From contig CACOHS010000002.1 in the NCBI GenBank assembly GCA_902627055.1, forward strand, positions 68,380 to 132,379: a DNA stretch of 64,000 bases, read 5' to 3'. Made by a program: the position numbers and the translations under genes. Source of the DNA: an uncultured SAR86 cluster bacterium. GTDB taxonomy: Bacteria > Pseudomonadota > Gammaproteobacteria > Magnimaribacterales > D2472. Positions 1 to 64,000 of this stretch are shown here, one piece after another; positions within the stretch are counted from its first letter, which is position 1, and the number at the start of each line of letters is the position of its first letter. The notes below the pieces were generated by a model. It was not told where the DNA came from. It was given only the letters and a program-made list of their open reading frames with translations, and did not search any database.

Positions 1-2125
1 TTTTTACCCAAGAGCCCTGAATATTATTGATTTTGCCGTTGAAAAGAATTCTTGCGACAGAATGAATTAAGATAGATTCTTTAAAAGTAGGTCCTGGTCT
101 TGCAAAACCTTTTCTATAAATAGGAGCTTCGTCAGCTACAAATGGTAAAGGAACAAACTCTGTTATTCCATTAGTTTCCAATTGAAGGTTATTTAATTTA
201 AGAAGATGATGAGCAACATGGGACATATTCTCAACATGACCAAACATCATTGTAGAAGTTGTGGGAAGTCCAACATAATGAGCAGTTTTGATTATTTCAA
301 TCCATTGAGATGTAGTTAGTTTATCAGGGCATATTTTTGATCTAATATCATCATGTAAAATTTCAGCTGCAGTTCCAGGAAGAGAATTCAGCCCAGCATT
401 TTTTAACTCTTCTAAAAATTCTTTAGCAGAAATATTTAATGTCTTTCTACCATGATCTATTTCCAGTGGAGAAAATGCATGAATGTGTACAGAGCTAGAA
501 ACTGATCTTATAGATTTAACTATTTCAATATATGTATGGCCCGTAAATTTTGGATGAATGCCGCCCTGCAAACAAACTTCTGTTGCACCTCTACTAATAG
601 CTTCTTGTGTTCTTCGTGCTATCTCATCATAAGAAATATTGTATGGCTTCCCTCTAAGATCATCGTGCCCTCTTCCTTTTGAGAAAGCACAAAAATTACA
701 TTTAAAAGAACATATATTTGTGTAGTTAATATTTCTATTTACTACAAAACTTATGTCCTTTCCAAAAACTTCCAATTTCTTATTATTTGCATAGTCAAGG
801 ATATATTGAAAATCTTTATCATTGGACTCTAATAGTCTTTGTAAATTCTCTACAGATGGGTTTGATTCAACCTCCTGAATGATCTGTTGAATATCAGAAT
901 TGCAGACATGCTTCGAATAAAATGGGATATGATCGCTTACTCCGGATTTCCAATTATCAGATCTAATTAATGACTTTGCATCAGTAATATTAAGCAATTT
1001 AGAAGCTATCAAAGGGGATGAGAACTCATTTAGATTTGTAAAATACTTTGGGTAAAGCGTCGCTCTTGCAACCAATGACTGATTAGAATGCAATGCTAAT
1101 TTACTTAACTTTTCTATTTCTGGCCATGGAGCTTCCGGATTTACATAGTCCTTAGTTACGGGAGAAATTCCTCCAAAATCATTGATACCAGATACAGTTA
1201 ATTTTTTAATATGCTCAGGATTTAAATTTGGGGGGACCTGTACACTGATATCACCAGGCAATATTAATCTTGCCATAGCAATTGTCCAAATTAGCTCATC
1301 AAATGATGGCTCAGGGGCATTTGCCATTAATGTATTTGGTTTTGGTTTGAAATTTTGAATAATAACTTCTTGAATATGATTAAATTGTTTATGCAATTCA
1401 GAAATTTCATAAAGAGATTCCAGTCTGTCTAGACGTGTCTCACCGATTCCAATCAAAATTCCCGTTGTAAATGGAACCTTTTGTTTACCAGCTTCTATTA
1501 GTGTCTGCATTCTAAATTCTGGTTCTTTATCAGGAGATCCGTAATGCGGCTGACCCTTTTCAGTGAGCTTTGATGATAATGATTCGACCATTAATCCCAT
1601 TGAGCCGCTTAATGGCTTTAATTCTGAAATTTCTTCAGATGTAAGACATCCTGAATTCAAATGAGGAATTAAGGAAGTTTCTTTTAAGACAGCATCAGCA
1701 CAAGCACCAAGGTATTCATTGGTTGTTTTAAAACCATTAATTTTTAACCAATCACGTGCAGCTTTGTATCTCAACTCGGGCTTATCTCCCAAGGTGAATA
1801 ATGCTTCATAACAACCCTTGCTCTCACCCTCTTTTGCAATGGAAACGACTTCTTCAATGGATAAGTATGGAGATTCAACTTTTTTTGGTGTTTTGGCAAA
1901 CGTGCAGTAATGACAAACATCCCTACACAAAAATGTTAATGGTATAAAAACTTTAGGTGAATAAGTGAGAGTATCTTTGAAGTAACATTTTTTTTTATCA
2001 TAAGCAGCCTCAATTAATGATTCTGACAAACAAATATTACTCAAAGCTTTCAATTCAGAAAATTTAATATTTTCTTGTTGAATTATCTTTGTTAGAGATA
2101 AATTAGATTGTTCTTGAATTTTCAA
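1..2125 (-). CDS. fbiC: FbiC-type fused 7,8-didemethyl-8-hydroxy-5-deazariboflavin synthase (CofG+CofH); 3' end outside window
   Basis: Absent from the ORF track because it runs off the left edge. Minus-strand translation from TTG at 2125 gives KIQEQSNLSLTKIIQ..., the radical-SAM motif CRDVCHYC, and near the edge ARPGPTFKESILIHSVARILFNGKINNIQGSWVK, typical of the CofH half. Confidence 0.9.
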   Translation of the reverse strand, partial: MKIQEQSNLSLTKIIQQENIKFSELKALSNICLSESLIEAAYDKKKCYFKDTLTYSPKVFIPLTFLCRDVCHYCTFAKTPKKVESPYLSIEEVVSIAKEGESKGCYEALFTLGDKPELRYKAARDWLKINGFKTTNEYLGACADAVLKETSLIPHLNSGCLTSEEISELKPLSGSMGLMVESLSSKLTEKGQPHYGSPDKEPEFRMQTLIEAGKQKVPFTTGILIGIGETRLDRLESLYEISELHKQFNHIQEVIIQNFKPKPNTLMANAPEPSFDELIWTIAMARLILPGDISVQVPPNLNPEHIKKLTVSGINDFGGISPVTKDYVNPEAPWPEIEKLSKLALHSNQSLVARATLYPKYFTNLNEFSSPLIASKLLNITDAKSLIRSDNWKSGVSDHIPFYSKHVCNSDIQQIIQEVESNPSVENLQRLLESNDKDFQYILDYANNKKLEVFGKDISFVVNRNINYTNICSFKCNFCAFSKGRGHDDLRGKPYNISYDEIARRTQEAISRGATEVCLQGGIHPKFTGHTYIEIVKSIRSVSSSVHIHAFSPLEIDHGRKTLNISAKEFLEELKNAGLNSLPGTAAEILHDDIRSKICPDKLTTSQWIEIIKTAHYVGLPTTSTMMFGHVENMSHVAHHLLKLNNLQLETNGITEFVPLPFVADEAPIYRKGFARPGPTFKESILIHSVARILFNGKINNIQGSWVK

Positions 2126-2129
2126 TTAT

Positions 2130-2705
2130 TTAACCATTAATGTATTTTACAAGTTTGAAGTAATCTTCCTCCGAGTCAAGATCATCTTGAAGCGTGCTTA
2201 AATTTATGTCTTGAAAGCTGATATTATTTTTTTTAAATTCTTCTGTAAAAAGATTATAGCTATTTAATCCAAATTTTAGCTTAAAATTTTGTGATGCCTC
2301 ATACATTAAGCAATTTGTACCATTTTTGTGAATATCTGAAACAATGCTCACTTTTTGATTTGCAAATTTATTCTTTAGTAAATGAAGGTCTAACTCATTA
2401 ATTCTTGGTAAGTCAGCATGCATAATTAGAATAGTTTCGTTTTTATTTTGGGATCTAATGGCTTCATTAAGTGCTTCATTTAAGGGTGAATTTGTATAAA
2501 AAGATTTAGCATCATCAAAGAGCAATTCCTTATCATTTGTAACAATAAAAATAGAATCGCATATATCTGAGTCCACTAAAGTCTTAACAGTGTGACGAGC
2601 CATTTTCTTAGCAAGATTAGATCTTTCAGATGAGCTTAGAATCTTAGATAACCTTTCTTTAGAAATCTTAAAATTTTTTATTGGTATAAATGCAGAAATT
2701 GCCAT
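2130..2705 (-). CDS. cofC: 2-phospho-L-lactate guanylyltransferase-type (CofC)
   Basis: N-term AFIPIKNFKISKERLS, position between cofD and fbiC. Confidence 0.85.
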   Translation of the reverse strand: MAISAFIPIKNFKISKERLSKILSSSERSNLAKKMARHTVKTLVDSDICDSIFIVTNDKELLFDDAKSFYTNSPLNEALNEAIRSQNKNETILIMHADLPRINELDLHLLKNKFANQKVSIVSDIHKNGTNCLMYEASQNFKLKFGLNSYNLFTEEFKKNNISFQDINLSTLQDDLDSEEDYFKLVKYING

Positions 2706-3635
2706 TTATTTTGCTTCAAGAACTTTTATTATATTTTCTGCAAGTTTGTTTTTAGAAAGTGTGTTATTCATTACTAAATTACTATGATGGACTTCGTAAC
2801 CTACTCCAGCAAGAAAGTCAGAATTTTCTTTATCAGCATTATCGATAAAAATTCTTTGAGAGTAATTTTTATAGAATTCCCCAATTGTATTGACGCTTAT
2901 CTCATGGCCAAGTTCGAGCATCATCTTCGCTGTTGGTCCTTTAAGAGATTTTGAATTTACGATTGGACTTATTACAGTAACCTTTTCAGGAAATTTCTTA
3001 AGATGATTTTGGAGGCTTGAAAGTTGCAGCATTGGATTAATACTTACATATGGATTTGATGGGCAAATAATGATTTCATCGAATGAGGACAAATCTATAT
3101 CTTTATTAAATTTTGCTTTATCAAGACCTTTAAAGACAAAATCAGTAACTGGAGGCTCGCATTTTAGTTTTACAAAGTATTCTTGAAAAGATAAAAGTCT
3201 ATTTTCAGTTTGGATATATGTTTCAACTGGCTCATCACTCATAGGAAAAATATATTGAGGTAAATTAAAAGAATGGCAAAGTTTCATAGTTGCCTCAGAA
3301 AGAGAGTTACCTGATTTAATTAATTTTGTTCTTTGAATATGGGTTGCTAAATCCTTGTCGCCAAGTTGAAACCAAGTTTCGCCATCCATATTAGCCAAGG
3401 CTGAAAGCATATTCCATGTTTCATCTTTTCTACCCCAGCCCTTAGAAACGTCTGATTCGCCAGAGAGGGTATACATTACGGTGTCTAAGTCTGGGCAAAT
3501 CTTTAGATTAAGATGAGTAAAATCATCTCCGGTATTTACAACAATAGCTAAGTTTTCTTCAGATAGTGTGTTTTTGAAGCCTAATGCAAGTTTAGCTCCA
3601 CCCACTCCTCCACAAAGCAAAAGATAATTTTTCAT
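2706..3635 (-). CDS. cofD: 2-phospho-L-lactate transferase-type (CofD/FbiA)
   Basis: LLCGGVGGAKLALGF, VNTGDDFTHLNLKICPDLDTVMYTL, CPSNPYVSINPML motifs. Confidence 0.93.
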   Translation of the reverse strand: MKNYLLLCGGVGGAKLALGFKNTLSEENLAIVVNTGDDFTHLNLKICPDLDTVMYTLSGESDVSKGWGRKDETWNMLSALANMDGETWFQLGDKDLATHIQRTKLIKSGNSLSEATMKLCHSFNLPQYIFPMSDEPVETYIQTENRLLSFQEYFVKLKCEPPVTDFVFKGLDKAKFNKDIDLSSFDEIIICPSNPYVSINPMLQLSSLQNHLKKFPEKVTVISPIVNSKSLKGPTAKMMLELGHEISVNTIGEFYKNYSQRIFIDNADKENSDFLAGVGYEVHHSNLVMNNTLSKNKLAENIIKVLEAK

Positions 3636-4396
3636 CTAAATAAATCCTCTTCCTCTGAGCGAATTAGTGTTTTTGCGTTCGCGGTATCACTTTGCATAAA
3701 TTTATAACCGCTAATTAGCACAACTGGTTTTTTTTGTGCGGCTTGGCCCATTAACAAAGATGATGCAGCAGCTAATTCATCAGCGATTGCAATTTGAGTA
3801 AATTTAAGTGTATTGCCATAAAGATCTTTATTGCCTCTTTCATCAATAAGGCATTCAATATTATGGCTTCCAATTGTAAAGCCTACTATCCCATTTCTAA
3901 ATGGTCTGCCCATGGTATCTGTAATAATTACTGATATATTTTTTTTGAAGTGCTTAGATAAAGATTCGGATAATTTTTTAGCAGATAGATCTGGATCTTC
4001 CGGCAGCAACAATACAATATCTTTTTCTTGATCAATATTTGACCTATCAATGCCTGCATTGGCATGAATAAATCCAAGCTTATGTTCAACAATTAATACC
4101 CCCATTCTATATCTAACAACTTTTTTTGATTCGTTTAATATTGCCTGAATAAAATTTGGTTCTTTTGCAAGTTTTTTAGATAATTCTATAGCTTCTTTTG
4201 AAGGGGGAATATTAGAAATATCTAGGTATCTATCTTCTGATTTTGAAACAACTTTCTGAGCTATTGCAAAAACATCACCATCATTAATATCAATCGATTC
4301 CTTTTTAACAGAGTCTATGATTAATTGAGATAAGTTATCTCCTGGTTGAATCAGCGGAATAGTCTCTAGCGCTTTGAGATTAATAGATTTGATAAT
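3632..4396 (-). CDS. cofE: Coenzyme F420-0:L-glutamate ligase (CofE), single-domain; non-canonical AUU/AUC start inferred
   Basis: Track ORF (3632-4105) is N-terminally truncated. The same frame stays open to 4396 and encodes IIKSINLKALETIPLIQPGDNLSQLI...FAIAQKVVSKSEDRYLDIS...; an in-frame TAA sits immediately upstream and there is no ATG/GTG/TTG before the conserved IPLIQPGD block. Confidence 0.85.
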   Translation of the reverse strand: MIKSINLKALETIPLIQPGDNLSQLIIDSVKKESIDINDGDVFAIAQKVVSKSEDRYLDISNIPPSKEAIELSKKLAKEPNFIQAILNESKKVVRYRMGVLIVEHKLGFIHANAGIDRSNIDQEKDIVLLLPEDPDLSAKKLSESLSKHFKKNISVIITDTMGRPFRNGIVGFTIGSHNIECLIDERGNKDLYGNTLKFTQIAIADELAAASSLLMGQAAQKKPVVLISGYKFMQSDTANAKTLIRSEEEDLFR

Positions 4397-4407
4397 TTAT
4401 CCAGTAT

Positions 4408-5040
4408 TTAATGTCCGGTAATCTTAATACCAGAGTGTGCGAGTGAGTGTTTCTTATTAATTGCAATTAAAATTGAAGTTAATGACTCTGCTGCTGCTGA
4501 ATTACATAATGGTCCAGCATGCCATGCAGTCAAACCAGCATCCTCTGCAAGAGATATTACCGTGCTTCTAGCGTCTATAAAATCGCCAGCAACTAATACA
4601 TCGCACTCAATATCAGCATCGGTTTGCAACAATTCAGCTGAAATGTTTTGAAATGCAGAAACTACAATTGTGTTTTCACCAAGAATCGACTGAGCTTTCA
4701 AAGCCGCTGACCCCTCTTGAGGTAATTGGACGCGCATTACCTTTGGAGGCATTAAGGGAACTGTGGCATCTATCATTATTTTTTTATCTAGTGCATTACC
4801 TATACTTTTCAAAGTATTTTCTTGGTGTGCAAATGGAACAGTTAAACAAGCAAGCTCACAAGATTTTGCAGCATCTTCATTTAACATGCCCGAGGAAGTG
4901 GGTAAATTTAGTCCCTTTGCAGATTCTTGAGCTTTACCTAAATCACGGCTTCCAATTAATATGTCATGACCAGCTTTTATCCATCTTGAAGCCAAACCCT
5001 TGCCCAGTGAGCCAGTTCCACCAAGAATAGCTATTTTCAT
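4408..5040 (-). CDS. npdG: NADPH-dependent F420 reductase
   Basis: MKIAILGGTGSLGKGLASRWIKAGHDILIGSRD Rossmann motif, in operon with cof genes. Confidence 0.9.
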   Translation of the reverse strand: MKIAILGGTGSLGKGLASRWIKAGHDILIGSRDLGKAQESAKGLNLPTSSGMLNEDAAKSCELACLTVPFAHQENTLKSIGNALDKKIMIDATVPLMPPKVMRVQLPQEGSAALKAQSILGENTIVVSAFQNISAELLQTDADIECDVLVAGDFIDARSTVISLAEDAGLTAWHAGPLCNSAAAESLTSILIAINKKHSLAHSGIKITGH

Positions 5041-5174
5041 TGAAATTCTCCTATTTATTATTGAAAACTATTATACAAATTTATTTACAAGTCATTGCTG
5101 ATAAAAAAGAAAAATTTGTTAATTTTACTTATCGGTTCATAATTTATAATTACGGTAAACTAATAAAGTTGAGA

Positions 5175-5939
5175 ATGATAAATCTTAAAAATAAATCAAT
5201 AGTAGTGACTGGGGGAACCAGAGGTATTGGAGCTGAAATAACTAAGACCTTTTTAAGGCATAATGCAGCAGTCTTTATTCTTGCAAGACAAAAACCTAAA
5301 AAATTAATACAGGCAAAAGGAAATAAAGCTATATTCGTAGAATGTGATATCAGAGATATTAATTCTATAGATGCTGCAGTAAAAAATATTAAAACCAATA
5401 CAAAATCTATCGATGCATTAATTAATAATGCTGGAGGTGCTCCGTTAGTAAATTCCTTGACAGCATCAAATAGGTTTCATGAGGCCATAATTGATTTAAA
5501 TCTGACCGCTCCATTAAATGTAAGCCAAAGATTTGCAAAAATTATGATCAAACAAAAAAGTGTTTCCAACATAATAAATATTTCAAGCGTTACAGCCAAT
5601 AGACCAACCCCTGGAAGTGCTGCTTATGGCGCAGCAAAAGGCGGACTTGTAAATCTAACAAAAACTTTAGCAGTTGAATGGGCTCCAAAAATAAAAGTTA
5701 ATAGTATAGTAGTTGGTTATATTGAGACTGATAACTCAATAATTCATTACGGAAGTAAAAAAGAAATGAATAAAATTGCTAAAACCATTCCCATGAAAAG
5801 AATGGGTAAACCATCTGATATTGCAAACGCGTGTTTATTCTTTGTCTCAGATCTTTCAGAATGGGTAACAGGCGCGTCTCTAGACGTTCATGGAGGTGGA
5901 GAAAAGCCAAGCTATCTTGAAGTTGCTAAACCAAAATAA
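5175..5939 (+). CDS. SDR-family oxidoreductase
   Basis: TGGTRGIGAEIT, NNAGG, YGAAKGG; start corrected to internal ATG (MINLKNKSIVVTGG). Confidence 0.9.
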   Translation: MINLKNKSIVVTGGTRGIGAEITKTFLRHNAAVFILARQKPKKLIQAKGNKAIFVECDIRDINSIDAAVKNIKTNTKSIDALINNAGGAPLVNSLTASNRFHEAIIDLNLTAPLNVSQRFAKIMIKQKSVSNIINISSVTANRPTPGSAAYGAAKGGLVNLTKTLAVEWAPKIKVNSIVVGYIETDNSIIHYGSKKEMNKIAKTIPMKRMGKPSDIANACLFFVSDLSEWVTGASLDVHGGGEKPSYLEVAKPK

Positions 5940-5943
5940 AATT

Positions 5944-7470
5944 TTACCCAAATAGTTTTCTTACTAATCTGTTTCCCCAGAAAATCTTAAGTGCACCTTT
6001 TAGTTGCTCAAAAGATTTATCTGTATAAGGATATGCAGATGCTGATTTCTTTCCAATAATGATTGGCATGGCATGGGCATATGCTAGTAAGCCCTCCTCT
6101 CCATTAACTACTCCTAAACCACTTTCTTTAACGCCCCCAAAAGGAACCTCATTAACACCATAGCTCATTGCCATGTCGTTTACAGAACATGCTCCTGTTT
6201 CAATAGATTGTGCTAATTTTTTTCCTTTGACTAAATCTTTAGTCCATACATTCCCATTCAATCCATAATGAGATTGATTGGCTAGCATTAAAGCCTCCTC
6301 TTCAGAGCTAACTTTCATTATTGAAATAATAGGTCCAAAAGTTTCATCTTTCATAATCTTCATTTCATGAGTTACTTCGGTCAAAACCGTTGGTTCAAAA
6401 TATAGTCCATCAAAATTAGGATTGCGCTTTCCTCCAACAAGAACTTTTGCCCCTTTATCTATTGCATCTTTTACATGATCCTCAATTATTTCTATTTGTT
6501 TATCCCAAAAAGTTGGGCCAACATCACCTTTACAATCATTTGATTGGATTAATGTCTTTGTAATAGAAACAACTTCATCGACAAATTCATCGTATATATC
6601 ATCCATGACATAAATTCTTTCTGTGCCGCAGCAATACTGTCCAGCATTCATACATGAACCCACAACTGCCCCACTGGCTGCGTCCTTAACATCTGCATCT
6701 GAGCAAACGATCATTGCATCTTTGCCACCCAATTCTAGACTATAAGGAATTAACATCTCTCCACATTTGGTAGCAATTTTCTTGCCTGTAGCAACACTTC
6801 CAGTAAAAGATACCTTATCAGGACCATGATCAATTAATTCAGCGCCTGTTTCACCATCTCCAATTATAGTTTGAACTAAATGAGCTGGAGCTTCTGCCAA
6901 TGCAAATATCTCCTCAACCAAAGCCCCAGACATTGGTGTTACCTCAGAAGGTTTGACAACAACACTATTACCGCATAAAACAGCTTGAATCACAGGATTA
7001 ATTGATAAGATGAATGGTCCATTCCAAGGAGTAATAACTGCAACCACCCCTCTAGGTTTGTAGGTAATAATTGTTTTTTTTAAAAACTGCATGGGTCCAT
7101 GCATTTTTATTTTTTTATCAGATAACCATTTTTTAGCTCTTTTTGCATAAAAAACCAATGAGTCTACAGCTGAAAAAACTTCCATTGCCATAGCCTCTTG
7201 TTGGGGCTTACCTGTCTCCCTCATAACAACTTCCATGATTCTATCCTGTTGCTGGATAACAACATCAGCAACTTTATGCATTAATTCAACTCGCTCTTTG
7301 AGGGATGTTTTTTTCCATTCACTTTGTGCAATTTTTGCCTGCGTCATAATTTTTGAAATATCTTCAGAAGATGTGCATTCATAGGTGTCAATGTGGGACA
7401 GATCAACTGGACTTTGTAAGCTTAATAATTTTTGACCAGTTTCAGATTTTGAAATAGAAAAAATAGCCAT
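5944..7470 (-). CDS. NAD(P)-dependent aldehyde dehydrogenase
   Basis: ITPWNGPF, FTGSVATGKKIA, LELGGKDAMIV, NAGQYCCGTERIYV motifs. Confidence 0.95.
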   Translation of the reverse strand: MAIFSISKSETGQKLLSLQSPVDLSHIDTYECTSSEDISKIMTQAKIAQSEWKKTSLKERVELMHKVADVVIQQQDRIMEVVMRETGKPQQEAMAMEVFSAVDSLVFYAKRAKKWLSDKKIKMHGPMQFLKKTIITYKPRGVVAVITPWNGPFILSINPVIQAVLCGNSVVVKPSEVTPMSGALVEEIFALAEAPAHLVQTIIGDGETGAELIDHGPDKVSFTGSVATGKKIATKCGEMLIPYSLELGGKDAMIVCSDADVKDAASGAVVGSCMNAGQYCCGTERIYVMDDIYDEFVDEVVSITKTLIQSNDCKGDVGPTFWDKQIEIIEDHVKDAIDKGAKVLVGGKRNPNFDGLYFEPTVLTEVTHEMKIMKDETFGPIISIMKVSSEEEALMLANQSHYGLNGNVWTKDLVKGKKLAQSIETGACSVNDMAMSYGVNEVPFGGVKESGLGVVNGEEGLLAYAHAMPIIIGKKSASAYPYTDKSFEQLKGALKIFWGNRLVRKLFG

Positions 7471-8540
7471 TAGAGTTCCTTAAGTTTTGCTTCTAGCATT
7501 GGTGTTACGTGATTATTGATGTGCGCGTTCATGCCTAGCGGCATCATTTCATAATGCTCCAATTTACGGACGACTTTAACCATTATCACAGTGAATTTGT
7601 ATAGAGCCAAGATATAATAATAATCAAAATTTTCTGCACTAAAACCTGTTAGAGCTTCCCATTTAGCTATTGTTGCAACCGGACCAGGAAAACCGCTTAG
7701 ACGGTCAACATGAACTCCTTTTGAATTACAATCATCAATAGCTATCCCCCATGCGAGATCAATACATGGGTCACCTAGAGCAGCCATTTCCCAATCTAAA
7801 ACAGCAGAAACTTTTCCATCAGAGGTATACATAATATTTGCACACCTACAGTCTCCCCATAATATAGAAGCTTGATTAGGAGATGGTTTATTTGCTTTTA
7901 ACCATTCACGTGCCTCATCAGCAACTGGATGAGCTTCTCCATCCATCGCCCACTCATGAAAATCAAAATAATAATTTAATTCTTGATCAAGATAATCCTC
8001 TGATAGTTTTGGCCTATTAAGAAATTCAAAATCGCCACTTGTTATATCCACTTGATGAATTTTAGCCATTTGCTCAACCCATCCCCACCAAATATTCTCT
8101 CTAACTTCTTCCGATGAGTCTGCAACCCAGCCTTCTTGATGGAATGGAGGATTATCAGAGGGCGCATCACCTTTAGCCATTTCCATCACGTAAAATGATG
8201 TGCCAAAAATATCATCGCTTGGTTCATACCAAAGAACTTTTGGAACTTTGACATCATGATCGGCCAACTTATGCATAATCAGATATTGTTTATGAATATC
8301 GTAATCAGGGAAAACAAAAAAACCCTCTGGATAAAACCTTAGAACCATGCCGGTTTTAATTTGCTTTTCCTCTGTTTTATATTCCACATTAAAGCTTAAT
8401 GTTTCATTTGAAAATCCCGTATTCTCTGGCCCACCTAATAACTCAACATTTAAGTCGGTGGCATCAACTAACTTGGATTCAAGCCATTTTGTAAATATAA
8501 CCTTTGTTTGATCTAAATCTCTCTCTTGTGGCTTTGGCAT
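7470..8540 (-). CDS. APH-family phosphotransferase (ACAD10/11-like kinase type)
   Basis: ILWGDCRCANIMYTSDGKVSAVLDWEMAALGDPCIDLAW. Confidence 0.9.
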   Translation of the reverse strand: MPKPQERDLDQTKVIFTKWLESKLVDATDLNVELLGGPENTGFSNETLSFNVEYKTEEKQIKTGMVLRFYPEGFFVFPDYDIHKQYLIMHKLADHDVKVPKVLWYEPSDDIFGTSFYVMEMAKGDAPSDNPPFHQEGWVADSSEEVRENIWWGWVEQMAKIHQVDITSGDFEFLNRPKLSEDYLDQELNYYFDFHEWAMDGEAHPVADEAREWLKANKPSPNQASILWGDCRCANIMYTSDGKVSAVLDWEMAALGDPCIDLAWGIAIDDCNSKGVHVDRLSGFPGPVATIAKWEALTGFSAENFDYYYILALYKFTVIMVKVVRKLEHYEMMPLGMNAHINNHVTPMLEAKLKEL

Positions 8541-8606
8541 TCTATTTTTTATTCATTGATTAAACATCAACCATAATATAAATTTAATTAATTACAAAGA
8601 AAAAAT

Positions 8607-9695
8607 ATGGCAGATTTATTTAAACAAAAATGGGATGCTTTCTGTGACAACTTAAAAGATGTTGGGTCCATTATTGAATCGGAATCATCCCTTAGTGAAA
8701 TTGATCAAGCTGAAGGATACAGATATTTGCTTAGATTGATGCGCCTGTCATTAGAAATGAATTTGGAACATTCAAATCCAACTTCACCATCTTTCTATAA
8801 TCTTTCTCACGAAACCGCAAAAATAGGTGCTGATAATCCAGATAATATTTATTTAAATGCAAACATTGATGGTGAGCAAGCCTATGAAATATATGGAAAC
8901 ATTGGTGAACTAGATTACTTAAGTTTTGGAATCAAAGAAAACAGATACAGTAAAGATGGAACTATGCTCTCTTTAGGTGAAATTGATATGAGAGATATGG
9001 AGATAGAAAATTCTGGAGATTTTATTCTATATCTTGGAGGCGATGAAACTCCTAAGAATTATTTACCTATGCCCAAAAATGCAAACATGCTTATAGTACG
9101 TCAAACCTATAAAAATAGAATAAAACAAACTCATGCAAAAATTAATATTAAAAATGTAGGTTTAGCACCTATCCCTGATCTTTTAACAACAGAAAAACTT
9201 AACGACCAACTCAATCAAACTCTAGCATTTGTGAGTGGGACAGCGTCTACATTTTTAAAGTGGGTAAAAGAATTTAAACTTAATCATAAAAACTCTCTTC
9301 CTCTTGGCGATCAAAGCTTTTTTCAAGCAGCTGGTGGAGATCCTAAAATTTGTTATTTACATGGATACTATGACTTCAATAATGATGAATGCATGCAAAT
9401 AACAACTGATATTCCAGAATGTGAGTATTGGAATTTTCAATTAGAAAATTACTGGATGGAATCTCTAGATTACCGACATTATCCAATACATATTAATAAT
9501 GCATCTGCAACTCTTGAGGATGATAACTCAATTATTATTACTGTCAGTCACTCTCCAATTAATGTAAAAAATAACCTTATTACAGAAGGTAGAAATAATG
9601 GTGCAATGCTCTTGAGATGGATTGGTTCAAGCAGTAACCCAATCCCTGAGGTTAAAATAAAGAAAATTGAATCTATCGAGATAAACTCATGTTGA
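8607..9695 (+). CDS. DUF1214-domain protein
   Basis: C-terminal ECEYWNFQLENYWMESLDYR...NAMLLRWI-type architecture; family call from memory. Confidence 0.65.
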   Translation: MADLFKQKWDAFCDNLKDVGSIIESESSLSEIDQAEGYRYLLRLMRLSLEMNLEHSNPTSPSFYNLSHETAKIGADNPDNIYLNANIDGEQAYEIYGNIGELDYLSFGIKENRYSKDGTMLSLGEIDMRDMEIENSGDFILYLGGDETPKNYLPMPKNANMLIVRQTYKNRIKQTHAKINIKNVGLAPIPDLLTTEKLNDQLNQTLAFVSGTASTFLKWVKEFKLNHKNSLPLGDQSFFQAAGGDPKICYLHGYYDFNNDECMQITTDIPECEYWNFQLENYWMESLDYRHYPIHINNASATLEDDNSIIITVSHSPINVKNNLITEGRNNGAMLLRWIGSSSNPIPEVKIKKIESIEINSC

Positions 9696-10828
9696 ATCAA
9701 ACGGAAATAATAAATGAAGCTAAAAATCAAACTGGTTTAGAAAAATTTGGTAATCCATTATTTATGGATGGTTTTGAAGCATTGATCAGTTCAATAAATC
9801 AGGAGGCTGATTTGAATGAAATTGGTGTTGAGGCACAAAAACAAAGATTAATTGGAATTTTGGCCAATATACTAAGAATTGAAAATGCATTTAAAGAAAA
9901 TCCAGAAATTTTGGAGGAGGAAATCAAGTCGCCAGTTGTGATTGTTGGTCTTCCAAGGACAGGAAGCACTATGACTCATAGGCTACTTGCTTCGGATCCA
10001 AATCATACTGCAATGCTTTGGTGGGAAGGTAGATACCCAGCAATGCTTGAAGGAGAACAAAGAGGCAATCCCTTAGATAGAATGGAAATGGGTAAAGCTG
10101 AAGTTGAGGCTGTCATGCAAGCTTCACCAGATGCATTAACCATTCATCCATGGGATTACAAGGGAGCCGATGAAGAAATTTTATTATTGGAGCACACTTT
10201 TTTTAGCACGGTGCCAGAATCATTTATGCGACTTCCATCTTATTCAAATTGGGTTGAATCTCAAGATCATATTCACGCCTACAAACAATTAAAAAAAATG
10301 CTTCAATACCTTCAGTGGCAAAATCCAGGCAGAGAAAATAAAAGATGGGTCCTAAAATCTCCACATCATTTAGGTTTTATTGATAAATTACTGCTTGCAT
10401 TTCCTGATTCAAAAGTAATCCAAACACATAGAGATCCATTTAAAACTGTGCCTTCATTTTGTTCAATGTGTGCAAATTTATTTGAACCAATTTCTAACTC
10501 TTATGATAAAGAGGAAATTGGTCATCACTGGGCAAATAAACTTGCCAAGGTACTAAATCACTGTATGAAAATAAGCAAATTAAATAAAGAAAATTTTCTT
10601 GATTTAGAATTTAATAAAATGATTAAGGACCCAATCTCAGAAATGACAGAAGTTTACAATTTTATTGAAGAAGATTTTACTGACCAAGCTGAAAATGCTA
10701 TGAATGCTTGGAAAGAAGAAAATCAACATGAAATGGGTGCACATCAATATTCACTTGAAGAATTTAATTTAGATGATTCTTTTATAGATGAAAACTTCAG
10801 TGAATACATAAATCAATATATAAAGTAG
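9689..10828 (+). CDS. Sulfotransferase family protein
   Basis: PVVIVGLPRTGSTMTHRLLASDP PAPS-binding-like P-loop; LKSPHHLGFIDKLLLAFPDSKVIQTHRDP. Confidence 0.88.
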   Translation: MLNQTEIINEAKNQTGLEKFGNPLFMDGFEALISSINQEADLNEIGVEAQKQRLIGILANILRIENAFKENPEILEEEIKSPVVIVGLPRTGSTMTHRLLASDPNHTAMLWWEGRYPAMLEGEQRGNPLDRMEMGKAEVEAVMQASPDALTIHPWDYKGADEEILLLEHTFFSTVPESFMRLPSYSNWVESQDHIHAYKQLKKMLQYLQWQNPGRENKRWVLKSPHHLGFIDKLLLAFPDSKVIQTHRDPFKTVPSFCSMCANLFEPISNSYDKEEIGHHWANKLAKVLNHCMKISKLNKENFLDLEFNKMIKDPISEMTEVYNFIEEDFTDQAENAMNAWKEENQHEMGAHQYSLEEFNLDDSFIDENFSEYINQYIK

Positions 10829-10837
10829 GAAGTAAAA

Positions 10838-11614
10838 ATGTTACTAAAAGATAAAGTTGTAATTGTCTCAGGAATTGGACCAGGATTAGGCCAAGAGCTG
10901 GCTTATGGCGCAGCAAGAGAAGGAGCAAAAATTGCAATTGCTGCCAGATCAACTGAGTTATTAAATAAGCTTCAAGATGAAATTGGAGAAAAATCAGAAG
11001 TCATAGCAATTCCATGTGACATCACTGATAAAAACGATTGTCAAAATTTGGTGAATGAAACAGTTAAAAAATATGGAAAACTTGATGGACTTATAAATAG
11101 TGCATACCGAGCAGGTGATTTTAAAGAAATCGTAGATTCTGACTTTCAAGATTGGCATGAAACCATGAATACAAATTTTTTTGGCACCATGAACTTAACT
11201 ATGGCAGCTGTTAAAGAAATGGTCCCAAATAATCAAGGTGCGATTGTAATGATCAATAGTCTTATCACAAAAAAACCTTTACCAACTCAAGGTGGCTACG
11301 CAGCATCAAAGGGTGCACTTTCAACAGCAACAAAAATTCTTGCAAAAGAATTAGGTCCAAAAGGAATCAGAGTTAATTCGGTTTATATGGGTTGGATGTG
11401 GGGTCCTCCTGTTGAGATGTATGTAAATTTTACCGCAGACTCAATGGGTATTGAACCAAGTGAAGTTATTGATGGAGTTACAAAGGATATTCCGCTTGGA
11501 ATAATCCCTGATGATAGCGACTGTGCCAATGCAGCACTATTTTTAATTTCTGATCTTGCAAAAGTAATCACCGGAGCTAACTTGGATGTAAATGGTGGTG
11601 AATTTATGTCTTGA
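10838..11614 (+). CDS. SDR-family oxidoreductase
   Basis: VSGIGPGLGQELA, GGYAASKGAL, GANLDVNGG. Confidence 0.92.
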   Translation: MLLKDKVVIVSGIGPGLGQELAYGAAREGAKIAIAARSTELLNKLQDEIGEKSEVIAIPCDITDKNDCQNLVNETVKKYGKLDGLINSAYRAGDFKEIVDSDFQDWHETMNTNFFGTMNLTMAAVKEMVPNNQGAIVMINSLITKKPLPTQGGYAASKGALSTATKILAKELGPKGIRVNSVYMGWMWGPPVEMYVNFTADSMGIEPSEVIDGVTKDIPLGIIPDDSDCANAALFLISDLAKVITGANLDVNGGEFMS

Positions 11615-11714
11615 TGAGTATCAAGTAATTTTTTTTCGTCAAGCTTCAGGTCAATTTTTCCCTGCTTTTTTTTAAATTAGGATTTTATAAGCAATAATTG
11701 TTTAAACTTTAAGA

Positions 11715-12587
11715 ATGGCAATTAATAAATCTATGCATACTATTGATCTAATGCTTGGTATACCGGAGCAGGAGGATAGATCTGATTGGTATACATTCAT
11801 GGAGCCTCTGCTTCGAGATGAGGAATCCAGGTCTATGTTTAAAATGCCAGCTCAATACATGTTTAAGGATATTCCTGAAACAGGCTCTCATGATGATTTT
11901 ATCCAATATACAATTGAACAAATGGATAAATTTTATATCAATCAAGCAATGGTAGGATTTCACGAGAAATCAGAAGTTAAAATTGAGGCTGCAAAAAATC
12001 ATAGCGATAGATTCTTTTTTGATCTTCCTGTGAATCCAAATATAGAGAATGAGGCTGAAAACATAAAAAGGCATTATGAAACTTATGGCATAAAAGCTGT
12101 AAGTGCATTCCCCTCAGGTATGTACCCTCAAGTTGCAATCAATGATAAAAAATGGCATCCAATATATGAGATGTGTGTTGAATTAGATATTCCTTTTTTT
12201 TGTTGTGTGGGAGTTCCCGGTCCAAGAATCCCGATGGCTCCTCAAAAAGTTGAATTGATTGATGAGGTTTGTTGGTATTTTCCAGAACTCAAATTTGTTA
12301 TGAGACATGGAGCTGAACCATGGACAGCTCTAGCTTGTAAGTTAATGCTTAAATATCCTAATTTATATTATTCAACAAGTGCTTTTTCTCCAAAGCATTA
12401 TCCGAAAGATATTATAAATTTTGCAAATACTCGAGGAAAAAATAAAATCATGTATGCAGGATATTTCCCAATGGGTCTTTCTTTAGATAAAATTTTCAGT
12501 GAAATGGATAATGTGCCTTTTAATGAGGATGTTTGGCCATTATTTTTGGGAGGAAACGCTAAAAAAGTTCTTAAATTAAATATATAA
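11715..12587 (+). CDS. Amidohydrolase (amidohydrolase_2/ACMSD-like)
   Basis: PELKFVMRHGAEPWTALACKLMLKYPNLYYSTSAFSPKHYPKDIINFANTRGKNKIMYAGYFP. Confidence 0.8.
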   Translation: MAINKSMHTIDLMLGIPEQEDRSDWYTFMEPLLRDEESRSMFKMPAQYMFKDIPETGSHDDFIQYTIEQMDKFYINQAMVGFHEKSEVKIEAAKNHSDRFFFDLPVNPNIENEAENIKRHYETYGIKAVSAFPSGMYPQVAINDKKWHPIYEMCVELDIPFFCCVGVPGPRIPMAPQKVELIDEVCWYFPELKFVMRHGAEPWTALACKLMLKYPNLYYSTSAFSPKHYPKDIINFANTRGKNKIMYAGYFPMGLSLDKIFSEMDNVPFNEDVWPLFLGGNAKKVLKLNI

Positions 12588-12615
12588 TGAGAATTAACGA
12601 AAAATACCACAAATC

Positions 12616-13614
12616 ATGTTAGAAAAAAGTAGATATTCAATGTTGCAAATACCATTTGGTTGGTATGTTGTAGACTATTCTAATGAACTTAATCCTGGTG
12701 ACGTAAAGGCAGTTCGCTACTTTGGCCAAGACCAAGTGCTTTTTAGAACTGAGTCAGGTGAAATTAGTATGTTGGATGCATATTGTCCCCACTTAGGAGC
12801 TCACCTTGGTCATGGAGGTATTGTTAATGGAGAATGTATCGAATGTCCTTTCCATGCTTGGAGGTGGAAAACTGATGGGAAAATTGGAGAAATTCCATAC
12901 GCTAAACGCATTCCTCCGAGAGCACAAGATACAAAAATATTTACTTATCCAACCGTAGAAAGAAATAATCTAATTTATGCTTGGTATCATCCGCATGGCG
13001 ACGAACCACATTATGAAGTAGAAACATATCCTGAAGTCCTCGATCCAGAATGGGGAGATGAATTTGAAAAATTTGAATACCGAATAAAATGCCATATTCA
13101 AGATATGGCAGAAAATGCTGTGGATGCAGCTCATTTTGTTTATGTTCATGGAGTTGCTACATATCCAGAATTTGAGGTTACTTATGAAAATCAAAAAAGA
13201 TTTTTTTATCAGAAAGCAGATATGATTACTCCAAGAGGAACTGTTAAAGGCAAAATATCTGGTGCATCAAATGGACCAGGCGATAATTTCACAAAGTTTG
13301 AAGGGATCTGTGACACACTTCTTTTGGGCTCAACAACGCCTACTGAAAATGAAGAAGTAATTACCAGATTTTCATTTCTTCAAAAAAAGGTTAATGGAGA
13401 GGTCCCAAAAGGTGGCGTTGGCGCAGCAATAATTGCCGATATTAATAAACAGGTAAAAGAAGATATTCCAGTTTGGGAAAATAAAAAATATGCATCAAAA
13501 CCTGTGCTATGTGATTCAGACGGTCCAATTGCTAAATTTAGAAAACACTTTGCAACATTTTATGCTGAAGACAAGGAGCCTGAATCAATTAAAACAGCAA
13601 ATATCGAAAAATAA
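12616..13614 (+). CDS. Rieske [2Fe-2S] oxygenase alpha subunit, KshA-like
   Basis: CPHLGAHLGHGG...CPFHAWRW Rieske ligands; DMAENAVDAAHFVYVHG mononuclear iron region. Confidence 0.9.
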   Translation: MLEKSRYSMLQIPFGWYVVDYSNELNPGDVKAVRYFGQDQVLFRTESGEISMLDAYCPHLGAHLGHGGIVNGECIECPFHAWRWKTDGKIGEIPYAKRIPPRAQDTKIFTYPTVERNNLIYAWYHPHGDEPHYEVETYPEVLDPEWGDEFEKFEYRIKCHIQDMAENAVDAAHFVYVHGVATYPEFEVTYENQKRFFYQKADMITPRGTVKGKISGASNGPGDNFTKFEGICDTLLLGSTTPTENEEVITRFSFLQKKVNGEVPKGGVGAAIIADINKQVKEDIPVWENKKYASKPVLCDSDGPIAKFRKHFATFYAEDKEPESIKTANIEK

Positions 13615-13631
13615 AATTTCTGTATTTCTAT

Positions 13632-13802
13632 CTATTCCTCAATTAACTCAAAATCAAACTTACTAACACCACAATCTGGGCAAACCCATTCATCTGGAAT
13701 ATCCTCCCACCTGGTTCCCGGCGCTAAGCCATCCTCAGGGTCACCTAGTTCTTCATCATAGATGTATCCACAAATTACGCATTCATATTTTCTAAAAGGC
13801 AT
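13632..13802 (-). CDS. rubA: Rubredoxin (56 aa)
   Basis: Not in ORF track. Minus-strand translation MPFRKYECVICGYIYDEELGDPEDGLAPGTRWEDIPDEWVCPDCGVSKFDFELIEE with two CxxC metal-binding pairs; overlaps the 3' end of the upstream transporter by 11 nt. Confidence 0.96.
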   Translation of the reverse strand: MPFRKYECVICGYIYDEELGDPEDGLAPGTRWEDIPDEWVCPDCGVSKFDFELIEE

Positions 13803-15141
13803 GGTTCGTTAATTGAGATTTAATTTTTTCATGATCTTCTCTACCTAATGAATGAGTAAACAAAAGATAGGATGCTATGGAATAACTAATGATTGGCACA
13901 AATGTGTAAATATAATAAATTGCCATTTTTGATGACTCAGTATTTGATGTTCCGAGACTAATATCAAAACCCCAGTAAAGCTCTAAAACCAAATAAGGCA
14001 CCACTGCAGCCAATGCAAAACCAATTTTTGTTAAGGTTGTAAGGAATGAAAAAACTGTTCCAGAGATATTTTCTCCAACCTCAACAGTCAATTTATCTGA
14101 TATATCCGCAGTCATAGCATTAATTAAAGGCAGTGGTCCTGAAAAAGAAAATCCATATAACACTATAAAAGTTCCCACTCCTATCAACCTTTGAAAAGTA
14201 CTTAGATCTCTAATATACCAATACCCTATAAAACCTAAAGTTAAGATAATAATGGCATATACACACGAAATTCCAGCCGCAAAATGTTTTGATGTTTTTA
14301 AACTTAAATATCTCCATATCCATAAGCCAAAAACACTAACAACATAATAAATTAACATTAATCTTGAGGAATATTCAGGCAGCTCAATTACAACTTCCAT
14401 CCATATCAAATATAAAGCTCCATTCAGGCTCATACAAAATGCAATTAAAACTGCTGCAGTGACTATCCTAATGAGCATCTTATTGGAAAATAAGGCTTTA
14501 AAATTTTTAAATGAATTTTTAGACTTCTCTGTTAAAGAATCAGAAAAATAGTCTGGCGTATTCCATAAAGCATTCATTGTGATTAATGGAATACAAAATA
14601 AAACAAAAATTCCGATTGCATTCACTTTTGCTTGCAAGGATGGATCATTAATTTCAACAATGGCTGGGATTGCAATTACTGAGAACATACCAAGAAGAGC
14701 CATCAGCTCTCTAAGGGTAAGAAGCTTTGTTCTTTCATCGTAATCAGGCGCTAAGTTAGTAGCCCAAGATAATTGGGTAATAGTTGATAATGTGAATGCT
14801 AAATAAAGCATAAATAATCCAAGAAAGAAGTATATCCATGACGGTGATGATGTTTGTGGGAGAAAAATTATAAATGTTGCAAGCATAAAAATTGGAGCGG
14901 AAAGAAAGATCCAGTGCTTGTGCTTTCCCCATCTCGATGGAAATTTATCAATTAAAAGCCCCATTACCGGATCGGTTAAAATGTCAGTAAATCGCCCTAA
15001 AAAGAAAATAATTCCAACCAGAGACAATCCCAATCCCAAATCATCAGCATAGAAAGGTAAAACAAAAATAAAAATGGGCATTCCAGCTGCTGACGTTGGA
15101 AAATTTAATGCTGTATAGGAAATCCGCTGAAATAAATTCAT
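13792..15141 (-). CDS. MFS transporter, GPH cation symporter family
   Basis: 12-TM pattern; GRFTDILTDPVMGLLIDKFPSRWGKHKHWI. Confidence 0.88.
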   Translation of the reverse strand: MNLFQRISYTALNFPTSAAGMPIFIFVLPFYADDLGLGLSLVGIIFFLGRFTDILTDPVMGLLIDKFPSRWGKHKHWIFLSAPIFMLATFIIFLPQTSSPSWIYFFLGLFMLYLAFTLSTITQLSWATNLAPDYDERTKLLTLRELMALLGMFSVIAIPAIVEINDPSLQAKVNAIGIFVLFCIPLITMNALWNTPDYFSDSLTEKSKNSFKNFKALFSNKMLIRIVTAAVLIAFCMSLNGALYLIWMEVVIELPEYSSRLMLIYYVVSVFGLWIWRYLSLKTSKHFAAGISCVYAIIILTLGFIGYWYIRDLSTFQRLIGVGTFIVLYGFSFSGPLPLINAMTADISDKLTVEVGENISGTVFSFLTTLTKIGFALAAVVPYLVLELYWGFDISLGTSNTESSKMAIYYIYTFVPIISYSIASYLLFTHSLGREDHEKIKSQLTNHAF

Positions 15142-15157
15142 TTATTTTTATCGGTTT

Positions 15158-15559
15158 CTAGATCTTAAAGACATCTCTCATGGATATTATTCCAACAAGT
15201 TGCTCTCCTGAAAAAACAGGCAGATGTCTAATTTGATTATCTAGCATAAGTTTTTTAGCTTCAGAGTTTGATGTTTCTGGGCATGTATATATTAGTTTTC
15301 TTGTCATAATATCTCTTACAGTCTTGGATCCAAGGTTCATTGATCCTCCAGATAATGCATAAACAAGATCTCTCTCAGTTAATATGCCTAGCACAGAAGA
15401 CTTACATAAATTATCTTCTGACCCATTTCTGGAAATCATCAATGCGCCAATTTTATTTTTATTCATTAAGGCTGCTGCTTTAAATAAATCTGAATCCTCT
15501 GAAATTGTAAAAATATCCCAGTATCTTTGTTCATTAAGATGATCTTTAACTTTTTTCAT
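15158..15559 (-). CDS. CBS-domain pair protein
   Basis: GILTERDLVYALSGGSMNLGSKTVRDIMTR...HLPVFSGEQLVGIISMRDV. Confidence 0.93.
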   Translation of the reverse strand: MKKVKDHLNEQRYWDIFTISEDSDLFKAAALMNKNKIGALMISRNGSEDNLCKSSVLGILTERDLVYALSGGSMNLGSKTVRDIMTRKLIYTCPETSNSEAKKLMLDNQIRHLPVFSGEQLVGIISMRDVFKI

Positions 15560-15702
15560 ATTAAGTTTTAACTTTGCGGTAGCATTGCAATAAATATATA
15601 AAAGATATTAACACCCTATCTAATTTCTTGGTATCATAAGCGGACATTAAAAAGTATTTTTGATAACTACTTTACATTTTTTAACGCTAACATTAAATTA
15701 CT

Positions 15703-16077
15703 ATGAAATCGTTTTTAACCCCATTTTTATTTGTTTTTGCATTATTACTATCTTTTCCTTCGTTTGCTGGTGACGTAGGTTATGTCGGAGAAGAAGGAAC
15801 TGAAATTGAGGTCTTTAGAGTTTCAAGCCCTGCAGCTGAATATCCAAGAAGGGCTTTAAGACTTGGTATTGAAGGTAATGTAAAACTTGAGTTTGATGTA
15901 GATACTGACGGATCCGTGCTAGATCCCTACGTAGTTGAAAGCACTCCAGCTGGTGTTTTTGATAGAGCATCTATCAAAGCCGTAAGAAAATTCTTATATC
16001 AACCACCTACTTATAATGGAACATCCGTAAAGGTTAACAATGTTCAAATTAATCTTACATTTAAGCTAGGCACCTAA
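15703..16077 (+). CDS. Secreted TonB C-terminal-domain protein
   Basis: Signal peptide MKSFLTPFLFVFALLLSFPSFA then YPRRALRLGIEGNVKLEFDVDTDGSV...FDRASIKAVRKFLYQPP. Confidence 0.85.
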   Translation: MKSFLTPFLFVFALLLSFPSFAGDVGYVGEEGTEIEVFRVSSPAAEYPRRALRLGIEGNVKLEFDVDTDGSVLDPYVVESTPAGVFDRASIKAVRKFLYQPPTYNGTSVKVNNVQINLTFKLGT

Positions 16078-16108
16078 TCTAAAGTTTTAATATAGTCGAA
16101 GAATATTT

Positions 16109-19087
16109 ATGCCAATAAGACTCCAGTTGCTTTTATTTGGGGTTATAGGCAATGTCCTAGTAGCTGCCATATTCATATTTTCATTTGGCTATAGAGAAAA
16201 TATCCAAGAGAGTTCATCGAATGAATCTCTTCTTACCTTGTATGAATCTGCTTGGTACCAAACCTACAATAAATCTTTTGATGTTATGTCAAAATGGTTG
16301 CCTGTTTCAGGTGAGAATGCTTCTTTTTGGGAGCCCGATTCGGAAATCTTTTTAGATGAAGTTGCCTCAAGTAACATATTTACCAATCCTCTTCTTGATA
16401 CTATCAGCGCTGATAGAATTGGAGATGCGCAGTATTTGATAGAGCTTTTTTTTGAGGAAGAGCTTGATTACGGAAATTTAAGTTATGTTATGGCATATTT
16501 TCCATCAGGTGAGAGAATATACTGTGGTAGTGCACTAGACTTATTGGGTGTTGACCCATGCTCTCCTGCAGCTCGACCCGATTTTTTTAGTTATCTTGAT
16601 TCTTTTCTTCAAGAGGCATCATCTAGACCTAGGCAATCAATTGTTAAGATAAAAGATAAAAATGATGATCAAGAATCAACTTTAAATCAGGCATTAAGTT
16701 TCCCAATAAAAGTTGAAGGAGAAACTTTGGCTGTTATAGCTCTTGGAGTAGATATCAGAAAAGGTTTAGAAGTATTTGAAGACGAGTTTGAAGTAAGAAC
16801 TGCTATTAGAACTGAGTCAGGTCTCATCTCACTTAATGATTATTATCAGCAATTTGGTAATTCTGAGGACGATCTTTTTGATATTGAAAATTTTAATAAA
16901 TTAACTGATAAAGCTTCAACTTTTAAAACAATAAATGGTTCGCGTCATTCTGAAAAAGATACTGAACTTGGCACCTCAGTTACTCTTTTGCCTTTAAGCA
17001 CCTTTTTATCAGCCGATGAGGCACAGCTTTATATATTTAAAGATGAAAGAGAAAATATACTTAGAGCAGCAAATGTTTTAAATCTTACATATATTGCAGC
17101 AATATCATTTGTAATATTCATAATTTCTCTCATAGCATTTATCACCACAAGAACATTTGGAGGTATTACAAAAGCCATTGAAGTGCTTGAAGGTCTTACA
17201 AAGGGTGATCACACACAAGAAATGCCAACAAGAAAAGGTGTCCTTGCCTCTGAAACAGACGAGGTTGGCCAACTATCTGCTGCACTGGGGACCTATAAGT
17301 CTCATTTAATTGAAATGGAATCAATTCGAGAGGAGCAAGCCAAAAGAAGACACGAACGAGATGAAGTGATTATCGAAAAAATGACTGCTCTTGCTGATCA
17401 ACTTGATGGAAGTGCAAGAACGCTTATTTTAAATGATATTAAAAAAATGAATGAGCTTGCTGATAGCTCAGATAGAAATTCTAGTGAGGAGGCATCTGTT
17501 GAATTAATGTTAGTGGCCTTTTCAAGAATGTCAGATGAAGTTAATGGATTGATTGACGCTAGAACAAGTGAAATGGAGACAGCAAGAGATGAAGCCAGAG
17601 ATGCCAGTGATCAAAAAACTAAATTCTTTGCAAATATGAGTCACGAATTAAGAACTCCTTTAAATGCTATTCTGGGATATGGTGAAATGCTTTATGAAGA
17701 TTGTGAAGATTTAGGTTACGACGATCTCCTACCTGATTTAAAAAAGATTACTTCTTCTGGAACACATCTCCTATCTTTGATCAATAACATCTTAGACCTC
17801 TCAAAAATTGAAGCTGGGAAAATGGAACTCTTTGTTACCAGTTTTGAAATTGAAAATATGGTCCAAACAATTAAAGATGTCTCTGAACCGCTTGCAGCTA
17901 AAAATGATAACGGATTTGTAATTAATCTTGATGGAGCTATGGGTTCCATGTCTCAAGATGAGACAAAACTAAGACAATGCATAACAAATTTTTTAAGTAA
18001 TGGATTTAAATTTACCAAAAATGGAACTGTCACGCTGGATGTAAAATCAAGAATGATTAATGATGTTGAGTTCATTGATTTTGCAGTAATTGATACAGGT
18101 GCAGGTATGAGTCCTGAGGGAGTTGCTAAAGTCTTTGAAGAATATACACAGGCTGAGCGTTCAACGTCTGCAAATTATGGTGGTACTGGATTGGGACTTC
18201 CAATTTCAAAGAAATTTGCTGAGATGATGGGTGGTGATGTTGTTGTAACAAGTGAAGAAGGAGTAGGATCAGTCTTCACAATGTCAGTTCCCAGAGAATG
18301 TCCTGAATATAACGAAGACGACGTCGAAGGAAGCGTGATTAATCTTGATGATCAAGATAATCTAGTTGTATTGGTTGATGATGATGTTGCAATGCATGAT
18401 CTAATAAAACGAACTATTTCTAAATTGAATCTTACATTGCTGGGAGCAACAAATAGCGAAAAAGGAATGGAACTCATAAGAGAAGTAAAACCAAAACTTA
18501 TTTTGCTTGATGTTTTAATGCCAGGAAGAGACGGATGGTCATTACTTAAGGAATGTAAAACTGATCAAGAATTAAAAGATATCCCAGTCATCATGATTAG
18601 TCAGCTAAATCAATCGAATCTTGCTTCATCTTTAGGTGCAAATGATTATCTAACAAAACCTATAGATAGAACGCATTTTATAAATACTATTAAGAGAGTC
18701 TTAGGTGACGAAAAACAGGACCATAAAGTACTTGTCATTGATGATGACAAAGATGTGAGAGAACTTCTTTCAAGATTATTAAAAGATGCTGGTTACAGAC
18801 CAATAGATGCTCGTGATGGCAAAGAAGGCCTCGAAAGAACCAAAGACGAACCCTCATTAATCATCCTAGATCTAGAAATGCCTAGAATGGATGGTTTTGA
18901 ATTTTTAGACAATTATATTAAGGATGTACCAGAAGAAAAAAGAGCACCAGTTCTTGTTTTCTCTGGAAAGGATTTAACTGATGTTCAGGAAGATCTTTTA
19001 AATGAAAGAGTAATCGGTCTTGTAAAGAAAGATGATGTTTCTATGGATAATTTATCAAAAATGATACAAGGGATTATAAAAGACTAA
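16109..19087 (+). CDS. Hybrid sensor histidine kinase (periplasmic sensor, HAMP, HisKA, HATPase, two C-terminal REC domains)
   Basis: FFANMSHELRTPLNAILGYGEML; NYGGTGLGLPISKKFAEMMGG; two receiver domains (VLVDDDVAMHDL...LLDVLMP; VIDDDKDVREL...ILDLEMPRMDG). Confidence 0.95.
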   Translation: MPIRLQLLLFGVIGNVLVAAIFIFSFGYRENIQESSSNESLLTLYESAWYQTYNKSFDVMSKWLPVSGENASFWEPDSEIFLDEVASSNIFTNPLLDTISADRIGDAQYLIELFFEEELDYGNLSYVMAYFPSGERIYCGSALDLLGVDPCSPAARPDFFSYLDSFLQEASSRPRQSIVKIKDKNDDQESTLNQALSFPIKVEGETLAVIALGVDIRKGLEVFEDEFEVRTAIRTESGLISLNDYYQQFGNSEDDLFDIENFNKLTDKASTFKTINGSRHSEKDTELGTSVTLLPLSTFLSADEAQLYIFKDERENILRAANVLNLTYIAAISFVIFIISLIAFITTRTFGGITKAIEVLEGLTKGDHTQEMPTRKGVLASETDEVGQLSAALGTYKSHLIEMESIREEQAKRRHERDEVIIEKMTALADQLDGSARTLILNDIKKMNELADSSDRNSSEEASVELMLVAFSRMSDEVNGLIDARTSEMETARDEARDASDQKTKFFANMSHELRTPLNAILGYGEMLYEDCEDLGYDDLLPDLKKITSSGTHLLSLINNILDLSKIEAGKMELFVTSFEIENMVQTIKDVSEPLAAKNDNGFVINLDGAMGSMSQDETKLRQCITNFLSNGFKFTKNGTVTLDVKSRMINDVEFIDFAVIDTGAGMSPEGVAKVFEEYTQAERSTSANYGGTGLGLPISKKFAEMMGGDVVVTSEEGVGSVFTMSVPRECPEYNEDDVEGSVINLDDQDNLVVLVDDDVAMHDLIKRTISKLNLTLLGATNSEKGMELIREVKPKLILLDVLMPGRDGWSLLKECKTDQELKDIPVIMISQLNQSNLASSLGANDYLTKPIDRTHFINTIKRVLGDEKQDHKVLVIDDDKDVRELLSRLLKDAGYRPIDARDGKEGLERTKDEPSLIILDLEMPRMDGFEFLDNYIKDVPEEKRAPVLVFSGKDLTDVQEDLLNERVIGLVKKDDVSMDNLSKMIQGIIKD

Positions 19088-19449
19088 GATCCAACAAAAG
19101 CTTCAATTTTTCCAAGCAATCTTTTGAAATCAACTGGCTTTGTATCAAAATCATCTGCGCCACATTCTAAAGCTTTTTGTTTGTCTGATTCCAATGCATG
19201 AGCTGTTAAAGCAATAATTGGTATAGAGTTAATAGATTCATCAGCCTTAGCTTGAATGGTTGCTTCCCAACCGTCTAAAACTGGCAATCCCATATCCATC
19301 AAAACAAGATCAGGAGATTCACTTCTCATCATATCTAAACCAGCTTGACCATCAACAGCCATTATAATTTCGTAGCCACGTCGTGATAACCTCCTTGATA
19401 ACATATCTCGGTTCATCTCATTGTCTTCAATATATAGTAATTTTGCCAT
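19084..19449 (-). CDS. Single-domain response regulator (REC)
   Basis: LLYIEDNEMNRDMLSRRL...LVLMDMGLPVLDGWEA...ALTAHAL...TKPVDF. Confidence 0.95.
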   Translation of the reverse strand: MAKLLYIEDNEMNRDMLSRRLSRRGYEIIMAVDGQAGLDMMRSESPDLVLMDMGLPVLDGWEATIQAKADESINSIPIIALTAHALESDKQKALECGADDFDTKPVDFKRLLGKIEAFVGS

Positions 19450-19453
19450 TTTA

Positions 19454-20938
19454 TTAGTCTCCTACTAACTCACTATCAATTAATTTAAATCTATTTCTAC
19501 CATCTTTTTTCGCATCATAAAGTCGTTCGTCGGCTTTATTAGTCAAGTCCGCAGAGGTTTCTGTCTCTGTGGAAAATGCTACGCCACCACTAGAGCTCAC
19601 TTTTATATCTGTGCCTTCAAAATTAACAATATTATTATTAATTTTTTTAATTAATTTTGCACAAAATTCTTTTGCTTCCTCGGGGCTAAGATACAAAATA
19701 GCTAAAAATTCTTCTCCCCCTATTCTACCAACTATGTTTGGAGATGAAATCTCAGATTGCAATAATTGTGCAAACGATATCAAAACAGCATCTCCGCCAG
19801 CGTGACCATAATTGTCATTAACTTGTTTAAAAAAATCAATATCAAACATAATGGTTGCAAACTGACGATCTTTTGATTGCTTAGAATTCTCCATTGCCTC
19901 ATCTAAAGCTTCAAAAATTACTCTTCGATTATAAATTCCCGTTAATTGATCTGTCGTTGCTTGAATATGTAATTTATCTACTAATTCTTTTTCACGCTCA
20001 CGCCAAAACTTTCTTTCTAAAGCAGCAACAACTTTTGCTAATAAAATTGTTCCATTGATGGGTTTTGGGAGGTAGTCTTGAGCGCCTAATTGAATACACT
20101 TTGAAATACTATCAACATCATTAAATGCTGAAACCATAATCACTGGTAAAGATTCAGCATTATGTTCTTTTCTAAAAGTTTTAAGTAATTCCAAACCATT
20201 AATATCAGGCAAAATTACATCTAGCAGAATTAAGTCAGGCGTTTTTTTGAATACTTCGCTGATGGCAGTATTTCCATCATAAGCAGTTCGACAACTAAGT
20301 CCCTGCATTGATAGTCGTCTTTGAAGAACTTCACAGTTTGTTACATTATCGTCAACTATTAAAATATCAGATTCCTTTATTTCATCTCCTAGTGTTATCG
20401 AATACTCAATGTCACCCAATGACTTAAACAATGCCTCAGCTGTTTCAAGTTGATTAGAGGAATTATCATCTTTAGGATCAATTGATTCACCTCGAATATA
20501 ATCCACAAAATTCTCTATTGCGGTCTCAGTTTCTCTAGCCAGATTAATAATTTGTTGGAAATCCTCTAAAGTCCCTTCCTCTAGATCATCTTCATAGTCC
20601 TCCATCAATATTTCACTGTAGCCAATAATTGCGTTTAATGGGGTTCTAAGATTGTGACGAAGCTCTGAGTATTCTTCTGCAGATTTTTTTGATGAATCGG
20701 CATTTACACCAGTATTTTGAACAAATGCAACCTCGTACTGATCAATCAACTTTGAACATGATGATTTAATTTGCTCAATTTCATCCTCAGACTCAAGCTC
20801 AGCATCAGTAAGAATTTTTTCGACCATATCCACATAATCAAATATTGCATTTGCTGGTGTTATAAAGTCTTGTTTAATTTGTGTTAAAACAATTTCCTCT
20901 GCACCTTTGGATGTTTCTTTTGGAGTAAGTTTATCCAT
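19454..20938 (-). CDS. Response regulator diguanylate cyclase (HisKA-like H-box region + REC + GGDEF)
   Basis: LRHNLRTPLNAIIGYSEIL; VDDNVTNCEVLQRRL...LILLDVILPDINGLEL; GRIGGEEFLAIL. Confidence 0.93.
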   Translation of the reverse strand: MDKLTPKETSKGAEEIVLTQIKQDFITPANAIFDYVDMVEKILTDAELESEDEIEQIKSSCSKLIDQYEVAFVQNTGVNADSSKKSAEEYSELRHNLRTPLNAIIGYSEILMEDYEDDLEEGTLEDFQQIINLARETETAIENFVDYIRGESIDPKDDNSSNQLETAEALFKSLGDIEYSITLGDEIKESDILIVDDNVTNCEVLQRRLSMQGLSCRTAYDGNTAISEVFKKTPDLILLDVILPDINGLELLKTFRKEHNAESLPVIMVSAFNDVDSISKCIQLGAQDYLPKPINGTILLAKVVAALERKFWREREKELVDKLHIQATTDQLTGIYNRRVIFEALDEAMENSKQSKDRQFATIMFDIDFFKQVNDNYGHAGGDAVLISFAQLLQSEISSPNIVGRIGGEEFLAILYLSPEEAKEFCAKLIKKINNNIVNFEGTDIKVSSSGGVAFSTETETSADLTNKADERLYDAKKDGRNRFKLIDSELVGD

Positions 20939-20940
20939 AA

Positions 20941-22035
20941 TTAATTATCCTTGCTCTTGAACGAATCGAGAAAATTAGGTCGGTGCATCAGATAGCCTTG
21001 TCCAATCTTACATCCAAGATTGATCATCATTTTCTTATCTTCCTCAGTCTCAATACCCTCACCAATCATCTCTAATTGAAGATCTTCGCAAACTTCTGAA
21101 ACAAAACTTATTAATCTTGCTGTCGATGGATCTGACACATTAAAAGTAAAATGTTTATCTAATTTAACAACATCAATTGGCAAGTCTCTGACATATTTTA
21201 AAGATGCATAGCCAGCTCCAAAGTCATCCAAAGCAATTTTTATTCCTTTTTTCTTTAAAGTATTCAGGGAATCAGAGGCTACATTGATATCTGCAAGTTC
21301 AGCAGTCTCGGTAACCTCTAGACCAAATTGATTGGGAGCTAGTTTATGCTTTTCAACAAAATCTGTAAAAATTGAACAAAACTCTGGATGCATAATAGTA
21401 TGAGCCGAAACATTCAGGTAAACAGTTGCATCTTTAAATCCAATTTCATCTTTAATTGCAAAAAATTTTTCCAATTGAACCAACGATTCTAAAACAACTA
21501 GCGAGAACAAACTTTCTCCTTCTATCTGAGGGATTATTTGATCATTTGGTAAGTAACCGCCCTCTCCATCTTTTAATCTAAGCAAAGCTTCTATTCCAGT
21601 TACTTCATTTGTTTCAAGATTTACTTGTTTTTGATAGGCCAATTCAATTCTTTGATGCTCTATACAATCTATTGTTTTTCTTAATGCATCTAGTCCAGAT
21701 CTTGAAGAGCACAACAATTCAATTAACATTATCCCACTCGAAATATCAACAGGAATCATATGAACTCTGGTCCTCATGAAAAAGTTTATCTGTCTTAGTG
21801 AAATCTCTATTGGGGTATCGTAATAAAGAGCAATTGAATCTAGATCACCAAAATTATTAGTTATCTTTTCATCAATTTTTACAACAGCCAATTCATCTAG
21901 AGTATTTAAATTAAAAATATACTTGGCAGCAATATTTGCCCAAGCAATTGAGCCATCTAGCTCATAAATAATGTATGGACTTGGATGATGTTGTAGAGAC
22001 TTTATTAAATAATTAAGCTCTTGATCAGTATGCAT
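20941..22035 (-). CDS. EAL-domain c-di-GMP phosphodiesterase
   Basis: ELAYQKQVNLETNEVTGIEALLRL; KIALDDFGAGYASLKYVRDLPIDVVKLD. Confidence 0.93.
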   Translation of the reverse strand: MHTDQELNYLIKSLQHHPSPYIIYELDGSIAWANIAAKYIFNLNTLDELAVVKIDEKITNNFGDLDSIALYYDTPIEISLRQINFFMRTRVHMIPVDISSGIMLIELLCSSRSGLDALRKTIDCIEHQRIELAYQKQVNLETNEVTGIEALLRLKDGEGGYLPNDQIIPQIEGESLFSLVVLESLVQLEKFFAIKDEIGFKDATVYLNVSAHTIMHPEFCSIFTDFVEKHKLAPNQFGLEVTETAELADINVASDSLNTLKKKGIKIALDDFGAGYASLKYVRDLPIDVVKLDKHFTFNVSDPSTARLISFVSEVCEDLQLEMIGEGIETEEDKKMMINLGCKIGQGYLMHRPNFLDSFKSKDN

Positions 22036-22040
22036 CTATG

Positions 22041-22508
22041 TTATCCGTATAATTTACTTTGTTTAATCTGCTCATCAACGAGTTCAACAAAATCTTCAGC
22101 AAAAGTAATTTTTATGAACTCCCAAATCTCCAGATGTTTTGGTTCTTTAAAGAGTGTCTTGAATGAAATTAACATTGCATTCCATTCATCCTCATCGAGC
22201 ATACCTATTTTAAATTGATAAAATTGATTTTCTCTTGCGCGAAGCATCACACTGAAATATGTTAAATATACTGCATTCTCTTCTTTAGTAAGCTCCTCAT
22301 TATTTCGTAGCTTTAATTTGGTACCAACTAGGATTGGTTTCATTCCAGCAAGAGCAACTTTTTGATGAGAATCAGCAATATTTTGTCTTGCATTAGCTCT
22401 TGCAACTCTGTTTTGCTCTTTCAATTCAGTAACAAGAAAATACACTGTTACTAAGACCGTAAATGGACCGATAGTCTGCAAAATTAGAATAATATTCTCG
22501 AAACTCAC
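22041..22508 (-). CDS. Hypothetical protein with one N-terminal TM segment
   Basis: 155-aa ORF, single hydrophobic segment, adjacent to EAL gene. Confidence 0.6.
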   Translation of the reverse strand: MSFENIILILQTIGPFTVLVTVYFLVTELKEQNRVARANARQNIADSHQKVALAGMKPILVGTKLKLRNNEELTKEENAVYLTYFSVMLRARENQFYQFKIGMLDEDEWNAMLISFKTLFKEPKHLEIWEFIKITFAEDFVELVDEQIKQSKLYG

Positions 22509-22615
22509 TTGTATGCAATATGTGTATTTTTATTACTTTAATATAAGGTTTTTTTATATGTCGGTAAAGAAACTTATGGATATAAAAAAATTTTCTAAAG
22601 TATAATTAAAACCAC

Positions 22616-22692
22616 GCGCCCGTAGCTCAGCTGGATAGAGTACTTGGCTACGAACCAAGGGGTCGGGAGTTCGAATCTCTCCGGGTGCGCCA
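22616..22692 (+). tRNA. tRNA-Arg(ACG)
   Basis: GCGCCCGTAGCTCAGCTGGATAGAGTACTTGGCTACGAACCAAGG...GTTCGAATC...CGGGTGCGCCA; anticodon loop CTACGAA; encoded CCA. Confidence 0.97.
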
Positions 22693-22708
22693 ACTCATAT
22701 TTATGCTC

Positions 22709-24157
22709 CTATTTATTATTATAGAGCTTTAATGTTGAATCTTTTATTGAAAATAATCGAACCAAAAAAATATCTTTTAAATAATTTTGATAATTTCTCC
22801 AGGGCGACTTCATACCTTGTTTTGGCATTATGTCGAGAGCTCTTTGCACATAACCTGAAGTAAAATCTATGTATTCGTCATCAACCACTGCATGAGAATC
22901 TTCTTCAGGTAAACATACGGAAACTTTTTGTTTATCCATCAGGTTCAATAATCTACAAACATATTCACAGGTAAGATCTGCCCTGAGCGTCCATGAGGCA
23001 TTTACATAACCAAATGTGAATGCAAGATTAGGGACTCCACTTAACATCATCCCTTTGTAGGCAAGCTTAGTATTAGGTACTACTTCTTCGTCATCTACTG
23101 AAACATTAATATCGTTAAGCATATTTATCTCAATGCCTGTGGCAGAAATAATAATATCTGCATCAATTTGTTCGCCGGATTCAACCAAAATTCCATTTTT
23201 ATTGAATGATTTGATCACATCGGTCACAACCGAAGCTTTCTTATCTCTTATTGAAGCAAAAAGGTCGCTATCAGGAACAAGGCACATGCGTTGATCCCAG
23301 GGATTATATCTTGGAGTAAAATGTTTCTCTACATCATAATCTTGACCGAGTTCATCTCTAACCAAATCAATTATTCGTTTTTTTATCCAATTGGGATATT
23401 TTCTTGATAAATAAAAGCCCAAACTTGTTCTCAGAATATTTTTCCATCTGATCAAAAAGTAACTCAAACGAATAGGTAAAATTTTATTAAGAGATTGGCT
23501 CCAGGAATCCTCTCCTGGACCAGAAATAACATAGCTAGGCGAACGTTGCAACATGGTAACGTGTTCAGCTTTTTTAGCAATTGCTGGCACCAATGTGATT
23601 GCAGTGGCTCCGCTGCCGATAACTATTACTTTTTTATTAGTATAATCTAAGGACTCATCCCAGAACTGTGGATGAATTAATTTACCTTGAAATTCTTCTT
23701 GATTAGGAAATGTCGGCATAAAAGGTTTGTCATAACTATAATAACCGCCACATAAAAAAAGAAAATTACAAGTCATGGATATCTCATCTCCATTGCTGAG
23801 AACTTTTAACTCCCAAACTGATTTATCTGAAGACCAATTAGATGAGATAACTTTTTGATTAAAACTTATTTTTTCTCTTAAGTTATATTCATCAACAGTC
23901 TCATTTAAATATTCAAGAATAGATGGTCCATCTGCAATAGACTTTTTATGTATCCATGGTTTAAAACGAAATCCTAGTGTATGCATATCAGAGTCTGAGC
24001 GAACACCAGGATATTTAAAAAGGTCCCAGGTGCCTCCCAATGAGCTTCTGCCTTCTAATATTGCAAAAGATTTATTGGGGCAGCTTTTTTGAAGATTGTA
24101 TCCAGCAGCAATGCCCGAAATACCTGCTCCTACTACAATAATGTCCTTATGCATCAA
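22709..24157 (-). CDS. FAD-dependent monooxygenase (FMO/Baeyer-Villiger type)
   Basis: VGAGISGIAAGYNLQ, GRSSLGGTWDLFKYPGVRSDSDMHTLGFRF, VIGSGATAITLVP. Confidence 0.92.
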   Translation of the reverse strand: MMHKDIIVVGAGISGIAAGYNLQKSCPNKSFAILEGRSSLGGTWDLFKYPGVRSDSDMHTLGFRFKPWIHKKSIADGPSILEYLNETVDEYNLREKISFNQKVISSNWSSDKSVWELKVLSNGDEISMTCNFLFLCGGYYSYDKPFMPTFPNQEEFQGKLIHPQFWDESLDYTNKKVIVIGSGATAITLVPAIAKKAEHVTMLQRSPSYVISGPGEDSWSQSLNKILPIRLSYFLIRWKNILRTSLGFYLSRKYPNWIKKRIIDLVRDELGQDYDVEKHFTPRYNPWDQRMCLVPDSDLFASIRDKKASVVTDVIKSFNKNGILVESGEQIDADIIISATGIEINMLNDINVSVDDEEVVPNTKLAYKGMMLSGVPNLAFTFGYVNASWTLRADLTCEYVCRLLNLMDKQKVSVCLPEEDSHAVVDDEYIDFTSGYVQRALDIMPKQGMKSPWRNYQNYLKDIFLVRLFSIKDSTLKLYNNK

Positions 24158-25812
24158 TAATCCTTATTCATATTACGCGATAAATCTCTTATAGATTTAA
24201 ATTCATTATCTTCATACCAATTTGGCCATTGTGAACTATTTGCTAATTCATTGCTAATGTTAAAAATAACATCAATTGTTTGATTCAACCCATCTAAGTT
24301 CCATGACTTATCATATTCATCGGCTACGCCATGATAAGCATCCATTTGATATTGTTGTAAAATTTGATAGCCAGCTTCCTTTCCACCATCAACTAAATCA
24401 AAACCACCACCAGAGTAAAGCACTGGAACTCCTCTTTTTGCAAAACTAATATGATCGGATCTATAAAAAAATCCTTTTTCAGGACTTGGATCTGGATTGA
24501 TATATCTTCCAAATTTATCTAGTTCTTGTTCTAAAATATCTTCTAACTCAGATGCACCATAACCAATAACTACCATATCTTTAGTAAGACCTGTTGGTAA
24601 AACAGCGTCATAATTAAAACCAGCAACAACATTTGATAATTCAATTGGCGGATATTTTGCAAAGTATTCAGAGCCAAGTAATCCAGATTCTTCAAGGGTT
24701 AGAGCTAAAAACATAATTGATCTGTCAGTTTTTACATCTGAAAACCTTTTGGCAAACTCCATAACTGCTGCAATGCCTGTAGCATTGTCTACAGCTCCAT
24801 TAGCGATATTATCAGCATTAGGCGCCAATCCATCTACAATGCCAATATGATCCCAATGTGCCATAAATAAGATATATTCATCTGGTCTTTTAAAACCTCT
24901 TTTGATTGCGGCAACATTATGAGACTGAAGATATCTAACTTTATTATGTATTTCCGAGTTTAGAGTTAATCCTCTTAAAGGAAATGCAGAAAAAGTTTTT
25001 TCTAAAGCAATTTCTTTTAAGGATTGATAATTAAAACCTGTGAAATTCAGAACTTCATCCAAAGTAATATCTCTTATCCATCCCTCAAGAACAGTTCTAT
25101 CAGCTCCTAAATCTTCACGCTGTAAATCCAATTGTGGGCCTTGCCAACTATTTTCTACAACTGACCAAGGATAAGCAGCTGGTTCTTCCTCATGAACAAT
25201 GATTGCAGCTGCGGCTCCTTGGCGGGCAGCTTCTTCAAATTTGTATGTCCATCTACCGTAATAAGTCATTGATCTACCATTAAAAAGTCTTAATTTTCCT
25301 GAAGCAAAGCCAGGATCATTAACAAGTATTACAACAGTTTTGCCTCTAACATCAATGTCTTCATAATCATTCCAGTTATATTCAGGAGCAACGATCCCAT
25401 AACCAACAAAGACAACTTCACTATCTCTGATTTTTCTATATTCTCTTGCCTGCTTTGTCCAAAAAACAACTTCTTTACCAGTAACCATTTTTCTATCATT
25501 ACCCCGAAATGATAACGTTAAGTATGACGAATCTTTTAAAGTTATTTCTGATGCTGGAACCTCTAGAAGATAATTACCATTTAAAGGTTCAAGATTTAGG
25601 TCTTGAAAAGTTTTAGAAATAAAATTTTTGGTAAGTTTACCGCCCTCTGTTCCTGGTGCTCTTCCCTCAAAATCATCGGATGCAAGCGTTGAAATCCAAT
25701 ACCTCAATCTTCCATCAGTCGTATCACTCAATGACTCAGAACAACTGGATAAAATAATTAAAGAAGCTAAAACTAATAGAAATAAATGATTTTTATTTAT
25801 TTTCATGCCCAT
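24154..25812 (-). CDS. M28-family metallopeptidase, lipoprotein
   Basis: Lipobox LIILSSC; ILFMAHWDHIGI, GAVDNATGIAAVMEFA, LTLEESGLLGSEYFA, YRSDHISFAKRGVP. Confidence 0.92.
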   Translation of the reverse strand: MGMKINKNHLFLLVLASLIILSSCSESLSDTTDGRLRYWISTLASDDFEGRAPGTEGGKLTKNFISKTFQDLNLEPLNGNYLLEVPASEITLKDSSYLTLSFRGNDRKMVTGKEVVFWTKQAREYRKIRDSEVVFVGYGIVAPEYNWNDYEDIDVRGKTVVILVNDPGFASGKLRLFNGRSMTYYGRWTYKFEEAARQGAAAAIIVHEEEPAAYPWSVVENSWQGPQLDLQREDLGADRTVLEGWIRDITLDEVLNFTGFNYQSLKEIALEKTFSAFPLRGLTLNSEIHNKVRYLQSHNVAAIKRGFKRPDEYILFMAHWDHIGIVDGLAPNADNIANGAVDNATGIAAVMEFAKRFSDVKTDRSIMFLALTLEESGLLGSEYFAKYPPIELSNVVAGFNYDAVLPTGLTKDMVVIGYGASELEDILEQELDKFGRYINPDPSPEKGFFYRSDHISFAKRGVPVLYSGGGFDLVDGGKEAGYQILQQYQMDAYHGVADEYDKSWNLDGLNQTIDVIFNISNELANSSQWPNWYEDNEFKSIRDLSRNMNKDY

Positions 25813-25871
25813 ATGTATATTCAGATAAGTAAAGTATAAAATATATTTCCTAATTTATGGGATAGATACAT

Positions 25872-28592
25872 ATGAAAACATTAATCAAAGCCATAGCTAT
25901 GAGCTTTATATTCATCGTCAATACTCAGGCCTCTTTATTAGATGACTTGCCTGAAATAAAGTATGAGTCATTTACTTTAGACAATGGTCTTACGGTAGTT
26001 GTCCATGAAGATCGAAAAGTACCAATGGTTGCAGTTAACGTTTGGTATCACGTGGGCTCAAAAAATGAAAAGGTTGGTAAAACTGGATTTGCTCATCTCT
26101 TTGAACATCTTATGTTTAATGGAACAGAAAATTATAATAGTGAATACTTTGAACCATTCGAAAAAATAGGATCAACCGATCAAAATGGAACCACTAATTC
26201 TGATAGAACTAACTATTTCCAGAATGTTCCAACTAATGCCGTAGACTTAGCCTTGTGGATGGAGTCTGATCGAATGGGTCATTTGCTTGGAGTTGTTGAT
26301 CAAGAAAAGCTTGATGAGCAAAGAGGCGTTGTACAAAACGAAAAGCGCCAAGGTGAAAACCAACCCTATGGAAAAGCATTCACTCGAATTTCAGAAGCCG
26401 CTTTTCCAAAAGGCCATCCTTACTCATGGACAACGATAGGATCAATGGAAGATTTGGATGCTGCATCACTTGAAGATGTTCAAGAGTGGTTTAAAACCTA
26501 TTATGGTCCTAATAATGCAGTGCTAGCTCTTGCTGGAGATATAGATATAGAGACAGCAAAGGAGAAAGTTGAGAAATACTTTGGAGACATACCTGCAGGA
26601 CCGCCTTTGGTTAAACCTGACGTATGGATAGCAAAAAGAAATGAAGAGAAGCGCGACATCATGTATGACAATGTCCCTCAGGCAAGAATATACAAAGCTT
26701 GGAATGTCCCGCCCAGAGATACTGAAGCGGCAGCTCATTTTGACCTAGCATCAAGCATCTTAGTGGGAGGGAAAAACTCACCTCTATTTAAAGAACTTGT
26801 TTATGAAAAACAAATTGCAACAAGTGTTTCTGCTTTTTACTACGATAGGGAAATTGCTGGAATGTTTATTATAACGGTTGATGTGGCTGCAAGCGAAGAT
26901 CCAATAGAAGTTGAAAGAGAAATGGATAATGTTCTGCAAACATTTATACAAAAAGGTCCAAATAGAAAGTTACTTGATGCCGAAAAAACTAAAGCATTGG
27001 CTAGTTTCATAAGAGGTGCACAACGAATTGGTGGTTTTGGTGGAAAATCTGATCTACTTGCTACCTGTCAAACCTATACTGGAAATCCAGGGTGCTATAT
27101 CAATAACGCAAAATATATTGATGAGAGCACTTCTGCTAAAATTAAATCAACTTTTTCAGAGTGGATCGATAATACCCCCTATGTTCTGACTATTTTACCA
27201 AGTGACAAATTAGCAACCAATGAATCAACAGTTGATAGGTCCAAGGGCATTCCCTATCCTACTGAAAAAATCTCCTTTAAATTTCCATCTTTGCAAACTG
27301 CAGAACTATCTAATGGTGCGAAGGTTGTCTTAGCTGAACGAAAGAATATTCCCTTGGTGGAAATGAATATTCAATTTGATTTTGGATATGCTCAAGAAGA
27401 TGCTGATCAAATTGGATATACCAACTTTATGATGGATATGCTCAATGAGGGCACAAAGAAATATTCCTCATTAGAGTTTGATGAAGTTTTAGATTCATTG
27501 GGTGCAAACATGGGATTTGGTTCGGATTTAGATACATCTTATGTATCCATCTCTTCTCTTAAAGCAAATCTTGATGAAACTTTAGATCTTGCAAAAGAGG
27601 CAATAATGTTTCCTACATTTCCTGAAACTGAGATTGCAAGAATTAAAAATCAAACACTTGCAGCGCTCAAAAGAGCTGAGTTTCAACCAGGTTCAATAGC
27701 TTTTAGAAATATAGGTAGTCTCCTGTATGGCCAAAATCATCCTTATGGAAAGCTAAGAATCGGATCTGGAGCAACTCAAGCAATTGAAAGCATTGATAGT
27801 AAAAGATTATCTAATATTCATAAGCTAGCTTTAAATCCAAATCATGTAACTTTCACTGTTGCAGGTGATATCACTTTAGATGAAATTGTCAGGCTGCTTG
27901 AATCTAAATTTGGAAAATGGATGAGTGGATCAGATACTGATTTAAAAAATATACCAAATGTTGCTTTGCCAGAAAAAAGGAAAGTTTATTTAATAAACAA
28001 ACCTAATGCCGAGCAATCTTATATTGTTGCAGGTCAACTATTGCCTCCATCTGCTACACCCGAAGAATTTAAAATTGATTATATGAACTATGCAATTGGT
28101 GGAAGCTTTACTTCAAGGCTTAATATGAATCTAAGGGAAGATAAAAGCTGGTCATATGGAGTTAGGACTCGATTGGGTGATGCTAAAGGCCAAAGATCAA
28201 TGCTCGTTACTGCTCCTGTTCAAACTGATAAAACTTCTGAATCAATCACTGAGATAGTGAATGAATATGATGCATATTTAACATCATCTCCTACCACTGA
28301 GGACGAATTAGCCAAAGGTAAAGCATCAAAGATACTGCGTCTTCCTGGTTTATTTGAAACACTTGGCTCTTTGAGAGCAGGAGTTTCTAATATCGTAACT
28401 TACGATCGAGACTTAGATTATCTCAATCAACTGCCTGCACTTTACGATCAACCATCACTAGAGGATGTAAAAGAGATGGCACAGAAATATATTAAACCTA
28501 ATCAATGGACGTGGTTAATTGTTGGGGATCTCAAAAAAATTGAAGAACCTATTAGAAATTTAAATTTAGGCGAAGTGGAGATATTGGATTAA
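25872..28592 (+). CDS. M16-family zinc peptidase, tandem M16 domains, secreted
   Basis: Signal peptide; HLFEHLMFNGTENY (HxxEH); second inactive-type M16 half. Confidence 0.95.
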   Translation: MKTLIKAIAMSFIFIVNTQASLLDDLPEIKYESFTLDNGLTVVVHEDRKVPMVAVNVWYHVGSKNEKVGKTGFAHLFEHLMFNGTENYNSEYFEPFEKIGSTDQNGTTNSDRTNYFQNVPTNAVDLALWMESDRMGHLLGVVDQEKLDEQRGVVQNEKRQGENQPYGKAFTRISEAAFPKGHPYSWTTIGSMEDLDAASLEDVQEWFKTYYGPNNAVLALAGDIDIETAKEKVEKYFGDIPAGPPLVKPDVWIAKRNEEKRDIMYDNVPQARIYKAWNVPPRDTEAAAHFDLASSILVGGKNSPLFKELVYEKQIATSVSAFYYDREIAGMFIITVDVAASEDPIEVEREMDNVLQTFIQKGPNRKLLDAEKTKALASFIRGAQRIGGFGGKSDLLATCQTYTGNPGCYINNAKYIDESTSAKIKSTFSEWIDNTPYVLTILPSDKLATNESTVDRSKGIPYPTEKISFKFPSLQTAELSNGAKVVLAERKNIPLVEMNIQFDFGYAQEDADQIGYTNFMMDMLNEGTKKYSSLEFDEVLDSLGANMGFGSDLDTSYVSISSLKANLDETLDLAKEAIMFPTFPETEIARIKNQTLAALKRAEFQPGSIAFRNIGSLLYGQNHPYGKLRIGSGATQAIESIDSKRLSNIHKLALNPNHVTFTVAGDITLDEIVRLLESKFGKWMSGSDTDLKNIPNVALPEKRKVYLINKPNAEQSYIVAGQLLPPSATPEEFKIDYMNYAIGGSFTSRLNMNLREDKSWSYGVRTRLGDAKGQRSMLVTAPVQTDKTSESITEIVNEYDAYLTSSPTTEDELAKGKASKILRLPGLFETLGSLRAGVSNIVTYDRDLDYLNQLPALYDQPSLEDVKEMAQKYIKPNQWTWLIVGDLKKIEEPIRNLNLGEVEILD

Positions 28593-29944
28593 TGGGCGAA
28601 CCAATATCTATTAGCAAGAATCTTGCTAAGAAAACGTTTAGTTCAAATGCTCATCCTCCTATTTATGATTTTGGTACTGACATAAACTTTACTGATTTAG
28701 AAGTTTTTACAAAAGGTCAGCCATTCAGCCAATATAGGGAATTACGAGAACAAGCTCCCATCTACCTTCATCCACCTTTTACAAATGATCCAGAACCTGG
28801 ATTTTGGTCATTGACCCGTCATGAGGACATACTCAAGGTTTCCTCTAATCCTAAAACCTTTTCATCTCAAGCGGGTACAGGAACAATGATAACTTTAGGC
28901 AGTGAGGATCGTAGACACCCAAAACTTTGGCGCTCTGCAATTGATCACATGCTTAATCTTGATGGTGACTTACATATTAATCTTAGACGAGAGCATATGC
29001 CCTTTTTTAAGCCTGATTATGTTGCAAATCTTCGAATCAAAGTAAAAGCAAAAGTTAGCTCCTTATTGGATGCTATTAATACTGAAGAAGAATGTAATTT
29101 TGTGACTGCCTTTTCCCAACAACTTCCAATCTTTACTTTGTCTGAAATTTTAGGGATTCCTGATGCTGATAGACAAAAGCTTGTAACCTGGATGGAATTC
29201 TTAGAATTAGCTCAATACATTCAAGTCGAGCAATTAAAAAAAGAAATGGAGGGAGAAGTTACAAACGAACCAGTAAATACTGACATGATTGATATGTTTA
29301 ATGCAATGGTAGATGAAATGTTTGAATATGGCAGAGATATCTTAAATTCAAAACGAAAAAATCCATCTGATGATTTGCTTTCAGCAATTGCAAATGCTGA
29401 GTTAGAAGGACAAAAACTAAGTCCAGAGTTCCTAGACGGTTCATGGTTATTAATCATTTTTGCTGGAAATGACACTACTAGAAATACACTCAGTGGTGCA
29501 ATCAAACTCTTAACTGAAAATCCGGACCAAAAACAAAAGCTAATTGAAAATCCAGAATTAATGCCTAATTTTCTTCAAGAATGCATTCGCATGGTCTCTC
29601 CAGTGATTCATATGCGCAGAACAACGACCTGTGAAACAGAGCTTGGAGGACAATTAATGGGTCCTGGTGAAAAAATTGTAATGTGGTATGGAGCTGCAAA
29701 TAGAGATCCATCAGTTTTTACCAATCCAGATAAATTTGATATCGAACGTGAAAATGCTGACAAGCATCTTGCATTTGGCATTGGCAGACATACTTGCGTT
29801 GGTAAGCCTGTAGCTTTGATGCAATTAGAAGAATCTTACAAACAGATATTATCGCGTTTTCCAAATATTCATATGAGTGGAAATTGGAAAGTAGCACCTA
29901 ACAACTTTGTTCATGCGATTCAAGAAATGCCAGTTAAATTTTAA
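28592..29944 (+). CDS. Cytochrome P450
   Basis: AGNDTTRNTLSGA I-helix; FGIGRHTCVGKPVALMQLEE heme-binding loop. Confidence 0.96.
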   Translation: MGEPISISKNLAKKTFSSNAHPPIYDFGTDINFTDLEVFTKGQPFSQYRELREQAPIYLHPPFTNDPEPGFWSLTRHEDILKVSSNPKTFSSQAGTGTMITLGSEDRRHPKLWRSAIDHMLNLDGDLHINLRREHMPFFKPDYVANLRIKVKAKVSSLLDAINTEEECNFVTAFSQQLPIFTLSEILGIPDADRQKLVTWMEFLELAQYIQVEQLKKEMEGEVTNEPVNTDMIDMFNAMVDEMFEYGRDILNSKRKNPSDDLLSAIANAELEGQKLSPEFLDGSWLLIIFAGNDTTRNTLSGAIKLLTENPDQKQKLIENPELMPNFLQECIRMVSPVIHMRRTTTCETELGGQLMGPGEKIVMWYGAANRDPSVFTNPDKFDIERENADKHLAFGIGRHTCVGKPVALMQLEESYKQILSRFPNIHMSGNWKVAPNNFVHAIQEMPVKF

Positions 29945-29955
29945 TTCAGCAAATT

Positions 29956-30387
29956 ATGACTAAGAGAATCTGGTTCCAACCTGTTTCTATTAAGGATTTT
30001 AAGGACTCGTCCGTCAATATGGATAAGTATCTAGATGTGGAGGTCACCGAAATTGGTGATGACTTTGTAATCGCAAAAATGCCAGTTACAGAAAAAACCA
30101 AGCAACCTTATGGCATTCTGCATGGAGGAGCTTCATGTGTGCTCGCTGAAAGTGTGGGCAGCATTGCAGCAGCCTTGACAATGGACGGTGCAAAAAAGTA
30201 CCCGGTTGGCATTGAAATCAATGCTAATCACATATCCTCACCAACAGATGGACATATTTATGCTAAGGCAGTTCCGGTACATATTGGAGGGTCAACTTCA
30301 GTTTGGAATATTGATATAAGTGATGATAATGGTAAGCGAGTTTGCTTCTCAAGATTTACAGCCTTGCATAAGACCTATATTACTTAA
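29956..30387 (+). CDS. PaaI-family hotdog thioesterase
   Basis: PYGILHGGASCVLAESVGSIAA. Confidence 0.93.
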   Translation: MTKRIWFQPVSIKDFKDSSVNMDKYLDVEVTEIGDDFVIAKMPVTEKTKQPYGILHGGASCVLAESVGSIAAALTMDGAKKYPVGIEINANHISSPTDGHIYAKAVPVHIGGSTSVWNIDISDDNGKRVCFSRFTALHKTYIT

Positions 30388-30397
30388 TAACAAATAT

Positions 30398-30424
30398 TTG
30401 GCCTTTAGGGATACTAAAGGCCAA
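30398..30424. terminator. Perfect 11-bp inverted repeat between convergent genes (probable bidirectional terminator)
   Basis: TTGGCCTTTAG-GGATA-CTAAAGGCCAA followed by TTTAAA. Confidence 0.75.
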
Positions 30425-30437
30425 TTTAAAGACTTAT

Positions 30438-30923
30438 TTATTCCTCAAAATCTGAGGCAACAGTTATATGAACACCGCCAAATTGTGCTGGTGCATAGTG
30501 CTGAGTTTTAACAACCCATTTACCATTCTCCTTAATCCAATTCTGAGTAACTTTTGTTCTATAGTCACTTGATTTAGAACCATTGATTGCTATCCCTTCA
30601 TAATAAAATCTAACATAGACTACATCATTAGAAAGTTCAGCAAACTCTGGGTAATAGATATTTAAAGCACCTGCCTGACCGCTGGCTTTCCACTGAGCAG
30701 CAGTTGTTTTCGATAAGGCTTTATGAAAACTGCCATCCGAATTTGAATTATATGTTCCTGAAGCACTTTCCAAAGATGCAACGGTATCCCAATTCTGATT
30801 CGCTCGTGCATCAAAATACTTTTCAAAAGCAATAGCAACTTCAGCCTCAGCTTTTGAGGGAGCAGCATAAATTATTTGTGTGAAACCAAACATTATTGCG
30901 CTAACTAAAAATAAATTTTTCAT
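30438..30923 (-). CDS. Secreted SnoaL/NTF2-like protein
   Basis: Signal peptide plus NTF2-like pattern (FEKYFDARANQNWDTVASL...VTQNWIKENGKWVVK). Confidence 0.6.
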   Translation of the reverse strand: MKNLFLVSAIMFGFTQIIYAAPSKAEAEVAIAFEKYFDARANQNWDTVASLESASGTYNSNSDGSFHKALSKTTAAQWKASGQAGALNIYYPEFAELSNDVVYVRFYYEGIAINGSKSSDYRTKVTQNWIKENGKWVVKTQHYAPAQFGGVHITVASDFEE

Positions 30924-31012
30924 TGATTCTCCATTTAATAATTAATTACTAATACTAGCATTATGTTTATTAAAAAAACTAAATTTGTAAAAACTATAAT
31001 CAGAAAGATTTA

Positions 31013-31381
31013 TTAATTTATATCTAGGGCATATTCCATTAATATTTTGAGCGGAACTAGTTCAAGTGTTTTAATATGTGTCTTAGTTAAATAAATTTTA
31101 GGAGCACAATTAGCCTCATATGCTTCGACCCATCTTGGTGCACACAAACACCAATCATCGCCCTCCTTTAAACCAGGAAAACCATACTCCGGCATAGGAG
31201 TTGATAGATCATTACCTTGAGCTTTAGAAAAAGCTAAAAAATCATCTGTCATATGTGCGCATACAGTATGCATGCCATGATCTTGATCCATAGTCTCGCA
31301 GGAACCTGAGCGAGTGAATCCTGTCATAGGATCTTCGCAGCAGATTGGTAATGGTTCACCAAAAACATTTATTTGACTCAT
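31013..31381 (-). CDS. DUF2237 family protein
   Basis: NVFGEPLPICCEDPMTGFTRSGSCET...GDDWCLCAPRW. Confidence 0.88.
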   Translation of the reverse strand: MSQINVFGEPLPICCEDPMTGFTRSGSCETMDQDHGMHTVCAHMTDDFLAFSKAQGNDLSTPMPEYGFPGLKEGDDWCLCAPRWVEAYEANCAPKIYLTKTHIKTLELVPLKILMEYALDIN

Positions 31382-31397
31382 GGATTTATTATAAGAC

Positions 31398-32384
31398 TTA
31401 TTTGGTGAGTTGGAGAATCTGACCAGGTTTTGGAGAGGTAAAGAAATCCGGTGCTAGATTTTGTTTTTTAAGCGCTTCTTCTAATCTTGCTGGAGGCTCT
31501 AGAATAGGCTCATCTGTTAAGATAAAAGTTCCCCAGTGCATCCCAAATGAATGTCGAGTCTTAAGGTCTAATGCAATTTGTAAAGCCTCTTCTGGGTTAA
31601 CATGAGAATCTTTCATGAACCATCTTGGATCATAAGCTCCGATGGGTATAAATGAATAATCTGGGGCCCCTAATCGCTCATAGGTTGTCTTGAAATCACT
31701 AGAATACCCCGTATCACCAGCATGAAATAAAGCCAAGTCCTTTGTTTGCATAAACCAACCACCCCAAAGACTTTTATTGCGATCAAAAAGACCACGTTTT
31801 GACCAATGTTGAACAGGTGTAAAGCTAAAAGACGTCTCACTATAACTGAATTCATCCCACCAATTCATCTCATAAACGTTTTTAATACCAGACCGGGTAA
31901 GCTTTTTACCATCGCCAATGGGCACTAAAAAAATAGTTTTGGGATTGAGCTTATTGAGTTTTTTAAGAGACCAGATATCCAGATGGTCATAATGATTATG
32001 ACTCACAACTACTAAATCTATTTTAGGTAAATCGCTTAGACTCATAACTGGAGGAATCATTCTCTTTGGTCCGGCAAAGCCAATAGGTGATGCTCGTTTT
32101 GAGAAAATCGGATCAGTCAAAATATTAATATCACCGTTATTAATAAGATAGGTTGCATGTCCTATCCAAACCGCATAGTTCGTTTGATCAAGAGCCAATT
32201 CTTGCCACTGAGTAGAGGTTTCAATTTCTACTCTTTTTGGTCCTTTTTCACCATCAAAAATCCATGTCATTAATTGACCAAAAGTTTTGCCATTTTGTTG
32301 GTCATTTGTATTTTTATAAGTTTGTGCATCAACAAAACTTGTATATAGAAAAGTAACAACAAGAAATGTTAAAGAGCATTTCAT
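31398..32384 (-). CDS. MBL-fold hydrolase (UlaG/NAPE-PLD-like), secreted
   Basis: IGHATYLINNGDINILTDPIFSKRASPIGFAGPKR; VVSHNHYDHLD; HAGDTGYS. Confidence 0.9.
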   Translation of the reverse strand: MKCSLTFLVVTFLYTSFVDAQTYKNTNDQQNGKTFGQLMTWIFDGEKGPKRVEIETSTQWQELALDQTNYAVWIGHATYLINNGDINILTDPIFSKRASPIGFAGPKRMIPPVMSLSDLPKIDLVVVSHNHYDHLDIWSLKKLNKLNPKTIFLVPIGDGKKLTRSGIKNVYEMNWWDEFSYSETSFSFTPVQHWSKRGLFDRNKSLWGGWFMQTKDLALFHAGDTGYSSDFKTTYERLGAPDYSFIPIGAYDPRWFMKDSHVNPEEALQIALDLKTRHSFGMHWGTFILTDEPILEPPARLEEALKKQNLAPDFFTSPKPGQILQLTK

Positions 32385-32396
32385 ACTTTATAAATA

Positions 32397-34406
32397 TTAT
32401 GGAATGAAATGAATGGGTGATGACCAAACCCGTTCTTGAATGGTCTTAGGCATATCAGACCTAGGCTTAACGTTATTTCTAACAGCATCCCATGTGCTCC
32501 ATCTACAAGTTGGATTTTCTAATGCTCGAACATAATAAAAAGCTCTTTCCTCAGGCTTAAATGTAGGATCATTCCAAAAAGTTTTTAATTCTGCAGCTCC
32601 GATATCTTGAGAAAATGCACAAGTTGAAATATCAACTTTTGCATTATTGTCCGGGCATCGATATGTATTTGGGTCTGGAGCCCCACCATCAGAACATGCA
32701 ACATCAAAAACCTGCTCTTGTGGATTACCGTTTTCATCTACATAACCTTTAATGATTTGTACTCTTTGCAAAGGTGCGGTAAAAGTGTCTCGCACAGCCC
32801 AAACAAAAAAACTAGGTATTTGCTTACCAATACCATCAAGATCTGCTCCCATGGTTTTAGCATTTGAATATAAATACTCAACTAAATCATTATCGTTGAT
32901 TTTTGAGGTATCCAGATCATAACCTGCAAAAAATCTTACAGTCATTCTAGGTCCTGAAGTGGCAAATGATTCTTTGCGCCTAAAAGCATCGTAAATACTA
33001 TTTCTTGTATTTTCTTCAGCCCAAACACCAGCAAGGCCTGCTGCACCCCATGTAATGGCTGATGAATTCATATATTTATTGCCATCAACTTCTTCAAAAG
33101 ATTGATCTGATGCAAGCATAGCTGGATCGGTAACCGGAATTGAGCCCCTTAGGGCAGCGCTAGAATCTAATAGGCCTATTTTAGAAAAGAAATTATCTTC
33201 TTCTTGGGAAGAAGCAGCAGTATGAGTATCACTAGAGCCAATTAATCCAAATTTATATGGATTAAAGCCATCTTTTTGTTCCATTTTAATACCTTCTAAC
33301 AAGGCATCTCGAACATAGCTTCCTTTGGGCTCTGAAAAACTTTGAGTTGCAACTTTGTATGGCATGATCTCAAAATCTGCCCATTCATCATTTGTAGAAA
33401 GCGCTGGATGAGTATCTGAGGTTCCCTTAACTTGAGTTATTTCAACTATCGGTTCATTCCGCATTCTTAATTCAGCATATTCTTTGGTGAATGGTTTTCC
33501 AAAAGAGTCTTTTAGGGCAAACATAAAACCATCAGATCCATTTGAATTATGTGGAATCGCTAAACTCTCAATGCCGTCTTCTCTTAATCTATCCATCCAT
33601 TGCCATAATCCTTCAGGATCATTCGAATTGGCTCTACTATAAGGCACTGAAGGAATACGATTACCATCTCCTCTAAAAATCACATTTCGATGAAGATTAC
33701 CCATGTCAGGTGTTGATGCGGTATATTCATAACCAATAAAAGTTGTAAAATTGCCAGGATCGTTATGCCTTTGTGCGGCACCAACTGTATCAGCCCATGC
33801 CCTTCGGCTAATACTATCTAAGTATCTAATATCAAGCTTTTGCTCTCTTAAAGCAGTCACAGTATTGATTAAAAAACCTCCAAAAGCCTCTGTTCTTCTT
33901 GGGATGGTTGAAATATTTAAATTCTCTAGGCTGTTAATGTCATTAACTGGAGCGCTTGATGGCGCATCATAATAAACTGTTCCTGGAGTTGCTGCCTCCT
34001 CAACGTGTCCTAAAAAAGTACCGTGATCTGTTACGCCATAAAAATCTAGAGGTCTATCCAAACTTACATCAAAACCAGCAGGATGTTTTATGGATTTGCC
34101 TTTAGCAAATTCATAAGCATCATCAGGCGTAGCTAAGGTTCCAAAAATATAAGCATCAAAAGAATAAGTTGTATGAACGTGCAGATCACCAAATAATGGT
34201 ACTCTGCTTGCACTTAGCGCTGGATCCATATTCATGTAGGGATCTAATGCTTGAAAATCCCAATCTATAGGTTGCTGGCTTGCAAGACCAACTCTTGCAC
34301 CGGCAATATTGAGAAAACTATCTGACTCTATTTCTTCAACTGGCTCTGAACAACTAAAAATGAAAATGGAAATAGAAATAAATATTAGGCCTATATTTTT
34401 ATACAT
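32397..34406 (-). CDS. DUF3604 family lipoprotein
   Basis: Start moved to MYKNIGLIFISISIFIFSC (lipobox); LFGDLHVHTTYSFDAY, YGVTDHGTFLG. Confidence 0.9.
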   Translation of the reverse strand: MYKNIGLIFISISIFIFSCSEPVEEIESDSFLNIAGARVGLASQQPIDWDFQALDPYMNMDPALSASRVPLFGDLHVHTTYSFDAYIFGTLATPDDAYEFAKGKSIKHPAGFDVSLDRPLDFYGVTDHGTFLGHVEEAATPGTVYYDAPSSAPVNDINSLENLNISTIPRRTEAFGGFLINTVTALREQKLDIRYLDSISRRAWADTVGAAQRHNDPGNFTTFIGYEYTASTPDMGNLHRNVIFRGDGNRIPSVPYSRANSNDPEGLWQWMDRLREDGIESLAIPHNSNGSDGFMFALKDSFGKPFTKEYAELRMRNEPIVEITQVKGTSDTHPALSTNDEWADFEIMPYKVATQSFSEPKGSYVRDALLEGIKMEQKDGFNPYKFGLIGSSDTHTAASSQEEDNFFSKIGLLDSSAALRGSIPVTDPAMLASDQSFEEVDGNKYMNSSAITWGAAGLAGVWAEENTRNSIYDAFRRKESFATSGPRMTVRFFAGYDLDTSKINDNDLVEYLYSNAKTMGADLDGIGKQIPSFFVWAVRDTFTAPLQRVQIIKGYVDENGNPQEQVFDVACSDGGAPDPNTYRCPDNNAKVDISTCAFSQDIGAAELKTFWNDPTFKPEERAFYYVRALENPTCRWSTWDAVRNNVKPRSDMPKTIQERVWSSPIHFIP

Positions 34407-34555
34407 ATTGTTCCCTTTAGTATATGCACTGCTTATTATGTTTAACTTGAATTGAATGCTCAATACTTTCAGAAAAATTTTATAAACCTGATTAAGGTAA
34501 TATGTGATTTAGAGATATGTGTTAAAAATTTCAATTATAATCTAGTTATAAAAAT

Positions 34556-34632
34556 GCGCCCGTAGCTCAGCTGGATAGAGTACTTGGCTTCGAACCAAGG
34601 GGTCGGGAGTTCGAATCTCTCCGGGCGTGCCA
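34556..34632 (+). tRNA. tRNA-Arg(TCG)
   Basis: GCGCCCGTAGCTCAGCTGGATAGAGTACTTGGCTTCGAACCAAGG...CGGGCGTGCCA; anticodon loop CTTCGAA; encoded CCA; apparent G1-U72 pair. Confidence 0.93.
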
Positions 34633-36327
34633 ATGAAATACATTATGATAAAAATACTAAGCCTTATACTAATATTAATTATGTCTAACTATGGATATGG
34701 ATACGATCGAATCACGGGTGAAAAGTTTGCTAGTAGATCGGAAGTTATAGGGCAAAATGGCATGGTTGCTACCAGTCACCCTCTTGCAACTCAAATAGGC
34801 TTAGACATTTTAAAGCAAGGTGGTACCGCTATAGATGCTGCAATAGCAGCGAATATTGCATTAGGTCTCATGGAACCAACTGGTAATGGAATTGGAGGAG
34901 ATTTATTTGCAATTGTTTGGGACGCTAAAACAAAAAAACTTCATGGATTAAATGCAAGTGGACCTGCACCTAAAAATCTCTCTATTGAATACTTTATTGA
35001 AAATGGACTTAATAAAATTCCTCCGTATGGCCCTCTTCCAGTAACTGTTCCCGGAGCTGTAGATGGTTGGGTAAAGTTGCATGAAAAATTTGGTAAATTG
35101 AAATTTAAATCTTTATTTAAGCCTACAATTGAGTATGCAAAAAAAGGATTTCCCGTCACAGAACTAATTGCATATTATCTTGATCGATCTAAAGAGCGTT
35201 TTGAAGATTACCCTAACTTTAAAGACGTTTGGATGAGAGATGGAAAAATGCCTGCAAAAGGTGAAATCTTTAAAAATCCACAACTCGCAGAAACTTTACA
35301 AATAATCGCGGAAAAAGGAAGAAATGGTTTTTACGAAGGTCATATCGCCAATACCATGGCAGATTTTATCCAGTCTCAGGGTGGATTCTTAACTTATGAA
35401 GATATATCCTCTTTTCACTCAGAATGGACTCCTCCAGTTTCTTCAAACTATCGTGGATATGATGTTTGGGAACTTCCACCTAATGGCCAAGGCATTGCTG
35501 CTTTACAAATTTTAAATATTTTAGAAAATTATGATATTCAAAAAATGGGGCTTTTTAGCTCCGAGTATATTCATTTATTCACTGAAGCAAAAAAATTAGC
35601 ATTTGCAGATAGAGCAAAATATTACGCTGATCCAAACTTTTCAAAAATTCCTGTAAAACAGCTAATTTCAAAGTCATACGCCAAGGATAGATTGAAACTT
35701 ATTAATCCTGAAAAAGCATCAAAATCAGATCAAGCTGGTGTTCTTAAATCAGGAGATACGATATATCTTACTGTAGCAGATCAATATGGAAATATGATCT
35801 CTTTGATTCAAAGTAACTATCGAGGCATGGGTTCTGGGATGGTACCACCAGGACTCGGTTTTATGCTGCAAGATAGAGGCGAACTATTTAGTTTAGATAA
35901 AAATCATAAAAATGCACTTGAGGGAGGTAAAAGGCCTTTTCATACAATTATCCCAGCTTTTGTTACAAAAGACGGCAAGCCTTTTATGAGTTTTGGTGTG
36001 ATGGGCGGAGCTACTCAGCCTCAAGCTCATGCGCAAATTATTATTAACATGATAGATTTTGGTCTTAATCTTCAAGAGGCTGGTGATGCACCAAGGATTG
36101 TTCATAGTGGTTCATCTCAACCTACAGACGAAATAATGACTGATGGAGGAACTCTTAGCTTAGAAAGTGGTTTTGGGAAAGAAATTGAAGATGAATTATC
36201 ATCACTTGGGCATAAAATTAATTACCAAAAAGGCATCTTCGGAGGATACCAGGCAATTATGCTTAAAGATGGAGTCTACTATGGAGCATCAGAAACAAGA
36301 AAAGATGGACAGGCAGCAGGATATTAA
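34633..36327 (+). CDS. ggt: Gamma-glutamyltranspeptidase family hydrolase, secreted
   Basis: GGTAIDAAIAANIALGLMEPTGNGIGGDLFAIVWD; SGDTIYLTVADQYGNMIS. Track start (GTG 34627) lies inside the tRNA; ATG 34633 used. Confidence 0.93.
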   Translation: MKYIMIKILSLILILIMSNYGYGYDRITGEKFASRSEVIGQNGMVATSHPLATQIGLDILKQGGTAIDAAIAANIALGLMEPTGNGIGGDLFAIVWDAKTKKLHGLNASGPAPKNLSIEYFIENGLNKIPPYGPLPVTVPGAVDGWVKLHEKFGKLKFKSLFKPTIEYAKKGFPVTELIAYYLDRSKERFEDYPNFKDVWMRDGKMPAKGEIFKNPQLAETLQIIAEKGRNGFYEGHIANTMADFIQSQGGFLTYEDISSFHSEWTPPVSSNYRGYDVWELPPNGQGIAALQILNILENYDIQKMGLFSSEYIHLFTEAKKLAFADRAKYYADPNFSKIPVKQLISKSYAKDRLKLINPEKASKSDQAGVLKSGDTIYLTVADQYGNMISLIQSNYRGMGSGMVPPGLGFMLQDRGELFSLDKNHKNALEGGKRPFHTIIPAFVTKDGKPFMSFGVMGGATQPQAHAQIIINMIDFGLNLQEAGDAPRIVHSGSSQPTDEIMTDGGTLSLESGFGKEIEDELSSLGHKINYQKGIFGGYQAIMLKDGVYYGASETRKDGQAAGY

Positions 36328-36331
36328 ATAT

Positions 36332-36733
36332 TTAGCCCATTCTTTTTAAAGCGCATAACTTATTTCCGGAGGGATCCCTTAGATATGCCAAATACATATT
36401 TGTGCCCATTAACTTTTTTACGTCCCTAATACCTGGAGGATCTTCACAGGTTTCTCCACCATTATCTATTCCAGCTTGATGCCAAGCATTACCCGTTTCT
36501 TCGTCAGGAACTAAGAAGCCAATGGTGCTTCCATTACCAACTGATGATGGCTCATCATTGATAGGCTCAGAAATAATAAACATATTATTTTCATGGATAT
36601 ATAAATATCTTGAATGACCTGTTGGATTGACGGATAAAATTCCTGGCTTACAACCAAGGGTTCCTAAGATTGCATCATAAAAAACTCTTGATACCTCAAT
36701 ATCATTTGCCCCAACCATAATATGACTAAACAT
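36332..36733 (-). CDS. VOC/glyoxalase family protein
   Basis: MFSHIMVGANDIEVSRVFYDAILGTLG...YLRDPSGNKLCAL. Confidence 0.93.
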   Translation of the reverse strand: MFSHIMVGANDIEVSRVFYDAILGTLGCKPGILSVNPTGHSRYLYIHENNMFIISEPINDEPSSVGNGSTIGFLVPDEETGNAWHQAGIDNGGETCEDPPGIRDVKKLMGTNMYLAYLRDPSGNKLCALKRMG

Positions 36734-36754
36734 ATAAACTTCTCCAAATTAAAT

Positions 36755-37108
36755 TCATAGCTGTATTTCAGCTCCCTGTTCTAGGATATCTTGAAATCCA
36801 CCTAAGTTGAAAATATTTTTATACCCAATTTTTTTTAGGTTATACCCAGCAACAGCTGATCTGACTCCAACTGCACAAAATACATAAATGGAAGTATCAT
36901 AGGAAACCTCATCATCATTATTCAGTTTAAATTCAATTACACCCTTAGGTATATTAACTGAACCTTTGATTGAACCTGATGCTTTAAGCTCTTCAATTTG
37001 TCTTACATCTATCATTATTTTTGAATTTAAATCATTCTGAAAATCAACTAGTGTAACTTTAGGGATAATTTCGTCAGCTTTTGAAAATAATTCTTGTGTG
37101 TAGCTCAT
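36755..37108 (-). CDS. Rhodanese-domain protein
   Basis: IDVRQIEELKASGSIKGSVNIPKG...YVFCAVGVRSA. Confidence 0.92.
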   Translation of the reverse strand: MSYTQELFSKADEIIPKVTLVDFQNDLNSKIMIDVRQIEELKASGSIKGSVNIPKGVIEFKLNNDDEVSYDTSIYVFCAVGVRSAVAGYNLKKIGYKNIFNLGGFQDILEQGAEIQL

Positions 37109-37114
37109 GATTAA

Positions 37115-37978
37115 TTAAGAGTTTTTTCGTTTTTTAACTGAATTAGCATAATACATACCCATCATAACAAATATAAAACCACCAAATATTATCAATGTGA
37201 TACTTTCATTCAAAAAAATAGCGCCCCAGATAATACTAAATACTGGAAGCAAATAAGTTAGAGTTGATGTTTTTACAGCACCAATTCTATCAATAAGCCT
37301 TACATATCCAAGATATCCTATTCCAGTTGACACAACGGCAAGCCATAACAATGCTAAAAAAGAATTTAAATTAGGTATTTGATTAGGCAGATTAAAAACT
37401 GCTAAAGGCAGCATTAATAATCCACCAAAAAGCATCGACCAACCTATTAGCACTATTTTATTTGAATTGTAATGATACTTTTGAAGGTAATTTCCATTAA
37501 ATGCATAACAAAGTGACCCAATCAATGCACAAATACTAGCCAAAATTGTGCTTGAACCATTGGCAGGATTGACTAGGATTATCACGCCAATAAAACCTAG
37601 ACAGAGGCCCAAAATTTGTTTTGACGATATGGATTCATTCAACCAAAAATAAGCAATAACAGTGGTTAAAAAAGCAGTTGTTCCATTGAGAATACCAAGC
37701 ATATTAGAAGTAGCGCCAAGTGAGGCAAATGCAAAAAGCGTAAATGGTAATGCGTTGCTTATGACTGCAATAATAAGAATACTTGGAAAATATGATTTGA
37801 ATTTAAGCCTATTTTGCCTCTGAAGTAGCAAGGGCATAAATACAAGACCAGCTATTAAAAGTCTTAATGTGACCAAAAGAATTGGGCCAAAGTCTACTGC
37901 AGAAATTTTTATAAACATGAAGGCGCTGCCCCATATTGCTGCGAGTGAAATTAATAAAAACCAATCTTTAGATTCCAT
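37115..37978 (-). CDS. EamA-family DMT transporter
   Basis: Two repeated EamA halves; AAIWGSAFMFIKIS, LLPVFSIIWGAIFLNES. Confidence 0.93.
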   Translation of the reverse strand: MESKDWFLLISLAAIWGSAFMFIKISAVDFGPILLVTLRLLIAGLVFMPLLLQRQNRLKFKSYFPSILIIAVISNALPFTLFAFASLGATSNMLGILNGTTAFLTTVIAYFWLNESISSKQILGLCLGFIGVIILVNPANGSSTILASICALIGSLCYAFNGNYLQKYHYNSNKIVLIGWSMLFGGLLMLPLAVFNLPNQIPNLNSFLALLWLAVVSTGIGYLGYVRLIDRIGAVKTSTLTYLLPVFSIIWGAIFLNESITLIIFGGFIFVMMGMYYANSVKKRKNS

Positions 37979-38060
37979 ATAGTAAATGGATGAAATAAGA
38001 ATTGATGAATTTTAAACCAATAGAAAAGATTTAGGGCATTAATTTAATTTTTTTAGTCTG

Positions 38061-38091
38061 AAAAAAAAGAAGCCTCTATAAAGAGGCTTCT
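38061..38091 (-). terminator. Intrinsic terminator
   Basis: Perfect 10-bp stem AGAAGCCTCT/AGAGGCTTCT, 4-nt loop; minus strand continues TTTTTTTT. Confidence 0.92.
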
Positions 38092-38192
38092 AACTATCAG
38101 AGTTAGATAAGTCTGATAGGCGAATTCGGTGATTCACCTCTTGTCAAAAGGCGAGCCCTCCGTTTTCTAATTTAATATAAATACTAATAAGA

Positions 38193-38225
38193 TCACCTCC
38201 TGTGCAAGGGTATTAAAAAAGACAT
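38193..38225 (-). CDS. Putative 10-aa leader peptide MSFLIPLHRR
   Basis: ATG preceded by AAGGGGAUUUUUUU; stop codon lies inside AGGAGGUGAUC. Confidence 0.35.
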   Translation of the reverse strand: MSFLIPLHRR

Positions 38226-38327
38226 AAAAAAATCCCCTTAGTAATTTATTTATGCGACATCTATTAAAAATTATATAGAGAAAACTCTAGAATTAAAGAC
38301 CGAAATTATCAAAAGAATTGAAACTTT

Positions 38328-38561
38328 TTAATGCAATAGTTCTGGCTGATAATATTCCTTACTTTCCATCGAATTAAGATTAGAAAAATGATCGTCGTTT
38401 GAGTCTTCTGTCATATTAATATTAAGGTATTCGAGTGCCTGTTGAAGATCTGCACCGAAATATTTGAATGCAATAGTTTTTAATCCGGCAGTTTTATCGA
38501 CAAAAGCTTCGTATTCATTAAATATTGGATCCAAAGCGTTTAAATGTAAAATGTTATTCAT
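38328..38561 (-). CDS. Hypothetical 77-aa protein, predicted LexA/SOS-controlled
   Basis: AGGAA 6 nt upstream of ATG; near-consensus LexA box and promoter directly upstream. Confidence 0.7.
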   Translation of the reverse strand: MNNILHLNALDPIFNEYEAFVDKTAGLKTIAFKYFGADLQQALEYLNINMTEDSNDDHFSNLNSMESKEYYQPELLH

Positions 38562-38573
38562 AATATATTCCTA

Positions 38574-38593
38574 TACTGTATATTTATACAGTA
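38574..38593. promoter_or_regulatory. LexA (SOS) operator
   Basis: TACTGTATATTTATACAGTA, 19/20 match to E. coli-type TACTGTATATATATACAGTA; TTGACT (-35) at 38616-38621 on minus strand with TTAAAT 17 nt downstream. Confidence 0.88.
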
Positions 38594-38675
38594 TTTAATA
38601 ATAATATCCTTACAAAGTCAACATTTTGTAATTTATAGCTTATAGGAGTTTTGTTTATAAAAAGAAATAAAAATC

Positions 38676-39089
38676 TTAGGATTTAAAAAGATTATTTAAG
38701 GATTTAAATGCTTTAAACTCAATTGCATTTCCGCTAGGATCTTTAAGAAACATTGTTCTCTGCTCTCCAGGCTCGCCCTTAAAACGAATTTTAGGCTCAA
38801 TTACAAAAGATTGATTTTGCTCAGATAATCTTTTACTTAGACTATCAAATTGATCAAAATTAAGAATTACTCCAAAATGAGGAACCGGTACTTCATCACC
38901 ATCAACAGGATTTGAGTGGTTGATTTGTTTCTGCTTAACACAATGACATACAAGCTGATGACCAAATAGGTTAAAGTCAATCCATGACTCACTAGCTCTT
39001 CCTTTTTCACACCCTAATACATACTGATAAAAGTAATCAGCTTGGGCTAAATCATTAACGGGTATAGCTAAGTGAAATGGATTTTTCAT
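38676..39089 (-). CDS. VOC/glyoxalase family protein
   Basis: FHLAIPVNDLAQADYFYQYVLGCEKGR...MFLKDPSGNAIEFKAF. Confidence 0.93.
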   Translation of the reverse strand: MKNPFHLAIPVNDLAQADYFYQYVLGCEKGRASESWIDFNLFGHQLVCHCVKQKQINHSNPVDGDEVPVPHFGVILNFDQFDSLSKRLSEQNQSFVIEPKIRFKGEPGEQRTMFLKDPSGNAIEFKAFKSLNNLFKS

Positions 39090-39137
39090 AACTAATGCAG
39101 TTGATAAGATAATTAAATCATTCTACTACAATATATT

Positions 39138-39425
39138 TTAAAGGAGTTTAATTAATGACTCTCTTCCATCTGACTCAGATTGAACTGTAGAAATAATATT
39201 TAGATTAGATAGTTTCTTTAAAGTTTTATAAACTGTTGATCGCGACATACCAGAGCTTTGAACAACTTCGCTAATGTTAGAACCAGATTCATCAAATGCG
39301 GAGATGTTTATGACTGTATAAAAAACTTTTAACTCATTAGGTGAAAAATGCTTTATTTTGAGCTCATTTTCAAGCTCATAGAGTGTATTTAGAGCATCAG
39401 CAATTTTAATATAATGTTCATTCAT
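39138..39425 (-). CDS. MarR/TrmB-like HTH regulator
   Basis: ISEVVQSSGMSRSTVYKTLKKLSNLNIISTV winged HTH. Confidence 0.8.
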   Translation of the reverse strand: MNEHYIKIADALNTLYELENELKIKHFSPNELKVFYTVINISAFDESGSNISEVVQSSGMSRSTVYKTLKKLSNLNIISTVQSESDGRESLIKLL

Positions 39426-39521
39426 CTGCGTTGTGGTAAATCTTTCTATTAAAACTTTATCTCAATGAATAATCTTTGTCACTTTTTTGATAATTATGAA
39501 TACTTCAAATGCGACATAATT

Positions 39522-39611
39522 TGGCGGAGAGACGGGGATTCGAACCCCGGAACCAGTTGCCCAGTTACTACCTTTCCAAGGTAGCGCAATCGACCACTCT
39601 GCCATCTCTCC
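39522..39611 (-). tRNA. tRNA-Ser(GGA)
   Basis: GGAGAGATGGCAGAGTGGTCGATTGCGCTACCTTGGAAAGGTAG...long variable arm...GGTTCGAATCCCCGTCTCTCCGCCA. Confidence 0.97.
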
Positions 39612-39668
39612 GTTTTAGGGATAATGCATTTTACATTATGTGAATGGGGCTAATTAAAAATATTTAAA

Positions 39669-42134
39669 TTATTTATCTCTAAGAGTTATTACAGCAGGAG
39701 TATATATAGTTTTTCTAATTGATAAGATTCCACTGAAGAAAATAAAGACAACTCCCAATAAAAAACTAAGGAATAAAATTAAAAGGTTCGGAGAATAAAT
39801 AAAATCTAGGAATTGGCTAAAAATGATTGAAGATAAAATTGTTGCAAAAATAATAGCAGTAATTCCAGAGAGGAAGCCAAGAATTAAAAATTCTATAGCT
39901 GCAGATTGGAAGATTAAAAATCTATTAGCGCCAATAGCATGCATAATCGCTGTTTCCTTTTCACGTTGATCTCTATTAGAAAAGATAGATGCCACCAAAG
40001 CTAAGATTCCCGCAATCAAAGTTAAAAGAAATATGTACTGAACAGCCAATGATGCACTACTAATAGTATTTCTAATTTGCAAGATAACAGCTCCTAGATC
40101 AACACTTGAAATAGTTGGAAATTGCTGAGTAAATTTTTTCATAATATTCATATCTGAGGCTATTTTAATACTTGTGATGTATGAGTTTGGTAGTGTTTTG
40201 CCAAGACTAGGAGAAAGTATGAAAAAAAAGTTTGGAGAAAAACTTTCCCACTCAATTTCTCTAAAGCTTGTAACAGTTGCATTAAAATTTGATCCGCCAG
40301 CTGAAAATAATAATTCATCGCCAATATTTAAATTCATTGATTCTGCAACTTCTCTGTCTACGGAAACCTCTGATTTTGTATTTGGCTGACTCCACCACTT
40401 CCCTTTACTGATGCTATTGCTGATAGGCAAAGATTCACTCCAAGTGAGATTTGCTTCTCTTTCCATTAAATTCTCAGAGCTTAACTGATCGGAGTTGAAG
40501 CGTTTTGCGGATAATAATCTCCCTCTTATCAATGGAGTAAATTCAGGATTGATTGCAGCTTCAGTTTGTAAATATTTAGAAATATTATCTAAGTCGTACT
40601 CTTGAATGTTAAACAAAAAATAGTTAGGTGTATCTTCTTCTAACGTATCGCCCCATGAGTCTATCAAGTCAGTTCTTGTTTCTGTTAATACAATTAAAAA
40701 CAAAAGCGACAATCCAAAGATGATAATTTGTAAAATACTTTCATTGCCTCTTTGAATAATATTTCGTGCACCAATTTTCCATCCTTTTGAACTAATAAAA
40801 TTTACAAATCCAAGCAAGTAAATCAATAATCTCCCAACAATATAAAGTGCTGTTGTTACAATGATTAAAGCAGCCAGAATATAGAATATTAACTTAAGAT
40901 CCTGAAATAGAAGTCCGAGAAATATAAACATTGTTGTAAATGCGACAAGATAAATGAATAAATTATTTTTTAAATTTATCTTGAAGTCATTCCTTAAAAC
41001 TATAATTGGCTCGATATTGCTTAAAATTTTTACGTAAGGAAATGCTGCAGCAAAAACAATAAAACTTGATGTAAGAAAACCAAGCATTATCGGTTTTAAA
41101 GATGGAGGTGGTAAATTTGCAGAAAATATATCTTGGATTGTTAAAATTATAAGATGCTGAAGTGCATATCCAAATACGAGGCCAGCTAATGTTCCAAAAA
41201 TAATTACTAGTAATAGCTGCATTATTTGATGGCCTAAAATAAAAAAATGCGAAGCACCAAATACCTTCATCAATGAAACATGCAGTAGATTTCTGTCTGC
41301 ATATCTCTTTACTGCCATCATTGCTGAAATAACTGAAATGATTATTGTAAAAAGGCTAGCCAAGTTAAAAAAAGTAACTGACTCATTAAGCGCTTCACCC
41401 AAATTATTTCCAACATCTTCTGCTTGTTGAATTCTTATATCGGATGGAATTTCTTCAAGCTGCTCAGCAAAAAGACCTAAATTTTTCTTTGAACCAGAGA
41501 ATAAATACCTATAAACAACTCTACTTCCAGTTTGAACAACTCCCATATCTTCCAAATCAACTATGTTGGCTATGGCAATGGGATAAAAACCAACAAAACT
41601 TGAATTTCTATCAGGGTAGTCTTGAATAATTCCATCAATTTTAAAAACTTTATTTCCAATAGAAACCTCATCCAATTTTTTTAATTGCAAAGTCTCAGCA
41701 ACTTTTTTCTCTATCCATAGATATCCAGATGGAGGATTGCCGCTATGACTAATAGGCGATCCATCAAAATCTAAAATTATTAATTCCCCTCTCAAGGGAT
41801 AGGTATCTGATGTGGTCTTGATTGAAGTTAAAAGATTGTCTTCATCAGAAATGATCATGCTAAGAAAAGTAATCGTTGCAGCTGTCTTTAAATTACTTGC
41901 TGTACCTAAATCTAAATATTTTGAATCAATATTAGAAGCTGATCGGAGAACTAAGTCTGCACCTAAAATACTTGATGCTTGTAACTTCATTGAAGTCTGA
42001 AGTCTATCTCCTAAAAAACTAACACTTGAAATAGAGGTGACTGCCAAAATAATTGAAATAGATAAAATTAGAAGATCGCCACTTAAGGCTTCAGACCAAA
42101 ATTTCTTTAATCCATATCTCAGACCATTAATCAT
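39669..42134 (-). CDS. ABC transporter permease, FtsX/YbbP family
   Basis: 821-aa FtsX-type permease next to YbbA-type ATPase. Confidence 0.88.
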   Translation of the reverse strand: MINGLRYGLKKFWSEALSGDLLILSISIILAVTSISSVSFLGDRLQTSMKLQASSILGADLVLRSASNIDSKYLDLGTASNLKTAATITFLSMIISDEDNLLTSIKTTSDTYPLRGELIILDFDGSPISHSGNPPSGYLWIEKKVAETLQLKKLDEVSIGNKVFKIDGIIQDYPDRNSSFVGFYPIAIANIVDLEDMGVVQTGSRVVYRYLFSGSKKNLGLFAEQLEEIPSDIRIQQAEDVGNNLGEALNESVTFFNLASLFTIIISVISAMMAVKRYADRNLLHVSLMKVFGASHFFILGHQIMQLLLVIIFGTLAGLVFGYALQHLIILTIQDIFSANLPPPSLKPIMLGFLTSSFIVFAAAFPYVKILSNIEPIIVLRNDFKINLKNNLFIYLVAFTTMFIFLGLLFQDLKLIFYILAALIIVTTALYIVGRLLIYLLGFVNFISSKGWKIGARNIIQRGNESILQIIIFGLSLLFLIVLTETRTDLIDSWGDTLEEDTPNYFLFNIQEYDLDNISKYLQTEAAINPEFTPLIRGRLLSAKRFNSDQLSSENLMEREANLTWSESLPISNSISKGKWWSQPNTKSEVSVDREVAESMNLNIGDELLFSAGGSNFNATVTSFREIEWESFSPNFFFILSPSLGKTLPNSYITSIKIASDMNIMKKFTQQFPTISSVDLGAVILQIRNTISSASLAVQYIFLLTLIAGILALVASIFSNRDQREKETAIMHAIGANRFLIFQSAAIEFLILGFLSGITAIIFATILSSIIFSQFLDFIYSPNLLILFLSFLLGVVFIFFSGILSIRKTIYTPAVITLRDK

Positions 42135-42799
42135 AAGATTGAACCATCTGATAGCTCATATATTTCGTCACACTTTTTGGCTAATGATAGGTCGTGAGTA
42201 ACAAGAATAAGTGTTGTTTTAATAAACTCATTAATTGAAAATAACAAATCTGTTATGGCAGATGAGCTCTTTGTATCTAAGTTTCCAGTAGGTTCATCGG
42301 CAAATAAAATCTTGGGCTTATTAACTATTGCTCTAGCAATCGCAACTCTTTGTTTTTCGCCTCCACTGAGCTGTGTTGCAAAATTCTTAGCTCTAGAGCC
42401 AAGGCCAACTTGAACAAGAGCATTTCGGGCTTTTTCAAATGCATCCGGATCTCCGGCTATCTCCAAGGGCAACATTACATTGTCTAATGCAGACAATTTA
42501 GGCATCAAATGAAAAGATTGAAAAACAAAACCTACATCCTTTGCTCGAATTTGTGCCCTTTCATTTTCATTCATATCTGTAATAACTGAGCCTAATAATG
42601 ATACGGAACCCTTCGTTGGCATATCTAATCCAGCCATGATGGCTAGCAAAGTAGTTTTTCCAGAGCCTGATGGCCCTACCAAAGATATAGGCTTGCCTGA
42701 CTCAACTGATAAATTAATATTATTAACTATTGTCAAAAGGCCCTCTGGGCTGTTAACTTCTTTTGTAATGTCTTTAACTTCTAAAATTAAGTCTTTCAA
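42131..42799 (-). CDS. ABC transporter ATP-binding protein, YbbA/LolD-like
   Basis: LVGPSGSGKTTLLAIMAGLD, LSGGEKQRVAIARAI, LFADEPTGNLD; likely TTG start at 42799 rather than 42931. Confidence 0.9.
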   Translation of the reverse strand: MKDLILEVKDITKEVNSPEGLLTIVNNINLSVESGKPISLVGPSGSGKTTLLAIMAGLDMPTKGSVSLLGSVITDMNENERAQIRAKDVGFVFQSFHLMPKLSALDNVMLPLEIAGDPDAFEKARNALVQVGLGSRAKNFATQLSGGEKQRVAIARAIVNKPKILFADEPTGNLDTKSSSAITDLLFSINEFIKTTLILVTHDLSLAKKCDEIYELSDGSIL

Positions 42800-43439
42800 T
42801 GGATTTCTGATTGCATTTTCAGCTATTTTACTTTTAGTTACCTCTGCAGTAAATTCCTCTGAAAACATAGCTTCAAATAATAATGCAATAGTAATTTTAG
42901 GAGATAGTTTAAGCGCAGGATATGGTGTCAAAAATAATGAATCATGGCCCTCCCTTCTTCAATCAAGCATTTCGAATGAAAATCTAAAGCTAACTGTAAT
43001 AAATGCCGGAATTAGTGGGGATACTACATCGGGAGGTTTATATAGGCTGCCGCTATTACTTGAAAAACATAAACCGAAATTAGTAATTTTAGAGTTGGGC
43101 GGCAACGACGGTTTAAGAGGTATGTCAGTTAACAAAGTTATCAAAAAAAATTTAGAGGAAATGATTAATATGAGTCGTGGATATGGCGCTATTGTTGTCC
43201 TTATTGGAGTTCAGCTGCCTCCAAACTATGGAAAAATGTATACCAATAATTTTGAACAAATGTTTATCGATCTAGCTTTAAAGTATGATCTTATTTTAGT
43301 AAAAGGCTCAATCGTTGATATGATTTCATCTAACCAAATGCAATCTGATGGTATTCATCCAAATCAAGCAGGACATGTTGTAATTGAAAAGGAGATTTGG
43401 CGTAAAATAAAACCAATTCTTGAGACTATTACTGATTAA
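42768..43439 (+). CDS. tesA: TesA-like SGNH lysophospholipase/arylesterase
   Basis: AIVILGDSLSAGYGV, GNDGLRG, DGIHPNQAGH; signal peptide from ATG 42768. Confidence 0.93.
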   Translation: MSLTSKIKSFNGFLIAFSAILLLVTSAVNSSENIASNNNAIVILGDSLSAGYGVKNNESWPSLLQSSISNENLKLTVINAGISGDTTSGGLYRLPLLLEKHKPKLVILELGGNDGLRGMSVNKVIKKNLEEMINMSRGYGAIVVLIGVQLPPNYGKMYTNNFEQMFIDLALKYDLILVKGSIVDMISSNQMQSDGIHPNQAGHVVIEKEIWRKIKPILETITD

Positions 43440-44160
43440 AATCTCTAAAATTTTTAAAAAATATTTTTTTCTTAGTAGATCGAATTGGATTTATATCTAT
43501 GCCTCCCCTTCTTAAAAATCTCCCACATAAGGTTAAATCATCAAATTTAAAATCATTAATTAAAGTTATAAAAATAGAATCTATGCAAGTTTCATGAAAA
43601 TCTCCTCTTTCTCTAAAAGATTTTAAAACTTTAATAAATTTTTTTGAATCAAGATTATTAGTAGTAGAGTGAAGGTAAATATTTGCCCAGTCAGGTTGTG
43701 ATGTTACAGGACAAATTGATCTAAATCCCTTATATCTAACCACAGTATTTTTTTTTATGGTTTTACTTAAACCATTAATAAGAATCGATTTAGGAGGCAT
43801 ATCATATTTAACTTTTTTTCTTACAACCACTCGCGAGTTAATAAGACTGGATAGATCTCTCTCAATTAATTTATATGCATTGATTGAATTTTTAAATTTT
43901 CTTTTATAGAAGGAAGCGAGATAAATTTTTAAAGATTTAGATTCAACTGTATGACTAGAATCCAGTGGTATTTTTATTTCAATTGACTCTAGGACTGGTT
44001 GGTTGGAGCTATCTAAAAATGAAAACTCATAAGCATTCCAATAGTCAACTCCATAAAAGCGAAATTTTTTATTTTGAGATCGGTGAACTGAATCCAATAG
44101 ATCTGGGGAATAGTCTGATGTTTGAGAGCCAGTATTTTTGCCCAAATATTTTGTATTCAC
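43429..44160 (-). CDS. queF: NADPH-dependent 7-cyano-7-deazaguanine reductase (bimodular QueF)
   Basis: RSICPVTSQPDWANIYL; FHETCIDSIF; RFLRRGGIDINPIR. Confidence 0.95.
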   Translation of the reverse strand: MNTKYLGKNTGSQTSDYSPDLLDSVHRSQNKKFRFYGVDYWNAYEFSFLDSSNQPVLESIEIKIPLDSSHTVESKSLKIYLASFYKRKFKNSINAYKLIERDLSSLINSRVVVRKKVKYDMPPKSILINGLSKTIKKNTVVRYKGFRSICPVTSQPDWANIYLHSTTNNLDSKKFIKVLKSFRERGDFHETCIDSIFITLINDFKFDDLTLCGRFLRRGGIDINPIRSTKKKIFFKNFRDFNQ

Positions 44161-44936
44161 TGACGAGTTCCAGTTCCCCTATGCAGAAGAAATAAGCATG
44201 CTGATGCTAGAATAATTATGAATAGAACAATCATAGATAAGGCGAAGGGAATAGAGACATCGCTAACTCCAAGCATGCCTTCTCTGAAAGTATTTACCAC
44301 ATAAAGCATCGGATTAGCCATAGAAATGCTTCTCCAAATGTCTGGGAGTATATTGATGGAATAAAATACTCCTCCTAAATAGATTAATGGTGTTAGAACA
44401 AATGTAGGAATAATTGAAATATCGTCAAAACTGTCAGCGAATATGGCATTGATAAAACCCATTAAAGAAAAGAGAATTGATGTAAGAATTAATACCAAAA
44501 TAGTCAAGGCGGGATTTGCAATATCAAATGTTGGATAAAAAAATAAGCTGACACAAAAAACTATACAGCCAATTAAAATTCCTCGAGACACTCCTCCCAT
44601 GACAAAACCAGTTAATATTGCCCAATTTGGCATAGGTGAAATTAGTAACTCTTCAATAGATTTCTGAAATTTTACAGAGTAAAAAGAAGAGACAACATTT
44701 GCGTAAGAATTTGTTATCACAGACATCATTATCAGCCCAGGAATCATAAATTGAATATAGTCTAAGCCATCCATAGTTCCAATTCTTGGACCAATTAGAG
44801 ATCCAAAAATTACAAAATACAACGACATTGTTACAGCTGGGGGTACCAAGGTTTGTACCCAAATTCTTAAATAACGTTTTATCTCTTTTCTTATAAGAGT
44901 TGTCAAGGAGACAAAAATTTCATTATTCTTGCTCAT
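44157..44936 (-). CDS. ABC-2 type transporter permease (YadH-like)
   Basis: ABC-2 membrane protein pattern; adjacent ATPase. Confidence 0.93.
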   Translation of the reverse strand: MSKNNEIFVSLTTLIRKEIKRYLRIWVQTLVPPAVTMSLYFVIFGSLIGPRIGTMDGLDYIQFMIPGLIMMSVITNSYANVVSSFYSVKFQKSIEELLISPMPNWAILTGFVMGGVSRGILIGCIVFCVSLFFYPTFDIANPALTILVLILTSILFSLMGFINAIFADSFDDISIIPTFVLTPLIYLGGVFYSINILPDIWRSISMANPMLYVVNTFREGMLGVSDVSIPFALSMIVLFIIILASACLFLLHRGTGTRQ

Positions 44937-44938
44937 AG

Positions 44939-45856
44939 TTAGTTTTTGTTGACCATTTCGATAAACATTTCTTCTAGTCTATTGGATTTATTTCTCATAG
45001 ATAAAACTTTTATTCCTAGTTGGGTTAGTTGATCAAAAAGATGGTTGATGGATTGATCTTTTTTAATCTCTACATTCAAAGTCATGGGATCTTCAAGTGC
45101 AATTTTAAAATTAGTAATTGCTGGTGGAGATTCAAGAGACTTGTCCATATCAAGTAAAAATCCCTGGACATCTAGTCGACTCAACAAGTTTTTCATTGTT
45201 GTATTTTCAATTAACTCTCCATGATCAATGATTGCAATATTTTTACACAATTGTTCAGCTTCTTCGAGATAGTGTGTGGTTAAAATTATAGTGGTTCCAT
45301 TTGCATTAATCTCTTTTAAAAAGTCCCACATCTCTCTTCGCAGCTCAATATCAACACCAGCAGTTGGCTCATCAAGAATCAGTAATTTGGGTTCGTGAAT
45401 TAAAGCTTTGGCTATCATTAACCTTCTTTTAAAGCCTCCTGAAAGTGTTCTTGCTTGTTCATTTCGCTTATCCCAGAGGCCTAACCGTTTCAGTATCAAC
45501 TCAGTTTTATATAAAGCTTCTTTGAGAGGAATGCCATAAAAACCTGCTTGAGTTGTAACAATATCTATAACTTTTTCAAAATTATTAAAATTAATTTCTT
45601 GAGATACTACACCTAATAGACGCTTTGCATCTGGAAAGTTTTCGTCAGTATCGATGTTATATATTTTTACCTTTCCAGAGCTTTTAGTTACCAATGAAGC
45701 GATGATACCTATTGTTGATGATTTTCCTGCTCCATTTGGTCCAAGTAATGCAAAAAAATCGCCCTCTTTAACTGTAAGATTGATGCCTTTTAAAGCGACC
45801 ACACCTGAATCATAGATTTTTTTTAGATCTGTGATCTCAAGTGCAAATTGATTCAT
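44939..45856 (-). CDS. ABC-2 type transporter ATPase (YadG-like)
   Basis: LLGPNGAGKSSTIGII, LSGGFKRRLMIAKALIHEPKLLILDEPTAGVD. Confidence 0.95.
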   Translation of the reverse strand: MNQFALEITDLKKIYDSGVVALKGINLTVKEGDFFALLGPNGAGKSSTIGIIASLVTKSSGKVKIYNIDTDENFPDAKRLLGVVSQEINFNNFEKVIDIVTTQAGFYGIPLKEALYKTELILKRLGLWDKRNEQARTLSGGFKRRLMIAKALIHEPKLLILDEPTAGVDIELRREMWDFLKEINANGTTIILTTHYLEEAEQLCKNIAIIDHGELIENTTMKNLLSRLDVQGFLLDMDKSLESPPAITNFKIALEDPMTLNVEIKKDQSINHLFDQLTQLGIKVLSMRNKSNRLEEMFIEMVNKN

Positions 45857-47238
45857 GCTGACTCTTCTTCAAACCCATCAACAAAAATAGCTAATAATAA
45901 TCCTATAAGTAGTCCAATCCATGCGCTATAAAAAGTGATAAAAAAAGCAATGAGTAAAGCAGTTGCCATTTCTGAATTCTTATTTGGTATCGACATGGCA
46001 ACATATGCGCATGCAAAGCCGGTCAAAATCAGAGTTAAAGTTAAAGCCATAACCATCAAAGGCTGCATTAAAGTCACAAAAGGCAGAGTAAAATATAAAA
46101 ATGGAATTCCCATTAAATAATAAGAACCAATGCCATCAAAAATTGATGGCATTTGTTTATGTCCCTTTTTCCATTGTTCAGCAACAACGACATGAACGCC
46201 TGTCCATAAAGCTCCTTGTGTAGGAAAGAATGGGTTGATTAATGAGGCTAACAAATTTCTTATACCAACAGACAGATGAGATCTATTAAGATCAATTGGT
46301 AGTTTTTCATCATCTCGATGTTTTTGAGCATCTTTAAGGACTTCTGTGGCAGTTACTAAATCTCCAAAAAGAAGCATATAACCAATAATTACAAGCGGTA
46401 ATGCATCTACATACATTTGTAATGAGGGTAATCCAATATAAATTGGAGATGTCTTTTCAATCAAGCTTATAATGGCGGGTATCTTAAAGCCCCATTCAAT
46501 ATTAAAAGTTAACTCTCCTAGCAAAAATGCAACAATGCCAGCAATCACAAAACCCGGTAGCAATCCAAGAGAGCCAATGATTTCAAATAACTTATGCTTA
46601 GCAGCAATTTTTTTAAAAGGATTTGAAAAGGTAGTAATTACACATAAAATGATTGCAACTGTCATAGATACTGGCTGCATAAGATACGCATCAAAATCTT
46701 CATAAAAGACTTGATAAAAAGCTGCCAACGCTGCACCTAGGATAATTCCAGCTTTTAATCCATTTGGAATTTTTTCAACTAGAATCTTACCCCAACCAGT
46801 TAAACCTAGAATTAAAATTAAAGCTGTAAATTCAAAACACATAGCTGCCATAAATTGAAATGCTTCTGGGTTATACCTACAAACTCCGTCCACACATACG
46901 CTTGCTCCCTCGGTTGGTACTCCATAGTATCCAGCAGCTGCAAGTGCGCCCATAACTATTGGTACTGCAGGAGTTACCCAACCAGGCGCCATTGGTTCAC
47001 CAAATATTATTGGGCCTGCGGAAATAAAAGTTCCAGCAACCATGCTAAGGGCAACTGCTTCTTCAAAATTTAACCCAAGTTTCATAGCTAATGGTGCAGC
47101 TGCAAAAGCAGTTGCCCCTGAAATTACTAGCCCTTGAAGAAATTCAGGAGCTCGAAATTTTATGTGAATAAATGGAATTCTTAGAGTAAATGGCCCCCAT
47201 TTAATCCCATTATTTTTAGATGTTGTAATTGTATTCAT
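45853..47238 (-). CDS. Multispanning permease, NCS2/SulP-like
   Basis: Hydrophobic 461-aa protein; AAPLAMKLGLNFEEAVALSMVAGTFISAGPIIFGEPMAPGWVTPAVP. Confidence 0.7.
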   Translation of the reverse strand: MNTITTSKNNGIKWGPFTLRIPFIHIKFRAPEFLQGLVISGATAFAAAPLAMKLGLNFEEAVALSMVAGTFISAGPIIFGEPMAPGWVTPAVPIVMGALAAAGYYGVPTEGASVCVDGVCRYNPEAFQFMAAMCFEFTALILILGLTGWGKILVEKIPNGLKAGIILGAALAAFYQVFYEDFDAYLMQPVSMTVAIILCVITTFSNPFKKIAAKHKLFEIIGSLGLLPGFVIAGIVAFLLGELTFNIEWGFKIPAIISLIEKTSPIYIGLPSLQMYVDALPLVIIGYMLLFGDLVTATEVLKDAQKHRDDEKLPIDLNRSHLSVGIRNLLASLINPFFPTQGALWTGVHVVVAEQWKKGHKQMPSIFDGIGSYYLMGIPFLYFTLPFVTLMQPLMVMALTLTLILTGFACAYVAMSIPNKNSEMATALLIAFFITFYSAWIGLLIGLLLAIFVDGFEEESA

Positions 47239-48410
47239 TTTGAAAGTTCTGCCATCCCCTCTTCCAGACCCTTTAGTGTTAATGGAAACATTCTATTATC
47301 CATCAACTCTCTGATAATACATAAAGAAGAGGTATAGTCCCAATGATCGTCAGGCACAGGATTCAGCCATGCAACTTTATCAAAATGCTGACATAGCCGT
47401 TTAAGTGTTGCACCACCAGGCTCCTCATTCCAATGTTCAATACTTCCTCCAGCATTAGTTATTTCATAAGGGGCCATAGTCGCATCACCAACAAAAATTA
47501 CTTTATAGTCAGCGCTATATTTATTAATTATATCTTGGACTAAAAATCTTTCTTGCGTTCTTCTTCTATTATCTTCCCAAACGGACTCGTAAACACAGTT
47601 ATGAAAATAAAAATATTTTAAATGTTTAAATTCTGTTTTAAGAGCTGAGAAAAGTTCTTCACATAGTTTAATGTATGGATCCATTGATCCACCAACATCA
47701 AAAAATAAGAGAACCTTTACATGATTAGTTCTTTCAGGAATCATATTAATATCTAAAATTCCTGCGTTTCTTGCAGTCGATTTAATCGTTCCATCCATGT
47801 CCAGCTCATATTCAGTACTCTGTCGAGCAAATTTTCTCAATCTTCTTAGAGCAACTTTGATATTTCTAGTCCCTATTTCAACGGAATCATCTAAATTTTG
47901 AAATTGTCTTTGTTCCCAGACTTTTACTGCTTTTTTTTGACCGCCCTCTCCGCCTACTCTTACACCCTCTGGATTTTGACCATTATTACCAAAAGGAGAT
48001 GTACCATTAGTACCAATCCATTTATTACCGCCTTCATGCCGCTCTTTTTGTTCTTCTAATCTTTTTTTAAATTCTTCTAGTAATTTCTCTAAACCACCAA
48101 GTGATTGTATTTTTTTTAATTCCTCTGGATCTAATTCCTTTTCAAATGCTTTGCGTAACCAATCCTCTGGAATTAATGCTTCGAAAATGTCTTCCAAAGT
48201 TTCTATGCCCTTAAAATATATTTCAAAAGCTTTATCAAATTTATCATAATTTTTTTCATCTTTAACAAGAGTAGTTCTTGAAAGAAAATAGAAATCCTCC
48301 ATGTCGGCAAATGCAAGATTTTTTTCAAGGGCGCCTAATAAATCAAGCAACTCTCTCAGAGTACATGGCACGCCAGCCGAGCGAACTGTATGAAAAAGAT
48401 TGATTAACAT
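47235..48410 (-). CDS. VWA-domain protein, CoxE-like
   Basis: LLFFDVGGSMDPYIKLCEELFSAL; next to MoxR ATPase. Confidence 0.9.
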   Translation of the reverse strand: MLINLFHTVRSAGVPCTLRELLDLLGALEKNLAFADMEDFYFLSRTTLVKDEKNYDKFDKAFEIYFKGIETLEDIFEALIPEDWLRKAFEKELDPEELKKIQSLGGLEKLLEEFKKRLEEQKERHEGGNKWIGTNGTSPFGNNGQNPEGVRVGGEGGQKKAVKVWEQRQFQNLDDSVEIGTRNIKVALRRLRKFARQSTEYELDMDGTIKSTARNAGILDINMIPERTNHVKVLLFFDVGGSMDPYIKLCEELFSALKTEFKHLKYFYFHNCVYESVWEDNRRRTQERFLVQDIINKYSADYKVIFVGDATMAPYEITNAGGSIEHWNEEPGGATLKRLCQHFDKVAWLNPVPDDHWDYTSSLCIIRELMDNRMFPLTLKGLEEGMAELSK

Positions 48411-49259
48411 TTATTTTGTTTGCTCTCGTCTGGACATAAAAGCAAGCCTCTCAAGAAGTTGAACATCTTGTTCATTTTTTAATAACGCTCCGTATAAAGG
48501 TGGAATTGCCTTGGAGGTATCCGCATTCTTTAGGATTTCATCAGGCAATTCATCCGACATAAGTAATTTGAGCCAATCAATTAGTTCAGACGTTGATGGT
48601 TTTTTCTTCATTCCTGGAATTTTTCTAACATCAAAAAATATGTCAAGAGCATCTTTTACTAAAGCTTTTTTAATTTTTGGGTAATGAACTTTGACAATAC
48701 CTTCCATTGTCGGACGGTCAGGAAATTGAATGTAATGAAAAAAGCATCTTCTAAGAAATGCATCTGGAAGTTCTTTTTCATTATTTGAAGTAATTATAAT
48801 TAAAGGTCTTTTTTTAGCTTTGATTGTTTCTCCAGTTTCATAACAATAAAACTCCATACGATCTAGCTCTTGCAACAAATCATTTGGAAATTCAATATCT
48901 GCTTTATCAATTTCATCGATTAATAAAACAACTTGCTTATCTGATTCAAAGGCTTCCCATAACTTACCTTTTTTTATGTAATTTTTTATATCTTTAACTC
49001 TCTCATCTCCAAGCTGAGAATCTCTAAGTCTTGTGACAGCATCATATTCATAAAGTCCTTGAGATGCTTTAGTAGTTGATTTTACATGCCATTCAATTAA
49101 ATCCATTCCAAGTGATTGAGCTACCTCAACTGCTAACAATGTTTTGCCAGTTCCTGGCTCTCCTTTAATTATCAATGGGCGCTCTAACGCTATAGTTGCA
49201 TTAACAGCCATGCTGAGATCTTCAGTAGACACATAATTTTTTGTACCAGTAAATTTCAT
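48411..49259 (-). CDS. MoxR-family AAA ATPase
   Basis: IKGEPGTGKTLLAVEVA, VLLIDEIDKAD, ITSNNEKELPDAFLRRCFFHYI. Confidence 0.95.
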   Translation of the reverse strand: MKFTGTKNYVSTEDLSMAVNATIALERPLIIKGEPGTGKTLLAVEVAQSLGMDLIEWHVKSTTKASQGLYEYDAVTRLRDSQLGDERVKDIKNYIKKGKLWEAFESDKQVVLLIDEIDKADIEFPNDLLQELDRMEFYCYETGETIKAKKRPLIIITSNNEKELPDAFLRRCFFHYIQFPDRPTMEGIVKVHYPKIKKALVKDALDIFFDVRKIPGMKKKPSTSELIDWLKLLMSDELPDEILKNADTSKAIPPLYGALLKNEQDVQLLERLAFMSRREQTK

Positions 49260-49273
49260 TTGGTTTCCTTTTT

Positions 49274-50119
49274 TTAGTTTGAAGAAATTTTTTCTTCTGA
49301 TTTTAAGATTTTTGCTAGCTGTCTGCTAGTAGCAACTAAGTTTCCATTCATGTCCCATATATAGCAATCTTGCTCAAAATATCCGTTACTAATGTCTTTT
49401 GCAAGACCATCAATAAATAATAAATTTGTTTGAGGAAGCTGGCGGATGTTACAGGTTAATGCAAGTGTAGGAATCCAGCCTAAAGAGCCATATTTATTTT
49501 GAACAACAGGAGGCAAAATATCTGCTAAATATGAAAGAACAAATGTATCAGCAATTCCCCCTTCCAATTCCAAATAAGCAGAACATCTAGCTTCTGCAGC
49601 GTCAGAGGAAATATCTCTATCCCACCAAGCATGATCTGGATGAACTGACATATTTAATTGTTGAATAAATGCTGGAGTTGAGCCCAATCCTAAATTCTCA
49701 TAATGCATAACTTTGAAATCATCCTCTTTTACTGTTTTCATTATTTCAGGCAATGGAGTGCTGAGGCCTGAATAACCTTTCATATGATCAAAATCAGAAC
49801 ATAGAGCTGAGTACAAGCATGTTATTTTATTATTCTGAACCAATTTAACCTGACCCATTGATGATCCTTTAGAGGTTCTGAATACTTCAACATGTAACTC
49901 AGCAGATTCTGATTCGGTTCTATCAAGATAATAGACATTTGAATTAATTGCACTTGGATGAGGAAGGACTTGTGTCATCGCTTTATTCATCAAGGCTAAT
50001 AAATATCCTCCATGAGGCGTATTACCAACAAAATATCTTGAATCGGGTGTAAAAGAAAAAATATTGTCTGACACTTGGTTCAGTACTAAAGCTGATTGAA
50101 ACTGTTCAAATTGGTTCAT
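49274..50119 (-). CDS. Acyl-CoA thioesterase-like (TesB/4HBT_3 type)
   Basis: GNTPHGGYLLALMNKAM; double-hotdog length. Confidence 0.82.
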   Translation of the reverse strand: MNQFEQFQSALVLNQVSDNIFSFTPDSRYFVGNTPHGGYLLALMNKAMTQVLPHPSAINSNVYYLDRTESESAELHVEVFRTSKGSSMGQVKLVQNNKITCLYSALCSDFDHMKGYSGLSTPLPEIMKTVKEDDFKVMHYENLGLGSTPAFIQQLNMSVHPDHAWWDRDISSDAAEARCSAYLELEGGIADTFVLSYLADILPPVVQNKYGSLGWIPTLALTCNIRQLPQTNLLFIDGLAKDISNGYFEQDCYIWDMNGNLVATSRQLAKILKSEEKISSN

Positions 50120-50163
50120 ATTGATAGATAATTACAACTCATTGTAATAGATAGAGTTTAAAA

Positions 50164-50949
50164 ATGGCTGGATTTATAGATATTGCTTGTAATTTTACTC
50201 ATGAGTCTTTTAAAAATAATTTAGAGACAGTCATAGCTAATGCAGAAAATGCAGGAGTAGAGAAATTTGTTTTACTTTCAGCAAGCCTAAAGGATCTTGA
50301 TCCGATTCAAATTATTCAAAGCAAATCTCCTGAAAAGTTTTTCATTTGCTCCGGTATTCATCCTCATCATGCGAATGAAATTAAAGACATTAATTACAAA
50401 ACATTACTCGAAAAACTTCAATCTACTAATCCTAATGCAATAGGTGAAACTGGATTAGATTATTTTAGGAATATTTCTCCCCCTGATATTCAGAGAGATG
50501 CATTTAGGGTGCAAATTGATATAGCAAAGGAATTAAAACTACCTCTCTATCTTCATCAAAGAGATGCGCACGATGATTTTATAGAAATCATTAAAGAAAA
50601 TATTAAAAATTTTCCAAAATTTATTGTTCATTGCTTTACGGGCACACAAAGTCAATTAGATCAATATTTAGAGTTAGGGGCTTATATTGGTCTAACAGGA
50701 TGGATATGTGATGTGAAACGAAACGTTGATCTGCGAAAATCAATAAAAAACATTCCCATTGAAAGGATGATGATAGAAACAGATTGCCCTTACCTAATCC
50801 CAAAAAATCTTATTAGCAATTCTAAAAATAATGTTAATGAGCCAAAATATTTACCGCACATAGCTCAAGAAATTTGTGAGCTTATCGGTATTGAAATTGA
50901 GGAATTGAAGGTAGTTACAAGCAAAAATGCTGTTAACTTCTTTAGCTAA
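50164..50949 (+). CDS. TatD-family hydrolase
   Basis: CSGIHPHHA, AIGETGLDYFR, VHCFTGTQSQ, MIETDCPYL. Confidence 0.95.
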   Translation: MAGFIDIACNFTHESFKNNLETVIANAENAGVEKFVLLSASLKDLDPIQIIQSKSPEKFFICSGIHPHHANEIKDINYKTLLEKLQSTNPNAIGETGLDYFRNISPPDIQRDAFRVQIDIAKELKLPLYLHQRDAHDDFIEIIKENIKNFPKFIVHCFTGTQSQLDQYLELGAYIGLTGWICDVKRNVDLRKSIKNIPIERMMIETDCPYLIPKNLISNSKNNVNEPKYLPHIAQEICELIGIEIEELKVVTSKNAVNFFS

Positions 50950-52048
50950 AACAAGTTCTATCTAAGTTATACTGCTCACATATTTCATCATTGTTTTCTC
51001 CGGCTTTAAGTGCTGAGTGCTTTATTTTGGAAGCAGTTTCTGAAAATCTAGGAGCTGGAGCCGGCTGAATAATTCCATCAATTTCAACAAATGAATTTCT
51101 TGATTTCATATGATAATGCTCTGGTGCTTCAGATAAATTTAATACGGGAGCAACACATGCATCTGTTCCATCAAATATATTAGCCCATTCATCGCGAGTT
51201 TTTTCTTTAATCTTATCTTTAATGATTTTTTTTAGATGAGGCCATTGCTCTCTATCATGCTGATTCTGAAATTTTGTATCTGATATATCTAATTTTTCAA
51301 GAAGAATTGCATAAAATTGAGGCTCGATAGCTCCAATTGCCAAAAACTTTCCATCAGAACATTCATAACTATCATAAAAATGGGCGCCACCATCAAGCAT
51401 GTTTGATTCTCGTTCCTCTAACCAAAAACCAGATGCCTTAAAAGCATAAAACATGGACATTAAAACGGATGCTCCATCTACCATAGCAGCATCAACTACT
51501 TGACCTTTACCGCCATTTTTTATGTTCAATAAGGCAGAAACCATTCCCAAGGCAAGAAACATGCCGCCACCTCCAAAATCACCTACTAAATTTAATGGAG
51601 GTGGTGGTGTATCCTCTTTTCTACCCATTAATTCTAGGGCTCCAGTCAAAGCAATATAGTTGATATCATGACCAGCAGTTTTAGATAACGGCCCATCTTG
51701 TCCCCAGCCTGTCATCCTCCCATAAACAAGGTTGGAGTTAATTTTCAAACACTCTTCTGGTCCAAGACCAAGTCGCTCCATAACGCCAGGTCTAAAACCC
51801 TCTATGATTCCATCAACGCTTGCTAAAAGTTTTTTTATTTCTTCAATTGTTTTTGAGTTTTTCAAATCCGCAGATAATGAAAGTTTTGATCTGTTTTGAA
51901 AATCGATTGTATTTCCCTGACCATGTTGAGAGGCTCTATCAATTCTTATAACCTCTGCTCCTAAATCAGCTAAAATCATTCCACAAAAAGGTCCTGGTCC
52001 GATGCCAGCAAATTCAACAAGTTTTATGCCGCTTAAAGGTCCTGCCAT
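50942..52048 (-). CDS. CaiB/BaiF CoA-transferase, alpha-methylacyl-CoA racemase-like
   Basis: LVEFAGIGPGPFCGMILADLGAEVIRIDR; YGRMTGWGQDGPLSKTAGHDINYIALTG. Confidence 0.95.
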   Translation of the reverse strand: MAGPLSGIKLVEFAGIGPGPFCGMILADLGAEVIRIDRASQHGQGNTIDFQNRSKLSLSADLKNSKTIEEIKKLLASVDGIIEGFRPGVMERLGLGPEECLKINSNLVYGRMTGWGQDGPLSKTAGHDINYIALTGALELMGRKEDTPPPPLNLVGDFGGGGMFLALGMVSALLNIKNGGKGQVVDAAMVDGASVLMSMFYAFKASGFWLEERESNMLDGGAHFYDSYECSDGKFLAIGAIEPQFYAILLEKLDISDTKFQNQHDREQWPHLKKIIKDKIKEKTRDEWANIFDGTDACVAPVLNLSEAPEHYHMKSRNSFVEIDGIIQPAPAPRFSETASKIKHSALKAGENNDEICEQYNLDRTCFS

Positions 52049-52051
52049 TTA

Positions 52052-54508
52052 TTACTCCTGATATGAAAAAGCATTAAAGAACTTTAATAGAAATGGTAAC
52101 AAAGTTAAGGAAGCGAAAAAAGAAACCATCAGTGCAAAAGCTGTAAATAATCCAAAAAGAACTGTTGGTGTGAAATTTGAAAGAGCAAAAATAGAAAATC
52201 CAGCTGCTATTGTTGTTGCTGTGTAAAAAACAGCTCTACCCACAGTCTCATGTGAGTTTGATATCCTCTGATTATTAGTAAGACCTTTGTTGCTAACCTC
52301 AATCTTATATCTATATAGATAATGAATAGTGTTATCTACTGCCATACCGACACTTATTGCAGCAACAGTAATAGTCATTATATCTAGAGGTATACTTAAA
52401 AATCCTAACAAACCTAGAACAGACCCAGCTGTAATTAAATTTGGAGCAAGCGCTATTAAAGTAATTTTTATTGATCTAAAAATTAAGAGCATCATCAATC
52501 CAATGATGGAGAAAACTATTCCTAATGATTTTATTTGTGAGGAAAATAATGATTGCAACATGTTGTTGTATAAAACAGCCAGACCTGTTACTTGAATTTG
52601 ATCTTTACTTAAATCAAATTTATTTATTAGATCATTATTAATCATTTTCAATAGCTCATTTCTATTGAGTGTTTCTGCAGACTCAAGGACTCTTGCTGAA
52701 ATTCTTACTTTTGAATCATCCTCATTAATATAAGAGTAAAGCAAAGTTTCTTTAATATCTTCTGGCAGCACAGAGCGTAATAAAGCTAACTCCAGATCAT
52801 TCAATTCATTATCATCATTAATCATTCTTGCTAATTTAATTCCACTTACTACGCTTAAGACTTTCCCTATTTCAGGAATTTCGTCAAGATAATCATGAAT
52901 CTCCTCTAGCTTCGCTAGAGATGAAGAATTCCACCAGTAACCAGAAGCATCACTAGATTCATCTGCAAATAAATCATCTTCAAATAAATCATCGCCTTCA
53001 AAATCCAATTCATCAAATATTTCAAGGGCTGGTTGATCAATTAAAATATCTAATGTGGCAGTTCCTCCTAATTGTTGATCAAGCAATAACATGCCCTGAT
53101 AAATTTCTGTATCTGGAGAAAAATAGTCTATAAATCTATTCTCAACTTCAAGTTTTGAAATTCCGTAAACTAATGAAATTGAAATAAAAATAAAAAAGGC
53201 AGCAATTAACTTTCCTTGGTTGATTGTAAAAGATGCTAGTTTTGAAGGTATTTTCTTAATGAAATCTAGTGAGTGAGTATGTGTAGTTTTTATAACAAGC
53301 TTCATTAAACTTGGTAAAAAAGTAAAAGTAAAAGCAAACGCAAAAGCCATTCCAACTGCCATCATTTTCCCAAACTCAATCACAGGTTTAATATCTCCCA
53401 TAATCAGTGAAAGAAAAGCTATTGCAGTAGTTAATGCAGCAAATAAACATGGCATAACCATCTGATTTAAGGTATTTAATATAGCCTCATCTACTGATTC
53501 TGAGCTTTTTGAAACTTCCGTAAATCTTACCAATACATGCACGGTCAATGAAATAGTTAATATAAGTAATAGGGCAATAAAGTTTGATGAGATAACACTA
53601 ATTTTCCAGTTCATTAAACCAAGCACACTCGCGGTAAATGCTGTTGTGACAAATGCATTGCTTAAGGGCAAAATTACAAACCAAATATTTTGAAAAAATA
53701 AATAGAGCATCAAGCAAAAAATAATTGCAACGCCAGCCCCAAACACAGCTAAATCAGATTTTATAAAAGTCATCATATCTGTAGCTATCATTGAGGCGCC
53801 ACCTAAAAACAAAGTTCCTTGATTGATGTTTTGTGACAAAATTTCTCTAATCTGAGCTATTAGATTTGTTCTTTCATTCGCCTCATTGTCATTTATTTTA
53901 GAAATTTGTTGATTGATATTACTAAGTTGATTTTTTTGATTAATCGAAAGGCTGGGCATATCGAGCAACTCATATCTTTTTTGAATTAAATCTCTATACA
54001 AACTATTCTCTTGAATAGTCACCTGTATTGCCGTTGTATCTCCAGATGGACTAATTATGAGCTCTGAATAAACAGGATTATTTAGTATTTCCTCTTTTGC
54101 TGCTGCAAAATCAACATTTTTAGATTCTAAAGTTTTAAGATTATCCATTAAATCAGTTAACGGAACTTTAGGCTGAAAGAATATAGGGGCGTCTAAAATG
54201 CTAAGAACCGATTGAATGCTGGGAAGCTTTTCTAAATCATGGGTTAACTTTTGAATTGTTGCCAAAGATTGAGGTGAAAATAGGTCTGCCTTGGGGGTGA
54301 AAGTAATAATTAAGAAATCTGAATTGCCAAATATTTCTCCTGTCTCTCTATATATCCTAAAGGCTTCATCACCCTCTATGACTAATGCATCCGAAGATGC
54401 ATCAAGTTTAAAATTTTTTAGCCCGACACTTGCTGAAAGAAAAATAGCTACTATAAAAACCATTACTGTTATTGGTTTTTTGAGAATTAGTCTAAAGATA
54501 CTTTGCAT
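52052..54508 (-). CDS. MMPL/RND-family exporter
   Basis: Two RND-type TM blocks; SVGMAVDNTIHYLYRYK; start placed at MQSIFRLILKKP. Confidence 0.92.
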   Translation of the reverse strand: MQSIFRLILKKPITVMVFIVAIFLSASVGLKNFKLDASSDALVIEGDEAFRIYRETGEIFGNSDFLIITFTPKADLFSPQSLATIQKLTHDLEKLPSIQSVLSILDAPIFFQPKVPLTDLMDNLKTLESKNVDFAAAKEEILNNPVYSELIISPSGDTTAIQVTIQENSLYRDLIQKRYELLDMPSLSINQKNQLSNINQQISKINDNEANERTNLIAQIREILSQNINQGTLFLGGASMIATDMMTFIKSDLAVFGAGVAIIFCLMLYLFFQNIWFVILPLSNAFVTTAFTASVLGLMNWKISVISSNFIALLLILTISLTVHVLVRFTEVSKSSESVDEAILNTLNQMVMPCLFAALTTAIAFLSLIMGDIKPVIEFGKMMAVGMAFAFAFTFTFLPSLMKLVIKTTHTHSLDFIKKIPSKLASFTINQGKLIAAFFIFISISLVYGISKLEVENRFIDYFSPDTEIYQGMLLLDQQLGGTATLDILIDQPALEIFDELDFEGDDLFEDDLFADESSDASGYWWNSSSLAKLEEIHDYLDEIPEIGKVLSVVSGIKLARMINDDNELNDLELALLRSVLPEDIKETLLYSYINEDDSKVRISARVLESAETLNRNELLKMINNDLINKFDLSKDQIQVTGLAVLYNNMLQSLFSSQIKSLGIVFSIIGLMMLLIFRSIKITLIALAPNLITAGSVLGLLGFLSIPLDIMTITVAAISVGMAVDNTIHYLYRYKIEVSNKGLTNNQRISNSHETVGRAVFYTATTIAAGFSIFALSNFTPTVLFGLFTAFALMVSFFASLTLLPFLLKFFNAFSYQE

Positions 54509-54510
54509 AT

Positions 54511-54816
54511 TTAAGATTTTTTGTTGGCGCAATCTGGGGATGAGAATATTACTGGATTATCTTTGTATTCTTCAAGAGTAAAGGCTTGTATAGATAATGC
54601 GTGTATTTCTTTCATGACTTTAGATAGAATTTGATATATCAGTTGATGTCTTTTAACTTTGCTCAGTGTTATAAAATCATCTGAAGCTATTATTAATTTA
54701 AAATGGGTCTCTGAATTTGGTGGGACATTATGCATTGAACTCTCATTCTCTAAAAACATATGCTCAATAGTTAATTGGTTATTTAAGGCGTTTATGATAC
54801 TTTCATAAGCACTCAT
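54511..54816 (-). CDS. bolA: BolA family protein
   Basis: NVPPNSETHFKLIIASDDF...KRHQLIYQILSKVMKEIHALSIQAFT. Confidence 0.95.
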   Translation of the reverse strand: MSAYESIINALNNQLTIEHMFLENESSMHNVPPNSETHFKLIIASDDFITLSKVKRHQLIYQILSKVMKEIHALSIQAFTLEEYKDNPVIFSSPDCANKKS

Positions 54817-55253
54817 ACGGACTCCATTTTTAAAAGATATTCTTTATTTATTTTCCCTAAGGCAAACTCCCCTGTTGATCCATCTTGCTTAATTACCCTG
54901 TGACATGGAATAAGAAGAGGTAATGGATTTAACCGACAAGCAGTTCCAACTGCCCTTGCAGCTCCTGGAGAGCCAATCTTTGAAGCTAGCGAAGAGTAAG
55001 ATTCAGTATGGCCTCTTGGTATTGTTGACAATGTTTCCCACAACTTTAATTGAAATGGCGTGCCTTGAATAAAATATTTTGGAAGACTTTTTAAACCTTT
55101 TTTACTAAAAAAATGATTTATTACCTTTTGAAGACTGATATCAGGAAAATTAGAGGAATTTTGTTGGCCTATATAAATGAGCTTTACCAATAAAGAATTA
55201 ACATAGAAAGAATTAAAATTTCCAATTGGAGTTATTATTGACTTTGATTCCAT
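54813..55253 (-). CDS. ogt: Methylated-DNA--cysteine S-methyltransferase
   Basis: IPRGHTESYSSLASKIGSPGAARAVGTACRLNPLPLLIPCHRVI. Confidence 0.96.
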   Translation of the reverse strand: MESKSIITPIGNFNSFYVNSLLVKLIYIGQQNSSNFPDISLQKVINHFFSKKGLKSLPKYFIQGTPFQLKLWETLSTIPRGHTESYSSLASKIGSPGAARAVGTACRLNPLPLLIPCHRVIKQDGSTGEFALGKINKEYLLKMESV

Positions 55254-55294
55254 AATGGTAATTTTAACATTGCCAACTGCATGAAATAAAAAAA

Positions 55295-55321
55295 ATAAAA
55301 AAGAGGGTCTATGCCCTCTTT
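55295..55321 (-). terminator. Intrinsic terminator
   Basis: AAAGAGGG-TCTATG-CCCTCTTT stem (55300-55307/55314-55321) flanked by an A-tract (minus-strand T-tract) after gene 55343. Confidence 0.82.
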
Positions 55322-55342
55322 AATTTAAAAAATTAAAATTAT

Positions 55343-56089
55343 TTATTTTAATTGATGGGTAATGTAAATCCTGCTGTTAGAACATGAATCAATTAGCTCT
55401 CCAAGTGCTTTATCTTCATCTGATCCATTTATGTTCATCCAATAATTATCAGCCGCAGCCCCTAGCTCTGCAACAGTTCTTGCATAAAGGGAATAAACAT
55501 AATCATAATCACCCTCTGTCGCACCGGAACCAGGAAATATCATTTTCCGCCCAAGATTATCGCCCTTTGATTTGGCTGCAATTGCAAAATCTTTGTATGC
55601 ATCGAACACTTGTCGATTATTAACTCCCTCCTTCATCTTGCAATCTGAAAACCTAACCGCTCCAACTTCCATGTCACCTTCTGGAGATGAAACTGGCCAT
55701 TGCCAAGTATCTATTGCCTGAACTGGAATTGTTGGTACTTTTTTAAGGAGATCACCGCCATTTTTTACCCAATAATCAAGCCCAATATATTGCTCAGTAG
55801 CATTTGGCCAAATTCCTAAAAAAACACTGTCAAGTGAGTGTAAACTTGAGTTGAAGTAAGGCATAAAAAGAACGGGCTGCCAATTATCATAAATAGAATG
55901 TTTGCTAGTCCATTTAACTAAATCTTCTCCCCACTTTAATAAGTCTTCAAAATCTTTACCAGGCTTAAACTTATCAACATAATACTCTGCCTTATTTGGT
56001 ACCGGTTCATATTTATACTCAACTTGCGCATAAGTAATTGCTGGCATTAATAATGCACATATTGCCAACATTGAAGTTAGATTTTTCAT
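55343..56089 (-). CDS. Secreted protein of unknown function
   Basis: Signal peptide MKNLTSMLAICALLMPAITYA; no recognised domain. Confidence 0.7.
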   Translation of the reverse strand: MKNLTSMLAICALLMPAITYAQVEYKYEPVPNKAEYYVDKFKPGKDFEDLLKWGEDLVKWTSKHSIYDNWQPVLFMPYFNSSLHSLDSVFLGIWPNATEQYIGLDYWVKNGGDLLKKVPTIPVQAIDTWQWPVSSPEGDMEVGAVRFSDCKMKEGVNNRQVFDAYKDFAIAAKSKGDNLGRKMIFPGSGATEGDYDYVYSLYARTVAELGAAADNYWMNINGSDEDKALGELIDSCSNSRIYITHQLK

Positions 56090-56162
56090 AATTTCTCCAT
56101 TAAAAATATATTTAAAATACACATTAACATGAAAATAATTTTATTGAGTGAAAATTTGAATA

Positions 56163-56237
56163 TGGTGCGGCATCCGAGATTCGAACTCGGACCATCTGCT
56201 TGGAAGGCAGATATACTAGCCATTATACTAATGCCGC
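56163..56237 (-). tRNA. tRNA-Gly(TCC)
   Basis: GCGGCATTAGTATAATGGCTAGTATATCTGCCTTCCAAGCAGATGGTCCGAGTTCGAATCTCGGATGCCGCACCA. Confidence 0.97.
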
Positions 56238-56344
56238 TAGAAGTGAATTCGTATATTACACTATCTTTTAATTAATCTTAATATAATTAAATAGTCTGGT
56301 GGAATTTAATAAACGCTCTACAGTGAAATAGTATAAAATTAATT

Positions 56345-56539
56345 ATGTTAATTGATTTTTACCACCTAAAAAAAGCAAAGGTCGGCTACGCAATCCATGG
56401 AGTAAGAGTTTTTAAAATTTCTTTTAAATTAATATTTCTTGGATTAACAGGAATAATTCATGCCTTGTTACCTTTTATTTTTTTAGAAACTGTCAGTACT
56501 GGAGTGAAGAAAATTAATCAAGAAATATCGCAATTTTAA
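56345..56539 (+). CDS. Small membrane protein, possibly DUF6356
   Basis: 64 aa, HGVRVFKISFKLIFLGLTGIIHALLPFIFLETVS. Confidence 0.55.
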   Translation: MLIDFYHLKKAKVGYAIHGVRVFKISFKLIFLGLTGIIHALLPFIFLETVSTGVKKINQEISQF

Positions 56540-56540
56540 T

Positions 56541-57278
56541 TTATATCACTTTATAACGACGATACATTTTTGAGGGCTGGCATATCGACTGCTCCAAAAG
56601 CATTACTTGAATTTCCTTGCTTATTTCTAAAGACTGCCAAGATTCTATAAACTCTTGTCTTGATTCAAGAGATAAGAAAATATTTGTCCATTGAAATTGA
56701 TTTTCAGAATCAATTGCCTCTCCGTAAAAAATATCTACCGGAGCATTATATTTCAATAATGCATCTGTAAATTGCTCAAGGGTTAACTTTAATGTTGCGT
56801 AATTAAATCCTGTTATGTATTCACAATTTAATATTTCTGAGATCACATTTGAGTCTAGGATATTTTGAGAGGTGAGACTCATACTTCTGGTTAAAATATC
56901 TGACCCCTCGCATTCAGCTATCTCATCAAAGGATAACGTTTCAAGAGTGAGTTTAAATCTATCCAATGAAAGTTGATTAGCATGGTTAAAAACTAGTTTG
57001 AAAGATTTTGTATCAATTTGAGCTTCTTTTAATAGTGGAAATAAAAAAAATAGTTCTTCAGAGCTTTTATCAGTCCTGGAAAAACTATTAACAAATTTAG
57101 GTATAAATCTCTCAACTGAATTGAGAGTTTTGCCTGAAACTAAATTGCAATTTAAAGAAGTTTGATTCGTTGAGAATTCAGGTTTGATAAAATTATCAAG
57201 ATCTAAATTAGAATTTTGAGGATCTCCTCCACATCCCGAAACAACTATGAAAAAAATTATTAAAAGATAGTATTTCAA
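56541..57278 (-). CDS. Hypothetical lipoprotein
   Basis: Lipobox IVVSGCGG; no recognised domain. Confidence 0.65.
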   Translation of the reverse strand: MKYYLLIIFFIVVSGCGGDPQNSNLDLDNFIKPEFSTNQTSLNCNLVSGKTLNSVERFIPKFVNSFSRTDKSSEELFFLFPLLKEAQIDTKSFKLVFNHANQLSLDRFKLTLETLSFDEIAECEGSDILTRSMSLTSQNILDSNVISEILNCEYITGFNYATLKLTLEQFTDALLKYNAPVDIFYGEAIDSENQFQWTNIFLSLESRQEFIESWQSLEISKEIQVMLLEQSICQPSKMYRRYKVI

Positions 57279-57315
57279 CTTTAGTTAAATATTTAAATGA
57301 TGACATAATAATATT

Positions 57316-58302
57316 ATGAAAAAATATATCTGCCTACATGTTATGTGCATGTGTTCTATTCTTTTTAACTCTTCTCAAGTTCATGCATATAAATATGGAT
57401 TAGGATCTTGCCTTGATCAAAGCCTCGATCAAGTAATTTGGTCAGCTATTCAAGAGGAAAAATTAGATGGATTTATTTTTCTTGGAGACAATGTTTATGG
57501 AGATCAACCAAATGGGGAGCTTTTTAAAATGAGAAATGCTTATGAAGTTCAAAAAACTAAGTTGCCGAAGTGGTTAATAAAAGAAAAAGATATTTTAGCT
57601 ATATGGGATGACCATGATTTTGGTTTAAATGATGGAGGAAGAGACTATCTCTTCAAAGAAGAAGCCAAAAAAATGTTCTTAAATTTCTGGAATATCGCTG
57701 ATGATGATCCAAGAAATTACAGAGAAGGCTTATATTTCAAAGATATTAAAACTATAGATGGATCTAAAATTGAAATAATTGCTCTAGATACAAGATATTT
57801 CAGATCAAAACTAAATGGTAAAAAAAATGCTTATAAGCCAAATATAAATCCTCAAGCAACGATTCTTGGAAAAGAGCAATGGGATTGGGTCCAATCATCA
57901 ATTACTAATTCAACAGCAAAAGCAATTATTATTTTGTCATCTATTCAAGTGTTAGCTACTGATCATCCATATGAAAAATGGGCAAACTTTCCATTAGAGC
58001 GCTCAAAACTAATAAGAATTCTGTCTGAAGCAGCTCAAGATAAAGCAGTAATTGTAGTTTCAGGTGATAGACATAGATCAGGAATATATCAAAATAATTT
58101 TTTTACCGAAATTACAGCTTCTTCCCTAAATAAACCCGGATCAAAATTTAAAGAAAGTGATCCATTATTAATAGGTGAGACATTTCCAGAAATGAATTAC
58201 GGAATTTTGGATATACAGCCATTACAAAATAGAATTACTCTTTCGCTACATGACAAAAAAGGAAAAAAACTTAATTCTAAGATTATTAATTTCTTACAAT
58301 GA
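57316..58302 (+). CDS. PhoD-like alkaline phosphatase/metallophosphatase, secreted
   Basis: FLGDNVYGD, IWDDHDFGLNDGG, VVSGDRHRSG. Confidence 0.92.
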   Translation: MKKYICLHVMCMCSILFNSSQVHAYKYGLGSCLDQSLDQVIWSAIQEEKLDGFIFLGDNVYGDQPNGELFKMRNAYEVQKTKLPKWLIKEKDILAIWDDHDFGLNDGGRDYLFKEEAKKMFLNFWNIADDDPRNYREGLYFKDIKTIDGSKIEIIALDTRYFRSKLNGKKNAYKPNINPQATILGKEQWDWVQSSITNSTAKAIIILSSIQVLATDHPYEKWANFPLERSKLIRILSEAAQDKAVIVVSGDRHRSGIYQNNFFTEITASSLNKPGSKFKESDPLLIGETFPEMNYGILDIQPLQNRITLSLHDKKGKKLNSKIINFLQ

Positions 58303-58313
58303 CAGGATCAAAT

Positions 58314-59813
58314 ATGAAAAACATAGGGCTAATATTTCCAGATGAGTTATCTGCCAATAATAAAGTTCTTTCTGCAATTAAAAATTCTGATCCACTATTA
58401 CTTTATGAACCATGTGATTCTTTTTACCAACTAAAGCATCATAAACATAAATTGGTATTGCTTATTTCAGGATTAAGACACTGGAAAAAAGAATTAGAAA
58501 AAGATTTCCAAAACATTATTCATATAAAAATTTCAAAAGATAGAAGCAAAGACTTGATGCATGAGCTTGAAAATATGCATAAAAAAATTGAATTCAACGT
58601 TTTGCATGTAACACAACCAAGTGATCATGGAATTTTGACTCAGCTGATGTTCTTTGGATCAACTCATAATGTTGAATTAAAAATTTATCCAGATACAAAA
58701 TTTATTGATTCAATAGAAGGATTTTCTGAATGGTCAAAGGATAAAAAATCTCTAGTGCAAGAATATTATTATCGATGGCTAAGGAAAAAATATAACTTAC
58801 TAATGAATGGAAATAAACCTTTGGGAGATAAATGGAATTTTGATAAAGAGAATCAAAAAAGTATCTCAAAATTAAAAGAAATACCAAAAAAAAGAGTCAA
58901 AATAAAATCAGATGAGATAACAGTATCAACAATGGTTGATGTAGAAAATTGTTTCCCAGATTCAATGGGGGATTTAGAAACTTTTAATTGGGCAGTTACT
59001 CATAAAGGTGCAAGAAAACAACTAAAAACATTTTTAAATAATTACTTTAGGTTGTTTGGAGATTTTGAAGATGCTATCGATAAAGAAAATAACACTCTAT
59101 TTCATTCTCTTTTATCGCCATATATAAACTCTGGGTTATTAGATCCAATGGAGTGCATTGTTGATGCTGTTAGCTTTTTCAACGATGCGGATAATAAAAT
59201 TCCAATCAATGCTTTAGAAGGATTTGTTAGGCAGATTTTAGGATGGAGAGAGTTTATTAGAGGGGTTTATTGGGAAAATATGCCGCAATACAAACAGATG
59301 AACTATTGGTCTCATAAAAATAGTTTTAATAATAACTGGTATTCGGGAGAGACAGGAATTCCTATATTAGATGATGCAATTAAAGAATCTGCATCAACAG
59401 GTTATACGCATCATATAAATAGACTAATGATTATTTCAAATTTGATGAATTTATCTAACATCAATCCAAATGAGATTTATAGATGGTTTATGGAAATGTA
59501 TGTAGATTCTGCTGATTGGGTAATGGTACCTAATGTTTATGGAATGGGTACATATGCTGATGGGGGTATATTTTCTACAAAGCCTTATATTTGTGGTTCA
59601 AGTTACATGCTAAGAATGTCAAATTACAAAAAGGGAGACTGGTGCGATGCGGTTGATGGTCTCTATTGGAAATTTATAGAAAATAATAGAGATTTCTTTG
59701 CAACAAACCCCAGATTGGCACTAATGATTAGATCGCTAGATAAGATGAATGTTGAAAGGAAAAATAAAATTTTTCATGCTGCAGAAAAATTTATTGAAAA
59801 TAATACTTCTTAA
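58314..59813 (+). CDS. Cryptochrome/photolyase-related protein (FeS-BCP/PhrB type)
   Basis: Start at MKNIGLIFPDEL; EGFVRQILGWREFIRGVYW, FSTKPYICGSSYMLRMSNYKKGDWCDAVDGLYWKF. Confidence 0.93.
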   Translation: MKNIGLIFPDELSANNKVLSAIKNSDPLLLYEPCDSFYQLKHHKHKLVLLISGLRHWKKELEKDFQNIIHIKISKDRSKDLMHELENMHKKIEFNVLHVTQPSDHGILTQLMFFGSTHNVELKIYPDTKFIDSIEGFSEWSKDKKSLVQEYYYRWLRKKYNLLMNGNKPLGDKWNFDKENQKSISKLKEIPKKRVKIKSDEITVSTMVDVENCFPDSMGDLETFNWAVTHKGARKQLKTFLNNYFRLFGDFEDAIDKENNTLFHSLLSPYINSGLLDPMECIVDAVSFFNDADNKIPINALEGFVRQILGWREFIRGVYWENMPQYKQMNYWSHKNSFNNNWYSGETGIPILDDAIKESASTGYTHHINRLMIISNLMNLSNINPNEIYRWFMEMYVDSADWVMVPNVYGMGTYADGGIFSTKPYICGSSYMLRMSNYKKGDWCDAVDGLYWKFIENNRDFFATNPRLALMIRSLDKMNVERKNKIFHAAEKFIENNTS

Positions 59814-60652
59814 AGATCTTCCAACAAGAAGTCGGAAACAGCAAGGTTTAACTCATTGCGGGCTTGAATTCCACCAGGAACTAGTTGATACCTCCATCTA
59901 AATGGAAGATTCCTTTCAACCCCAAGTCTAGTCAGATCATTGAAAAAATTTGTACCTCTATCAAGCCTATTCTTACCTTGTTTTTTTGCTTTTCTTGTTT
60001 TGATAAGAGTTCTATCCATTTTCTTAGTATTATTATCACTTAAGAAAACTCCACCTTTTAATCGCATAAACCAATCTATTCTTTGATTGGAAAGATTCAT
60101 GTTTTTAGTCCCAAAAGGAAAGGCTATCTGATCATCAACGAATGTGTAAAATCCAGAATTTGCCATAGCTACTTTATCTGCTCTTGTGTCATTGCTGAAT
60201 AAAAGATAGCGTTGAACGAATTCAGAACCCTTTGAGTGACCATAGACTCTATAACTTAAAGTAGAGAGTTTTAATTTGCTGTGAAAAAAATCAAATAGAA
60301 TTCCCAATGAGTTATCTAAATGCATTGATTTATTATTTAATAATCTACCCTTTTCATTACTCATCATCAAAAGAGAATACTCTGAATAAAAATCATCAGA
60401 AAATTTTGGAGCAACTAAAACGACATTTCTATCTCTAGCAATTTGAAGCCAGTCGTTAATAAATTTTTTTGCGTCTCTTGAGTCTCCATGGATTAAAAAA
60501 ATGATTTTTGTTTTCTGATTTATAAGCTCTGGAGTTGAATAAAAAATGTTGATATCTGGCTTATCCCAATAAGAAAATGTTGCTTCATGAATTTGTCTGG
60601 CTGATAGGTCAAAAGCAATAAATGAAGCTAAGATTGATAAAAAAATCTTCAT
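59810..60652 (-). CDS. Secreted alpha/beta hydrolase
   Basis: FLIHGDSRDAKKF; nucleophile elbow GHSKGSEF. Confidence 0.75.
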   Translation of the reverse strand: MKIFLSILASFIAFDLSARQIHEATFSYWDKPDINIFYSTPELINQKTKIIFLIHGDSRDAKKFINDWLQIARDRNVVLVAPKFSDDFYSEYSLLMMSNEKGRLLNNKSMHLDNSLGILFDFFHSKLKLSTLSYRVYGHSKGSEFVQRYLLFSNDTRADKVAMANSGFYTFVDDQIAFPFGTKNMNLSNQRIDWFMRLKGGVFLSDNNTKKMDRTLIKTRKAKKQGKNRLDRGTNFFNDLTRLGVERNLPFRWRYQLVPGGIQARNELNLAVSDFLLEDL

Positions 60653-62295
60653 TAATGGTGATGCTCTTGATGTTTTGGTATTTCAGGAGGTATGCATTTG
60701 CCTATCTCCCAATCTCCAGGTTTACAATCATAAATTATTCTTCCATGATCTTTAAGGTAAGAGTCTAAAATTTGGTGAGCATGAGCCCCAAAGCCTAATG
60801 ATGCATCATTTTGCAATTTATCTTTTGGAATTGTGTAAGTTGACCAATCTTTAGGAGCTCGCCATCCTGGCGGAGGAACTAAGAGAGTTCTAGTTCCTGC
60901 AATTGGATGCAGAGCCCTCCAGTTTCTAATTTTTTCAGCCATTTCTTGCACTAAATAAGGTTCTTGGGGTGCCAAATCCTGATACTCATATGGATCATTA
61001 GCAATATCAAATAACTTATTTTCAACTTTAATTTCAAGCAATGAAGATGAAATTGATTGGACAAGCTTCCATTTCTTATTAAATACAGTGGTATGAAAAT
61101 GTCCATAATTAGGAATTTCCGATACAAAGTATATATCCTCTTTTAACGGAATATCCTCTTGTTCAATGATCGCAGGCCACATATTTCTGCCATCAATCAT
61201 TTTTGTATTTTTCATATTTATCCCGCTTGCAGATGAAAGGGTCGGAAATACATCCATAACTGTCATAATTTGATCAAGTGAGCCACCTGCTTGTATTTTC
61301 CCTTTCCATTTTAATGCTGCGACAACTCTGATACTTCCCTCGAATGTATCTCCCTTGCCTCCTCGAAGAGGAAAATTATCTGCCCCACCTCCTCCATAAG
61401 TAGCTCCTCCGTTATCAGAGCTGAAAAGAATTATTGTTTCTTCCTCAATTCCAGCTTCTTCAATAGTCAATAAGATCTCGCCAATAGCTTGATCAAGAGC
61501 ATCCACAACTGCAGCATATAAGGGCCTAGCAGATGGCACCAGAGTTTTGCTTGCCTCTCTTGTTCTATCAGCGGCAATATTTCGAGTAGGCTTTCTTGTA
61601 TCTTCAAGAGTTTTATATTTTTCTATTAAATTATCAGGTGCCTCTAGTGGAGTATGTGGAGCTAAGAAAGGAACATACATAAAAAATGGTTTTTCTTTAT
61701 CTCTAGAATTTATCCAATTTGACGCTTCTCTTGCTAAAAGAAAGGTTGAGTAACCTTGATCATTTATGGTGACTCCATTTTTTTGGAAATCAATTCCACC
61801 TTGATTAGAGAATGGAGGGAAATAACCAACCTCTGTATGAAGATGACCATAAAAATCATCAAATCCTCTTTGATTTGGATGAAAAATTTCCTGCGAATGA
61901 CCAAGGTGCCATTTTCCAAACATTGCTGTTTGGTAACCGTTCATTTGAAAAGATTCAGGCATAAAATGTTCATCTGGATGAATACCGTTATTCATCCAAG
62001 GCATTATTACACTGTAAGCTACACCAAGTTTTAATGGATCTCTGCCCGTCATTAATGCCGCTCTTGTTGGACTACATATTGGTGTTGTATAAAATCTATT
62101 TAAAGAAACTCCCTCTTTAAATAAAGAATCAATGTTTGGTGTTTTGAAGGGAGCTCCTCTTAGAGAAATATCTGCCCACCCTAGATCATCTACTAAAATA
62201 ATAATAATATTTGGTTTTTTTATATCTGCAAAAGAATTAAAACTAAACAAAGCAATTAAGAGTATAAAATACCTAAAATTCATAATCATTTTCAT
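60652..62295 (-). CDS. Type I (formylglycine) sulfatase, secreted
   Basis: PNIIIILVDDLGWADIS; CSPTRAALMTGR; HHH C-terminus. Confidence 0.95.
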   Translation of the reverse strand: MKMIMNFRYFILLIALFSFNSFADIKKPNIIIILVDDLGWADISLRGAPFKTPNIDSLFKEGVSLNRFYTTPICSPTRAALMTGRDPLKLGVAYSVIMPWMNNGIHPDEHFMPESFQMNGYQTAMFGKWHLGHSQEIFHPNQRGFDDFYGHLHTEVGYFPPFSNQGGIDFQKNGVTINDQGYSTFLLAREASNWINSRDKEKPFFMYVPFLAPHTPLEAPDNLIEKYKTLEDTRKPTRNIAADRTREASKTLVPSARPLYAAVVDALDQAIGEILLTIEEAGIEEETIILFSSDNGGATYGGGGADNFPLRGGKGDTFEGSIRVVAALKWKGKIQAGGSLDQIMTVMDVFPTLSSASGINMKNTKMIDGRNMWPAIIEQEDIPLKEDIYFVSEIPNYGHFHTTVFNKKWKLVQSISSSLLEIKVENKLFDIANDPYEYQDLAPQEPYLVQEMAEKIRNWRALHPIAGTRTLLVPPPGWRAPKDWSTYTIPKDKLQNDASLGFGAHAHQILDSYLKDHGRIIYDCKPGDWEIGKCIPPEIPKHQEHHH

Positions 62296-64000
62296 TAAAT
62301 TTTTTAGTCCAATTCCAATATTCTAGCAACTTCCATGGAGATGTGGTCACAACTTTACCAGAGGAGTTTTGATACCAACTTGAGACTTTTTCATGCTCCC
62401 AAACCATTTGTTCATGTCTTGCTTCAAACTTATCTTGATATTGTTGTTCTATGTCACTTTTAACTTTAAATGTTTTTAAATTATTATTTGCCAAATATTC
62501 AATTGCAGAACAAATATAATTAATTTGACATTCAGAATTAAAAATAATGCTTCCTGCATGAGCTAAATTTGTACCAGGACCATACATAGCAAAAAAATTA
62601 GGCATGGTTGAAAAGGTAATGCCAAGATATGATTTAGGTGAATCTTTATAAGTCTTGTTAAAATCTCCAAAACCTCCATCAATCTTCATTGGGCAAAAAA
62701 ATTCTTGAGCCTTAAAACCTGTTGCAAAAATAATCGTATCAAGCTCTATTTCTTTACTAGAAGAAATAACACCTTTTGAAGACATATCTGTGACACCCTC
62801 TGTAAGCAAATTAACATTTGGTAGATGAAGAGTCCTTAACCATGCTCCATTATCTTGCAACATACGTTTACCAAAAGGTGGGTATTTTGGGATTACTTTT
62901 TCAATTAATGATTCATCAGAAATTTGAGACATCATAGCTTCAGTAAAAAGCTCCCTCATCGCATTATTGTCTTTATTTATAGAATGATCCTCTTTCCAAC
63001 TTGGATCTATAAATAATGAATCAAGTAATTGATCAGAGCCAGGATAAAATAATAAAAATCTATACCATCTTGCATAAAATGGAAGATTGGCTAGCAACCA
63101 TTTTTTTCCTTGATCTACTTCATCATGATAAATAGGATTAGGAAACATCCATGGAGGAGATCTTTGAAAAATAGTTAGTTCTTTACATGATTCAGCGATA
63201 CTAGGAACTATTTGAAAAGCGCTCGCTCCACTCCCTACTACTGCAACTTTTTTTTCAGAAATCGCATCATGATCAGGCCATTGTGAAGAGTGAAAAACGT
63301 CTCCTTGAAAATCATCAAAACCATTAATATTAGGTACATTAGGTTGATTCAGTTGGCCAACGCAAGAAATGATGATGTTGGTCTTTTCTTGTATTTGGTT
63401 ATGTTTATTTTGAGAGGTTACGGACCATAAGTTAGTTAATTCATCGAAAGTTGCAGATATAACTTCCGTTTCAAAATATGTGTTTCTTTCAATGCCATAT
63501 TTATAAAAACATTTTTCAAAATATTCTAATAATTCTGGTTGTTGAGAAAAATGTTCTGACCATTGATGATTTTCTTCAAAAGAATATGAATAAAAATGAT
63601 TTGCAATATCCACTCTTGAGCCAGGATATTGATTCTCGTACCAAGTTCCTCCAACGCGAATATTTTTTTCATAAATTTTAAATTTGATGCCTAATTCAGC
63701 AAGTTTTATTCCAGCTAATATTCCTGACATCCCTGCTCCAATAATCAATACCTCTAAATCACATTGAAAATCATTTGATTTCTTCAAATGTTGAGTCTCT
63801 GCAAGATTGATATTTATCTCTTGCAACATCATCGGAGCATATTCAGGCGAAACAACCTCTCCAACAATATAATTCATCATTGTGTTTAACTCATCATTGG
63901 ATGGAAGGTATAAATCTTTTTTTTGTGAATGTTTAAAAAATTTTTCTATTTCATTAAGGGCAAATTCTTTGATGATTTTTTTATCCTCTATACTTAAAAA
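62273..64000 (-). CDS. Baeyer-Villiger-type flavin monooxygenase (4-hydroxyacetophenone monooxygenase-like); 5' end outside window
   Basis: IIGAGMSGILAGIKLAELG, GGTWYENQYPGSRVDIANHFYSYSF. Same frame open upstream of the track ATG to the edge: LSIEDKKIIKEFALNEIEKFFKHSQKKDLYLPSNDELNTMMNYIVGEVVSPEYAP. Confidence 0.9.
   Translation of the reverse strand, partial: FLSIEDKKIIKEFALNEIEKFFKHSQKKDLYLPSNDELNTMMNYIVGEVVSPEYAPMMLQEININLAETQHLKKSNDFQCDLEVLIIGAGMSGILAGIKLAELGIKFKIYEKNIRVGGTWYENQYPGSRVDIANHFYSYSFEENHQWSEHFSQQPELLEYFEKCFYKYGIERNTYFETEVISATFDELTNLWSVTSQNKHNQIQEKTNIIISCVGQLNQPNVPNINGFDDFQGDVFHSSQWPDHDAISEKKVAVVGSGASAFQIVPSIAESCKELTIFQRSPPWMFPNPIYHDEVDQGKKWLLANLPFYARWYRFLLFYPGSDQLLDSLFIDPSWKEDHSINKDNNAMRELFTEAMMSQISDESLIEKVIPKYPPFGKRMLQDNGAWLRTLHLPNVNLLTEGVTDMSSKGVISSSKEIELDTIIFATGFKAQEFFCPMKIDGGFGDFNKTYKDSPKSYLGITFSTMPNFFAMYGPGTNLAHAGSIIFNSECQINYICSAIEYLANNNLKTFKVKSDIEQQYQDKFEARHEQMVWEHEKVSSWYQNSSGKVVTTSPWKLLEYWNWTKKFNENDYEF

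Follow-up and report, generated by a model that had tools for sequence, protein, structure and literature searches.

Comparative analysis supports a structured RNA, conserved in the SAR86 cluster and marked by strong covariation, on the minus strand of the window (the whole 64,000-nucleotide stretch of DNA that was analysed). This RNA is previously uncatalogued and absent from Rfam. With slightly better than even confidence, the element is read here as a small gene that all or almost all SAR86 carry once per genome and that would act as a stand-alone mini-mRNA whose deliberately weak initiation is controlled by a pseudoknot. Few uncultured bacterial groups are as abundant in the surface ocean as SAR86. 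Its genomes measure about 1.3 Mb, so a small RNA that is retained almost throughout the group probably has an important role. The AUU start of its mini-ORF conceals it from ordinary gene callers. The design, namely a perfect Shine-Dalgarno (SD) sequence, a weak start and a pseudoknot, leads to a specific and testable prediction on IF3-dependent initiation.

Distribution, boundaries and gene context

The window originates from SAR86, and its EamA gene matches records titled SAR86 cluster bacterium. Of 61 related genomes, 33 gave a blastn match to the element; among the weakest of these matches are a few short, chance-like ones. A covariance model of its 5′ domain (R1) was used to survey the genomes of the SAR86 order and, with cmsearch E-values that are rough, found exactly one copy per genome in 139 of 204. 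Among the 40 genomes with a completeness of at least 90%, 36 have a copy, and the copies cover 21 of the 22 SAR86 genera (four families); many of the misses are incomplete genomes. Phage records contained no match to the element. Nothing in Rfam 15 reached the gathering threshold, in line with the first-pass annotation, which had recognised no known riboswitch class; among the weak sub-threshold matches the best was GibS (27.8 of 115 bits, E 0.2). An identity with 6S RNA or tmRNA was rejected, as the genome has its own copies elsewhere (G000:C1:215265 and G000:C1:34174, respectively). A description of the RNA was not found in the literature, of which subscription papers lay mostly outside the coverage.

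The transcript is expected to start near 38263-38260, immediately 5′ of the UGUC strand of P1, and would extend for about 195 nt to its own terminator (Table 1). The promoter scan did not find a good -35 box upstream of the -10 box. For the terminator, an exact 10-bp stem with U8, 0.2 occurrences were expected in shuffled sequences. The 215-nt strand of the window folds with -54.2 kcal/mol (z -3.27) and is more stable than 200 of 200 shuffles. The RNAs of families f2 and f3 (L043-L046, L082-L092 and L098-L106) have, 5′ of the terminator, an extra hairpin whose conserved loop resembles GUUGAGAUAC; this feature is absent in f1 and f4. Between the terminator and EamA (38060-37979, minus strand), a TTTAAAATTC block is conserved in the genus of the window; it may be the own promoter of EamA, and the gap that carries it is missing in most other f1 genera.

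Table 1. Features of the SAR86 RNA and its neighbour in the window, listed from 5′ to 3′ on the minus strand.
Feature	Positions	Strand	Remarks
-10 box TATAAT	38270..38275	-	from sequence; retained in f1, AT-rich equivalents at equal distance in f2-f4
P1 5′ strand UGUC	38256..38259	-	pairs with 38145-38142 (GACA)
P2 hairpin GCAUAAAUAAAU / AUUUUUUUAUGU, loop UACUAAGGGG	38222..38255	-	12 bp, covariation
Pseudoknot 5′ strand AGGGG	38234..38238	-	within P2 loop; covarying exchanges
Pseudoknot 3′ strand CCCUU	38206..38210	-	covarying exchanges
Extended SD AGGAGGUGAUC	38191..38201	-	perfect 11-nt complement of the SAR86 16S 3′ end GAUCACCUCCU
Mini-ORF ISIYIKLENGGLAF	38144..38188	-	AUU start, 14 codons, UGA stop overlapping P1
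P1 3′ strand GACA	38142..38145	-	compensatory exchanges at outer pair
P4 hairpin GGUGAAU / AUUCGCC	38119..38138	-	weakly supported
P5 hairpin UAUCAGA / UCUGAUA	38095..38118	-	compensatory changes
Intrinsic terminator, 10 bp + U8	38061..38091	-	all families, stem sequences differing
EamA transporter gene	37115..37978	-	PF00892; neighbour in f1 and f4 only, outside the conserved unit

The genes around the RNA vary from one family to another. In f1 and f4 the order is mostly an ORF of about 70 residues, the RNA and EamA. The ORF that precedes the RNA in the window (77 residues, 38328-38561, minus strand) has no Pfam match; it is conserved beside the RNA in f1 genera and recognisable in f4 (L095). 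In f2, the RNA mostly has an oxidoreductase gene on one side and a cupin-like gene, convergent with it, on the other, with the exception of one genus in which it lies 5′ of panB and another in which it lies 3′ of a TonB-type gene. In f3 it is flanked by a DASS-type transporter and, in convergent orientation, an SDR gene. In G501, a relative from family f67, the flanking genes are ThpR-like and, again convergent, GAF-domain-like; all these neighbours, except EamA and rhodanese, were named by eye from their translations. Since the downstream genes differ between families, and a promoter-like -10 and a terminator are kept throughout, the element would be a stand-alone RNA gene.

Secondary structure and covariation

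Comparison of the homologues upholds P1, P2, the pseudoknot between the P2 loop and a downstream strand, and P5. The outer pair of P1 exchanges among UA, AU and CG, and outside SAR86 the helix is CGUC/GACG in G577 and CGUU/AACG in G501. For P2, changes on both sides were observed at 8 of the 12 pairs in alignment A2 (16 sequences), at 7 of 12 in a separate alignment of seven sequences from other genera, and at all 12 in alignment A4 (55 distinct sequences). The covariation in A4 was 0.509, against 0.217 when shuffled and at most 0.095 when slid, A4 having been fitted to the structure and hence being biased towards it. The P2 loop and the stretch between P2 and the SD form an H-type pseudoknot that ends about 5 nt 5′ of the SD. 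Its pairs, counted with a simple script, exchange as AAGGG/CCCUU, GAGGG/CCCUC, CAGGG/CCCUG and UGGGG/CCCUA, and as CAGAG/CUCUG in f4. The letters of loop and linker are unconserved; conserved unpaired letters include AUUAGUAUU, CAGGAA and UUCCGACU.

The first-pass annotation had described this region as a candidate structured RNA switch with two mutually exclusive hairpins, the second of which overlaps a terminator. The elements that it named (TATAAT, GGTGAATCACC, CTATCAGA/TCTGATAG and TCTAACT/AGTTAGA) are all present, and so is the 10-bp terminator with U8, which the comparative data uphold. Covariation across homologues, its suggested check, turned out to be strong. The hairpin CUAUCAGA/UCUGAUAG (P5) withstood the comparison, with compensatory changes in 4 of the 7 pairs tested and 98.8% of the cells paired. 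Its proposed competitor, UCUAACU/AGUUAGA, does not have a single pair with a compensatory change and is broken in L003, L009 and others, and a further stem, UCGCCUUUU-GAC-AAGAGGUGA, is lost in other genera. The conserved structured RNA therefore stands, whereas the two-state switch finds no support, because the alternative hairpin shows no compensating change while P5 covaries and the terminator is kept. As regards the remaining hairpins, P4 has 83% of its cells paired and a both-side change at one pair; P3, an RNAalifold prediction in which CCUUUU would sequester the SD, shows nearly all its changes on a single strand, and neither f4 nor the relatives outside SAR86 keep it intact. The parts that are best supported had been overlooked: P2 with its pseudoknot, the perfect 11-nt SD and the AUU open reading frame.

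Ribosome-binding site and mini-ORF

The sequence GGAGGUG[AG]UC does not vary among the aligned copies. In the genome of the window, the 11-mer AGGAGGUGAUC has three occurrences, one in the element, one opposite the 16S end and one at another site. The spacing from GGAGG to AUU/AUC is 7-9 nt, which places an extended 16S complementarity at start-site distance from a conserved weak start; among 62 distinct copies, this start is AUU in 58, AUC in 4 and AUG in none. The frame that follows is open in 57 of 57 aligned copies and comprises 14 codons (13 in one copy), with the UGA stop inside P1. In-frame stops are avoided, 0 being seen against a mean of 5.3 sequences when columns were shuffled within families (P=0.0006), a procedure that removes shared ancestry incompletely. 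This avoidance is confined to one frame, and it accompanies the preserved open frame as is looked for in a peptide-coding sequence. The peptide sequence itself appears to be hardly conserved within SAR86, because the codon-position entropy (0.79/0.92/0.80) reveals no position bias and the synonymous share (24% versus 16% and 23% in the other frames) no clear excess. Residues S2, G8 and G11 recur. Judged from the alignments, conservation is stricter for the open frame than for the peptide.

Two further coding candidates were rejected: an upstream ORF1 (MSFLIPLHRR*), whose ATG, situated in the P2 3′ strand, is missing from L025 and from other genera, and a prfB-like +1 frameshift at UUU UGA C, whose +1 frame was seen by eye to be unconserved. 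As a separate observation, also by eye, an ATG was not seen near the expected start of the infC frames L164 and L165 (from G040 and G000), where the candidates are ATA or ATC/TTG; some SAR86 infC genes seem to lack an AUG.

Relatives of the element occur outside SAR86. A broader covariance model (R2), applied to 369 gammaproteobacterial genomes, detected one further locus, in G501 (36 bits), and blastn within the order of G501 led to G577 (41 bits). Both carry P1, P2, the pseudoknot and the SD, and their ORFs start with AUG and have again 14 codons (MSNDSMCAASGATC and MSNRCIIGAPGGTC). A pattern search, which matched in 15 genomes and in none of the reversed control, added G312 and G428, relatives from family f113 with a similar hairpin, pseudoknot and SD (by eye) and the ORF MS[DN]GCIEVLTG, of 11 codons versus 14 in SAR86. 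Within a sampling that is thin outside SAR86, the AUG-start relatives belong to two other gammaproteobacterial families. That AUG occupies exactly the position of the SAR86 AUU speaks more strongly than any other single observation for translation of the SAR86 frame. A class-wide search for the pseudoknot and SD pattern yielded, beyond the known families, only GC-rich and chance-like matches, and its control matched too.

The pattern search also gave mini-ORF genes that lack the pseudoknot and fall into two groups; one group is a weak match to CC2171. Stand-alone gammaproteobacterial mini-ORFs of 18-26 codons (MSS...) are located at L131, L135, L136, L133, L134 and L144 (around position 1500). 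They have a terminator and, as SD, a perfect AGGAGGTGATC, but no pseudoknot; L133, L134 and L144 reach 33-44 of 75 bits with the CC2171 model. These loci may belong together in a larger class of RNAs with a mini-ORF and a perfect SD, and the layout that they and CC2171 have in common is a hint of a broader class that has been overlooked.

Proposed function and comparison with known systems

IF3 discriminates against starts of the AUU/AUC type. In the favoured reading, that of a mini-mRNA, the 30S subunit would dock on the long SD and initiate weakly at AUU/AUC to produce a 14-residue peptide, the maximal SD compensating for the weak start. The pseudoknot, about 5 nt upstream, and P1, closing over the stop codon, would set the ease of 30S loading and provide the mini-mRNA with a built-in translational control. 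From the structure, conservation, open frame and 16S complementarity found in the sequences, we infer that the RNA is transcribed and translated, that its initiation depends on IF3 and that the pseudoknot controls it. A bolder version, which we consider unlikely, is that of a core single-copy RNA that senses the ribosome. Pseudoknot, 11-nt anti-16S site and AUU mini-ORF would together read the initiation capacity (IF3 or free 30S), the act of translation, and not the peptide, would signal to a trans function, and the RNA would represent a single lineage within a larger proteobacterial class of mini-ORF RNAs with a perfect SD.

Other explanations have to be weighed against the mini-mRNA. It is possible, if somewhat doubtful, that the RNA is non-coding and acts in trans, its purine-rich AGGAGGUGAUC stretch binding 16S rRNA, a protein or mRNAs at pyrimidine-rich sites, with a frame that is incidental or merely ribosome-recruiting. 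A stand-alone gene with strong structure, conserved unpaired letters and no codon-position bias would be well accommodated in this way, but not the avoidance of in-frame stops in one frame only, nor an SD-to-AUU spacing equal to that of a real start, nor the use of AUG in place of AUU outside SAR86 with the ORF length unchanged. A covarying H-type pseudoknot so close to the SD also recalls a translational riboswitch or a protein-binding operator, in which the pseudoknot would sense a ligand and control the mini-ORF. This is improbable, given that the unconserved letters of loop and linker leave no obvious ligand pocket and that the ORF to be controlled has 14 codons only.

The view of the first-pass annotation, a cis leader that attenuates or switches the transcription of EamA, is highly improbable. 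The ATG of EamA does lie about 83 nt past the terminator in the window, and in f1 and f4 the gene is directly 3′ of the RNA, its distance from the U-tract often being only a few nucleotides. However, the same RNA is found beside unrelated genes, often convergent, in f2, f3 and f67, the competing hairpin lacks covariation, and a conserved antiterminator was not found in the homologues. An EamA attenuator was rejected on the grounds that the exclusive terminator/antiterminator pair is not kept and that the RNA is retained without EamA. The comparison of gene contexts suggests that switching EamA in cis is not the main role of the RNA; some cis effect on EamA is possible in f1 and f4, and in f1 this may be a control by read-through, because EamA often begins a few bases past the U-tract.

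Several known systems share part of this design. CC2171, a Caulobacter sRNA (Rfam RF01867), has the consensus GAAAGGAGGUGAUCCAGUGUC, in which GUG, as a possible start, follows the same perfect SD, and at its 3′ end a hairpin that resembles a terminator; unlike the SAR86 RNA, its model lacks the P2 hairpin and the pseudoknot, and it did not match the window at E up to 5. SgrS/SgrT and PhrS are dual-function sRNAs, that is, small stand-alone RNA genes with a short ORF, whereas the SAR86 ORF is much shorter and is preceded by a pseudoknot 5′ of the SD. In the rpsO operator and in the preQ1-II and SAM-II riboswitches, a pseudoknot lies directly 5′ of the SD, as in the SAR86 RNA; the latter differs in having no Rfam match, unconserved loop letters and a tiny downstream ORF. 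In Staphylococcus aureus, the non-canonical AUU/AUA starts of infC, cvfC1 and ccpN are accompanied by strong, extended SD sequences and are less efficient in initiation, with IF3 named as modulator (PMC13009471). These genes, together with infC of Escherichia coli, resemble the SAR86 RNA in that a weak start, modulated by IF3, is offset by an extended SD (PMC13009471), but they encode full proteins, whereas the SAR86 ORF consists of 14 codons within a pseudoknotted, stand-alone RNA.

Follow-up and report, generated by a model that had tools for sequence, protein, structure and literature searches.

Comparison across relatives indicates that the minus strand of the window (the whole 64,000-nucleotide stretch of DNA analysed) carries a structured RNA gene of ∼200 nt that is probably transcribed independently and whose transcript ends are predicted. 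The RNA gene, its structure, the frame of a short ORF within it and the homologous start and stop codons of that ORF are established by this comparison. We propose a stand-alone ribosome-responsive RNA in which passage of a ribosome over the ∼14-codon ORF, and not the peptide made, is the functional event, a reading that we consider as apt to be right as wrong.

A conserved RNA gene with its own predicted transcription signals

The gene is laid out as a -10 box, a 5′ hairpin and pseudoknot, an extended Shine-Dalgarno (SD) sequence, a 14-codon ORF, a closing helix (P0) and a terminator. Its extent and transcription signals are:

38060..38262, minus strand: stand-alone structured RNA gene, the conserved unit from -10 box to terminator (ends predicted)
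38270..38275, minus strand: putative -10 box TATAAT, found by sequence inspection (TATATAAT kept in most loci of family f1, the window's family)
38068..38091, minus strand: intrinsic terminator followed by a U run (terminator scan, 10 pairs)

A blastn search with 261 bases around the element matched 32 of 60 relatives, reaching the level of the order. The alignment of relatives showed, in the 5′ half, the -10 box TATATAAT, a 5′ GUC, a variable hairpin, AAGGGG and ACCCUU, and in the 3′ half GGAGGUG[A/G]UC, AUUAGUAU, CCUU[U/C]UGACA, the 3′ hairpins and the terminator. Of 116 order genomes, 90 gave a single match each to a covariance model (R1), with the RNA present in every one of the four families and in 20 of the 21 genera. 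Among the 40 order genomes with at least 90% completeness, 35 carried it, in single copy. Genomes of this order are small (0.9–1.8 Mb). In Rfam 15, no family scored above its gathering threshold for the window element, its order relatives or the distant homologs described below; permissive E-values yielded weak matches only, all under gathering scores, and we discarded them as assignments. The literature on SAR86 or marine small RNAs yielded no RNA of matching kind. Judged by these comparisons the RNA family is real, conserved and, having no Rfam match, new as a family.

An extended Shine-Dalgarno sequence precedes a short conserved ORF

The translation signals of the RNA are:

38191..38201, minus strand: extended SD AGGAGGUGAUC (GGAGGUG[A/G]U[C/U] in every aligned member)
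38144..38188, minus strand: mini-ORF ISIYIKLENGGLAF, AUU start, 14 codons, UGA stop (60 distinct homologous mini-ORFs)

The initial annotation of this DNA had drawn attention to an 11-nt SD with no canonical start codon after it, and this was borne out: AGGAGGUGAUC is followed by UUAUUAGUAUUU, with no AUG, GUG or UUG. Taken alone, the exact 11-nt match is only moderately unlikely by chance. If at most one mismatch is tolerated, the 64-kb window contains two copies of the 11-mer (0.54 expected), and AGGAGG by itself is not enriched (22 occurrences, 18 expected). The SD is nevertheless more than a chance match, because GGAGGUG[A/G]U[C/U] is kept across the order and beyond. Its A-to-G variant still pairs, through G-U, with the 16S 3′ end in its canonical sequence, from which the host's own may differ. 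Strong selection on the SD is thus supported. The window has another near-perfect extended SD, AGGAGGUUAUC, at 19385-19395, also on the minus strand.

The AUU at 38188-38186, 7 nt after AGGAGG, had been named as the only nearby start candidate; it is so, and distant homologs have AUG at the aligned position. AUU is thus very probably the start codon of the mini-ORF. Among the 60 distinct mini-ORFs, 56 have 14 codons and four have 13; starts are AUU (46), AUC (2) or AUG (12), and stops UGA (55), UAG (4) or UAA (1). Frame 0 contains no internal stop, against 43/60 mini-ORFs with stops in frame +1 and 42/60 in frame +2. Extraction of the mini-ORFs demanded an open frame, but among the true homologs retrieved, this filter removed only those of family f103 with 11 codons and a single one with an N base, so the open frame is not a selection effect. 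Differences in length are whole codons (14, 13, 11), and the mini-ORFs of two near-identical loci (L102 and L107) differ by an indel of exactly one codon. In two related genomes of family f103 (loci L094 and L095), the mini-ORF has 11 codons and UUA replaces the stop codon in the P0 strand.

Divergence across the three codon positions was flat (0.32/0.35/0.30), and changes in the mini-ORF comprised 52 synonymous and 214 nonsynonymous ones. The peptide is therefore not obviously what is kept, and in this short alignment it looks as though what is conserved is that the ORF is translated, and not which peptide results. Residues recurring outside the order (MSN..C...GG.C) indicate that the peptide could matter. 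Although a single mutation away, an AUG start was found in none of the 48 distinct ORFs of the order, where selection seems to maintain a start other than AUG.

The ORF lies between a pseudoknot and a helix containing its stop codon

Comparison and folding of the relatives gave the following elements, together with one ORF that we rejected:

38142..38259, minus strand: helix P0, UGUC (38259-38256) with GACA (38145-38142), the 3′ strand including the stop codon
38222..38255, minus strand: hairpin P1, 38255-38243 with 38234-38222, the AUG of ORF1 in its 3′ arm
38206..38239, minus strand: pseudoknot, P1 loop AAGGG (38239-38235) with CCCUU (38210-38206)
38145..38202, minus strand: helix P2, CAGGAGG (38202-38196) with CCUUUUG (38151-38145), sequestering the SD (RNAalifold consensus, G-U to G-C changes)
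38096..38139, minus strand: 3′ hairpins AGGUGAAU/AUUCGCCU and UAUCAGA/UCUGAUA (from folds; sequence varies between families)
38193..38225, minus strand: ORF1, MSFLIPLHRR, rejected as a functional ORF (start not conserved)

P0 was paired in 91.8% of cells, against at most 51% in slid controls, and four of its five pairs changed on both sides; its covariation was 0.517, compared with 0.247 in shuffles and no more than 0.14 when slid. In the 13 distinct f1 sequences that align without shift, P1 was paired in 99% of cells, with 7/11 positions compensatory. The window's genus alone gave 82% pairing and four compensatory positions, and P1 appears in folds of all families. The pseudoknot joins the P1 loop to the segment 5′ of the SD and reads AAGGG/CCCUU, GAGGG/CCCUC, CAGGG/CCCUG, CAGAGAG/UUCUCUG or GGGC/GCCC, depending on lineage.

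In P2, RNAalifold paired GGAGG with CCUUYU, and G-U pairs were retained rather than improved. The SD sequence therefore seems constrained by another partner, and the alignment suggests that this is most simply the 16S 3′ end. P2 keeps this position neither in f4 nor in distant homologs; in these, inspection showed that other stretches of the ORF can pair with the SD. Families f2 and f3 (L027-L031, L067-L081) have an additional 3′ hairpin, the loop of which, AGUUGAGAUACU, is conserved, and a likewise conserved UUCCG[A/G]CU, both absent in f1 and f4; this loop or UUCCG[A/G]CU could be a target-pairing site.

Two structural claims made earlier from the window by itself did not survive comparison. 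The 10-codon ORF1 exists as a string, but while most of the genus starts it with AUG, L015 has GUG and L017 has ACG, and other families lack the start or have it in a different frame; its AUG forms an arm of P1. In L017 the change to ACG is compensated in the P1 partner (CAU to CGU), showing that helix P1, and not ORF1, is conserved there. Similarly, the AUCACC proposed to pair with GGUGAU of the SD is present at 38128-38133, but the pairing is disrupted in close relatives (GUGAAACUC in L009, CUAAAUUUC in L019). The GGUGAAUCACC hairpin was not conserved either.

Homologs outside the order start with AUG

A search of the class identified a homolog (G408, locus L066) that shares P0, P1, the pseudoknot and AGGAGGUGAUCAC with the window's RNA but has an AUG start: MSNDSMCAASGATC. 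Further AUG-start mini-ORFs outside the order were MSNRCIIGAPGGTC, MSHRCIIGFSGGAC, MSNECINGASGGTC and MSNGCIEVLTG, each followed by a stop codon. When 84,980 genomes were scanned for a sequence pattern, 16 matches were returned, 13 of which are homologs. They include Pontibacterium granulatum (MSNLLVEHTPGVTC), Motiliproteus (MSERLIERTSGVVC), a Cellvibrionales MAG (MSEPQVRRTPEVAC) and MAGs labelled Desulfobulbaceae, Lentisphaerae, Rhodothermia, Armatimonadetes and Chlorobiota, labels that may be wrong. The RNAs of the Armatimonadetes- and Chlorobiota-labelled MAGs are nearly identical and lie upstream of the same gene, which by inspection of its translation is dimethyladenosine transferase-like (RsmA/KsgA). 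A Gammaproteobacteria MAG (JAADGF010000038.1) has the same mini-ORF as a relative from the class (G484).

Mini-ORFs outside the order have 11-14 codons, an AUG start and a UGA, UAG or UAA stop, with the architecture kept. The AUG stands at the exact position of the order's AUU, and the P0 partner strand co-varies with the change of stop codon. A search of Pseudomonadota with a further model (R3) gave no match outside the order in 328 genomes; the RNA is either sporadic there or too diverged for this model. The Pontibacterium copy found no match in phages, plasmids or E. coli, and no virus contig contained either of two exact patterns tried. Within one RNA architecture, the start codon is thus fixed as AUU in this order where relatives elsewhere have AUG, an unusually clear natural case of such a contrast, which can be used to test the purpose of weak start codons behind extended SDs. 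The RNA is open to experiment through its homologs in cultured Pontibacterium and Motiliproteus.

The RNA is not generally tied to a downstream gene

The gene next to the RNA in the window, outside the RNA itself, encodes a transporter:

37115..37978, minus strand: EamA (DMT) transporter gene (Pfam EamA, 2e-38)

EamA is the co-directional neighbor of the RNA in families f1 and f4 only. The next gene is convergent in most f2 members, all f3 members and several distant homologs, and distant homologs otherwise have unrelated or distant neighbors. With convergent genes in most of f2 and all of f3, the RNA is not generally a leader: across the order, it does not lie consistently upstream of a co-directional gene that it might regulate. 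The initial annotation had proposed translation-coupled attenuation; as a common role this is not supported, given the promoter-like box and terminator of the RNA and the often convergent next gene. In f1 and f4 only, attenuation of EamA by the RNA is possible. The EamA start codon is ∼4-20 nt from the terminator T-run in L022, L023, L070-L072, L082 and L086. This short gap, seen in several f1 genera and f4, leaves little space for a separate promoter, and control of EamA by terminator read-through is possible there.

A proposed ribosome-responsive mechanism and its relation to known systems

AUU is a start codon discriminated against by IF3. In the mechanism that we propose, the near-perfect SD would recruit 30S subunits to the ∼14-codon ORF, where the AUU (rarely AUC) start used in the order would make initiation slow, IF3-limited and dependent on the state of ribosomes and factors. 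The short ORF would be translated at a low rate set by its start codon. With no ribosome present, the SD would be paired in P2 and the domain closed by P0, with the stop codon in its 3′ strand, and by the P1 pseudoknot. A ribosome reaching the stop codon would have to open P2 and P0, and its passage would switch or protect the RNA, whose output may be base pairing through its 3′ part or ribosome binding itself. We infer AUU use, ribosome-driven switching and a regulatory role of the RNA. The earlier idea that the ribosome is the sensed event thus stands in part: ribosome occupancy is probably part of how the RNA functions, whereas attenuation is not the general function, because many homologs have no co-directional gene. 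As an extension, the family, which occurs in several phyla and universally in the order, might use its ideal SD and a poor AUU start retained by selection to sense or buffer free 30S subunits or IF3, as a translation-side counterpart of 6S RNA, though we regard this as a long shot.

An AUU or AUA start behind an extended SD gives low, regulated initiation in infC (which encodes IF3) and in Staphylococcus cvfC1 and ccpN, with ∼10% of the output of AUG in poor medium (PMC13009471). Like these genes, the RNA has a strong extended SD before a conserved non-AUG start. They are full genes, whereas here a ∼14-codon ORF sits in a structured RNA and has AUG in distant homologs.

The RNA resembles other known systems in part. 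Spot 42/SpfP, SgrS/SgrT and PhrS are dual-function small RNAs with short ORFs, and share with it a short ORF on a small transcript, which here is predicted to be independent. For this RNA a promoter-like box, a terminator and a conserved frame were found, and translation of the ORF is predicted from sequence. Here, however, the order has no Hfq (Pfam Hfq in 0/41 order genomes), which does not fit an Hfq-dependent small RNA; there is no Rfam match, and the ORF is flanked by a pseudoknot on one side and, on the other, by a helix containing its stop codon. Its presence in single copy across an order of genome-streamlined bacteria without Hfq suggests that the RNA is likely important. TnaC, trp and ermC are of the leader-peptide attenuator type, and have in common with it a short ORF, a strong SD and a ribosome that probably alters RNA folding. 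In contrast to them, the RNA has no tie to a downstream gene, its stop may be UGA, UAA or UAG, and its peptide is not conserved as an arrest peptide. tmRNA and 6S RNA are likewise chromosomal structured RNAs, tmRNA also having pseudoknots and a short ORF, but the RNA has its own SD and no tRNA-like domain. Both coexist with it separately: a canonical tmRNA was found above cut-off in 40/41 order genomes, and the covariance model placed the genome's own 6S RNA elsewhere (C1:215265).

Alternative explanations

The RNA could instead be the mRNA for a functional 14-aa peptide, with the folds only setting the amount made. Conserved frame, start and stop, whole-codon indels and recurrent residues (in the order, Gly at codons 8, 11 and 12; beyond it, MSN...GG(T/A)C) speak for such a peptide. 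Yet neither third-position nor synonymous changes are in excess, the C-terminus drifts between families (Cys to Ser, Phe, Ala or Ile), and no adjacent modifying or exporting gene is consistent among loci; we consider the peptide reading unlikely, while giving it some real weight. Much as 6S RNA holds RNA polymerase, the ideal SD and poor start codon might hold 30S subunits as a non-productive decoy. The extended SD is indeed among the most conserved stretches, and the order's ORFs lack AUG; a decoy, however, would have no need of an open frame with a conserved stop, distant homologs do have AUG, and P2 can pair the SD, which leaves this explanation doubtful.

Genome context bears on the two other candidates. 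For the translation-coupled attenuator of the initial annotation, the position of EamA after the terminator in f1 and f4, with a gap of a few nt in several genera, is set against ∼80 nt between the terminator and EamA in the window, and against the convergent, unrelated or distant neighbors elsewhere; we give it only a slim chance. The GGA motifs of the RNA (AGGGGA, AGGAGG, CGGAGG) would suit a small RNA sponge of CsrA. CsrA was found in 17/41 order genomes, all in f2 and f3, and is absent from every searched f1 and f4 genome, although these keep the RNA, making a sponge barely credible. The families lacking CsrA are the same two in which the RNA lies beside EamA.

Other features of the locus

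Three further readings of the ORF region were discarded. A leader or pseudogene related to bS21, prompted by SIYIK and the strong SD, was dismissed as rpsU is intact elsewhere (C13:22430), without a strong SD. A +1 frameshift of the RF2 type at UUU UGA C was rejected since the frame beyond the stop is not conserved. A longer frame running from upstream through the SD (FYYYP..GGGPISIY in L022, L025 and L026) differs in length among relatives and was therefore judged non-coding. Directly upstream of the RNA, a 77-aa ORF (38328-38561, minus strand) gave neither a Pfam nor an NCBIfam match; it is kept in family f1, with the pattern MNN..HLN..DPIF.EYEAFVDK.AGLKTIAFKYFGAD.
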